Part shown: piece after piece, positions 1 through 30,444 of the stretch
Layout of the letters: each line of letters starts with the position of its first letter
Position numbering within the stretch: position 1 is the stretch's first letter
IMG/VR virus record: IMGVR_UViG_3300030107_002418
Location: 1-30,444 of that record
From: a virus
Length of the DNA: 30,444 bases
Reading direction: 5' to 3' (one strand)
Program-made: the position numbers and the translations under genes
Notes under the pieces: model-generated
Database searches by the model: none
Told to the model about the DNA's origin: nothing
The model's input: the letters and a program-made list of their open reading frames with translations, nothing else

Positions 1-168
1 GGTGACTTTGAAATAGTAAACCAAAGAGAGACAGGAAAATGTTTAGATGTCATTGTGCTTAATAATAAGACAAAGACTTTTGAGAAGTACGAAACTGTAG
101 AAGAAGCAGTTAACTCAATCCCCGAAAAAGACATAAAACAACTCGCTTTAGAGTCAACTAATGGCTAG
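1..168 (+). CDS. Partial protein of unknown function (5' end outside window)
   Basis: The frame is open from the first base and ends at TAG 166-168, giving the last 55 residues of a protein that starts outside the window. The visible part is Lys/Glu-rich with alternating hydrophobic residues and contains a stretch like FEKYETVEEAVNSI. I recognise no domain. It is followed by 39 bases and a strong ribosome binding site for the next gene on the same strand, so it probably belongs to the same rightward run. Confidence is limited because the start cannot be seen. Confidence 0.6.
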   Translation, partial: GDFEIVNQRETGKCLDVIVLNNKTKTFEKYETVEEAVNSIPEKDIKQLALESTNG

Positions 169-207
169 TATAATAAATGTAAGCTAATAAAATAATAAGG
201 AGGAAAT

Positions 208-543
208 ATGGCTGAAGAAGATCACATCTACTGTAATGCTGACCCTAATGAGTATAAAGAAGATGATACACTGTATGAGGTGTGGATTTCTGCACCTGAC
301 CTAACAGGTCATCAAATGATTTGTCGCTGTCCTAGTAATAAAATCTATAATGTTGTTAGGGGTTATGAAACAATCCACATGACGTTATCAGATTTAGGGT
401 ATGATATCCAGGATCTTACTACCGACCGTGTGTTGCTCTGGTGGGAGCACGGAAACATAGAGGCAGTAAATCAAAAAACTCGTGAGCGTTTCAACTACGT
501 TGAAGTTCAAGGGGGTTATGGTTTAGAATTAATCAAGGAGTAA
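208..543 (+). CDS. Hypothetical acidic protein, 111 aa
   Basis: An AAGGAGG ribosome binding site at 197-203, five bases before the ATG, makes this start clear. The protein is acidic and rich in Tyr, with no signal peptide, membrane segment or catalytic motif that I recognise. It is first in a tight rightward series: the next gene begins three bases after its stop. A possible host-takeover or accessory role is only inferred from the cluster of small unknown genes. Confidence 0.75.
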   Translation: MAEEDHIYCNADPNEYKEDDTLYEVWISAPDLTGHQMICRCPSNKIYNVVRGYETIHMTLSDLGYDIQDLTTDRVLLWWEHGNIEAVNQKTRERFNYVEVQGGYGLELIKE

Positions 544-545
544 CA

Positions 546-743
546 ATGAACAGTAAAAAAGCTAAACTGTTGAGGAAATCCCTCAAAGAAGGTGGAGTAG
601 ACTGGCGTGACTCTCAACCAGTCCAAAGGGAAAAAACACTTCCCGACGGTACTACCGAGCGTCACCCCACCATATTCCAAAACCCAAAGGGTGGTAGGTT
701 TGCCTATCGAGCACTTAAGAAAACAGTAGGAAACAAGAAATGA
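546..743 (+). CDS. Hypothetical basic protein, 65 aa
   Basis: A small, strongly basic protein: Lys/Arg-rich at the N terminus (MNSKKAKLLRKSLKEGG) and at the C terminus. It starts two bases after the previous stop, with an AAGGAG-type site inside the end of the upstream gene, and overlaps the next gene by four bases (ATGA), so translation is probably coupled. I recognise no fold. The charge would suit nucleic-acid binding, but that is inference only. Confidence 0.7.
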   Translation: MNSKKAKLLRKSLKEGGVDWRDSQPVQREKTLPDGTTERHPTIFQNPKGGRFAYRALKKTVGNKK

Positions 744-943
744 AACCAGAACTTTACGATACGCACTTTTTCAAGGCGATTGACGTATATGGTGAGATCC
801 CAGGATACCTGCAGGAAGCCAGATATGCCTGGAAACACTTACACAGTGATGATGACGTAACCCTCCACAGATATAAGAATTACCTTATTATGTCACACAG
901 TGACGGTGATGATCTTGTAATTAAATTACCAACGGAGGAATAG
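740..943 (+). CDS. Hypothetical acidic protein, 67 aa
   Basis: This begins in a four-base ATGA overlap with the upstream gene. It is rich in Asp, His and Tyr, with no recognisable domain. It is followed after four bases by another small gene whose ribosome binding site (GGAGGAA, 934-940) lies within the last codons of this one. This packing is typical of a phage accessory operon. Function unknown. Confidence 0.65.
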   Translation: MKPELYDTHFFKAIDVYGEIPGYLQEARYAWKHLHSDDDVTLHRYKNYLIMSHSDGDDLVIKLPTEE

Positions 944-947
944 AGTA

Positions 948-1121
948 ATGGCTAAAGAAGAAAAGAGGATAGTTTTTACAAAAGAAGAACTGTGGTTAAA
1001 TCAGGCACCTTCTTTGAATTTTGAACTAGACGAAGATAAACTACTAGAAAGAGCATTAGATTGTGGTTTTGTTACTAGGGTAGGAGAAAACCAGTTCTTA
1101 GTGAATAACAACTATGCGTAG
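948..1121 (+). CDS. Small hypothetical protein, 57 aa
   Basis: An ATG at 948, preceded by GGAGGAA seven bases upstream, opens a 57-residue frame that ends at TAG 1119-1121. The protein starts MAKEEKRIVFTKEELW and is highly charged, with predicted helices and no membrane segment. It fills what would otherwise be a gap between 943 and 1114 and overlaps the next start by eight bases, which fits the operon. I do not recognise the family. Confidence 0.65.
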   Translation: MAKEEKRIVFTKEELWLNQAPSLNFELDEDKLLERALDCGFVTRVGENQFLVNNNYA

Positions 1122-1461
1122 AGGTAGACACAGCAAGAACACGGTGTATAGGTTTTCCCTAGCACACGGACAAAATGAGTATGTCTTTGGGGCAGGAACA
1201 CTAGAGGAAGGAGCAAAGTTAGTTAGAAAGATTGACCTAGAGTTCGAAAGGAAATTCGATACCGAACCAGATAGCTTCTTTACTCTACCCTTCCCTTTTC
1301 ACAAAGTTCCTATACACGCAATGGAAGGTGCTGATATTACTGCCTGGAATGAAGAGGAAGGAGAACTTTTATTCTTTGGGTTTTACTACGATAAAGAAAC
1401 CGAAGAGTATATCCCCATGGATGAGGATGAAAAAGACTACACAGCAAAGTACTGGTGTTAA
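1114..1461 (+). CDS. Hypothetical protein, 115 aa
   Basis: Last gene of the rightward series. The N terminus is basic (MRRGRHSKNTVYRF) and the C-terminal half strongly acidic and aromatic. No domain is recognised. The ATG lies inside the end of the upstream small gene, so translation is probably coupled. Its stop overlaps the stop of the leftward AlkB-like gene by four bases (1458-1461), a convergent junction with no spacer. A weak hairpin just after the stop (1464-1483) is described separately. Confidence 0.65.
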   Translation: MRRGRHSKNTVYRFSLAHGQNEYVFGAGTLEEGAKLVRKIDLEFERKFDTEPDSFFTLPFPFHKVPIHAMEGADITAWNEEEGELLFFGFYYDKETEEYIPMDEDEKDYTAKYWC

Positions 1462-2057
1462 AGACCTGACCTAAAGGTTAGGTTAATCCTTTCCCCCGAG
1501 TTAAGCACAGGTGGCACCGCATGAGTGCTAGTCATTTGAGAATGACCGTCAAAAAGTATTGCCTGCCCGTGCCCCATTATGTATCTCTCCTTAGTTAGAT
1601 AACTGCCCGATGGCCAGATGATATTAATTTTACTGGTGTTGGTTTTCTTTTTAATAAAGTAGTGGTACTGGTTCCATTCAAATACCCTAGCAGCCCCAAG
1701 CGATATAGAAAACACTACGTCATCTCGCGTGGGTACGGTGTCTGAGTGATGAGGAATACTGTCCTCACCTGTTCTGTATAACCCACACAAACAAAAAGTA
1801 AATTCTATGTTCCTTCCTAGTTCCTCACTTGCGTGGTGTTCCGCCACTTTCTTAAACCAAGCTACGTCTTCATTACTTTCCCATGGGCTAGGGTGCATTT
1901 TCTTACCTGCATACCTAAACGAGTGGTCACCGTAACCTCTTGTTTCTCTTCCTTTAACCTCTACTCCGTTGTAGACTCTATTCTGGGCTTTATCCCAATA
2001 ATCAAAAGCTGGTAACCCAACCGTACAACCATCAAGAGAATCTATAAACTCACGCAT
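1458..2057 (-). CDS. AlkB-like 2-oxoglutarate/Fe(II) dioxygenase
   Basis: AlkB-family enzymes remove alkyl groups from nucleic-acid bases by oxidative dealkylation using Fe(II) and 2-oxoglutarate. Visible here, numbered from the chosen start: the iron-binding HxD pair (H104, D106 in PHHSDT), the distal iron-binding His (H179 in STHAVPP) and the C-terminal 2-oxoglutarate/substrate signature RINLTFR (R190, R196), which is characteristic of AlkB. Length (199 aa) is normal. An in-frame ATG 18 codons upstream (2111) would overlap dUTPase by 62 bases; the start at 2057 overlaps by eight and has GGAAG upstream, so I prefer it. It may repair phage DNA or RNA, or act on modified bases; the substrate is not deducible. 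Confidence 0.85.
   Translation of the reverse strand: MREFIDSLDGCTVGLPAFDYWDKAQNRVYNGVEVKGRETRGYGDHSFRYAGKKMHPSPWESNEDVAWFKKVAEHHASEELGRNIEFTFCLCGLYRTGEDSIPHHSDTVPTRDDVVFSISLGAARVFEWNQYHYFIKKKTNTSKINIIWPSGSYLTKERYIMGHGQAILFDGHSQMTSTHAVPPVLNSGERINLTFRSGL
1464..1483 (+). terminator. Weak hairpin at a convergent gene junction
   Basis: ACCTGACC and GGTTAGGT pair over eight positions around a TAAA loop just after the rightward stop codon. One pair is G-U when read as + strand RNA but an A-C mismatch on the other strand, so the structure favours rightward transcripts. No U-tract follows, and the bases also encode the conserved C terminus of the AlkB-like protein, so it may be fortuitous. Confidence 0.3.
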
Positions 2058-2496
2058 TCCCAGTACTTCCAAATCCACCACCACCACGTTCAGTGGTGTA
2101 GCTAAACTCATTAACCACCGAGAAGCTTACGTGTTCTATAGGGACAAACACCAGCTGTGCTATGCGGTCTCCGTTTTGAACTAAATACTCCTCGTTACTG
2201 TGGTTCTTAAGATGCACCACTAACTCACCTTGATAATCTGAGTCAATAATACCAACCACGTTAGCAGGCAGTATTCCCTTAACTCCCAGCCCAGATCTAG
2301 GCATGATCATAGCGCATAGGGTATGGTCACCTATATGTATCTTATAACCCATAGGAAACTTTGCAGTCTCTCCAGGATATATCATACAGTTATCGCAAGA
2401 CCGTAAGTCCAGCCCAGCTGAACCAACGGTTGCGTAATCAGGTATGTTCCTAGCCTCAGCACGAGGGTCTACGAATATAATTTCAACCTTTTTCAT
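2050..2496 (-). CDS. dut: dUTP diphosphatase (dUTPase), trimeric type
   Basis: Hydrolyses dUTP to dUMP and pyrophosphate, keeping uracil out of DNA and supplying dUMP to thymidylate-synthase enzymes such as the one at 13731-14792. All five motifs are present in order: I GSAGLDLR (25-32), II PRSGLGV (66-72), III GIIDSDYQGE (82-91, catalytic Asp85), IV GDRIAQLVF (109-117), and the P-loop-like motif V RGGGGFGSTG (137-146). The length of 148 aa is typical of homotrimeric phage and bacterial dUTPases. It overlaps the genes on both sides. In this phage it may also feed dUMP into base modification. Confidence 0.95.
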   Translation of the reverse strand: MKKVEIIFVDPRAEARNIPDYATVGSAGLDLRSCDNCMIYPGETAKFPMGYKIHIGDHTLCAMIMPRSGLGVKGILPANVVGIIDSDYQGELVVHLKNHSNEEYLVQNGDRIAQLVFVPIEHVSFSVVNEFSYTTERGGGGFGSTGNA

Positions 2497-2893
2497 TAAC
2501 TTTCTTCTCTAACCAAAACTCTTCGTGTAGTGGTTTAAATATAGTGTGGTAGTAATGATTCTGCCTATAGCCTTCAAATGCATCACAACTTTTAGACCTA
2601 GACACGTGCCATTCACCGTCCATCCATAAATAGATGTACTCTATAAACACAGGGTCTACGTGCCATGACATATAATTGTCTAAACTAACATAAGTCTCAG
2701 GTTCTTCTGGGCTACTTGCGTCACCTAGTGTCCTCATGTTCCCTATGTCTATTAACTCATCTGCCTTTTCACGTGTGTCGTACTCTGTCAATAACGATAC
2801 ACCAACTTGTTCTAGGTATCCGTCATAATGACAGTAAGCAACCTTCACGCAACCGTCTTCTTGCTCCATTGCAATATTACTTCTAGTTCCCAT
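2483..2893 (-). CDS. Conserved phage protein, 136 aa, function unknown
   Basis: The N terminus MGTRSNIAMEQEDG followed by VAYCHYDGYLEQVG resembles a family of small phage proteins that I recognise only as conserved and uncharacterised. No catalytic motif, signal peptide or membrane span is apparent. The 3' end overlaps the dUTPase start by 14 bases and the 5' end overlaps the preceding gene by 11, so it is translated within the same leftward unit. Confidence 0.75.
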   Translation of the reverse strand: MGTRSNIAMEQEDGCVKVAYCHYDGYLEQVGVSLLTEYDTREKADELIDIGNMRTLGDASSPEEPETYVSLDNYMSWHVDPVFIEYIYLWMDGEWHVSRSKSCDAFEGYRQNHYYHTIFKPLHEEFWLEKKVNEKG

Positions 2894-3086
2894 CTTTTAT
2901 CTCCACAGGTTCTACGTCTACAACTTTAATATCCCCAATACCATATAGTCTTGAGAACTCTTTAAACGCAATGTTATTATATTCTACTCCTTTTTCAACA
3001 GGAAACGGTGCATCAAACTCAATAGTTATCTGGCACTCTGGGTGTTTCTTGTCTAGGAAAGTAGCACGAAACTTTCTTTTTTCCAT
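2883..3086 (-). CDS. Hypothetical protein, 67 aa
   Basis: A small charged protein starting MEKRKFRATFLDKKHPE and ending in a Val/Glu-rich segment. Its ATG overlaps the stop of the upstream 123-aa gene by one base (TAATG), and its end overlaps the next gene, consistent with coupled translation. The predicted pattern is mostly beta strand. I recognise no family. Confidence 0.65.
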   Translation of the reverse strand: MEKRKFRATFLDKKHPECQITIEFDAPFPVEKGVEYNNIAFKEFSRLYGIGDIKVVDVEPVEIKDGN

Positions 3087-3457
3087 TAGTCCTCCACTTT
3101 TTCGTAAGCTACACGATATGCTCTTTTTAAGAACTGTTGCTTGGTTAGTGTAGTAGCATTAGTCATTAAACCAATATGGTCTCTAACTTCTTGAGAACTG
3201 ATCGGAACAGTAAAATTCCCGTCCTTATCTTTGCGTAAAAGACTGCGGTCACTTCCTAGTAATTTCATACGAGTATAAAAGTCTTTCCAGTTCTTTTCAG
3301 TGATCTCACTCATACCTACTGACATAGTTGTCCAGATAAGGGTGTGTAACACCTCTGTCATTTGCCCCAAAGGTTCTCCGTCACCATCCCAGGTTCCGTC
3401 AGGTTCCCAAGTTTTAGTGCTTTCTTTTATTTTGCTGTAATCCCAATGTAACGCCAT
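3086..3457 (-). CDS. Hypothetical protein, 123 aa
   Basis: The N terminus contains a Trp/Gly/Asp-rich stretch (WEPDGTWDGDGEPLGQ) followed by predicted helices. There is no signal peptide or membrane segment. The start ATG overlaps the stop of the 39-aa upstream gene by one base. I do not recognise the family; a small helical phage accessory protein is the most that can be said. Confidence 0.65.
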   Translation of the reverse strand: MALHWDYSKIKESTKTWEPDGTWDGDGEPLGQMTEVLHTLIWTTMSVGMSEITEKNWKDFYTRMKLLGSDRSLLRKDKDGNFTVPISSQEVRDHIGLMTNATTLTKQQFLKRAYRVAYEKVED

Positions 3458-3576
3458 TAGTCTTCCTCCAATTTATACAGTAACTCAGCCACTTCCGTTC
3501 TTTTATCGAAATAGTTGTCATCGTATCTTTGAAGTGCTAATTTGATTAGCCGTATTTCTTCTTCAGTAAATTCCAT
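3457..3576 (-). CDS. Very small acidic protein, 39 aa
   Basis: The ATG (complement of 3574-3576) follows TTAGGAGAAATA, a good ribosome binding site. The frame runs 39 codons to a TAA that overlaps the next gene's ATG by one base (TAATG). The peptide begins MEFTEEEIRLIKLAL and is predicted to be a single amphipathic helical region. The strong site and the stop-start overlap make it a likely real gene despite its size. Confidence 0.6.
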   Translation of the reverse strand: MEFTEEEIRLIKLALQRYDDNYFDKRTEVAELLYKLEED

Positions 3577-3584
3577 TATTTCTC

Positions 3585-3704
3585 CTAATCTAAGTTTTCT
3601 TTTTCATTTTGTTTTTCATAACAAACTAAACAGTAAAAATGTCCTAGATGAAATAATCCAGGAATAGTTTGCCTACATAGGTCACACTTTAAATTGTTTT
3701 CCAT
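3585..3704 (-). CDS. Small zinc-ribbon-like protein, 39 aa
   Basis: The ATG (complement of 3702-3704) is preceded by ATTGGAGAAATAAT, nearly the same leader as at neighbouring genes. The 39-residue product has two CxxC pairs, C7/C10 and C25/C28, separated by 14 residues, the spacing of a minimal treble-clef or zinc-ribbon knuckle. It probably binds one Zn ion. Its partner is unknown, but such mini-proteins in phages often contact nucleic acid or host transcription factors (inference). It overlaps neither neighbour. Confidence 0.6.
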   Translation of the reverse strand: MENNLKCDLCRQTIPGLFHLGHFYCLVCYEKQNEKENLD

Positions 3705-3705
3705 A

Positions 3706-3882
3706 TTATTTCTCCAATAAGATTTTTATTAAATCTGACTCTGCCTGTTCTATAGCTGTGTAGAGTTTGTCTACATTTTCTTTAGCATACAAGCGGTCAG
3801 AATCTGCATGATCCGACCATGCCCTGATAGTTCCTAGACTACCAGCGACACGTCGAATTTCTTTTTTCTTATCTGGTTTCAT
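3706..3882 (-). CDS. Small hypothetical protein, 58 aa
   Basis: The ATG (complement of 3880-3882) opens a 58-codon frame ending at a TAA, the complement of 3706-3708, one base before the zinc-ribbon gene's ATG. The protein is basic at the N terminus (MKPDKKKEIRRVAG) and helical thereafter, with no cysteine or membrane segment. It overlaps the 3' end of the preceding gene by 14 bases. Function unknown. Confidence 0.55.
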   Translation of the reverse strand: MKPDKKKEIRRVAGSLGTIRAWSDHADSDRLYAKENVDKLYTAIEQAESDLIKILLEK

Positions 3883-4099
3883 TCACTCTAAAAACCCTCT
3901 TGCCAGGAGTACGACTAGCGTACTGGTTAGCGAGAGTGATTAACTCTGGGAAAGCCTGTGAAACAACTTCAAGTTGCTCGTCGTCTAAAGGACACAGAGT
4001 ATCGTGACATTTTTCGATAGCGTATTTGATTTCCCAAACATCAACGACCCCACAGTCTTCTATGTGCTCGTTTAATGATACAATTAAATCTGTCGCCAT
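3869..4099 (-). CDS. Hypothetical acidic protein, 76 aa
   Basis: First gene after the promoter at 4150-4177. A longer frame would need a TTG start at 4111, but that TTG lies in the leader TTGGAGAATAAT whose GGAGAAT is plainly the ribosome binding site for the ATG at 4099, so I use 4099. The protein (MATDLIVSLNEHIEDCG...) is acidic and helical with two cysteines in the N-terminal half. No known domain is recognised. Confidence 0.7.
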   Translation of the reverse strand: MATDLIVSLNEHIEDCGVVDVWEIKYAIEKCHDTLCPLDDEQLEVVSQAFPELITLANQYASRTPGKRVFRVNETR

Positions 4100-4126
4100 A
4101 TTATTCTCCAATTTTATTAAACATAC

Positions 4127-4143
4127 ATAGGGTTTACCCCTAT
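4127..4143 (-). promoter_or_regulatory. Inverted repeat at the predicted transcript start
   Basis: ATAGGG and CCCTAT form a perfect six-base inverted repeat with a five-base spacer. It starts seven bases downstream of the -10 hexamer of the promoter at 4150-4177, where the RNA should begin, so it would give a 5'-terminal hairpin or an operator on the start site. A related repeat (ATAGGT/ACCTAT) sits in the same place at 6035-6052. Confidence 0.5.
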
Positions 4144-4149
4144 ACTTAT

Positions 4150-4177
4150 ATGATACGCTAGATTAAACGACTCTAAA
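4150..4177 (-). promoter_or_regulatory. Leftward promoter, class A
   Basis: On the minus strand TTTAGA and TATCAT are separated by 16 bases. The spacer begins GTCGTTTA, closely matching the promoter at 9426-9453 (ATCGTTTA) and, in part, the one at 9840-9867. It lies in a short intergenic gap in front of the small-gene block that runs to the AlkB-like gene. Confidence 0.55.
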
Positions 4178-4205
4178 GCCATTTAACCTAATCCCTTTAC
4201 AATTG

Positions 4206-4445
4206 TTACTTAAGATCAGGGTCTTGTACCACGTAATTACGGTCGGGACCATAAAGCATTTCCTTAGCACTTGTCATTATTCGCCAAGTGTCCTCCGTAA
4301 AAGAGTTCTTTGGCAGATTCTCAAAGTGGGTAATTACTTCGTCTAACTTATTCATCACCTCTTTTTTACGGGCAATTTCTGCTTCTAATTGTTTTTTGTC
4401 GTGAGCATTCAGCTTCATCAACCATCTTTTAGGTATATTATCCAT
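4206..4445 (-). CDS. Hypothetical helical protein, 79 aa
   Basis: The start at 4445 is set by AAAGGAGGAACA directly upstream; a longer in-frame start at 4469 would put that site inside the gene. The protein is highly charged and helical, with a likely coiled coil around residues 15-45 (LNAHDKKQLEAEIARKK). It overlaps the 3' end of the zinc-finger gene by eight bases and is last in its block. Function not recognised. Confidence 0.65.
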   Translation of the reverse strand: MDNIPKRWLMKLNAHDKKQLEAEIARKKEVMNKLDEVITHFENLPKNSFTEDTWRIMTSAKEMLYGPDRNYVVQDPDLK

Positions 4446-5223
4446 TGTTCCTCCTTTTTTGAACAGCATCCAGTATCTCCGCTATTGATTTTCCGCTCTT
4501 AGTTTTCATGGGTGTTATTGTCGCAAACCCTGTGCCTCCTGCTTCTTCTGCTCGATACATTAATTCTTTTTCACTGAACTGTAGTTTAGGTCTTTTGCCA
4601 TGTCTTCTTTCGTTCATCTCTTTCATTTGTTTATCAAGATTACTGTTTTTGATAGAAGGTACTTTTCCTAAACCTAATTGTTTTCTACGATAGTTTCTTG
4701 CTGCTTTTACTCTTTGATAATTTTGTCCACTCCATTTAGCCTTATGTCTTTTTTCATAACGTGTAGGTTTTATTTGTAACTCATACATCATTATTCTATC
4801 TATCTCTTCCATGTCTTCATATATTGCACAAGCGTAACCATTATTTTGCATATCTGTTGTACAATCTGTGTAAAGTATTGCTTGTTCTAGTATATCTGGG
4901 TCAACGTAGCACTCCCCCATAACATCTGGTTCGTGAGGGTATCTGTTTTCTGTTAGACTTGTTAAAGGAAAAGGGTTCTTATTCTTTTCTTTATGTTGAT
5001 TTCTTTTGCATTCGTCTGAACAAATAATATCTGTTCCTAAAGGCATAGGATTTTCACAAACAGCACAGAGCCTTACTTTTTCTTCATTAGTTATATAGTA
5101 GTATCTGCGTTCTTTAACAGTTTCTGTGCTTTGGTATTTTTTACGAGTAGGACTACTCCTCACTACTTCCAGAACAGGAAGGAATTCTATAAATCTAATT
5201 AATCCTGTTGAAATCGTCTTCAT
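4438..5223 (-). CDS. Putative zinc-binding protein, 261 aa
   Basis: Near residue 55 a four-cysteine pattern is visible, LCAVCENPM then ICSDECKR (CxxC and CxxxC about 12 apart), which should bind one Zn ion. The middle contains a Cys/Asp-rich segment and the C-terminal third is very basic (ARNYRRKQLG, NERRHGKRPK), suggesting nucleic-acid contact. I do not recognise a catalytic domain. An earlier ATG at 5265 would overlap the cupin gene by 71 bases; the ATG at 5223 has AGAGGA upstream and overlaps by 29. Either start leaves the zinc motif intact. Confidence 0.65.
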   Translation of the reverse strand: MKTISTGLIRFIEFLPVLEVVRSSPTRKKYQSTETVKERRYYYITNEEKVRLCAVCENPMPLGTDIICSDECKRNQHKEKNKNPFPLTSLTENRYPHEPDVMGECYVDPDILEQAILYTDCTTDMQNNGYACAIYEDMEEIDRIMMYELQIKPTRYEKRHKAKWSGQNYQRVKAARNYRRKQLGLGKVPSIKNSNLDKQMKEMNERRHGKRPKLQFSEKELMYRAEEAGGTGFATITPMKTKSGKSIAEILDAVQKRRNNG

Positions 5224-5563
5224 ATCGAACGATATCCTCTTCTGAGAGCGGTTTTTCACCATCACCCCACCAAATCTCTAAGACAACTAAGTCTTTGTTT
5301 TTATTCATGTTTTTAAGGCGATGTATGTATCCTTTTGGTACCATAACCCTTGATTTCTTAAAAAGAATTAACGTAGATGTCTGTTTTTGGTTCTCACCTA
5401 GCGTTAATAACCCATCCCCCTCTAAAATTGTCCATTCTTCGCTTCGATGATTGTGTTTTTGTAAACTAAACCTTTCTCCAGGAAAAATTCTAAGTTCTTT
5501 CACAGCGTAATCTTCTGTTTCAAACAAAACTCGGTAGGTTCCCCATGGTTTTTTAACTAACAT
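5195..5563 (-). CDS. Cupin, mannose-6-phosphate isomerase type II
   Basis: A single small beta-barrel like the C-terminal isomerase domain of bifunctional mannose-1-phosphate guanylyltransferase/mannose-6-phosphate isomerase. Visible are KPWGTY (5-10), the metal-binding cluster SLQKHNHRSEEW (33-44: H37, H39, E43) and H81 in PKGYIHRLKN. The C terminus SEEDIVRYEDDFNR matches the end of that family. The 122-aa length fits a stand-alone domain. It may act on a phosphorylated sugar; with the cytidylyltransferase at 6708-7250 it hints at sugar-nucleotide metabolism, perhaps for the glycosyltransferase at 14773-15537 (inference). Confidence 0.8.
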   Translation of the reverse strand: MLVKKPWGTYRVLFETEDYAVKELRIFPGERFSLQKHNHRSEEWTILEGDGLLTLGENQKQTSTLILFKKSRVMVPKGYIHRLKNMNKNKDLVVLEIWWGDGEKPLSEEDIVRYEDDFNRIN

Positions 5564-5564
5564 A

Positions 5565-5660
5565 TCAAAATAAGAATTTACTCATCCAATAACTTATGAC
5601 TATGAATCCCATAACAACGTATAAGATCCAAAACATCACAGATAATATAGCCTTTAACAT
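5565..5660 (-). CDS. Single-span membrane peptide, 31 aa
   Basis: The ATG (complement of 5658-5660) follows AAGGAACAAGG, giving a plausible ribosome binding site, and the frame ends at TGA one base before the cupin's ATG. Apart from one Lys at each end, the 31 residues are almost entirely hydrophobic (AILSVMFWILYVVMGFIVI), one transmembrane helix. It fills the gap between the two neighbours exactly, which supports a real gene. Possible roles are a membrane-active effector or superinfection peptide; nothing in the sequence decides. Confidence 0.5.
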   Translation of the reverse strand: MLKAILSVMFWILYVVMGFIVISYWMSKFLF

Positions 5661-5669
5661 CCTTGTTCC

Positions 5670-6020
5670 TTATTTTACACTAAATAGTGTTATTACATCC
5701 TCTGGTAGTTCAACCGTTCCGTGTCTACCATCTAATTCTGTTACTTCTAAACTATCAAATAGTTCCTTTTTAAAATCTATACATAATTTTCCCATAGGTG
5801 TTATGATAAAAGCACGAGCATGTGCTTCACAGGGTGCTCCGTTCTTGTGCCTGTGTATCATATACATCTCAATAGGAAACATAACGTCATCTTCTTTTTC
5901 TAAACCGCAGTGTTCCTTAGTTATGTCTTCTGGATCCATCTGCCTGTTATACCCATTCTCTATGCTTTGCTTTGCCGCAAGCTTGAGTTCTGGATAACTT
6001 AAACATTTATAACCAATCAT
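5670..6020 (-). CDS. Hypothetical protein, 116 aa
   Basis: First gene behind the promoter at 6059-6086, with an AAAGGAGTAACA leader before ATG 6020. The protein has several His and Cys residues (C6, C38 and two more later; MIHRHKNGAPCEAHAR around 54-69), which could bind a metal, but no motif I can assign. No membrane segment. It is followed nine bases later by the small membrane peptide. Confidence 0.65.
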   Translation of the reverse strand: MIGYKCLSYPELKLAAKQSIENGYNRQMDPEDITKEHCGLEKEDDVMFPIEMYMIHRHKNGAPCEAHARAFIITPMGKLCIDFKKELFDSLEVTELDGRHGTVELPEDVITLFSVK

Positions 6021-6034
6021 TGTTACTCCTTTAC

Positions 6035-6052
6035 ATAGGTTTTTATACCTAT
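6035..6052 (-). promoter_or_regulatory. Inverted repeat at the predicted transcript start
   Basis: ATAGGT and ACCTAT form a perfect six-base inverted repeat with a six-base spacer. It begins seven bases after the TATAAT at 6059-6064, so it would be the first thing transcribed. Placement and core bases match the repeat at 4127-4143 and the outer stem at 9388-9422. Confidence 0.5.
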
Positions 6053-6058
6053 ATAAAC

Positions 6059-6086
6059 ATTATACCTTTGAAGGTAAGAGTGTAAA
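6059..6086 (-). promoter_or_regulatory. Leftward promoter, class A (strong consensus)
   Basis: On the minus strand TTTACA and a perfect TATAAT are separated by 16 bases. This is the closest match to a housekeeping sigma-factor promoter in the window. It drives the block 6020 to 4206. Confidence 0.7.
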
Positions 6087-6100
6087 GGGGTTTAAGGTGA

Positions 6101-6805
6101 TTAAATAGGAATTGCAGTTTTTAACCAGAAGACTAACAAGTAACGGTCTCCTTCATCTACTGCTAAGCCACGATGCATGTGGGTAAAGCTAGGAAAAATC
6201 AAAGCATGACCATTAGGCAAAGGCTCAACCACCCCTCTACCCATGAATTCTGTTCCCCCACCTTTATAGTCATTAGTATTTAGGGGAACTACAACACTTA
6301 TATCTGATGTTTGGTCATGGTGCCATGCCCCCTGTTGTTTATCTTTGATGTTATAGTTAGCTATTTGAATACTGTAGGATGTTTCTATGTACCTCTGCCA
6401 CAACACCATAAATATAGGGTTCATCACTGAGTAGACAACACTCATCATGGATAAAAATATATCGGGAGCAAACTCTTCTAAAACTATTTCTGGGATCTGT
6501 CTTAGTTCGTCTTCTTCAGGGTTAGGTTCAAAATTAAAGTAGAGTTTCATGTTTTCTACTTCATCTAAAAGCATTTCACAAAACTCAGGTGTAAATAAAG
6601 GTATTGTGTACGTTTCCTGAAGAGGTTCCTCTATTATATTTTTCAAAGGATTTTTTACGAGTCCTTCACCCTCATCCATCCCGTTGGATTTACCAAAAGC
6701 TAGTATGTCAGGAAGAACTTCCTTCGTCAGCTTTGCCGTTTCCTCGTTTATCATCCACTCTGACCTTACTGCCAGAGGGAAGTTTTTTACCAGATAATTG
6801 TTCAT
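6101..6805 (-). CDS. 2-oxoglutarate/Fe(II) oxygenase, prolyl-4-hydroxylase type
   Basis: The C-terminal half has the double-stranded beta-helix signature of this superfamily. Numbered from the chosen start: HxD iron ligands H162 and D164 (WHHDQTSD), GGGTEF (182-187), distal iron ligand H211 (THMHRG) and the 2-oxoglutarate-binding Arg R221 in DRYLLVFWL. The layout is like lysyl/prolyl hydroxylases and unlike AlkB. The ATG at 6805 has an excellent site (GGGAGGAGAGAT), although it lies 98 bases inside the cytidylyltransferase gene; a later ATG at 6754 would reduce the overlap but has a poorer site. The substrate may be protein, a nucleoside or a small molecule. Confidence 0.8.
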   Translation of the reverse strand: MNNYLVKNFPLAVRSEWMINEETAKLTKEVLPDILAFGKSNGMDEGEGLVKNPLKNIIEEPLQETYTIPLFTPEFCEMLLDEVENMKLYFNFEPNPEEDELRQIPEIVLEEFAPDIFLSMMSVVYSVMNPIFMVLWQRYIETSYSIQIANYNIKDKQQGAWHHDQTSDISVVVPLNTNDYKGGGTEFMGRGVVEPLPNGHALIFPSFTHMHRGLAVDEGDRYLLVFWLKTAIPI

Positions 6806-7250
6806 ATCTCTCCTCCCAGAAATCATTAACTAAATCAGAACTTGATTGGATTTTTTCACCACCTATGTTGAAAATTAATCCAACTCCATACTGTTGACAA
6901 ACATCAGCTTCGGGTATATCCTCTCTGCCTTTCCTGTCACCACCGTTAGCAAACACGCTTATCTTATTAGATAAGTCCTGACATAAGTCTTGTAGTGTTA
7001 AACAGACAGTATGGTCGTTATCTATAGAGGGTACTACTCGGTCAACTGATTTTAAGTTAGCTATGACCTCCATACGCTCCTCAAAAGGCATAAACACGTA
7101 CCCTTTTTTGTCTTTTAAGAACTTATCGTTGTTTACTATCACTATTAATTCACCACCTAGTGGGTTGGCTAGGTTCTTAGCCTCGTTAAACATACGAACA
7201 TGTCCTACGTGTATTGGGTCAAATCCACCACTTACTATAACATTACTCAT
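6708..7250 (-). CDS. Cytidylyltransferase-like nucleotidyltransferase
   Basis: Class-I nucleotidyltransferase (HxGH family, like glycerol-3-phosphate cytidylyltransferase or the heptose-phosphate adenylyltransferase domain of RfaE/HldE). The N terminus has GGFDPIHVGHVRMF with H14 and H17 forming HxGH, and later the PFEERMEVI segment typical of the family. These enzymes transfer a nucleotide to a phosphorylated alcohol or sugar. The fold should end near residue 150; the last 33 or so residues are low-complexity, charged, and read in a different frame over the start of the downstream oxygenase. The substrate is not determinable. Start overlaps the 49-aa basic protein by four bases (ATGA). Confidence 0.8.
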   Translation of the reverse strand: MSNVIVSGGFDPIHVGHVRMFNEAKNLANPLGGELIVIVNNDKFLKDKKGYVFMPFEERMEVIANLKSVDRVVPSIDNDHTVCLTLQDLCQDLSNKISVFANGGDRKGREDIPEADVCQQYGVGLIFNIGGEKIQSSSDLVNDFWEERYEQLSGKKLPSGSKVRVDDKRGNGKADEGSSS

Positions 7251-7396
7251 TTTCCTTGCCCCCTGTATTTTTTCCTAGACCTTTTTTTGTGCTTGTTCAT
7301 TGTCGCTGTTCCTATGTTGTTTCGACCAATAGATGTTTTCTTACCTCTTGACCCAGTTTTAGAAATGTGACCTATACTTATTGTTGCTTTTCTCAT
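7247..7396 (-). CDS. Very basic small protein, 49 aa
   Basis: The ATG (complement of 7394-7396) has GGAGAAAA directly upstream, and the frame ends in an ATGA overlap with the cytidylyltransferase. Nearly a third of the residues are Lys or Arg (MRKATISIGHISKTG, ending KKRSRKKYRGQGK), with many Gly, Ser and Thr and almost no acidic residues. A nucleic-acid-binding role is plausible. A strong terminator lies just upstream, with its U-tract next to the ribosome binding site, so expression may depend on readthrough. Confidence 0.6.
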   Translation of the reverse strand: MRKATISIGHISKTGSRGKKTSIGRNNIGTATMNKHKKRSRKKYRGQGK

Positions 7397-7404
7397 TTTT
7401 CTCC

Positions 7405-7430
7405 AAAAAAGGGGAGCAATTACGCTCCCC
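7405..7430 (-). terminator. Rho-independent terminator
   Basis: On the minus strand GGGGAGC and GCTCCCC form a seven-base perfect stem with a six-base loop (7411-7430), followed immediately by six T (7410-7405). It lies 12 bases after the stop of the 176-aa gene and 9 bases before the next ATG, so it would limit transcription into the downstream genes. Confidence 0.85.
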
Positions 7431-7442
7431 TCTAAATTGTAG

Positions 7443-7973
7443 TTAGACTAATTCAATGTAACCCTGCTTAACATCATAAGCTACATCACGTGGACCAAGA
7501 TTCTCAATATTCTTGTCAAGAACAGTTTGCACTTTAGGCTTTCCTTTGTAGTGCTCTAACCTATTCTTAATAATACCTGATTGAACTCTAGCTGCTCGTT
7601 CCTCAACGATGCTAACCTTCTTGTTCACGTCCAGTTTACTACGGTTCCTCTTACTAGAGGAGTTTGGTTTCGCTGTTACCTTCGCTTTTACAGTTTTAGG
7701 TAATTCAGCAGGAACGTACTCCTGTGCTTTTTCGCTTAAGAGAGTATAAAGACGTTCTGCAGCAGTCTGCTTATCTTTAAACTTCTTAACTGGTTTATCG
7801 GCATACTTATTATAAAGCTGTACCATAAACGCTGTTTGCCATTTGACCATGCCACCTGCATTAACTGCATATTTAATGCCCATTGGCATTTTGGCTACGT
7901 CATCTGTTTTGACGGCAGTGCCGTCTTCAAGTACACCTATTGCGTACTCATTATTTGGGTCTTGTTTTGACAT
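7443..7973 (-). CDS. Hypothetical basic protein, 176 aa
   Basis: The N terminus is mixed (MSKQDPNNEYAIGVLEDG) and the centre, around residues 95-120, is Lys/Arg/Ser-rich (TAKPNSSSKRNRSKLDVNKK), likely a flexible nucleic-acid-binding linker. I recognise no catalytic motif. A strong terminator follows 12 bases after the stop and a possible promoter lies at 8002-8030, so it may be transcribed abundantly as a near single-gene unit. Possibly DNA-binding or structural. Confidence 0.7.
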   Translation of the reverse strand: MSKQDPNNEYAIGVLEDGTAVKTDDVAKMPMGIKYAVNAGGMVKWQTAFMVQLYNKYADKPVKKFKDKQTAAERLYTLLSEKAQEYVPAELPKTVKAKVTAKPNSSSKRNRSKLDVNKKVSIVEERAARVQSGIIKNRLEHYKGKPKVQTVLDKNIENLGPRDVAYDVKQGYIELV

Positions 7974-8001
7974 ATGTCTCTCCTATCTTTTCAAGACCTT
8001 T

Positions 8002-8030
8002 ACTCTAACTCATTTATTTATTAAAGTAAA
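8002..8030 (-). promoter_or_regulatory. Possible leftward promoter, class B
   Basis: On the minus strand TTTACT and TAGAGT are 17 bases apart. The -35 region shares the 12-base string ATCACTTTACTT with the promoter at 21239-21267, an unlikely chance match in a short gap. The -10 hexamer is only four of six to consensus. Confidence 0.4.
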
Positions 8031-8034
8031 GTGA

Positions 8035-8334
8035 TTAGTGGTATCTTGTAGGGACACCACGAAATTTAATAAAACCATCTTTGAGGGCTTGTGTCATCAC
8101 ATCTAGTAATTCATCATCAGTTAATAATAATGGGTCATTTGAGTCTGCTGGCGTGATTGCCATATAGACTGCTGACCATAAAAAACCAGAAATGAGAAGA
8201 CTGGGGTGGTATTCCCCAGTCTTAACAAGTTCCTCAGCAAAGGCAGTTAATTTTTGCGCAACTTCCAATGTCGCTTCTTCCATTTCCAGAAGCGAATGGA
8301 TTGCTATTTCAAATTCATCATGCTGCTTTGGCAT
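8035..8334 (-). CDS. Hypothetical acidic protein, 99 aa
   Basis: An acidic, predicted all-helical protein (MPKQHDEFEIAIHSLLEMEE...). A segment around residues 45-60 (LLISGFLWSAVYMAI) is hydrophobic and could be a buried helix or a membrane span. Its start overlaps the 3' end of the DUF932 gene by 17 bases, so it is co-translated. I do not recognise the family. Confidence 0.65.
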   Translation of the reverse strand: MPKQHDEFEIAIHSLLEMEEATLEVAQKLTAFAEELVKTGEYHPSLLISGFLWSAVYMAITPADSNDPLLLTDDELLDVMTQALKDGFIKFRGVPTRYH

Positions 8335-9352
8335 ACTCTATCGCTTTGTCTAGTGCTCGTTCTTTTAGTTTACTACGAGAACCGAACCAAGCGTTGTGAA
8401 TTGCTGAATCTCTATCGTATCCCCACTTGTGGTCTACTATAAAAGTAACAGCATTGTATGCACCCCACCATGTACCTTTTGAAGATAGCATGTCTGCTCC
8501 TGGTTGTTGCTCTAAAGCTTCATAAACCATACTAGGTGTTTTCTTAAACTCATCTACCATAGTTTGTCGCTTTGCAATCTTCCTAACATCAGACTCATTT
8601 TCAAGCTTTATTTGCTCAGTCAATAAGTTTGGTTGAAGAAGGTCTGCTATGAAAGTAACAACGTCATCCTTTTTGTACTTTTTAGTAGTCAAAAATTCTG
8701 CTTGTTCTTTATACTCTCCCATTTTATTTGAAGCTAGACCAAGTGCAAGTTCCGCAGAGGAGATAATCTCCTCATCAAAGGCTCTAATATGAGGCATTTT
8801 AAAAACACCTCTTTGACCTTCTAGACTCATAGCTAAGCTAAGCGTGTTATTACAGACTACACGAATAGGTGTGAATCTAATTTCATTAGACTTACCCCAC
8901 TGGTGTGATACTGCTACTAACATGTAACCCTCAACCTTGTCGTCTCCTGGAAGCACAAAACCATCATTGATTTTTGCTAACCCCCAGACTTGTTTACCTT
9001 CTTTCAAAGAACCTGCAGTTTCCATTTTCATGTCTCCTGCATCAGTGAACTTTTTAAAGAACGTGAACGCGTCACGGTTTTGAGTTGGAATGAAGTCAGG
9101 TCCACAAGGTCCAAAAGCCTTTTGATCATTATCACGTACAAGTACATGAAAACCATCAACGGGCATGAACTCAGGGTCTGACTCGTTATACTGAGGAGTG
9201 GTGTGTGTAAACATGTGTCGTTTACTAACGGTCCAATCCAATCCAGCTGCCACTAGCATTTCATCAGGTGTCAAGTTATCTTCAACTTGAACTCCTAATC
9301 CGTGCCAGGGGACTTCTCCAGCATAAGCCATGGTCTCTACCATATGTGCCAT
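8318..9352 (-). CDS. DUF932 phage/plasmid-like protein
   Basis: The N terminus (MVETMAYAGEVPWHGLG), the middle (RVVCNNTLSLAM) and the C terminus (TWWGAYNAVTFIVDHKWG) match the DUF932 family (phage/plasmid-like protein TIGR03299) as I know it. Members are common in phages and plasmids and their activity is not established. The length of 344 aa is normal. ATG 9352 has AGGAGAAAACAT upstream. It is first in the block behind the promoter and hairpin at 9388-9453, so it is probably expressed early and strongly. Confidence 0.85.
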   Translation of the reverse strand: MAHMVETMAYAGEVPWHGLGVQVEDNLTPDEMLVAAGLDWTVSKRHMFTHTTPQYNESDPEFMPVDGFHVLVRDNDQKAFGPCGPDFIPTQNRDAFTFFKKFTDAGDMKMETAGSLKEGKQVWGLAKINDGFVLPGDDKVEGYMLVAVSHQWGKSNEIRFTPIRVVCNNTLSLAMSLEGQRGVFKMPHIRAFDEEIISSAELALGLASNKMGEYKEQAEFLTTKKYKKDDVVTFIADLLQPNLLTEQIKLENESDVRKIAKRQTMVDEFKKTPSMVYEALEQQPGADMLSSKGTWWGAYNAVTFIVDHKWGYDRDSAIHNAWFGSRSKLKERALDKAIEYAKAA

Positions 9353-9387
9353 ATGTTTTCTCCTGTTTTTATATTAATGTTAAACAA

Positions 9388-9422
9388 CTCACCTAGGAAG
9401 TAGTAACTACTTAATAGGTGAG
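9388..9422 (-). promoter_or_regulatory. 35-base two-part inverted repeat in a 5' leader
   Basis: CTCACCTA/TAGGTGAG (8 bp) encloses a small internal loop and then AAGTAG/CTACTT (6 bp) around a TAA loop. It starts within a few bases of the predicted transcript start of the promoter at 9426-9453, 35 bases before the DUF932 start codon. It could be an mRNA-stabilising 5' hairpin or an operator. Confidence 0.65.
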
Positions 9423-9425
9423 GTA

Positions 9426-9453
9426 AGCATATAGCTGACTAAACGATTGTAAA
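9426..9453 (-). promoter_or_regulatory. Leftward promoter, class A
   Basis: On the minus strand TTTACA and TATGCT are separated by 16 bases, with ATCGTTTAGTC just after the -35. This is shared almost base for base with the promoter at 4150-4177. It drives DUF932 and the genes after it. Confidence 0.6.
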
Positions 9454-9499
9454 GGGTTATGTTAAGAATGGCTAGTGAATTGCGAACATTTGTTTAAAT

Positions 9500-9557
9500 A
9501 AAAAATGGGCTGACATCCGTGAATATGTTAGCATAAATATGCTAGAATGCCAGCCCA
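9500..9557 (-). terminator. Terminator closing the candidate ncRNA
   Basis: A 13-bp stem (UGGGCUGGCAUUC with GGAUGUCAGCCCA, two G-U pairs) carries an inner UAGCAUA/UAUGCUA hairpin and is followed by U6 on the minus strand. On the plus strand two of the pairs become A-C mismatches, so it serves leftward RNA. It would also stop readthrough from the replication operon. Confidence 0.65.
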
Positions 9558-9833
9558 CTATGGGATCATCGGCACCAGAGTTATTAACAACTCTGGCTGG
9601 AAATGCTATTATGAAACAGCCAACTCCCACCGCAGGTGTTATTTATTCCCCACCGCCTGCTGGGGTCTCAAATTCATAAAACTCAGTCAGTTAGTGTGGT
9701 TACGGTTAGAAGGTGCCAATTTCATTCTAACATTCGTTAACTGCACCACGTAGCCACACCAACCTAGTAGATAAACAGTTTTGATTCTCGGAGGTGCCTA
9801 GATCAGCGTTCCTACAAAACTATTTATTTACTT
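9500..9833 (-). ncRNA. Candidate structured non-coding RNA, about 334 nt
   Basis: There is no credible gene between 9353 and 9872. On the minus strand a class A promoter (9840-9867) would start an RNA near 9833 that ends at a U6 tract (9505-9500). Helices I can pair: AGTTTTG/CAAAACT, extendable to 11 bp with one U-G (about 9774-9825); GTTAGAA/TTCTAAC (9704-9730) nested in a GTGTGG/CCACAC stem (9694-9759); CCAGAGTT/AACTCTGG (9574-9595); TGGCTG/CAGCCA; and a 13-bp closing stem with two G-U pairs (9506-9518 with 9545-9557) around TAGCATA/TATGCTA. In the closing stem and the first helix, G-U pairs form only on the minus strand. GGTGC/GCACC segments allow a pseudoknot. I match it to no known class. 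Confidence 0.65.
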
Positions 9834-9839
9834 ACCTTT

Positions 9840-9867
9840 AGTTTAATTATGATTTTACGAATGTAAA
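9840..9867 (-). promoter_or_regulatory. Promoter of the candidate ncRNA, class A
   Basis: On the minus strand TTTACA and TAAACT are 16 bases apart, with TTCGT directly after the -35 as in the promoters at 4150 and 9426. The -10 is four of six to consensus. It lies just after the nuclease gene's stop (9873). Confidence 0.5.
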
Positions 9868-9872
9868 AACAT

Positions 9873-10253
9873 TTATTTACTAAATAAAATGTTTCTTAAA
9901 GCTTCCCAGTCATAAGGAGCACTTAGTTCTAATAGGCTAGGATGCTTTAACCCTTGATCCCTTACCTCACGTGCGTCTAGTCCAGAAAAGAGATGCAATG
10001 TTCTTTTGTCAGTACCTACTAATATATAAGTAGCCACCCCTGCTCTTCCAAACTTAACTAACCAAGAAATTTGCTCAGGTCTTAGCTTAACTGCGTTAGT
10101 CGTCGTGACTTTAAGTTCTACCCAGCAGCAGTTGGAATCATAGACTCCAAATACATCAGCTATACCCCTGCCAGTCCCACCTGTTTCTATCCTTTGCCAA
10201 AGGACATCATCAAGTTTATCCCTGAGGTTATTCCAAAGATTACTTTCTTTCAC
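9873..10253 (-). CDS. PD-(D/E)XK nuclease, VRR-NUC/Holliday-resolvase-like
   Basis: A small nuclease of the type found in phage replication clusters. The core is visible: GIADVFG with D33, then VELK with E46 and K48, and Q61 in LRPEQISWL, the D...ExK...Q order of the PD-(D/E)XK fold. The upstream RIETGGTGRG loop also fits VRR-NUC and resolvase-like enzymes. Likely role: resolving branched DNA during replication or packaging. The length of 126 aa is typical for a stand-alone domain. Last gene of the replication operon; the start overlaps the HTH gene by 14 bases. Confidence 0.8.
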   Translation of the reverse strand: MKESNLWNNLRDKLDDVLWQRIETGGTGRGIADVFGVYDSNCCWVELKVTTTNAVKLRPEQISWLVKFGRAGVATYILVGTDKRTLHLFSGLDAREVRDQGLKHPSLLELSAPYDWEALRNILFSK

Positions 10254-10557
10254 CAGACAGAGTTATCATTTTAGCACCTTGCTCACTCATCCATTTACGC
10301 ATGAGTTCATGAAGTCGCTTACCCTTAACTCCTAGTTCTTTTAAAGAATCTTCTTTGCTTTTGTATCTAACGTACCCTTGATAATAATCCCCATCACCTA
10401 ATTGACAACGACGTATAATCTGCCAAACACGTTGCTTAGTGAGATTATACTCATTGGCAAGACCATCCATCGTTATGTCACTGCCTTTGTATTCTCTGTA
10501 GATTTGACTATTTCTATCAAATTGTACTTTTTGATCAGCTTCACTAATCCCTTTCAT
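10240..10557 (-). CDS. Helix-turn-helix DNA-binding protein
   Basis: Residues about 18-50 (YREYKGSDITMDGLANEYN then LTKQRVWQIIRRCQ) form a helix-turn-helix like sigma-factor region 4 or Mor-type domains. The rest is basic and helical. It could be a transcription regulator of phage genes or help the adjacent nuclease or polymerase find sites. ATG 10557 follows AGGAGGCATTTA; an upstream ATG at 10572 lies before that site and is less likely. It overlaps the polymerase end by 14 bases. Confidence 0.75.
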   Translation of the reverse strand: MKGISEADQKVQFDRNSQIYREYKGSDITMDGLANEYNLTKQRVWQIIRRCQLGDGDYYQGYVRYKSKEDSLKELGVKGKRLHELMRKWMSEQGAKMITLSGERK

Positions 10558-12436
10558 TAAATGCCTCCTCATAAGACGTTGTTGCGTTACCCCAAGTTGT
10601 ACCTAGTTCAGCGTCAACTAGATTGGGGACTTCTAATTGAACACAGTTCTCCATTATTTCTTTTATTTCTTTTGCTTGTTGTTTTGTTTCTACTGATATA
10701 TCTAGTTCATCATGTACTTGTACGTGTGGAATATAGCCTTCTTTATATAAGTCGACCATAGCTTTCTTTGTCATATCTGCTGCTGAACCTTGTATTAAAC
10801 GATTCAATGCCTTGTAAGTGTATGATCTTACTATATTTTCTTCCCCCCACTTCTCTGAAGCTTCGGGGTAGGCTAGAGGTATGTTACGTTGACCACGTGG
10901 TTCAAAAAGATTAAAGCGACACTTTCTTCCCAGTAACGTAGTAACATGACCACGATTACTAGCGTTACGCATACAGGAATCGGCTAATGCTTTAACAAAC
11001 GGTACTCGGTGGTGGTATTTAGCGATTAAGTCCTCAGCTTCGGTATCTGATATACCAAGCATTGAGATTAATTTCTTTTTACCCATACCATAAGAGAGAG
11101 CCAAGTTAATATCCTTTGCCTGTTTTCTAGGGATATTAGCCATGTCTGCCACTATTTGATGGAAGTCTGCGTTTTGATCCCTATACTGTTCAACAGCATT
11201 TTGTGCTCCTGGTTGATTAGTGAGGGCAGCATAATGTACAGTCAGTCTGGGTTCTTGCTGGCTATAGTCAAACGCTCCCCATAAACACCCCTCCTCAGGG
11301 ACAAAAAGCCCACGTATTAAAGGTCCAAGTTCTGGGTCTCTAGCTGGTACTTGTTGCAGGTTAGGTGTGCTATAACTAAATCTACCAGTTACCGTACCCC
11401 CATCATCAGAACGTAAAGGATGCATTTGACCATGTATCCTGCCGTTATGTGAGTGCTCAAATATCATCTTTTCTATGAAGGTAGTACGCATCTTATTATA
11501 TCTACGTGCCTTCACAATAGATTGAGGTAACTCGTGTGAGTGACCTTCTAACCATTGAGCAGTAAAGCTGGGTTGATTAGACTTAGGTGTTCTGGGGTAA
11601 GTGAGTCCTGCACTGTCAAAAGCTTTAGCTATTGACCTAGCATTCCACACCTCTATAGGTACACCGTAATCTTTCTTAATCTGATCCAGTAATCTTTTTT
11701 CCTCACCCTTTAGGTAATGGGACTTTTCGTCTGCGGCATTTTCATCAACACGCACACCTCTCCAACGCATTTCTATAAGTAAGGGAAGTAAGTCTCTTTC
11801 TAAACCATAGATTTGATTGATCTCTTCTTGGTCAATTAAGCCTTTTAAAACCTGCCAGAGTTTTAATGTCAAAACAGCATCCTGTTCAGCGTAAGGTCCA
11901 ACATAGTTAGAGGGAAGCTTCCACATTTCAGCTTTAGGATCAATACCAAAAGAATGTGCTGCTTCCCTAAGCAAAGACTCATCTTTACGTTCACCACAAT
12001 ACTCTGAACCTAATGAATCTAAAGAATATCTATTTCTATTTTCATTAACCAGAGGTGCAGCAACCATCGTATCTTGGATAGTTCCTGTTATCTCAACTCC
12101 TAACCTTTTTAACCATCCTACGTCATACATGGCGTTATGGAATATTTTGTCTGATGGAGTTGCCATTTGTTTTTTAAGCCAATTGACAACAAAATCTTTT
12201 TCTAAATTTCCACCACCCTGATGTTTAAATGGTAAATACCCTGACCAACCCTCAGTAGCTATTGCCACACCCACAACTTCACCTGTGTTTGTAGCCCATC
12301 CTGGACCTTTCAGTATCAGACCTGGATCATGAGTTTCCAAGTCTATAGCTATTTCCTTAGCAGAACTTAAATCAGGTAAGTTTTGTGGAGGAGACCATTT
12401 GCTTTCTGGAGCAAAGAGAGGCATTTGTTGTGTCAT
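10544..12436 (-). CDS. polA: Family A DNA polymerase with 3'-5' exonuclease
   Basis: The replicative polymerase. Exonuclease motifs: IDLET (D32, E34), HNAMYDVGWL (D105), YAEQDAV (Y182, D186). Polymerase motifs: A, DYSQQEPR (D390, E395, R397); B, RKQAKDINLALSYG (R437, K441, Y449, G450); C, HDE (575-577). There is no 5'-3' nuclease domain, as in T7-type and many phage enzymes. In motif B the residue equivalent to Phe762 of E. coli Pol I is Leu445. ATG overlaps the upstream stop by one base (TAATG). It works with the primase (18004), ssDNA-binding candidate (19586) and helicases. Confidence 0.97.
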   Translation of the reverse strand: MTQQMPLFAPESKWSPPQNLPDLSSAKEIAIDLETHDPGLILKGPGWATNTGEVVGVAIATEGWSGYLPFKHQGGGNLEKDFVVNWLKKQMATPSDKIFHNAMYDVGWLKRLGVEITGTIQDTMVAAPLVNENRNRYSLDSLGSEYCGERKDESLLREAAHSFGIDPKAEMWKLPSNYVGPYAEQDAVLTLKLWQVLKGLIDQEEINQIYGLERDLLPLLIEMRWRGVRVDENAADEKSHYLKGEEKRLLDQIKKDYGVPIEVWNARSIAKAFDSAGLTYPRTPKSNQPSFTAQWLEGHSHELPQSIVKARRYNKMRTTFIEKMIFEHSHNGRIHGQMHPLRSDDGGTVTGRFSYSTPNLQQVPARDPELGPLIRGLFVPEEGCLWGAFDYSQQEPRLTVHYAALTNQPGAQNAVEQYRDQNADFHQIVADMANIPRKQAKDINLALSYGMGKKKLISMLGISDTEAEDLIAKYHHRVPFVKALADSCMRNASNRGHVTTLLGRKCRFNLFEPRGQRNIPLAYPEASEKWGEENIVRSYTYKALNRLIQGSAADMTKKAMVDLYKEGYIPHVQVHDELDISVETKQQAKEIKEIMENCVQLEVPNLVDAELGTTWGNATTSYEEAFNERD

Positions 12437-12795
12437 TATTTTTTCTTAGCTTTTTTACGAGTTACTTTGACTGCTGCTTTCTTTTTAGTAGCTTTTTTCT
12501 TTGGGGCTTTGCCACCAACATAAGCTTCATTAACGTCAGGTGTTGATTTATCATCAGCTTTATATGTACCTTTTTTAGTTCTGGCACGTTTAGGCTTCTC
12601 CTCAACTACAACAGCTTCTTCTACACTATCAGGGAGATGTTCCTCAGGGCGATACTTATCAAGTATAACTTCCCCTGCTTTTTCCATCTCTGCCTGTTTT
12701 CTCTTCTCTTCAAACGGACTTACATAAGCTTCCCTATGTTGTCGCATTGGGCTTTTTGAATCTGTCCCAAAGATTTTCTTCCAAAATCCAAACAT
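12436..12795 (-). CDS. Lys-rich-tailed hypothetical protein, 119 aa
   Basis: The N terminus has an aromatic/basic start (MFGFWKKIFGTDSK), the middle is acidic and Pro/Glu-rich, and the last 25 or so residues are Lys/Ala repeats like a histone H1 tail (KKKATKKKAAVKVTRKKAKKK less one residue). Such a tail should bind DNA non-specifically. An excellent AAAGGAGG site precedes ATG 12795. Placed directly before the polymerase, it may be a DNA-tethering accessory protein (inference). No catalytic motif. Confidence 0.7.
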   Translation of the reverse strand: MFGFWKKIFGTDSKSPMRQHREAYVSPFEEKRKQAEMEKAGEVILDKYRPEEHLPDSVEEAVVVEEKPKRARTKKGTYKADDKSTPDVNEAYVGGKAPKKKATKKKAAVKVTRKKAKKK

Positions 12796-12797
12796 AA

Positions 12798-13079
12798 TTA
12801 ACCTCCTTTGGTGATATGTTCTTCAACTAATAGTAAATAGCGACGAAGGTCTTGTATATCATCCAGGATACCCTCATCACGAGGGTCTGCAATATATGCT
12901 TTAAACACATCGTAATTATGGGCTTGTACCTGTAACTCAATACGATCCCACTTCCTCGCCAACATCATGAAGGCTCCGACACCTCCACGCTTACGCCATG
13001 AATCGCCGTAAGACTTTTCTGCTTGATCCAGACATTCTGCATCATTTAACGCAATCTCTTTAATTCTATCTTTTGCCAT
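12798..13079 (-). CDS. Small conserved phage protein, DUF1599-like
   Basis: The segment YGDSWRKRGGVGAFMM and then LARKWDRIELQV recalls DUF1599 / nucleotide-modification-associated proteins; I am unsure of the family but not of the resemblance. If right, it would fit the base-modification genes upstream. The start is ambiguous: GTG at 13088 lies four bases after AGGAG, ATG at 13079 thirteen after it; I give the ATG. It overlaps the nuclease gene by 14 bases and is followed two bases later by the Lys-rich-tail gene. Confidence 0.65.
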   Translation of the reverse strand: MAKDRIKEIALNDAECLDQAEKSYGDSWRKRGGVGAFMMLARKWDRIELQVQAHNYDVFKAYIADPRDEGILDDIQDLRRYLLLVEEHITKGG

Positions 13080-13734
13080 AATCTTCACAAATCTCCTTAT
13101 AAGCACACCAACGACATGAGTTATCAGAAGGAGTAGCTATAAATTCCACATCGGTGCACATAATAGTTGCACGTTCAGTGAACTTAACTTGAACTTCCTC
13201 TATTTCCTCTCTCGTAAAAGCATGTCTTGTTATTTTTTGATGGTCTAAATACCATAACTCCGTCTCTACGTTTTCTAGGTCTGGAAAGCGACTAAAAACC
13301 CCACATGCATAAAGAGAACATTGATCTCTATACCCTGTCTGGTTAGACCAATATTTTCCTGTTTTAAAGTCGATTACCTTTCCAAAAGCTTCCTCTTTTA
13401 AAAAGGCATCTATTTTATAACGTCCCCAAGTAGTGTCCCCACTCCAAGGAGCAATAGCCCAGTCTTTATCAAAAGCCCAGTCCTGTTCTACGTGTACCTT
13501 TTCTGCTAACCAATCCTCTCTTAGCTTTTCAAAGGCTTCACTAAAAAGTTTTAATTCTCTAGGCATCACCTTTAACTTACCTACAATATAGTCCTCAGCT
13601 AATTGATGAATTCTAGTACCTCTTTGAGCAGCAGGATGCTGTTCCTGTGGTATTTTCTCCACATAACTATAGTACGCTTTCTTAGGACAACTTTCGTAAG
13701 TTCCTAACCTACTATACGACCAACGGTCTATCAT
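13066..13734 (-). CDS. Cas4/RecB-type PD-(D/E)XK exonuclease with Fe-S cysteines
   Basis: The fold is the PDDEXK_1 family. Visible: RGTRIHQLAEDY (H43), GRYKIDAFL (D109), VIDFKTGK (D122, K124) and the Q...Y pair QCSLY (Q138, Y142). Four cysteines, C16 plus C207, C210 and C216 (CRWCAYKEIC), are placed as in Cas4 and AddB to bind a 4Fe-4S cluster. Related phage enzymes process DNA ends in recombination-dependent replication. The start overlaps the thymidylate-synthase-like gene by four bases, so the two are coupled. Confidence 0.9.
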   Translation of the reverse strand: MIDRWSYSRLGTYESCPKKAYYSYVEKIPQEQHPAAQRGTRIHQLAEDYIVGKLKVMPRELKLFSEAFEKLREDWLAEKVHVEQDWAFDKDWAIAPWSGDTTWGRYKIDAFLKEEAFGKVIDFKTGKYWSNQTGYRDQCSLYACGVFSRFPDLENVETELWYLDHQKITRHAFTREEIEEVQVKFTERATIMCTDVEFIATPSDNSCRWCAYKEICEDYGKR

Positions 13735-14792
13735 AGTACTGCCTCAATGTCTTTATTTGATTCTTCCTTTTCTAACCTACGTTCTAACCACTGCTTACAA
13801 GCTAAAGCCCAGTCCTTTGCTTTAATTTGTTCTGTGGTCTTTAAAGCCATATCAATGGCAGCATCTTTGTATAGTGCGTAACTTTTAGCGATTGGCACAG
13901 CAACTTCTCTAAAGAAAGGATCAGTGTATGGTTTCTCTTCCAACTTATACGCTTTATGTTTGTACCTTTCTAGGTCGTACATAAACATAGTAAGATCACT
14001 AAGCCAAGCATTATAGTCTACACTTATCATACTGTAGGGTTCAACAGTACTAGACTCATAGATATTAGCCATTCCTGTTAACGGATACCTAGCTGAATAA
14101 TAATCAACCCTACCTATAGACTCATAGAGAGATTTATAAACTTCTTCGTAGGCATGAAAACTATCACTGATTTGATGATATTCACCAACCTCTACCCCTA
14201 TTGCCCCAGCCATAAATTCATGAAGCATGGACATATGCACAGCATTAGCACCGTATGCTCCCCAGATCATATCATTACTTCTACAACAAACTGTCATTTG
14301 TAGTTTGTGTTGTCTAATTTTAAAATAGATATTGGTATTACAAGGTACGTCTTTGCTTTGACGATTTAAAAGATCAAAAGGATCCCACATCTGTAAGACA
14401 CATCTTCTACTATTTGAGTCTTCTTGTAGAATTTTAATTATTTCTGGTATTTGGTCATAGTATTTTTGTCTCCAACGATGACCGTAAGCACCATTGAGTA
14501 TTTTACCATCATCACTAAAACCAGCCATACGCTTAACATAAAACGCTACAGTCTCTACATCCCTGTTACCATTTAACATCCATAAACCTTCTAGAAAATG
14601 GAAGAAAGGGTTAGCGTCTCTTTCCTTAGAAAATAAAACCCTTTCACACGGTTCTGTGTAAGTTGTGGTTACAGGGCAAGTGGATTCTATGACCCTTCCT
14701 GCCCTGCTTTCTCGCCACTCACCCTCTATCTCAAGGTGTTCTATCCCTAAGATAAGTGCGTCATTTACGTTTCTAGTCCTGATAACTTGCAT
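13731..14792 (-). CDS. Thymidylate synthase family enzyme (TMP or hydroxymethyl-dUMP synthase)
   Basis: ThyA-fold enzymes methylate, or in some phages hydroxymethylate, a pyrimidine monophosphate using a folate cofactor. Visible: SRRCVLQMWDP (phosphate-binding Arg and WDP), catalytic C151 in VPCNTN, RSNDMIWGAYGANAVHMS with N183 where Asn marks dUMP rather than dCMP as substrate, and the DSFHAY His-Tyr region. His after the catalytic Cys in ThyA is Asn here. The family cannot be split by eye into TMP synthase and dUMP hydroxymethylase. Next to a TET-associated-type glycosyltransferase and an aGPT-type enzyme, hydroxymethylase is a serious possibility. Confidence 0.85.
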   Translation of the reverse strand: MQVIRTRNVNDALILGIEHLEIEGEWRESRAGRVIESTCPVTTTYTEPCERVLFSKERDANPFFHFLEGLWMLNGNRDVETVAFYVKRMAGFSDDGKILNGAYGHRWRQKYYDQIPEIIKILQEDSNSRRCVLQMWDPFDLLNRQSKDVPCNTNIYFKIRQHKLQMTVCCRSNDMIWGAYGANAVHMSMLHEFMAGAIGVEVGEYHQISDSFHAYEEVYKSLYESIGRVDYYSARYPLTGMANIYESSTVEPYSMISVDYNAWLSDLTMFMYDLERYKHKAYKLEEKPYTDPFFREVAVPIAKSYALYKDAAIDMALKTTEQIKAKDWALACKQWLERRLEKEESNKDIEAVL

Positions 14793-15537
14793 ATGCTTTC
14801 TTCCAACTTATAACTACGTCCTGTCTTTTACCCCAACCCCAAGCAGTCTTAGTTTCTTTTTCCACAACACGTACAAAATCATCATGTAACTCTTTCATTT
14901 TTAAAGCAGATTCTGCCTGTACCTCTGGGCTTCTGTAAGTAGAACACCCCCCAGCAGCATTAGATTGCTTTTGTCCCTGAGCATAAAAGAAGCTAACTTT
15001 ATTAGGAACACCTGCCCTTAGTAATTGAAGTGCTACATCAAAGTCTTCCATAACAGTTACCCTACCGTGTTCAACTTTGTCTCTACAAATATCTAGGTCA
15101 TAAGCTAGTGCTCTTATATATCTAGTGTTTTCAGCTGATAAATCTTTTACTCGGTTATTACCTTCCCTAGCACTGATACCACAGTGCCCATAACCTTGAT
15201 CCATCCATTCATCCAATAACCCAAAAACTCCATTATATTCTTCTGGTTCTAGGTAACGTAAATGCCAATCGGTAGGACTTTTTCTTACATAAAACCTTAG
15301 ATCATCATCTAACATGACAATACGTGGGTCATCTGAATTATCCCAGATGTATTGCCTAACCCCTGAAATACCTTTGATTTCTTCGGGAACAATTAAAAGG
15401 TTATCATGTACTTTAGCGTAATCCTCTTCCTCAGAAGCATCTATAACTAAAGTAGTGTTAGCCTTCATGTCATCAGGCATAAAAGATAACGTAATTTGTT
15501 CTTTGTGCCTGCTCTTGCTCGGTATAAATATTCTCAT
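14773..15537 (-). CDS. TET-associated-type glycosyltransferase (TAGT)
   Basis: GT-A-fold glycosyltransferase family found in phages with modified DNA bases. Evidence: N-terminal MRIFIPSKSRHKEQIT (strand and R/K pattern), KGISGVRQYIWD, and the metal-binding acidic triad in IVMLDDDLRF (D77-D79 from this start), followed by VTVMEDFDVALQLLRAG, the usual second acidic motif. Such enzymes are proposed to transfer sugar to hydroxymethylated bases in DNA. ATG 15537 follows AGGAGG; a TTG at 15546 is one base from the site and unlikely. Overlaps its neighbours on both sides, so it is likely made together with them. Confidence 0.8.
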   Translation of the reverse strand: MRIFIPSKSRHKEQITLSFMPDDMKANTTLVIDASEEEDYAKVHDNLLIVPEEIKGISGVRQYIWDNSDDPRIVMLDDDLRFYVRKSPTDWHLRYLEPEEYNGVFGLLDEWMDQGYGHCGISAREGNNRVKDLSAENTRYIRALAYDLDICRDKVEHGRVTVMEDFDVALQLLRAGVPNKVSFFYAQGQKQSNAAGGCSTYRSPEVQAESALKMKELHDDFVRVVEKETKTAWGWGKRQDVVISWKKAYASYQD

Positions 15538-16397
15538 GTTTCCCAATCCTCCTTCTTTCTGTTTGGTTTATATTGTGCTCTTGGTTTACCTTGACCCAAA
15601 CGCACACGCTCATATTTATCAAATTCGCAAAGACAATGTTCTATATCTCTCATTTCTAGTACAGGCACATGGTTTTCTATATACCTGTCACTAATCATCA
15701 ATAGATCATACATCTCACGACAAGATTCTTTTTTAGATAAAGCATTTTTAATGTCTCTACCGTGTATTCGGTTTAATCCCCTAACTGCTCCTGGACCAGC
15801 GTTAGCCCAAGTATTTATATCATCGGCATTTTTTAAATATTTTGTATGCCGTAAGTCAGTGACTACCTCATAAGCCATAAACCCACTAAATCCAGCATAA
15901 GGGAGATATTCTTTCCAACTTAGTTCTAGAGAGTTCATGTGTAGTTCTGGTGGTTTATTATACAAAGGTGTTAATATTTTGTCTATAGTTTGTTCTACTT
16001 TAGTTCCGCCTAAAGTCCCAGTTAACATATACGCACCTGTGTAAACTTTTTTCTTAGCGTCCATCCTAGCTTGCATAATTTTCTTCACCCTCTCAGGTTC
16101 CCATGTATCGGGAAAACCTATCTCTTCTAAAGTAGATGGCCAATTGATCTGTCTAGCTACCGCCATAGCGAAAGGAACATTAGGATGATCCATATAAGGT
16201 ATTGACCAGTTTTGTCTGATCCATTTTGTAACGGTATCTAACTCTCTAAATACATTACAGAAACTATACTTAGTAAGTATTTCATCCTCTGTCCAAGGAA
16301 AGTCTGCTCCTGATTCTTTGTTTAAATATATGGCATGTCTTTCATTAATAAAATCAAAGAAATCCCTGTGTCTTTTTGCTTCTTCTAGTTCCATCAT
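15534..16397 (-). CDS. Alpha-glutamyl/putrescinyl thymine pyrophosphorylase-like (HMUDK helical-domain) protein
   Basis: An all-helical family linked to thymine hypermodification in phage DNA and related to helix-hairpin-helix DNA glycosylases. Visible: FINERHAIYL (16-25), NVFRELDTVTKWI (48-60), INWPSTLEEIG, and an HhH-like loop GPGAVRGLNRI (201-211). No P-loop kinase domain is attached, so any phosphorylating step must be elsewhere. These proteins are thought to flip out or displace an activated hydroxymethyl-uracil and attach an amine or amino acid; the product here is not predictable. A GTG start at 16406 is possible; ATG 16397 is used. Confidence 0.8.
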   Translation of the reverse strand: MMELEEAKRHRDFFDFINERHAIYLNKESGADFPWTEDEILTKYSFCNVFRELDTVTKWIRQNWSIPYMDHPNVPFAMAVARQINWPSTLEEIGFPDTWEPERVKKIMQARMDAKKKVYTGAYMLTGTLGGTKVEQTIDKILTPLYNKPPELHMNSLELSWKEYLPYAGFSGFMAYEVVTDLRHTKYLKNADDINTWANAGPGAVRGLNRIHGRDIKNALSKKESCREMYDLLMISDRYIENHVPVLEMRDIEHCLCEFDKYERVRLGQGKPRAQYKPNRKKEDWET

Positions 16398-16404
16398 ATA
16401 TACC

Positions 16405-16428
16405 ACTTTACTATAACTACTTTACTAT
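16405..16428. repeat. Short tandem repeat ahead of the HMUDK-like gene
   Basis: ACTTTACTAT occurs at 16405-16414 and again at 16419-16428, four bases apart, in the 40-base gap before the HMUDK-like gene. No promoter is clear. It may be a protein-binding site or chance in AT-rich DNA. Confidence 0.35.
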
Positions 16429-16437
16429 GTATAGACA

Positions 16438-17937
16438 TTAGTAGGCAATTGTAAAATACTTGTTCGTAGAGGACTGTATGATATGTAGGTTCTGTCTAGT
16501 CCTAGTTATGCCAACATAAAATGTTCTATTTTCTGTGTCGGGGTTATGTGTTAATTCTTCCCATGTACTACCTGCCACATCGGTGAGTAAAACTACGTTA
16601 TCTGATTCCCCACCCTTAGAGGCATGTATGGTTGTAAGCTTTATTCTAGGTGTGTTTGTGTTTTCGTTTCTTCTAAGACATGAAATTAAATACTCCCTTT
16701 CCTTTACACCTAGTCTATCAAAGGCTTCGTGCCAAATACTGTCTACAAGTAGCCCATGACTACTCTTTAGGTTTTCTAGTGTGTAAAAAGAATCGGTATC
16801 AGCGTGGGTTAAGCTTTTCTTACCTCTTTCAATACCTTTACCCACTGACATATAAGAGTAGATAGCTTTCACCCTTTCAAAAGGAACAGCTTCCCCTTTT
16901 CTTAACATTTCCCATGCTTTTATTGCTAAAAGAAGGTTCTCACTTACGGATAATGTATTATTCCTTTGATAAAGGTATCCTAACGAACGTAGGTGTCCCT
17001 GTACGTTGTTTAAAAGGTAGTTATTCCTGGCAAGCACTAACCATTCACCTTCACTAAAGTCTATATGTTCATAAGAACGATGGTATTTTATTGATCCCTC
17101 TTCTTCTCTGGGAATCCATTCTTTTGTTCTTCTTTCCTTTATCCTTTTTATAACGTCTTGAGCAACTTTGTGTACAGCTTTCGGTACTCTATAGGATTGA
17201 GTAAGTTCTATGATATTTCCCTCTAGGTTTATAAACTTTTCTACGTCAGCACCTGCCCATTTGAAGATAGCTTGGTCATCATCTCCTGCTATATAGACAT
17301 GCTCAACATCTTCAGATAACTTTAAAATACACTGCCACTGCAACGCAGATAGGTCTTGGGCTTCATCAACTATAAGTACATCTAACTTAGGAATAGAAGT
17401 CAGTTCAATAAACTTTTCAAGCATGTCGGTGTAGTCCAATAAAAAATTAGAGTCTTTATACTTCTTATAAGACCTACAGAACCAGTCGTAGTGTAGCCAA
17501 GAAAAGTCAGGGTTACTTTTATTATATTGAGTTTTATGGTCTAAACATTGATTTCGACCAGTATTCTCTAGAAATAACATTTTATCTGCAGTCGTCGTGA
17601 CTCTAATGGCACCTTCTAGCATGTTCCAGCTACCACTTAATTTTTCGCCCAAAACTTCACCAAGTTCTCTGTAGTTACTACCTGCCATAACATCTGCTTT
17701 GCTTAATTTTAAAGATTGATAACATAGTGAGTGTATCGTACGGAAAAAAGGTAAGTCATCGGTATCTAAATCAAACTTCTGTGTTGCTCTGGTAAGGGCT
17801 TCGTTTGCAGCTTTCCTAGTGAAAGCTAAGTACCCTATTCTATTAGGGGCAAGCCCTTTCTCTATTAATTCTTCAGTCTTTTCCAGAAGGAAGGTTGTCT
17901 TCCCTGTTCCTGGTGGACCCACTACTATATTCCACAT
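16438..17937 (-). CDS. UvrD/Rep-type superfamily 1 DNA helicase
   Basis: Walker A at the very N terminus (GPPGTGKTT, 7-15), Walker B DEAQD (191-195), motif III GDDDQAIFKW (218-227), motif IV QSYR (247-250), motif V TTIHASKGGE and motif VI VGITRTRQNL near the C terminus are all present and intact. At 499 aa it lacks the long inserts of cellular UvrD, a compact phage form. Likely role: unwinding during replication or recombination alongside the Cas4-type nuclease. Because the P-loop begins at residue 7, ATG 17937 must be close to the true start. A GGAAAGAG site precedes it. Confidence 0.95.
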   Translation of the reverse strand: MWNIVVGPPGTGKTTFLLEKTEELIEKGLAPNRIGYLAFTRKAANEALTRATQKFDLDTDDLPFFRTIHSLCYQSLKLSKADVMAGSNYRELGEVLGEKLSGSWNMLEGAIRVTTTADKMLFLENTGRNQCLDHKTQYNKSNPDFSWLHYDWFCRSYKKYKDSNFLLDYTDMLEKFIELTSIPKLDVLIVDEAQDLSALQWQCILKLSEDVEHVYIAGDDDQAIFKWAGADVEKFINLEGNIIELTQSYRVPKAVHKVAQDVIKRIKERRTKEWIPREEEGSIKYHRSYEHIDFSEGEWLVLARNNYLLNNVQGHLRSLGYLYQRNNTLSVSENLLLAIKAWEMLRKGEAVPFERVKAIYSYMSVGKGIERGKKSLTHADTDSFYTLENLKSSHGLLVDSIWHEAFDRLGVKEREYLISCLRRNENTNTPRIKLTTIHASKGGESDNVVLLTDVAGSTWEELTHNPDTENRTFYVGITRTRQNLHIIQSSTNKYFTIAY

Positions 17938-18003
17938 ACTCTTTCCATCTTTGAAATGTTTTGGTTTCTATGTTCCAAAATAAACCTTTATAACAATTTT
18001 CCA

Positions 18004-19509
18004 TTAAAATGCCTCCTCATTCATGTCTGGGGTATCTAAGCCATCGTCTTCATACTCAAAGGCACTTATCGCCCAGACGTTTACACCTTTCTTTTTAATA
18101 TTCCAGAACTCATGTACTGCTCCTAAGTCTTTTAGTTTAGAAGCCATACTATTTAAAGGAAGGTCGGTAAACCTGTGCTTCATTAAATAGTCCCTTAGAT
18201 CGCTTAATCTAAAGTAAGTCTTTCCTTCCTCCGTCCATGGTTTTCCTAAAAGTATTTCATCTTTAGCTTGTGCTTGGGCTAAGTCGGTACAGAAAGATTC
18301 AAGGTGTTCCATAAACTGACCTTCTATAGAAGCGTCTTCACTTACTTCTATTATTTCCATACCACTACCCATTAAATGTTGTACTAGGTTTTGCCAACCT
18401 CTCTCGTTTAATCTAGGGGGCATTAAATTAAGTTGTTCCATACAAACCCTTTGAAACTTAATTTGGTTTTGTAATTGTTCGGTTGTTAGTTCTATACGTC
18501 TGTCATCAATAGACATAAACCACAGAGGTGGTCGTGTATCTAGTTTAGCTAGACTAGAAAAAGTAGGAGCACCGTGTGCATCACCAACCCCATGCTTACA
18601 AGTTAAGCATTTATTCCTATTACAGTAGGAACGTATAGGTTCATCCCCACACTTATAGTTATACTCTTTCTTTGAAAGGGTTTTAATTAAGGTTAGTACC
18701 TCTGACGCAGGAAGAGGAGGGTGAACATACTTCCTATTAAAGTCTTCTATCTTCTTCTCCCACTCATCTGGTTGGGCTTTCTTTAAATAAACACCTATGT
18801 TAAATAAGCCATTATTCCTTGTGCCTTCTGGGAAACCTTGTTTTAATAAAACCTTTAAACATGGTGGACCATCAACTAATTCTTCAGCGTTAGGTATTTG
18901 TATATTGTTTAATTGTTCTCTAGTTACTTTACGTTTTTCAGCAAAGTTTAGAAAAGCTTCTGGGTTTAAATGCATTCCATTATTGTCATAGCCGTATCTT
19001 GTAGAACTATCTCCTCCAAAATAAGGCATATTTAACCATGATCCTACATCACTACGGTCTACGAGTATCTCCCTTTGTTTAGGGAATATCTCCACACCAC
19101 CATAACCTAACGAAGCTGATAAATCTCTTAGTACATCTTGCATTTCCCCTGCTGGTACAAATTCTTTTGTGAATAAAAATATGTGGGCACCACCACTTTT
19201 GCTACGACAAACAACTAAAGGGAACTTTAAGTTTTCTATCATTCCCACTAAATGTTTAAATTCTAAAGGGTAAACATCAACATCAATACAACCCCAACAA
19301 ACCCTGTTCTCTTCGTTTATCGGTATAACACCTATACCGTAGTTACCTTCTAGGTGACTGTTCCAATGCTTTAGTTCCGCACCACCACTTCTTATAGTTT
19401 TACCTATACCTTTTTGTTTAATGTCGTTGCTGTCATTGATTTCAAATGTGCCGTGTGCTCGACCTGAGCCTTTAAAAAGTTCATAAAATTTCTCTGCAGT
19501 TTCTTTCAT
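18004..19509 (-). CDS. Archaeo-eukaryotic-type primase (AEP)
   Basis: Synthesises primers for the polymerase. The AEP core is visible: CIDVDVY (D76 and D78, metal ligands), CRSKSGGAHIFLF with H109, and VEIFPKQ (139-145). After the catalytic domain come a helical PriCT-like region and a cysteine cluster (SYCNRNKCLTCKHG) that probably binds Zn. The C-terminal region looks like a winged helix. At 501 aa it resembles stand-alone phage AEP primases rather than DnaG. It follows the ssDNA-binding candidate and precedes the helicase. Confidence 0.85.
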   Translation of the reverse strand: MKETAEKFYELFKGSGRAHGTFEINDSNDIKQKGIGKTIRSGGAELKHWNSHLEGNYGIGVIPINEENRVCWGCIDVDVYPLEFKHLVGMIENLKFPLVVCRSKSGGAHIFLFTKEFVPAGEMQDVLRDLSASLGYGGVEIFPKQREILVDRSDVGSWLNMPYFGGDSSTRYGYDNNGMHLNPEAFLNFAEKRKVTREQLNNIQIPNAEELVDGPPCLKVLLKQGFPEGTRNNGLFNIGVYLKKAQPDEWEKKIEDFNRKYVHPPLPASEVLTLIKTLSKKEYNYKCGDEPIRSYCNRNKCLTCKHGVGDAHGAPTFSSLAKLDTRPPLWFMSIDDRRIELTTEQLQNQIKFQRVCMEQLNLMPPRLNERGWQNLVQHLMGSGMEIIEVSEDASIEGQFMEHLESFCTDLAQAQAKDEILLGKPWTEEGKTYFRLSDLRDYLMKHRFTDLPLNSMASKLKDLGAVHEFWNIKKKGVNVWAISAFEYEDDGLDTPDMNEEAF

Positions 19510-19534
19510 CTATTCTCTTAATAAGTAAGTATAA

Positions 19535-19571
19535 GTGGGGGACAAAATACTGAGGGTAAAAGATCCCCCAC
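19535..19571 (-). other. GC-rich hairpin between two replication genes
   Basis: GTGGGGGA and TCCCCCAC form a perfect eight-base stem around a 21-base loop in the gap before the primase gene. It is notably GC-rich for this window. No U-tract follows on the minus strand, so it is more likely an attenuator, processing site or 3' stabiliser than a terminator. Confidence 0.55.
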
Positions 19572-19585
19572 CCTACTCGGTAGCT

Positions 19586-20338
19586 TTACGCTACTTCTTC
19601 TTGAGACGTGTAACTTATAGCGTTAACAGTACCACCAAACTCCTTAGCAGACGTGTATAAATCTGCTTCGGTCTCTGCTAACATACCTAAATTAGTTACG
19701 TTCCAACCATACCAACTACCAGAATCATTTGATTCGGGCACGGAAGTCAACTTGTACTTATGACTATAAGTTGCAGGAGTGAACATTTGTCCATCTGAAC
19801 TTTTAATCTTAATACTCGCCATCATGGAATTCCAGCGTTTAGACTTCTTAAGTTGTGTACCTGTCATAGCTAACATAACTGGAGTAAAACTACCGTCTTC
19901 CTGGACCTGCAAAACATAGTGGTTTGCAGTTGTTTGTATAGTATTACCATTAGGTAGGACATCCTGATACCTTTCATTCTTCGTAGTTTGTTGAAGAATA
20001 GCAGCATCATCGTAGGTAGCAATTAAACCACCACCTCTCTCTGGACCCCACTCTAGGAACACACGTTTATAAGTAACAGGAATAATGGTTATACCTTCTT
20101 CACCTGACCAAAACTCGTTTGATACAGTATTAAAAATATCTCCAACACTTATTCCATCTATATACGCACCGTCGTGTTTTTGAACTTGTGGGCTTAAAGC
20201 CTGTACAAGTTTTAAACGAGGGATCACAAGATCATCCTGTGTTACATTCTCAAGACCTGCTCCTGCGTCATCCATAAAGTTGACAGCAAGGTCAGTTCCA
20301 CCTTTTTCTTCTTTTTTTGCTAATTTTTCTTCAGCCAT
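19586..20338 (-). CDS. Probable ssDNA-binding replication protein
   Basis: The pattern DDLVIPRLKLVQALSPQ (35-51), FWSGEEGITIIPV and VFLEWGPERGGG belongs to a family common in phage replication modules that I know as uncharacterised or putative single-stranded DNA-binding proteins. It is rich in beta strands, suiting an OB-like fold, but I see no definitive motif. The N terminus is a charged tail and the end is acidic (QEEVA). It sits between the primase and a coiled-coil protein. ssDNA binding is inferred mostly from context. Confidence 0.6.
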   Translation of the reverse strand: MAEEKLAKKEEKGGTDLAVNFMDDAGAGLENVTQDDLVIPRLKLVQALSPQVQKHDGAYIDGISVGDIFNTVSNEFWSGEEGITIIPVTYKRVFLEWGPERGGGLIATYDDAAILQQTTKNERYQDVLPNGNTIQTTANHYVLQVQEDGSFTPVMLAMTGTQLKKSKRWNSMMASIKIKSSDGQMFTPATYSHKYKLTSVPESNDSGSWYGWNVTNLGMLAETEADLYTSAKEFGGTVNAISYTSQEEVA

Positions 20339-20341
20339 TTT

Positions 20342-20908
20342 TTATTTACCTTTTGTTATTTTGGTTTTTTGACCTACATATATATTTAAGGTGTCAAAAG
20401 GGAGGTCGTTACCTTTTTCTACCTGCTCTCTAACGAAACCCTTCAAAGTCATCGGCTCTACCCATTCCTTTTGTTCAGGGTGGAAACCTTCACTATCAAG
20501 TTTTTCTAATAGAGAGGATGCAGTATCATCTTCAGCTCTACCAAAGCTTACTGACACTGTATTTTTAATTAGATCCGCATGTCCGTTCTTACGAAACCAA
20601 TCAAAAGCTTCTTCTTTATTGTCTGTGGTTATCCTTGCACTATAAAAGGGAGTGACACTTACTTTTGTGCCATCCACTAAACTAAACTCTGAAACACCCA
20701 CTTCTTGGAGTGCCTCAGGGAGTTGTACCTCAGCAATTTCTTTGAGTTCTTGTTTTGTTAATTTAAGTTCCATCTCTTGATCAGAGATCTTTTCTTCCAG
20801 TTGTGATTGTTTTAACGCTAATTCTGAAATAGTTTTTAAACCACCATCATCTACGTCAACACCCATCTCATTTTTACTGTCTTCTTCTATATTTTTTAAT
20901 ATTGTCAT
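20342..20908 (-). CDS. Coiled-coil phage replication-module protein, 188 aa
   Basis: Residues about 28-70 form a clear coiled coil (LKQSQLEEKISDQEMELK and following), then a beta-rich C-terminal domain (VDGTKVSVTPFYSARI ... VSVSFGRAEDD). The combination of coiled coil and small globular domain is loosely like Gam-type nuclease inhibitors, but I do not claim homology. The gene is the second of the replication operon, with AGAGGT before its ATG, three bases before the ssDNA-binding candidate. Function unknown. Confidence 0.65.
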   Translation of the reverse strand: MTILKNIEEDSKNEMGVDVDDGGLKTISELALKQSQLEEKISDQEMELKLTKQELKEIAEVQLPEALQEVGVSEFSLVDGTKVSVTPFYSARITTDNKEEAFDWFRKNGHADLIKNTVSVSFGRAEDDTASSLLEKLDSEGFHPEQKEWVEPMTLKGFVREQVEKGNDLPFDTLNIYVGQKTKITKGK

Positions 20909-21214
20909 TTATACCTCTAGTTTTATTGAATAATATTTATACTCTCTATTATCCCACTTTAATATTTTTGCACTATTTTTATTAGAAAGTAAAGCGAAAT
21001 GTGTAGCAACTCCTATTGCCACAGGATCCCCTATTAATAATAAGTAGTCATCATCACTAAAGTTTTGAAGAGAGTCTTTGATTTCAGAGGTTACTATTTC
21101 AGGTTCGTACATGATGTTGTCCTCTTCAGATAATATAAAGTTCAACTCACCGTATTCGGTAGCTGACAATATGTTTTTCTTTTTATCGGGTTTTTGAACC
21201 ACGTAGACTGTCAT
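20909..21214 (-). CDS. Hypothetical phage protein, 101 aa
   Basis: First gene of the replication operon, starting 25 bases downstream of the promoter at 21239-21267. The sequence (MTVYVVQKPDKKKNIL... then LLLIGDPVAIGVATHFALL) suggests an alternating strand-helix fold with a glycine-rich DPVAIG loop like a Rossmann-type turn. I see no catalytic residues. The leading position suggests early expression. Family recognised only as a frequent phage unknown. Confidence 0.6.
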   Translation of the reverse strand: MTVYVVQKPDKKKNILSATEYGELNFILSEEDNIMYEPEIVTSEIKDSLQNFSDDDYLLLIGDPVAIGVATHFALLSNKNSAKILKWDNREYKYYSIKLEV

Positions 21215-21238
21215 AGTTTTCTCTTTTATCTTGGATAG

Positions 21239-21267
21239 AGTATAGTCCTATATAAGGGATAAGTAAA
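21239..21267 (-). promoter_or_regulatory. Promoter of the replication operon, class B
   Basis: On the minus strand TTTACT and TATACT are 17 bases apart. The -35 context ATCACTTTACTT recurs at 8025-8036. A nine-base inverted repeat (21272-21293) lies just upstream and could be an operator. Confidence 0.6.
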
Positions 21268-21487
21268 GTGATAATAATACAAATGTATTATTAGCTATTA
21301 TATGGATGTAAATTTTTTAAAAAATAAAAACAGTTTTTGGACAGTTTTAGCCAATAGCCCAATATATTTTCATTTACTTTGTTAATTTACAGAGGGTTTT
21401 CGTTATATTGAGTAAGGCTATTATCTCAATATTGGATATTTTACTCAATATCTGGTGATTACGTGTGTTTAAATCTTTTTAAATGGC

Positions 21488-21516
21488 TTTACTTATATTA
21501 TTTCTTATTATATCCT
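21488..21516 (+). promoter_or_regulatory. Promoter of the SNF2-type helicase, class B
   Basis: TTTACT and TATCCT are 17 bases apart, with CTTTACTTAT as in the leftward replication promoter. The predicted RNA would start near 21523, exactly where a long inverted repeat begins. Confidence 0.5.
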
Positions 21517-21523
21517 TATGTTG

Positions 21524-21575
21524 GATAACTAGAGTGCACATCTTAAAAATTCTATTCACATGAACTCTAGTTATC
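21524..21575 (+). promoter_or_regulatory. 12-bp inverted repeat in the helicase 5' leader
   Basis: GATAACTAGAGT and ACTCTAGTTATC are perfect 12-base complements 28 bases apart. The arm starts at the predicted +1 and the structure ends 21 bases before the ATG, so it could form the 5' end of the mRNA or bind a dimeric regulator. Confidence 0.6.
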
Positions 21576-21596
21576 TACTTAGATTAAAGAGACTAT

Positions 21597-23045
21597 ATGC
21601 TAGAATACCAATATAAGACAAAACCTTATGATCACCAGAAAGATGCTCTTGAGAAATCATGGGAAGACACAGAACATGCTTTATTTATGGAGATGGGTTG
21701 TGGGAAGTCTAAGGTCTTATTAGATAATATTTCTATCCTTTATTTAAAAGGCTTAATAAATGCTGCGTTAATAGTTGCCCCTAAGGGAGTTTATGATAAT
21801 TGGGTTGACGGTGAAATACCTACTCATGTACCAGACTACATAGATAAACAAGTTTATAGGTGGTCTCCTTCCGAGACTCAGAAAAACCAAAAGGAAAGGG
21901 AAGAGATATTAAAGTTTTCTAAAGATTTAAATTTTGTTGTAATGAATATAGAGGCTTTTAGTACAAAGAAAGGTACAGATTTTGCTTCTAAGTTTTTACT
22001 TAATAAAAGGGTACTGTTTGCTATTGATGAAAGCACTACTATAAAGTCCCCAAGTGCTGCAAGAACAAAGAACACTTTACGTTTAGCAAAGTATGCAGTT
22101 CATAGAAGAATACTTACTGGGTCACCAGTTACTCGTAGTCCTTTAGACCTATATACTCAGTGTGAGTTTTTAGATCCAGCCTTACTGGGTTTCAGTAGTT
22201 ACTATAGTTTTAGAGCAAGGTATGCTGAAATGGTTGATAGAAGTGCAGGTGGTCGTACCTTTAAACAAGTTATAGGATACAAGAACTTAGATGAATTAAA
22301 CGAATTACTACAACCTTTTAGTTACCGTATATTAAAGAAAGATTGTTTAGACTTACCTGATAAAGTGTACACAACTCGTAAGATAGAGATGACACCTGAA
22401 CAAAAGAAAGCCTATGATGAAATAAAAAGATACGCTATGACTGAACTCAGTAATAGTGAACAAGTTTCAGTTACTTCGGTTATTACTCAACTTCTAAGGT
22501 TACATCAAATATCCTGTGGGTTTACTAGAACAGATACAAAACAAGATGTAGAGTTAAAGTCGGCTAGATTAGAGGAGTTAATGAGTATATTAGAAGAAAC
22601 AGAAGGAAAGGTAATAATATGGGCAAATTATCGTTACGACATACAGAGGATTTTAAGAGCCATACAAGACCAGTATGGTAAGGGCTCAGTAGGGGCTTAT
22701 TATGGGGACACCACAGACGATGAGAGACGTAATACAGTACAATTATTTCAAGATAAATCAAGTGAATTGAAGTACATCGTAGGTAACACACAAACAGGGG
22801 GATATGGAATCAATTTAACTGCTGCAAATACAGTGGTCTATTACTCTAATAACTTTGACCTTGAGAAGCGTTTACAGTCGGAAGACAGGGCACATAGAAT
22901 TGGTCAGAATAACAAGGTTACTTATATAGATATTATCTGTAAAAACACAGTAGACGAAAAGATTGTTAACTCATTAAAAGCTAAACAAGATATTGCTTCT
23001 AAAGTACTTGGTGAGGAAAAGTCTTGGAAAGACTGGATAGTCTAG
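21597..23045 (+). CDS. SNF2-family DEAD/DEAH helicase
   Basis: A two-domain superfamily 2 ATPase: Q-motif-like region with Q14, Walker A MGCGKSK (33-39), DExx box as IDEST, ILTGSP (motif III), and in the second domain GGYGINLTAANTVVYY and RAHRIGQ (motifs V and VI). SNF2-type phage helicases move along duplex DNA and may remodel replication forks or strip proteins. The length of 482 aa is normal for phage forms. It is the only rightward gene in the right-hand two thirds and overlaps the leftward ART-like gene's end by four bases. Confidence 0.93.
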   Translation: MLEYQYKTKPYDHQKDALEKSWEDTEHALFMEMGCGKSKVLLDNISILYLKGLINAALIVAPKGVYDNWVDGEIPTHVPDYIDKQVYRWSPSETQKNQKEREEILKFSKDLNFVVMNIEAFSTKKGTDFASKFLLNKRVLFAIDESTTIKSPSAARTKNTLRLAKYAVHRRILTGSPVTRSPLDLYTQCEFLDPALLGFSSYYSFRARYAEMVDRSAGGRTFKQVIGYKNLDELNELLQPFSYRILKKDCLDLPDKVYTTRKIEMTPEQKKAYDEIKRYAMTELSNSEQVSVTSVITQLLRLHQISCGFTRTDTKQDVELKSARLEELMSILEETEGKVIIWANYRYDIQRILRAIQDQYGKGSVGAYYGDTTDDERRNTVQLFQDKSSELKYIVGNTQTGGYGINLTAANTVVYYSNNFDLEKRLQSEDRAHRIGQNNKVTYIDIICKNTVDEKIVNSLKAKQDIASKVLGEEKSWKDWIV

Positions 23046-24172
23046 CCAAAATAAGATACGTTTTTGTACTGGGCTTTTAGTCTGGTTTCTTTATTAAACC
23101 CCTGCTTCTTTAAAGATTTAGAAGGTTTAACTTGAGTAACTTGTTTCTTTCTTAGATTAACTGGTTTAGGTAAAGCCGTGATTCCTTCACGAACTGGACC
23201 ACCCTCTTCTAGTTCCTTTAAGGGCTTAGGAGTATTGTACATTATTTGACCAGTGTCTTTATCCCTTACTCCTTTAATCATCTTTCCGTCAAGAACTTGT
23301 AGATTTAATGTGCCTTCCTCAACTGTGGTGTAACCTTTCCAACCTCTGTCTTTAACTCTTTCGGAAATTGTTTCTAAAACTTCCCAGTTTGATTTTTCCC
23401 AATCTTTTAAATCTTTTACATTATCCATTGTAACTTTATCAAATGCAGCTTCTTTTTCAGCTAGAACCCTATCATTCCTTAAAGTACCATCCTTTTTAAA
23501 TAAATTTTCTTTAATCTTTTTTCTTTCGTTCTTGTATTCGGTAGCTATGTATTCTCTGTGTTTAGGGTTTCTATAATCAAGAATCTTATTAGAAAACTTT
23601 TTATCCAACACCGTAGGTATAACTCTTGCATTAATGTCTTCCCCTTCTAACCTGTTAGCAAACTTATCAGCAAACTTATAGTCAGAAGTAACAGAGAAAG
23701 AAGGAGACCTACCTGCTGCCATTGGTCCAGCTGGGAGATGAAAATCTTTTAATTGTTTTGGAGCAGGAACTTGCACACCTAGTTCGTTCCCTCTAGAGCC
23801 CATCCTTTCAAACCTTATGGGGTCGTTTGTTCCATGGTAGCTGGGTTTGTCTACAAAAATTTCTTTGACATTCCCTTGACCTTTAACCTTAGGAGCACCT
23901 CTCAAAGCTGCGACTGGATTAAGAGATGCAGCTTTTGCACCTAAACTTTTAATACCACCTTGAGTACTTGCTGGTAATAAATTAAACCCAATCTTTCCTG
24001 CTCTACCGTAAGGAAAAAGCATTAATGCTGCTTCTACCCCAAGTGTTTTAGCCATCCTCTTACCTTCTTCAGTTTGAAGATAGTCTCGTTGAGCATTGAG
24101 TTCCTTTGTTCTCAAATCAGTGTATTGCTCAAGTAGGTTAGAAGGTGAGTTTATTCTTTCTCCTGTCAGCAT
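23042..24172 (-). CDS. Putative ADP-ribosyltransferase (ART-PolyVal-like)
   Basis: After a helical N-terminal region (1-105) there is YHGT (112-115), SFSVTSDYKFADKFA (158-172), and near residue 285 RGWKGYTTVEEGTLNLQVLD followed by MIKGVRD. This order matches the ART-PolyVal type of ADP-ribosyltransferase seen in phage polyproteins and injected effectors, with YHGT binding NAD and the last segment the usual end of the fold. A key catalytic Glu cannot be assigned with certainty. Placed downstream of the curli-like block in the late region, it may be carried in the virion to modify host proteins on entry (inference). Confidence 0.6.
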   Translation of the reverse strand: MLTGERINSPSNLLEQYTDLRTKELNAQRDYLQTEEGKRMAKTLGVEAALMLFPYGRAGKIGFNLLPASTQGGIKSLGAKAASLNPVAALRGAPKVKGQGNVKEIFVDKPSYHGTNDPIRFERMGSRGNELGVQVPAPKQLKDFHLPAGPMAAGRSPSFSVTSDYKFADKFANRLEGEDINARVIPTVLDKKFSNKILDYRNPKHREYIATEYKNERKKIKENLFKKDGTLRNDRVLAEKEAAFDKVTMDNVKDLKDWEKSNWEVLETISERVKDRGWKGYTTVEEGTLNLQVLDGKMIKGVRDKDTGQIMYNTPKPLKELEEGGPVREGITALPKPVNLRKKQVTQVKPSKSLKKQGFNKETRLKAQYKNVSYFG

Positions 24173-24181
24173 GATTTTATT

Positions 24182-25951
24182 TTAACTCCATGTGTAAACT
24201 TGTAAAGGCTTTTCTTTTCCTTTGACACTTAAAGGCTCTAGTTCTTTTAATTGATAATCACTTTTTATAGCTGTACTATATCCTATCAATACATCAACAC
24301 CTGCTTCCTTAGTTCCTGATTCTAATCGTGCACCTGTGTTAACTGCGTCCCCAATAGCAGTATAGTCAAACCTTGATTCACTACCCATGTTGCCTATAAC
24401 TGCGTAACCTGTATTGATACCCACACCAATAGCGACAGGGGGTAAGCCTTTATGAGCAAGTTCATAGTTTAAATCCTCCATGTTTTTCTGTATGTCTCTG
24501 GCACAGTCTATAGCTTTATTTTCATGAAAGTCTTGGTCTATCGGTGCATTAAATATAGCCATCATTGCATCACCTATATACTTATCCACCATACCACCAT
24601 GTTTTTGAACTGCTTTTTGTTGAGCAGTTAATGCTTTATTCATTATGTAAGTTACTTCCTCAGGCTCTAACCTTTCAGACATTGAAGTAAAGCCACGTAC
24701 ATCTGTGAATAAAAAAGTAGCGTATCTTTTTTCTCCACCCAGTTTTAAAAGATCAGGATTCTTTTGCAGTTGTTTAACTTGTCTAGGATCTAGGTAGTGT
24801 TCAAATTGTTTTTTAATTTGTTGTCTTAGTTTATATTGTTCTCTGAACCTTATATAAAATGCAGTAGAAGCAGTTATGAATTGGGAAATTAATGTCCAAG
24901 TAACGTCTATCAACACCCCTTGCTGTATTGTCCAATGACCGTAAAATCCAGTAGCAAACATAAAAAGGACAGCATAAATAATACCAAAAGTTATTCCGAA
25001 AAAGTTTATTAAAATCCAAATACAAACAATAGAAACAAGTAAAAGAGACAATTCTACAGCTATGGAGTAGTCTGGTATGAACGGACTATTTTCTATCAGG
25101 ATACTTTCTGCAAGTGCAGCTTGTATTTTGTGTGGCTCTAATAAACCAACAGGAGTAGACAATTGTGGCATAATACCTTTAGCAGTAAAACCAACAAACA
25201 CAAATTTATTTTCTACATCCATTTCTTTTAAATCTGTTTGTGGTGTGTCTACCCAACTAACCCATTTACGACCTAAAGAATCAACAGGAACAGGGGACAA
25301 ACCTTTTACTCTGATTTCCTCTAACCCATTCTCGTTTGTTTTTATAACGTAAGTATCCGCTCCTGCTAAAATCTTTAACACCTCTGTTCCGTATGCAGGA
25401 ACCCAACCATCAGGGGTACGAAGAAGTAGAGGTAATCTTCTAACAAGTGAATCAACATCAGTTCTTGCAACTGCTATACCCTGATTAGCATTATTTTTTA
25501 AAACCTGTATATTTTCTATAACACCTTTTGAATTAAGACCACCTTTATCATCACCTAGAATAACAGTACCAGTAGTTGGTGGGTACTTTCCGTTGTCGTT
25601 TTCAAACATAGCTAGGACACTTGGGGCAAAAGCTAAAGATTCAGTAAACTCAAAGTCACCCCCAAACCTGTCAGGTTGTGGGAAAGCTAATACCCAACCC
25701 ACACCTATTGCACCTTTGCGTAATAAGTTTATTTGTATTTGTGCAAGAGTCTGTCTAGATAGAGGATAACCACCTTCGTTAGCTATATCATCTTCTGTGA
25801 TGTTAAGTATAGTGAAATACCCTGAGGGCTTTTCCTCAGTAACTAATGAGTCAAATGTTTTTAATTTTAATATTTCTAAAGGAGTTAACTGAAAAACTAA
25901 CGGCAGTGTTAACACACTTAATAAACCTAGAAGAGTTAGCCATTTAGTCAT
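24182..25951 (-). CDS. CHASE2-domain membrane adenylate cyclase
   Basis: Class III cyclase making cAMP, with an extracytoplasmic CHASE2 sensor. Order: N-terminal membrane anchor (about 4-22), CHASE2 (about 30-295), three membrane spans (about 297-317, 320-337, 348-368), a linker and the catalytic domain (408-589). Metal-binding D417 (FTDVRGF) and D461 (YIGDAMM), adenine-selecting K457 and D529, and transition-state N538 and R542 (NTGARLE) are all present; K and D at the specificity sites favour ATP over GTP. So the enzyme looks active. It is last in the curli-like block, its ATG overlapping the curlin stop by eight bases. CHASE2 cyclases often neighbour FecR-domain genes in bacteria. Confidence 0.92.
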   Translation of the reverse strand: MTKWLTLLGLLSVLTLPLVFQLTPLEILKLKTFDSLVTEEKPSGYFTILNITEDDIANEGGYPLSRQTLAQIQINLLRKGAIGVGWVLAFPQPDRFGGDFEFTESLAFAPSVLAMFENDNGKYPPTTGTVILGDDKGGLNSKGVIENIQVLKNNANQGIAVARTDVDSLVRRLPLLLRTPDGWVPAYGTEVLKILAGADTYVIKTNENGLEEIRVKGLSPVPVDSLGRKWVSWVDTPQTDLKEMDVENKFVFVGFTAKGIMPQLSTPVGLLEPHKIQAALAESILIENSPFIPDYSIAVELSLLLVSIVCIWILINFFGITFGIIYAVLFMFATGFYGHWTIQQGVLIDVTWTLISQFITASTAFYIRFREQYKLRQQIKKQFEHYLDPRQVKQLQKNPDLLKLGGEKRYATFLFTDVRGFTSMSERLEPEEVTYIMNKALTAQQKAVQKHGGMVDKYIGDAMMAIFNAPIDQDFHENKAIDCARDIQKNMEDLNYELAHKGLPPVAIGVGINTGYAVIGNMGSESRFDYTAIGDAVNTGARLESGTKEAGVDVLIGYSTAIKSDYQLKELEPLSVKGKEKPLQVYTWS

Positions 25952-26726
25952 ACTGGGTTATAGTAACCGTTTTTGTGCAATTAGTTACACAATTGTATGT
26001 AGCTGTAAATGATTTGTCGTTAGCCCCACTTTGAGTAACTGCAACATTATAATCATCTTTATAGAAATTTAGTCTAGCAGTATGGTCTCCTGAACCTGAT
26101 TGAGTTATAGACGCTGTTCCATCATCTGCGTCTGAATACCAAAACACATCTGCATCATGGTCTCCTGAACCTGATTGTGTAATAGTTGTAGTGTTTCCGT
26201 CAGCGTAGTTATAGTTATATATGTAAGCGTTATGGTGCCCTGTTCCTGACTGAGTTATAGTGCTTGTAGCGTCATCTCCAAACGCCAATATCTTTGCGTA
26301 CTTATTGTTTCCAGTTTGAGTTATTGAATAAGTTGTGTCATCTCCTGCCATTAATATCTCGCCATGATTATCGTCTCCATTCTGAGTTATAGTGGCTGTA
26401 TTATCATCTTGGTCTAAATCTAAATATCCGTAATTGTCATCACCTGTCTGGGTTATCGTAAACTCATTATCTGAATGGTTTGACCATTGAGAATAGGCTT
26501 TAGTTGTGTTCCCTGAGCCTGTGGTTGTTAGATTGATAGTTGCCCTAGTACAAGTATGGGTTTGGTAAACTCCGTTGCTTAAACCACAATAGACAGTGGC
26601 ATTGTTTGTATATCCTACCTGCTTAATATTGATAACAGAATCATTCCCTTTCTGCTGTATAACAGTTGAATTGTTTCCTGCAAATAAAGGAAAACTAATC
26701 AGACTGATTAATAATAATCGTACCAT
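25944..26726 (-). CDS. Secreted curlin-repeat protein A (CsgA/CsgB-like)
   Basis: Curlin-type amyloid subunit. It has a signal peptide (MVRLLLISLISFPLFA, 1-16) and repeats opening with ITQxG at 91, 113, 135, 157, 182, 207 and 230 (22, 22, 22, 25, 25 and 23 apart), each with Asn/Asp after the QxG as in CsgA. An imperfect pair of repeats lies at the N terminus (IQQKG, IKQVG). Each repeat should form one strand-turn-strand coil of a cross-beta fibre. Four cysteines (C47, C59, C246, C250) are unusual for curlins. ATG 26726 follows GGAGGTGGTG; upstream GTGs are less likely. It should leave through the CsgG-like pore encoded upstream. Confidence 0.88.
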   Translation of the reverse strand: MVRLLLISLISFPLFAGNNSTVIQQKGNDSVINIKQVGYTNNATVYCGLSNGVYQTHTCTRATINLTTTGSGNTTKAYSQWSNHSDNEFTITQTGDDNYGYLDLDQDDNTATITQNGDDNHGEILMAGDDTTYSITQTGNNKYAKILAFGDDATSTITQSGTGHHNAYIYNYNYADGNTTTITQSGSGDHDADVFWYSDADDGTASITQSGSGDHTARLNFYKDDYNVAVTQSGANDKSFTATYNCVTNCTKTVTITQYD

Positions 26727-27759
26727 CACCACCTCCGTTAACTGTTATATCTATAAACTTACCAGCAGATAATATTTGTATATTATAAGCACTTCTTTTT
26801 TCTATTTGTAAATCTATTGTGTTTTCTACGCTTCTAAAGAATGTAAGCATCTCTCCTTCAACATAAGAATAGGTTTGTGCTTTAGCGTCAAAGCCAGCTT
26901 TTATTCCCTCTATGGTTACATCACCTATTTTAGACACTTCTTCCTCACCTTCTATAAACGCTAATAGGTCTATAAGAAAATCTACACTTAATAAGTCTAT
27001 AGATAACCTGTCTATTTCAAGTTCATCTTCTTCTAATTCATCTTCATCAAAGTTTTCTTCTAAAAAGTCCACGTCTAATACATTAGTGCTTTTAGTATTT
27101 TGTTCATCAACGGCTTCTTGTACTTCGTTAGGTGGATTAACTATAAGAAGGTTATTAATAAACCCCAGTGTCATATTTACTAAGGTCACTGGTTTGGTAG
27201 GAGGGGCTTCAGAAACACTAACCATAGTTGCCTGAAAGGGTTGGTTTAGAACTTCTATTCCTGCTGCTGTTTCAACAGTTATCTCACCTGAACTTGTTCC
27301 GTCTTCGTTTGGTAACAATATCACAAGAGACCGCCCTATTTCATCTACGGTCGTGGTGAAATCAGTTCCTCTAATAGCTATGTTGGCAGAGGGAGTTTTG
27401 ATAGATATATTTTCTTTGTTTATTCTTCCTAAAGCCCCTGTGATAAATCTAGCAGTACCACTAGCCATGTTCAAAGCTAACTTAGATTTACTAGGATCAG
27501 GGTCATAGATGTATTCATCAACTATAATTTTAGAATGTTCTGTTAGTTTTAATACAGAATCATCCAAAAAGGTAAGAGCCATACGACCATTACCTGTCCT
27601 TACATCATCGTTACTGAAAATACCTAAAGCAAGTTCTGCCAACAGTTTATCTCCATTCTGGTTACGGAGTATTTCTCCGTTACCTCTTAGTTCAGATATA
27701 GAACCTATTTCCGCATATAGCGGACTAGACAATAAGGCTATTAACAGCCAGTAGTGCAT
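26695..27759 (-). CDS. Secreted FecR-domain protein
   Basis: Signal peptide at 1-16 (MHYWLLIALLSSPLYA). A FecR domain is visible at about 40-160: RTGNGRMALTFLDDSVLKL and IAIRGTDFTTTVD are signature segments. A strongly acidic region follows at about 225-260 (LEENFDEDELEEDELE), then a beta-rich C terminus ending GGGDGTIIINQ. FecR domains in such proteins are periplasmic or surface sensors and scaffolds rather than the sigma-regulator of iron uptake. Between the two curlins and before the cyclase, it may sense or anchor the fibre. Overlaps the curlin genes on both sides. Confidence 0.85.
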   Translation of the reverse strand: MHYWLLIALLSSPLYAEIGSISELRGNGEILRNQNGDKLLAELALGIFSNDDVRTGNGRMALTFLDDSVLKLTEHSKIIVDEYIYDPDPSKSKLALNMASGTARFITGALGRINKENISIKTPSANIAIRGTDFTTTVDEIGRSLVILLPNEDGTSSGEITVETAAGIEVLNQPFQATMVSVSEAPPTKPVTLVNMTLGFINNLLIVNPPNEVQEAVDEQNTKSTNVLDVDFLEENFDEDELEEDELEIDRLSIDLLSVDFLIDLLAFIEGEEEVSKIGDVTIEGIKAGFDAKAQTYSYVEGEMLTFFRSVENTIDLQIEKRSAYNIQILSAGKFIDITVNGGGDGTIIINQSD

Positions 27760-28427
27760 TGGTCTATATTAATAGTACCGCTTGTTGAAGCAGCAACTAA
27801 ATTTATAGTATCCGTTACACCTGATGCACTTGTTGTTTGGTCAATGTCCACATCATTACTATCACCAGTAAGACTGACTGTTATTGATTTATCATCAGTT
27901 CCAATCTGAGTTACATCAATATCATTACTGTTGCCATCTATTGTCCAATTATTGACTGCACCTATAACTTCACTTCTGATGTTTAAATCATTAGTGTTAC
28001 CAGTTATAACCGCATCAAAGTTTCCGCCTGTGGCTGCACTTGAACTACCTTGTAACCAAGTCAATACGTTAGTATTACCTGTCGCACTGTAGTCAAAGTC
28101 AGAAGAAGTTACTGCTCCTGAACCACCTGCCGTAATTGTTGACGTATTAGAATCACCAATTTGGTACATAGTCCAACTAGAACTTGCTGCCTGAGCAATA
28201 GTATTAGCCAAAGTATTAGTATTACCTTGTTGCTTTATATCAGCAGTTATAGTTGCACCTGCAAAAGTAGACCTAGTGTTTGAAGTACCAACTTTATTAG
28301 TATTACCTATCTGGTCAATCGTTAATGTGAAAGCACCACCACCAGATTGTGTTAAATAAATATCATTATTCCCTGCGTACATAAAACTTGTAGAAAGTAA
28401 CAACAATACTTTAATTAGATTTTTCAT
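27741..28427 (-). CDS. Secreted curlin-repeat protein B (CsgB-like)
   Basis: Signal peptide (MKNLIKVLLLLSTSFMYA, 1-18), then imperfect curlin-type repeats: QIGNTN, QQGNTN, YQIGDSN, TGNTN, DGNSND, QIGTDD and TGDSND, with Ser/Thr/Ala-rich spacers. They are less regular than in the neighbouring curlin, as in a minor or nucleating subunit, but that role is inference. The C terminus is CTTGC (C224, C228). ATGA overlap with the CsgG-like gene links translation. Probably exported by that pore. Confidence 0.82.
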   Translation of the reverse strand: MKNLIKVLLLLSTSFMYAGNNDIYLTQSGGGAFTLTIDQIGNTNKVGTSNTRSTFAGATITADIKQQGNTNTLANTIAQAASSSWTMYQIGDSNTSTITAGGSGAVTSSDFDYSATGNTNVLTWLQGSSSAATGGNFDAVITGNTNDLNIRSEVIGAVNNWTIDGNSNDIDVTQIGTDDKSITVSLTGDSNDVDIDQTTSASGVTDTINLVAASTSGTINIDQCTTGC

Positions 28428-29257
28428 TTTTCCTCCTCACTCAATAGTGAATAATCAAAATCCCATAATTGTTTTTCAAGACCTTCTTTTACTAACGAAT
28501 ATACTGCCGTCTCGATAGCAGATCTCGTTGCATAGCCTGTAGCTTCTGTTTGTGTGTATCCTGTTTCTATTTCCACTAACTCCGTACCCAGTTCCGTGAA
28601 CCTGAAAACATCTCTACTTACACCTGCACTCAGTATAGTTTTACTAACTGTCGTGTTTAACATAACTTCACCTGTTTGAACTAAGACTGCTCTAACAGAT
28701 ACAGTTATATCGTCTTTACGGTATTGGTTTGTATTTCCAATACCTAAATACCTAGCACCATTTCCCCCAGTCATAATGTCTGAATCATAGGAAACAATAC
28801 CACCTTCTAAGATTATACCTGCAAATAGAATAGGTTTTAAAGTATTACCTTTTTCACCATCATAAGTTTGTCTGGTACTCTTAATTAATTGTCGTTCTTT
28901 AGTTAGATTATTTAAACCCACCCTTTCCACCACAACGAACCATTCTCCATTGCCTGCATTTCTTAAAGCCTCGATTAAATAATTTTCCGCACCTTGCGTA
29001 ACTGCTGTAGAAAACAGAGCCATTTTATTGGAAGGCTTACGTTGACCTGTTAGATCTTTAAATTCATAAACTGCAACTACAGCTTTTTGATTGGGTTTAG
29101 GTAAGTCTAAAAGTTTTTGTAAAGTTACTCTTTCTACTCTTGCATCTTCAGGGCAAGTAAGACCTACAATAAGACAGTTCTCGGCTCTAGGAGGGGCGAA
29201 GGATGCGCAACCTGTAAGAACCCCTATTAAAACTAAACACCACAGTCTGCGGTACAT
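28424..29257 (-). CDS. csgG: CsgG-like outer-membrane curli secretion lipoprotein
   Basis: CsgG forms the nonameric outer-membrane pore for curli subunits. Evidence: signal peptide with lipobox LTGC (14-17, lipidated C17), the family's VAVYEFKDLTGQ segment near 62-73, ALRNAGNGEWFVVVERVGL and LIKSTRQ typical of CsgG, and the later ILEGGIVSYDSD with an ITVSVRAVLVQTGEVM strand region. At 277 aa it is the size of E. coli CsgG. Lies directly after csgF and before the curlin gene. No CsgE-like partner is visible in the window. The transmembrane hairpin residues cannot be checked by eye. Confidence 0.93.
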   Translation of the reverse strand: MYRRLWCLVLIGVLTGCASFAPPRAENCLIVGLTCPEDARVERVTLQKLLDLPKPNQKAVVAVYEFKDLTGQRKPSNKMALFSTAVTQGAENYLIEALRNAGNGEWFVVVERVGLNNLTKERQLIKSTRQTYDGEKGNTLKPILFAGIILEGGIVSYDSDIMTGGNGARYLGIGNTNQYRKDDITVSVRAVLVQTGEVMLNTTVSKTILSAGVSRDVFRFTELGTELVEIETGYTQTEATGYATRSAIETAVYSLVKEGLEKQLWDFDYSLLSEEEK

Positions 29258-29763
29258 ATCCCAAATATTCCTATCGGTATTACAATCTCGGTTATAGAAC
29301 CATCCTCTGCGATAACCGTTAATGTTATGTATTCTCCGTCATTGGAGAATGATATTTGATTGCCTTCTAATTCTATTGTTCCACCAGTACCACCGTCTTC
29401 ATCAAATAACATGTCTGAAATATCTCTAGAGAGATTACTGAAGATACGGCTTTGTAAGTTATTTAAAAACTTATTAAGCGTGCTGTTCTCTATTTCTCTT
29501 TCTATCTCTTCCAATTCTGATTGGATCTTCTCTGCTAATTCATCTCTACGCTTAGTCTCTTGTTCATCTATAGTTAGATAATGTGCTGAAGCCCCTACAC
29601 CACTAAAGCTGGGGTTTTTAAATTCGTGAACTAAAGGGGAAGCTGCAGCTTTCCCTGTGTATAAAGAAACACTCACCATAATAATTACGGTAATCAGAAT
29701 AGAGGATATAAATAGTATTTCCCCAATATAATCATTTTTCTTATTAGTCTTTCCTTTGGTCAT
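29233..29763 (-). CDS. csgF: CsgF-like curli assembly factor with long signal anchor
   Basis: CsgF binds in the CsgG pore and directs fibre nucleation. After a 15-residue basic start and a membrane segment (16-35), a signal-peptidase-like AAAS precedes the mature N terminus with FKNPSFSG (48-55), matching the CsgG-binding FRNPNFGG stretch of E. coli CsgF. A helical middle contains LNKFLNNLQSRIFSNL, like CsgF's QAIQSQIL region, then a beta C terminus. It ends ICTADCGV (C170, C174), not seen in E. coli CsgF. The ATG overlaps the holin-like gene by 20 bases. Confidence 0.85.
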   Translation of the reverse strand: MTKGKTNKKNDYIGEILFISSILITVIIMVSVSLYTGKAAASPLVHEFKNPSFSGVGASAHYLTIDEQETKRRDELAEKIQSELEEIEREIENSTLNKFLNNLQSRIFSNLSRDISDMLFDEDGGTGGTIELEGNQISFSNDGEYITLTVIAEDGSITEIVIPIGIFGICTADCGV

Positions 29764-30094
29764 CTCTATCTGCTTTAGCTATTTTATTACTGTCGATCAA
29801 TTGAGGAACACCTAGTATAGTTTTTATTAAAGTGTCTTGCCTTATTATTTCGTTATCTAAAGACCTTACCCTATCAATTAAAGCTACTAGAATACCGTGT
29901 TGGGAATCCAGTTTAGTTCCTAATCTATCCTCCATGTTTGCAATTAACTCAGCTTGCTTATCGTCTAGGGTATCAAGTTTAGTTTCCATGCCATCAATAA
30001 TTCTATTGATCAGTTTCCAAATAAAGAAACCTAAACCACCTGCTGCTGCAATTGGAAAACCAACCTCGTTAATCAGTTGGACAGCTTGTTCCAT
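29744..30094 (-). CDS. Holin-like small membrane protein
   Basis: One N-terminal membrane helix (about 8-29: INEVGFPIAAAGGLGFFIW), followed by a long charged coiled coil (about 36-95) and a basic end. This topology occurs in BhlA/UviB-type small holins and in other phage membrane proteins; the assignment is by shape only. The ATG overlaps the stop of the structural gene by one base and the end overlaps csgF. If a holin, it would time lysis and its linkage to the CsgG/CsgF genes is notable. No endolysin is visible in the window. Confidence 0.5.
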   Translation of the reverse strand: MEQAVQLINEVGFPIAAAGGLGFFIWKLINRIIDGMETKLDTLDDKQAELIANMEDRLGTKLDSQHGILVALIDRVRSLDNEIIRQDTLIKTILGVPQLIDSNKIAKADRDDQRKD

Positions 30095-30444
30095 TACAAT
30101 TCTGTCATTGACTTTCTTGCTCCTGGGTTAGGAGTTTGTAAGCCATTTATCCCTTGTAATAAATTGTCTACATAAGCTTGGTCATAGTATCCTGAGTAGT
30201 CTACCGCAGGAATATCTGAGGTTAAGGTGTAGTCTTCCAACAGTTTGTCAAGATCAGATTGAGTATAGTAACCTGTGTAGTCTACTGGGTTGTCTAACAG
30301 ATATTGGTCGATTAAGCCTTGAATGTCCTTATTAGCTGTGTAATCAGAATAGTCTGCAGTAGGAATTTCACTTGTTAAAGTGTAGTCTTCTAAAAGTTTA
30401 TCTACATCTGTATTTAAAACATAGTTTGAATAGTCTGCTGGAAG
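30094..30444 (-). CDS. Partial repetitive structural protein (tail fibre-like)
   Basis: The last 116 residues are visible; the 5' end lies outside the window. The segment DKLLEDYTLTSEIPTADYS recurs as DKLLEDYTLTSDIPAVDYS, with related DYTGYYTQSDLDK blocks between, a tandem repeat with a period near 50 residues made of Leu-Glu-Asp-Tyr and Tyr-Ser/Thr-Gly-Tyr. Such repeats are usual in phage tail or fibre proteins, where they build long shafts. The C terminus is basic (NPGARKSMTEL). It overlaps the holin-like ATG by one base (TAATG). The domain cannot be named from this fragment. Confidence 0.6.
   Translation of the reverse strand, partial: LPADYSNYVLNTDVDKLLEDYTLTSEIPTADYSDYTANKDIQGLIDQYLLDNPVDYTGYYTQSDLDKLLEDYTLTSDIPAVDYSGYYDQAYVDNLLQGINGLQTPNPGARKSMTEL

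Follow-up and report, generated by a model that had tools for sequence, protein, structure and literature searches.

The stretch of DNA analysed here, referred to as the window, spans 30,444 bases and forms the first part of a phage record of 63,629 bases, in which structural, terminase and portal genes are present. Within the window, a gap of 520 bases (9353-9872) is flanked on both sides by minus-strand genes, a small nuclease-like gene upstream (9873-10253) and a DUF932 gene downstream (8318-9352). Checks of genes and open reading frames in the gap agreed with the initial annotation, which had seen no supported gene there, and no coding frame was conserved across relatives of the region. 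According to the data described below, the gap very probably codes for a structured RNA of ~335 bases, running on the minus strand from about 9837 to 9500. Besides this locus, the same phage has other long gaps without clear genes, at 6827-7442 and 21215-21596 of the window and at 57949-58575 of the record. Two genes upstream of the RNA lies a Mor-like small transcription activator (10240-10572), which could control nearby promoters.

The minus strand of 9500-9833 folds with -115 kcal/mol (z -5.4), a value that none of 100 shuffled sequences reached, and every module outfolds its shuffles when taken separately. The plus strand folds more weakly (z -4.3). Comparison of homologues yielded covarying base pairs, which, together with the lack of a conserved coding frame, lends good support to the earlier proposal that the minus strand encodes a structured non-coding RNA. 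We thus consider a conserved structured RNA at the gap highly probable. Searches of the window with Rfam covariance models and ARAGORN gave no match to GOLLD, ROOL, 6S RNA, tmRNA, tRNA or RNase P; matches to freshwater-2, mir-1949 and Trp_leader lay far below the cut-off and were rejected. No annotated phage matched the region in a BLASTN search, and searches with two sister RNAs as query likewise gave no match.

Exchange of hairpins among the nearest relatives

The same locus was retrieved from other phages via homologues of DUF932. Among these phages, the region is present only in L002 and L003, which are identical to each other here, in L005, and at the edge of L004. In the distant phages L006-L012, only 72-87 bases lie at the same place, with DUF932 kept and the RNA absent. 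Over shared stretches, the L002 contig is ~94% and L005 ~78% identical to the window's phage.

The 5' part of the RNA consists of two hairpins, M1 (9763-9836, z -3.6) and M2 (9691-9762, z -2.7), followed by a 25-nt linker, CTGACTGAGTTTTATGAATTTGAGA (9666-9690). The linker is 92-100% identical in the relatives and the pseudoknot module behind it 94-100% identical across the nearest of them. In contrast to this, identity between the window and L005 is near the shuffled level in three modules, M2, P3 and the terminator, with pairing kept: in M2, 6 of the 12 outermost pairs are changed on both sides, as are 5 of 10 pairs in the terminator stem. The GGTGC/GCACC pairing that the initial annotation had read as a possible pseudoknot turned out to be an ordinary nested helix within M2. 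For M1, the outer arms are kept and the interior is wholly different from that of L002 and L005, so that, arms excepted, identity between the window and L002 is near the shuffled level. The M1 hairpins of L002 and L005, however, are 99% identical, despite the far closer overall identity of L002 to the window. Because the modules differ in sequence and yet pair, we conclude that hairpins are replaced as units while the structure persists. M1 has been exchanged between phages against their genome-wide relationship, which points to recombination of RNA modules. The interior of the window's M1 was found in no other phage, and a match of an M1 17-mer of the L002 type to L332, a GC-rich coding contig, was dismissed as chance.

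Promoter-like site and terminator

Upstream of M1 lies a sigma-70-like promoter, TTTACA-16-TAAACT (9840-9867, minus strand), which scores 9/12 in a consensus scan and is weak by itself. The site is kept in L002 and L005 (with TAAAAT in the latter) and predicts a transcription start near 9837-9833. The phage-type promoter suggested previously thus found no support, the sigma-70-like site being what the relatives keep: no T7-like promoter was found, and the window has a single copy of the promoter-like 16-mer. A search of the record for a single-subunit phage RNA polymerase also found none, a result that does not show absence, as the control matched nowhere. At the other end, the closing hairpin with its U6 tail is real and represents an intrinsic terminator, in which a long stem with an inner hairpin precedes UUUUUU (9500-9556, z -6.8).

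Beyond the terminator, and outside the RNA, follows a promoter-like block of the DUF932 gene (9437-9486, minus strand) that is conserved in the relatives; its 23-mer TTCGCAATTCACTAGCCATTCTT is identical in L002, L003 and L005 and has one mismatch in L004. Because of the terminator, the separate promoter-like block before DUF932, and the distant phages in which DUF932 is not preceded by the RNA, we consider it likely that the RNA is an independent transcript with its own promoter and its own terminator. The 5' UTR of DUF932 contains a hairpin of its own (9388-9422, CTCACCTA...TAGGTGAG), whose sequence differs in L004 and L005 while the stem remains.

A pseudoknot core shared across phages

The most conserved module is an H-type pseudoknot (9632-9665, minus strand), supported by covariation in S1 and S2 and by a match to the class model R1 at 9668-9607. 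S1 is formed by CCC(C) and GGG(G), loop L1 reads CA or A, and L2 reads CGGU. The conserved pseudoknot pairing, S2, joins GCAGG (9660-9656) with CCUGC (9636-9632), and the A-rich L3, AAUAAAUAACA (9647-9637), follows a pattern common to all members. Using the core CAGCAGGCGGU-S1'-A-rich-ACACCUGC as a DNA search pattern, we recovered a Methylophaga prophage (L125) and many viral contigs. About 30 other phage or prophage loci can form S1 with differing, co-varying sequences, and the middle pair of S2 is A-U, C-G or G-C (12 rows, two of them from members that the model recovered and the pattern did not). The remaining pattern matches in viral contigs look like coding sequence or chance, and most matches in bacterial genomes were rejected as coding, leaving only L125. 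Between a cro-like and a recT-like gene of this prophage (L125:840-1610), a non-coding stretch of several hundred bases holds the pseudoknot core together with a tRNA gene and may represent a still larger RNA.

A second conserved domain

Directly behind the pseudoknot, search, fold and covariation delineated a second domain with two hairpins inside, P3 (9560-9630, minus strand). In most members, CCUGC is followed by one base, a 6-bp P3 stem whose 3' side carries a 2-nt GA bulge, and P3b further inward. The window has the layout G-[GUGGGA](GUUGGC)...(GCCGAU)GA[UCCCAU], with P3 formed by GTGGGA (9630-9625) and TCCCAT (9565-9560), the GA bulge at 9567-9566, and P3b formed by GTTGGC (9624-9619) and GCCGAT (9573-9568), whose first pair is G.U. 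The P3 domain of the window scored 27, as compared to a 99th percentile of 19 and a maximum of 29 among 1240 shuffled tails, and its minimum-energy fold in isolation shows the same GA bulge. For L005, the bulge is seen in a fold of the complete domain and is absent from the fold of a shorter stretch.

We aligned 20 class members. Across this alignment, in which the search placing P3 demanded pairing, 371 of 380 cells (97.6%) pair on the RNA strand versus 319 of 380 on the complement, and 13 of the 19 pairs carry double changes. The covariation score was 0.68, compared with 0.19 for shuffled rows and at most 0.16 for slid ones, and the first pair of P3b is G.U in all 20 rows. The inference of the minus strand that had been drawn from G-U pairs therefore holds as a preference. 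The R1 model, built without the window's clade, gave 41.3 bits at this place and matched nothing else in the phage record, where the core contributes to the score in a circular way, since the letters of the window's core had served to collect the members. Members left out of R1, such as L218, L142 and L138, scored 43-54 bits. Owing to a long insert, R1 fits the window's P3 poorly locally, and the domain is identified there by search and fold. Of the features of the CA/CGGU class, the window has the R1 match, S1, the 6-bp P3, the GA bulge and a G.U-closed P3b.

Kinship with Proteo-phage-1

Neither the window nor its record matched the Rfam family RF03044 (Proteo-phage-1), even at E 5-10. One class member, L272, reached 42.2 bits against RF03044 (gathering cut-off, 42 bits) and is matched by both models on the same core. 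In the family consensus, GcgG-AUaA-GCCGG-uuAGU-GCcgC-...AAaAACa-CCGGC-AGCC, we see the same pseudoknot with different loops, a reading of the consensus, as the RF03044 model encodes no S2 pairs. Both are phage RNAs in which S1 encloses a loop that contains one half of S2, its 5' strand, the third loop is A-rich and ends in AACA, and the S2 strand reads CCNGC. Moreover, at the RF03044-type loci in L316 and Pseudomonas phage phiAH14a, the pseudoknot is also followed directly by a short stem. The two differ in loop 1 (AUaA in the family, CA or A in the window), loop 2 (uuAGU versus CGGU) and S2 (GCCGG/CCGGC versus GCAGG/CCUGC). In the family, a 5' hairpin sits one base upstream of S1, whereas the window has a 25-nt linker with M2 beyond it, and thus two other hairpins, M1 and M2, further upstream. 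Finally, the curated RF03044 model stops before the P3 domain.

Taken together, kinship of the RNA with Proteo-phage-1 is well supported. We regard the RNA as a divergent CA/CGGU variant of the same kind as Proteo-phage-1, made larger by two hairpins on its 5' side, and it stands outside RF03044 as curated because it departs from the family in score, loop letters and 5' hairpin. The initial annotation had presented a candidate new RNA matching no known class. This holds in part: the window has no Rfam, tRNA or tmRNA match, but the core is of the RF03044 kind and recurs at ~30 further loci. What is new is the CA/CGGU subtype; the kind of core was already known. A search of 369 genomes of one class with RF03044 gave one weak match, and phiAH14a was the only match of its consensus among phages. 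To our knowledge, Proteo-phage-1 is an orphan RNA without a function.

Large structured RNAs encoded by phage genomes include GOLLD and ROOL (PMC12286853). The window RNA resembles these in being a structured RNA of a phage genome, but is much shorter, has a different core and lacks an Rfam match; L125 has a tRNA nearby, yet no GOLLD match.

Possible functions of the RNA

Structure, strand, conservation and kinship of the RNA are established by computation. Its function, which we infer, is most likely that of a trans-acting phage RNA that pairs via pyrimidine-rich loops and has a variable target-binding part. The H-type pseudoknot and the GA-bulged multibranched stem behind it would form a scaffold that protects and presents the RNA. 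Single-stranded pyrimidine-rich loops may pair with mRNAs of the phage or its host at their ribosome-binding sites, and the exchangeable hairpins M1 and M2 would be the target-specific part in this clade. In the P3b region, CUCC occurs in 14 of 20 members (5.5 expected from shuffles) and CCUCC in 7 (1.6 expected), as compared to GGAG in only one (3 expected). This enrichment suggests, at the level of sequence, loops that could pair with ribosome-binding sites. For the window's clade the hint is weak, because the window's own P3b loop and the M1 of L002 lack CUCC; in the window, CACCUCC is found only in M1. A crude target scan yielded nothing clearly above shuffles. We propose regulation of translation by base pairing only tentatively, and put the probability of the complete reading, an independent Proteo-phage-1-like non-coding RNA with a scaffold that regulates by loop pairing, at roughly 0.4.

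The 'cuckoo' sRNAs, whose CUCC-rich loops can base-pair at ribosome-binding sites, offer a comparison in mode of action only. Their fold is different, and the equivalent loop of the window lacks CUCC. Such anti-Shine-Dalgarno sRNAs of alphaproteobacteria are mentioned in PMC10746234.

Nearly as probable as base pairing, and still doubtful, is that the RNA serves as a protein-binding decoy or scaffold. Here, the pseudoknot and P3 would bind a protein of the host or of a phage, such as a nuclease, a defence sensor or a polymerase, and an arms race would change the hairpins. Consistent with this, the letters of the pseudoknot are strongly kept, the G.U pair and GA bulge are invariant over diverse phages, and modules are exchanged among near-identical phages; protein-binding pseudoknot RNAs are known, as exemplified by ToxI (PMC5772629). 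In about half of the class members, an additional hairpin, with an ACGNNAC loop that occurs in 5% of shuffles, lies downstream of P3 (e.g. in L305, L249, L142 and L218) and is in some cases followed by T runs; it could mark a protein partner. This hairpin, however, is absent from the window and L005, where a plain terminator takes its place, and neither a repeat array nor a toxin gene was seen beside the RNA in the window.

It is unlikely that the RNA belongs to the 3' end of the upstream operon as a structured 3' UTR with terminator that stabilises early mRNAs or ends them. Many class members do follow replication-type genes (helicase, primase, exonuclease, endonuclease or methyltransferase), beginning 4 to ~50 nt behind the stop codon, and several finish with a terminator-like hairpin and a T run. 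In the window, however, two extra hairpins and a promoter-like site separate the upstream gene from the pseudoknot, and the size of the domain greatly exceeds what a terminator requires. Somewhat less probable still is a cis-acting leader, in which a riboswitch or attenuator in the 5' UTR controls DUF932 through the terminator. In all three full contigs, the RNA lies directly upstream of DUF932 on the same strand, but the terminator is followed by the promoter-like block that all relatives share, the distant phages keep DUF932 without the RNA, and class members elsewhere precede other genes, mostly behind replication genes. A replication origin or packaging site folding by chance, as its inverted repeats and position beside replication genes might suggest, is very improbable given G.U pairs that favour one strand (one of them invariant), no skew switch specific to the gap, and a core that occupies unrelated genomic places elsewhere.

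Wider implications

Linking Proteo-phage-1 to ~30 further loci and to a well-defined second domain provides a larger alignment for this RNA family, and a defined full-length molecule is now at hand for expression and probing. The exchange of modules in near-identical phages constitutes a natural experiment, pointing to the part of the RNA that is under selection. More speculatively, Proteo-phage-1 may be one edge of a phage-wide superclass of RNAs, in which a fixed scaffold of pseudoknot and GA-bulged 3' domain carries exchangeable hairpins and influences translation or host defence in the infected cell, with the window's clade displaying the exchange of hairpins in an arms race.

Follow-up and report, generated by a model that had tools for sequence, protein, structure and literature searches.

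A seven-gene block for curli-type (type VIII) secretion is carried by the marine podophage analysed here, and on balance it probably forms a working secretion module of late infection. A phage module of this kind is already published; the linkage of the block to lysis genes and the reassignment of its small upstream gene, TMcc, are, as far as seen, unreported in the open-licence papers on these phages. Curli blocks are reported from phages whose hosts have no curli of their own, and what they are for has been a question since 2020. Adjacency to lysis genes gives a testable hint as to when and why the block is used, and together with the identity of TMcc and the retention of the curlins it turns three loose hypotheses into one direct test, in which removal of the curlins is compared with removal of the pore for its effect on lysis timing.

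The curli block in its phage genome

The window, the whole stretch of DNA analysed, spans bases 1 to 30,444 of an IMG/VR virus record that is 63,629 bases long (63.6 kb; IMGVR_UViG_3300030107_002418). The major capsid protein of the record is 70% identical to that of Pelagibacter phage HTVC023P and 72% identical to that of 023Pt_psg01, with identities for this protein of 70-73% within the lineage, and the record is therefore assigned to the HTVC023P-type pelagipodoviruses. Seven minus-strand ORFs overlap or abut in the order TMcc, CsgF, CsgG, curlin 1, FecR, curlin 2 and CHASE2 cyclase, and are followed by two further genes:

29744-30094, minus strand: TMcc, predicted 116-aa bitopic membrane protein with a coiled coil; phrog_18771; seventh conserved block gene
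29233-29763, minus strand: CsgF (Pfam CsgF, 5.8e-16), with signal peptide and CsgG-docking motif
28424-29257, minus strand: CsgG, outer-membrane lipoprotein pore (Pfam, 3.6e-53), with lipobox
27741-28427, minus strand: curlin 1, secreted curlin-repeat protein (Pfam curlin repeat, 2.8e-8)
26695-27759, minus strand: FecR-domain secreted protein (Pfam, 1.4e-11)
25944-26732, minus strand: curlin 2 (Pfam curlin repeat, 7.4e-15, 7 stretches)
24182-25951, minus strand: CHASE2 and class III nucleotide cyclase, predicted adenylate cyclase (Pfam CHASE2, 3.4e-23; guanylate_cyc, 6.9e-19)
23042-24172, minus strand: 376-aa ORF downstream of the block, not counted as a member; no family match
21597-23045, plus strand: SNF2-type phage helicase flanking the block (Pfam SNF2-rel, 5.4e-24)

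ORF calls and Pfam bear out the six leftward genes, CsgF to the cyclase, that the original prediction had named: all are intact, with correct positions and names, and all of their Pfam matches exceed curated cut-offs. The extent of the block had been drawn too short, in that TMcc, directly upstream of CsgF, is a seventh member. Rfam, tRNA and promoter scans gave nothing useful, the promoter matches equalling the shuffled expectation.

The position of the block within the late virion gene cluster of this genome would suit decoration of the virion by curlins, one of the uses suggested originally. That use found no support and is highly improbable: the signal peptides direct the products to the periplasm, and elsewhere the block adjoins helicase, lysis or replication genes.

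Distribution and published relatives

A search with CsgG recovered the gene order of the window in about 45 viral contigs, the conserved synteny that had been proposed as a check. In all, about 123 distinct CsgG blocks were counted, nearly all on viral contigs. Completeness was counted on the 48 blocks in which CsgG is followed by 6.5 kb or more of sequence; none of the 48 is without a curlin or FecR, and 42 have the cyclase (absent from 6). Curlin 1 is universal in the block, and curlin 2 is missing from some blocks.

These data leave a negligible chance that the block is an assembly chimera or bacterial contamination, an explanation prompted by some matches on MAG contigs and by a scaffold gap of 10 N situated 350 bp upstream of the block. 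The gap (record positions 30445-30454) is the sole N-run of the record and falls outside the block, the junction of cyclase, 376-aa ORF and helicase recurs in three other contigs (L294, L295 and L296), and the block is also carried by cultured phages. Neither a chimeric join nor confinement to bacterial contigs, the two outcomes that would have undone the prediction of a phage-borne block, was thus found.

CsgF and CsgG were described in pelagimyophages by Zaragoza-Solas 2020 (PMC7029224). Buchholz et al. 2022 found CsgGF in the Methylophilales phage Melnitz, proposed a role in lysis and stated that curlins were absent; neither fibres nor clumping was seen in Melnitz infections (PMC9004378). 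The Melnitz record annotates two curlins, FecR and the cyclase in the order of the window, and the curlins had been missed in that study. Wittmers et al. 2022 reported the full module, including a 'histidine kinase', FecR and adenylate cyclase, in HTVC023P-type podoviruses, and found curli blocks to be widespread in ocean phages, at about 0.1% of assembled viral proteins (PMC9599517). That module is of the same lineage as the one described here and shares its order, including the small upstream gene, FecR, the second curlin and the adenylate cyclase; it differs in that the upstream gene is called a histidine kinase there, whereas here it is found to be without a kinase domain and to occur also in lysis cassettes. 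None of the terms holin, lysozyme and endolysin appears in the main text of PMC9599517.

The likeness extends to T4-like phages. Melnitz has the order CsgF-CsgG-curlin-FecR-curlin-cyclase with TMcc upstream, as in the window, and in Pelagibacter phage HTVC008M CsgF-CsgG-curlin is followed by two proteins annotated as hypothetical, which match FecR and curlin 2, and then by the cyclase, again with TMcc upstream. Both differ from the window phage in being T4-like, in the sequences of CsgG (48-51% identical to that of the window) and of the cyclase (32-34%), and in that lysis genes were not found beside the block. With csgBAC/csgDEFG of E. coli the window block shares CsgG, CsgF and curlin-repeat subunits, whereas CsgE, CsgC and CsgD were not found in the block and FecR, the CHASE2 cyclase and TMcc are added.

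Four contigs deposited in bacterial MAGs (L061, L069, L070 and L085) carry TMcc and are probably mis-binned phage contigs, as checked for L085. A 1.5-kb CsgG record labelled 'Salmonella phage' (OR851715, L051) forms a long branch among Bacteroidota, and was set aside as possible bacterial contamination.

The secretion core

CsgG begins with the lipobox LTGC17, of which C17 is invariant in the CsgG alignment, and matches E. coli CsgG (3x2r) at 5.8e-47 over residues 3-268, with 266 residues aligned. In CsgF the motif F(K)NPSFSG has F48, P51 and F53 invariant across 20 sequences. A CsgF profile matches E. coli CsgF (6l7a, 2.4e-4), aligned on FRNPNFGG, such that F-x-N-P-x-F-x-G coincides with the E. 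coli CsgG-docking peptide. Retention of this motif counts against the phage CsgF having lost, or become decoupled from, its partner. With curlin-repeat subunits likewise matched by family profiles, the curli-type architecture originally proposed is upheld, and the parts that define type VIII secretion, a CsgG lipoprotein pore, a CsgF docking peptide and curlin-repeat subunits, are all recognisable in the predicted proteins.

Where calculable, dN/dS against close relatives is 0.04-0.08 for CsgG, 0.06-0.17 for curlin 1 and 0.02-0.15 for curlin 2, and these ratios indicate that both curlins are under purifying selection. Curlin 2 also matches NCBIfam CsgA (6e-16, below the cut-off). In the structure prediction that had been proposed for the curlin repeats, the AlphaFold2 model of curlin 1 is confident and beta-rich, with short strands along its full length (mean pLDDT 88.8, pTM 0.83); it has no significant match in the PDB.

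As originally noted, CsgE, CsgC and CsgD are absent from the block: none is annotated among its genes, and Pfam gives no CsgE there. CsgE is not essential for the curli phenotype (PMC7029224). A pore for which no CsgE gate is annotated, in a phage whose host is marine and oligotrophic, could instead import nutrients or cofactors for the infected cell (PMC7029224, PMC9599517). Such a use is very unlikely, leaving unexplained both the obligatory curlins and FecR and the placement of the block among late or lysis genes.

FecR and the CHASE2 cyclase

The FecR-domain protein opens with a signal-peptide-like stretch. In its model a FecR beta domain (residues 17-180) is joined through an acidic linker (203-273, of low confidence) to a second, C-terminal beta domain (275-352). 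Foldseek relates the model to anti-sigma and cell-surface-signalling domains (4m0h, 1.6e-4; 6ovk, 6.4e-4) and, at lower significance, to a domain that serves cell surface anchoring (5ix9, E 2.1e-3). No cytoplasmic anti-sigma domain stands at the N-terminus, the periplasmic-type beta domain starting at residue 17, and Pfam identified no FecI-type sigma factor among the genes adjoining the block. Where calculable, dN/dS against close relatives is 0.04-0.10. A reading of the C-terminus (IxINQ) as a curlin-like strand lost ground with the model, in which IxINQ is part of an 80-residue beta domain. Some genomes have their FecR matches within giant ORFs, thousands of residues long; with the match to 5ix9, this suggests a possible tie to adhesin retention modules.

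In the cyclase alignment D417, D461, K457 and R542 are invariant and N538 is nearly so. We take D417 and D461 to be the metal-binding aspartates, K457 the adenine-recognising lysine, and N538 and R542 the transition-state Asn-Arg pair. The residues of a class III adenylate cyclase are thus all present in the window protein, which is predicted to be an adenylate cyclase.

The original prediction regarded FecR and the cyclase as the new part of the block, and this does not hold: both are published for the lineage (PMC9599517), both are annotated in Melnitz, and both occur in a bacterial chromosomal curli operon. The operon is found in two Caulobacteraceae MAG contigs (L056 and L057, 82 and 32 kb), where CsgF, CsgG, two curlins, FecR and the CHASE2 cyclase are flanked by ordinary chromosomal (metabolic) genes. 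Unlike in the window, no TMcc was found and both curlins lie upstream of FecR. With midpoint rooting, the CsgG of these contigs nests in the viral clade (support 98/94), and it groups with that of phages L038-L045 at 100/99, a placement compatible with transfer in either direction. A full-length FecR of the block type was not otherwise found in the 199 family and 399 phylum genomes sampled. The operon contradicts the published statement that bacterial curli operons are without FecR and cyclase, and the combination of FecR and CHASE2 cyclase is therefore not a phage invention.

The pair also exists apart from curli, since FecR has a CHASE2-type cyclase nearby, without curli genes, in 10 of 17 sampled bacterial FecR loci. 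As in the window, a FecR-domain protein lies near a CHASE2-type cyclase in these bacterial pairs; they differ in having no curli gene, a FecR that is mostly shorter, and the two genes on opposite strands.

TMcc and the lysis genes

Of 109 distinct blocks, 103 have TMcc ahead of CsgF, and among the six exceptions are L038, L040 and L042, in which a pair of TMcc genes occurs nearby on the other strand. Wittmers et al. 2022 described a 'short' 'histidine kinase' as always upstream and 'sometimes two' (PMC9599517). This gene is apparently TMcc, the two being equated by position and not by comparison with the published sequences. TMcc is duplicated in some phages, and a second TMcc scan together with 21 virus records gave a single copy in each podophage-type record and a pair in each of four other records. 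The 206 homologues are 69-135 aa long, with a single hydrophobic segment in 201 and none exceeding 150 aa, and neither Pfam nor PHROGs detected a kinase domain (HisKA, HATPase) in 18 members. All 18 match phrog_18771, with weak matches to holin PHROGs (best 1.1e-4). Judged by its sequence, TMcc is a one-helix membrane protein and not a kinase.

A search with TMcc alone yielded 77 new loci, 71 of them with adjoining CsgF/CsgG, which rules out TMcc as an unrelated neighbour of the block. In six curli-less loci (L145, L155, L160, L161, L170 and L187) TMcc directly precedes a holin-like gene and a PF00959 lysozyme. TMcc thus has the location expected of a lysis-cassette protein, being beside lysozyme, small and provided with a transmembrane segment. 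The holin-like protein has no Pfam match and is placed in a PHROG of unknown function, and it is similar to a protein of phage DSL-LC04 that is annotated as 'holin of 3TMs' (hhalign E 2.3e-5); the Pfam 3TM holin profile had no match in 21 records, and the control likewise matched nowhere.

In many curli phages the block sits between TMcc and the holin-like/lysozyme pair. Across 27 blocks the start of the holin-like gene falls anywhere from 123 nt before the end of the last block gene to 214 nt past it, the commonest arrangement being an overlap of a few nucleotides. In raw counts of distinct blocks, which ignore relatedness, 59 of the 72 with informative flanks have a holin-like or lysozyme gene no more than 2.5 kb away (44 downstream, 15 upstream), and 13 have neither. 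The TMcc search could be biased towards lysis loci; in a search with CsgG only, which guards against this, proximity was seen in 17 of 25. One close relative (L006) has the block followed by SNase, and in L017 a lysozyme gene lies directly upstream of TMcc. The window phage is one of the 13 exceptions, with lysozyme, SNase and a holin-like gene at record positions 41481-42935, 11.4 kb upstream of the block and in the same direction.

Tentatively, the podophage block may be an egress module that entered the lysis cassette, with TMcc on one side and the holin-like/lysozyme genes on the other, is coupled to them in translation and acts at lysis, such that amyloid export, or envelope sensing by FecR and the cyclase, times or shapes virion release. 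The same gene order lends unexpected support to the lysis pore among the original suggestions, wherein CsgG, alone or together with CsgF, would make the outer membrane permeable or set off lysis (Buchholz et al. 2022): most podophage contigs have the block within the holin-like/lysozyme cassette or next to it, and TMcc is common to both. Conversion of the pore into a lysis device is nonetheless rather unlikely. Separate genes for lysozyme, SNase and a holin-like protein are present in the phage, and the curli-less relatives, including two long contigs, have a lysis cassette without a curli pore. Moreover, the curlins and FecR are never lost (48/48) and appear to be under purifying selection, and conservation of the docking motif runs against the proposed decoupling of CsgF.

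A model for the function of the block

Among the uses suggested originally, secretion of amyloid fibres fits best, because the curlins are never lost and, by their dN/dS, appear to be under purifying selection. As a working secretion module, the block would be expressed late, alongside the virion and lysis genes, and the host Sec system would carry the curlins, CsgF and FecR to the periplasm. CsgG would form the outer-membrane pore, capped by the N-terminal peptide of CsgF; the curlins would exit through the pore and assemble at the surface of the infected cell. The CHASE2 adenylate cyclase would make cAMP and, together with FecR, would constitute an inherited pair for sensing the envelope. 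TMcc would be a membrane protein of the lysis cassette that accompanies the module and probably links it to the final stage of infection. We infer secretion, fibre formation, sensing, timing and benefit; the observations themselves are homology and gene order, the retention of curlins and FecR, purifying selection, conserved motifs, and the closeness of the block to lysis genes.

Counting against this model are the lack of fibres and clumping with Melnitz (PMC9004378), the absence of CsgE from the block, a curlin model without significant match in the PDB, the distance of the lysis genes from the block in the window phage, and the T4-like blocks, near which none were found.

Flanking sequences

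We take the YHGT motif of the 376-aa ORF (23042-24172) to recall ADP-ribosyltransferases. In L003 and L006 the block lies beside the same helicase as in the window, in the opposite relative orientation, as if it had been inverted or inserted twice. On the other side, a tail-type gene (window 30094-30444, record 30094-31209) contains DYTGYYTQSDLDKLLEDYTLTSDIP-type repeats and is broken by the 10-N scaffold gap.

Follow-up and report, generated by a model that had tools for sequence, protein, structure and literature searches.

The gene at positions 24182-25951 (minus strand) of the window, that is, the entire stretch of 30,444 nucleotides analyzed here, which corresponds to bases 1-30444 of a 63,629-bp virus record, encodes an intact TM-CHASE2-3TM-cyclase protein. 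Our preferred reading, to which we assign a probability of roughly 0.55, is that this cyclase is the signalling output of a phage curli module, with cAMP synthesis switched via a FecR-domain protein that acts on the CHASE2 sensor. The cyclase gene is the last in a minus-strand operon in which it is preceded, in the order of transcription, by the genes for a 116-aa protein, CsgF, CsgG, a curlin, a FecR-domain protein and a second curlin, and all junctions from the 116-aa protein gene through the cyclase are overlaps of 4-38 bases. With the CsgG pore, CsgF and two curlin-repeat subunits present, the locus is a curli (type VIII) secretion cluster. The genes of this region are as follows:

23042..24172, minus strand: 376-aa protein, 9 bases downstream of the cyclase
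24182..25951, minus strand: putative CHASE2 class IIIb adenylate cyclase (Pfam, residue conservation, AlphaFold2/Foldseek)
25944..26732, minus strand: second curlin-repeat fibre protein, CsgA/B-like, 262 aa (Pfam Curlin_rpt, 7.4e-15, 5 stretches)
26695..27759, minus strand: FecR-domain protein, 354 aa, with a signal-like N-terminal helix and an acidic middle (Pfam FecR, 1.4e-11; alignment)
27741..28427, minus strand: first curlin-repeat fibre protein, 228 aa (Pfam Curlin_rpt, 2.8e-8)
28424..29257, minus strand: CsgG outer-membrane secretion pore lipoprotein with an invariant Cys17 (Pfam CsgG, 3.6e-53; alignment)
29233..29763, minus strand: CsgF, 176 aa (Pfam CsgF, 5.8e-16)
29744..30094, minus strand: small membrane protein, 116 aa, with one TM and a coiled coil (PHROG phrog_18771, 3.6e-17)

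Judging by the sequences of its replication and packaging proteins, the phage, a marine virus, is a relative of the HTVC023P type. Its DNA polymerase shares 52-54% identity with the polymerases of HTVC023P and 023Pt_psg01, and its large terminase 60% with that of phage 023Pt_psg01; both proteins are also 51-59% identical to their counterparts in DSL-LC04, for which a gammaproteobacterial host is listed. A contaminating bacterial contig is ruled out as the source of the cyclase: the virus record encodes a DNA polymerase, a primase and a terminase, and the survey of viral genomes suggested in the original prediction identified relatives of the cyclase encoded in at least 599 stretches of IMG/VR viral contigs. 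Elsewhere in the window, a thymidylate synthase, an HMC-glucosyltransferase-like protein and a phrog_2396 protein are encoded in a row (13731-16406, minus strand), a possible DNA hypermodification set.

The cyclase open reading frame starts with ATG and consists of 589 codons without internal stops. Its product matches the Pfam domains CHASE2 (residues 16-303, E=3.4e-23, 83 bits against a gathering cut-off of 26.3) and Guanylate_cyc (residues 411-583, E=6.9e-19, far over the gathering cut-off). The AlphaFold2 model (mean pLDDT 80.5), with helices at residues 2-20, 296-343 and 351-383, together with the Pfam matches, delineates a complete CHASE2 sensor architecture, in which an N-terminal TM helix and an extracytoplasmic CHASE2 domain are followed by three more TM helices and a cytoplasmic effector:

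residues 2-20: TM helix
residues about 23-295: periplasmic CHASE2 domain
residues about 296-370: TM bundle
residues 371-402: helical transducer
residues 403-589: catalytic domain, with the key residues D417, K457, D461, T531, N538 and R542

All 78 viral homologues in an alignment have D417, K457, D461 and R542, and 77 of them have N538, so that the metal-binding Asp pair, the adenine-specifying Lys and the transition-state Asn and Arg are all there, as originally predicted. The second adenine-specifying residue had been taken to be an Asp, and this part of the prediction has to be corrected. D529 is conserved but is located at -9 from the transition-state Asn; the relevant position, seven residues before this Asn, is Thr531, where 71 of the 78 homologues have Thr, 6 have Ser and only one has Asp. 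Thr at the second purine-specifying position, combined with Lys (here Lys457), is the mark of class IIIb, and Asp that of class IIIa. By these residues, the viral cyclase is assigned to class IIIb (metal Asp pair, Lys plus Thr/Ser, transition-state Asn and Arg), and Thr531 rules out a class IIIa enzyme with a purine-specifying Asp. Foldseek detected similarity of the modelled catalytic domain to the solved class III cyclases CyaC (1wc entries) and CyaB (3r5g), with target-normalized TM-scores of about 0.8. The phage enzyme thus resembles Pseudomonas aeruginosa CyaB (3R5G), which in the alignment has Thr at the same site as Thr531, and Spirulina CyaC (1WC0-6) in the catalytic fold and residues, including the Thr at the second purine-specifying position. 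The inputs differ, however: the phage cyclase has a membrane CHASE2 sensor, whereas those of the class IIIb enzymes CyaB and CyaC are MASE2 or GAF/PAS.

Within the cyclase, median dN/dS values by the Nei-Gojobori method are 0.17 (CHASE2), 0.20 (catalytic part) and 0.32 (membrane bundle), and the neighbouring FecR and CsgG genes show values of 0.08 and 0.15, respectively. Because the values for the first two regions are so close (0.17 vs 0.20), the CHASE2 sensor is maintained as carefully as the enzyme itself. The lack of stops, the conserved residues and the low dN/dS (about 0.17) rule out a decayed gene; the view that the cyclase is not a decayed passenger is thus borne out, in terms of predicted activity, by the conserved catalytic residues and dN/dS of about 0.17-0.20. 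The cyclase is probably catalytically competent and active.

The second curlin gene overlaps the start of the cyclase gene by 8 bases. Across the region, internal promoter and terminator patterns are no more common than in shuffled sequence, and no RNA element or riboswitch was detected in the phage genome at Rfam gathering thresholds. The original prediction that the cyclase shares a transcription unit with fibre genes is supported, although it left csgF, csgG and the FecR gene unnamed. Among the proteins of the operon scanned against Pfam, CsgE, CsgC and CsgD were not found; a lack of CsgE in phage curli clusters is reported in PMC9599517. The AlphaFold2 model of the FecR-domain protein is of low confidence (mean pLDDT 57) and unusable beyond about residue 190. 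The C-terminus of this protein reads NGGxxTIxIxQxx, with an invariant Q352, and resembles the last curlin-repeat strand, without matching Pfam Curlin_rpt; judging from this motif, the strand might perhaps be a fibre docking or capping element. The 116-aa membrane protein, encoded upstream of and overlapping csgF, is 83-100% identical across many related contigs, shows a weak likeness to holins (phrog_4898, 4e-4) and contains no kinase domain detectable with Pfam, PHROG or NCBIfam. At the other end of the operon, the 376-aa protein has no family match in Pfam, PHROG or NCBIfam; it contains a YHGTNDP motif and is conserved only in the nearest relative of this phage (L002).

A phage cyclase as such is not a novelty, although the original prediction considered cyclases with such sensors unusual in phages. 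The cluster of curli, FecR and cyclase genes in phages has already been described by Wittmers et al. 2022 (PMC9599517), who found phage curli modules at all 65 GOV2.0 stations, reported that the cyclase and FecR are not present in bacterial curli operons, and inferred an alphaproteobacterial origin with transfer between viral families. The same gene order, including the cyclase, is annotated in Pelagibacter phage HTVC008M, whose cyclase is 34% identical to the one studied here, and in Methylophilales phage Melnitz. The present locus shares its genes and gene order with this pelagiphage T8SS cluster, as well as the phage types involved (HTVC023P-type podovirus; myoviruses). It belongs to a separate genome and differs in the gene preceding csgF, which encodes the 116-aa membrane protein here and a histidine kinase there; in the podoviruses of that study, the kinase, outside the core T8SS, is always present (PMC9599517). 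Furthermore, the text of that study does not mention CHASE2. New in the present work are the CHASE2/class IIIb assignment and the near-constant link to FecR, along with the pairing of FecR adhesins with CHASE2 cyclases in bacteria and the observation that the likely host apparently lacks a cAMP system.

Among the 80 stretches fetched from the at least 599 that matched, every contig that was long enough displays the order csgF-csgG-curlin-FecR-(curlin)-cyclase. When the search was started from csgG instead, FecR accompanied csgG in all 36 loci with at least 6.5 kb of downstream sequence, and the cyclase was located within 8 kb of csgG on the same strand in 34 of these; in the remaining two, the cyclase gene is either displaced or inverted. 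The inverted cyclase is retained at 3157-4917 (minus strand) of locus L262; the displaced one, about 7 kb away in locus L250, is retained as well and is seen in part, at 14442-15213 (plus strand), being cut by the locus end. Contig L088, assigned to a Maricaulis MAG, carries curli and FecR genes over 11.8 kb, with no detectable cyclase.

A phylogenetic tree of 60 sequences places the viral cyclases in a single group (support 100/99), within which the podovirus-type group that includes the cyclase analyzed here is separate from the myovirus group. The bacterial sequences nearest to this clade are alphaproteobacterial, with moderate support (90/87), a placement that agrees with the origin inferred in PMC9599517. 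At E<=1e-30, the cyclase alignment matched proteins in 165 of the 289 alphaproteobacterial and 144 of the 274 gammaproteobacterial genomes, among them further class III cyclases whose similarity to CHASE2 is weaker. Examination of the 20 best CHASE2 cyclases from each class revealed a FecR-domain protein encoded within 8 kb in 7 alphaproteobacterial and 2 gammaproteobacterial cases, directly adjacent to the cyclase in five of these, and no csgG nearby in any of the 40. RTX, cadherin, VWA or Calx-beta domains mark most of the bacterial FecR neighbours examined as adhesin-like. By these domain contents, FecR and the CHASE2 cyclase of bacteria look like a regulatory pair for surface structures. 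The phage arrangement is similar in that the gene for a FecR-domain surface protein adjoins the cyclase gene in Alpha- and Gammaproteobacteria, too, but the bacterial partner is mostly a large RTX/cadherin/VWA adhesin, whereas in the phage it is a 354-aa protein encoded between curlin genes.

In the reverse direction, csgF and curlins, but neither FecR nor a cyclase within 8 kb, were found at five csgG loci from Alphaproteobacteria and one from Gammaproteobacteria. A bacterial csg operon as the direct source of the whole unit is rejected on the strength of these six loci. Within this small sample, the curli module and the FecR/cyclase module are joined only in phages, which fits the findings of PMC9599517. 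In the search for bacterial csg genes, 12 of the 13 genome-contig hits turned out to be phage contigs binned into MAGs. Such phage curli contigs (L086-L096 and L098) occur in MAGs named Synechococcus, Maricaulis, Flavobacteriales, Planctomycetaceae, Pelagibacter and others, which serve as species representatives, resulting in false calls of curli plus cyclase in bacteria.

Taken with the gene order, these pairings suggest how the module could work. Pores of CsgG and CsgF, together with curlin subunits, would be produced late in infection; from the periplasm, the FecR-domain protein encoded between the curlin genes would report the state of the pore or of fibre assembly to CHASE2, which would then switch cAMP synthesis in the cytoplasm. 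Late expression is suggested because the operon adjoins virion genes on the same strand. Fibre production itself is only predicted, given that infection with Melnitz proceeds without clumping (PMC9004378). The original prediction that CHASE2 may sense the fibre or the periplasm appears reasonable in light of the overlapping array with curlin genes, the adjacent FecR gene and the bacterial FecR-adhesin pairing, from which we infer the coupling itself, and sensing of fibre secretion in the periplasm through FecR is plausible. In Sinorhizobium meliloti, signalling by the outer-membrane barrel NsrA runs via CHASE2 cyclases (PMC13001267); CyaD1, CyaD2 and CyaK resemble the phage enzyme in having a periplasmic CHASE2 domain, and the signal there arrives via the outer-membrane barrel. 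The S. meliloti output is the CRP-family regulator Clr, whereas no such regulator was found in the presumed host order or in the phages. In a Burkholderia biofilm operon, FecR is paired with a CHASE2 histidine kinase (PMC5192318).

A difficulty for the fibre-sensing reading lies in the output, which is left unexplained by the lack of a cAMP receptor in the presumed host order and the phage records; the L088 contig, in which curli and FecR occur with no cyclase detected, also speaks against it. Candidatus Pelagibacter HTCC1062 is the isolation host of HTVC008M, which carries the same operon, and is also infected by HTVC023P and HTVC027P, the nearest relatives of the phage in culture. We searched 147 genomes, some of them incomplete, of the order that includes a Pelagibacter-titled MAG and is presumed to be SAR11 from this title, a GC content of 28-29% at the loci inspected and the size of 1.0-1.5 Mb. 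Neither class III nor class I cyclases were detected in any of the 147. Weak matches to the cNMP-binding domain were found in 10 of these genomes, the proteins concerned being about 870 aa long (one is cut at 372), compared to cNMP-binding proteins in 106 of the 142 genomes sampled across the whole class (Alphaproteobacteria) as a control. One of the proteins from the presumed SAR11 order, inspected over its full length, has no likeness to CRP and, judged by eye, no recognizable phosphate-binding Arg motif. At L103 and the similar loci of the 10 genomes, cNMP-binding-like domains are fused to a seeming acyltransferase and an SGNH-type region, and the nucleotide pocket seems degenerate. The phages do not appear to supply a receptor either, with no cNMP-binding protein or CRP encoded in this genome and 23 related phage records. 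Because no convincing cAMP receptor is found on either side, the proposal that the phage alters host catabolite control is doubtful, and if the host is SAR11, a host CRP is an unlikely target of the cAMP. Tentatively, the phage might install a second-messenger circuit that is absent from its SAR11 host, consisting of a fibre-responsive cAMP synthase and a new phage or host cAMP target, a possibility that we rate well below the fibre-sensing reading itself.

Alternatively, the host could be another marine proteobacterium with CRP-type receptors, in which the cyclase would feed an ordinary cAMP-CRP circuit, in keeping with the original prediction. The similarity of the polymerase and terminase to those of DSL-LC04 and the common occurrence of cNMP-binding proteins in other Alphaproteobacteria are compatible with such a host, but the isolation of HTVC008M and of the closest cultured relatives on HTCC1062 makes it unlikely. 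Somewhat less likely still, cAMP could be a blunt tool outside CRP (ATP drain, export or inhibition of competing phages), in which case fibre sensing would set the timing only. Such a role would accommodate the missing receptor; however, regulated signalling is suggested by the conservation of CHASE2, which is as strong as that of the catalytic domain, and by the constant presence of FecR. In a further proposal, the csgGF pore times lysis, and the cyclase and FecR are its trigger rather than a fibre sensor; this reading draws on the holin-like small membrane protein encoded directly upstream and on the lysis role favoured by the authors of the Melnitz study (PMC9004378); we regard it as improbable, given that the holin matches are weak and that genes for two curlin-repeat subunits adjoin the pore gene, as in a real fibre system. 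Finally, it is very improbable that the cyclase is functionless cargo carried over from a bacterial surface module, as the L088 contig could suggest: the 78 diverse viral homologues retain the catalytic residues under purifying selection, the linkage to FecR is near-universal, and the viral cyclases form one clade across two phage morphotypes.

If the cyclase is active and controlled by fibre secretion, viruses of cells that rank among the most abundant in the ocean would make a second messenger, and cAMP would arise in hosts that are seemingly unable to make or read it. Few ligands of CHASE2 sensors have been described, and the FecR-CHASE2 pairing leads to a general hypothesis, namely, that CHASE2 responds to the state of a surface adhesin as reported by FecR.
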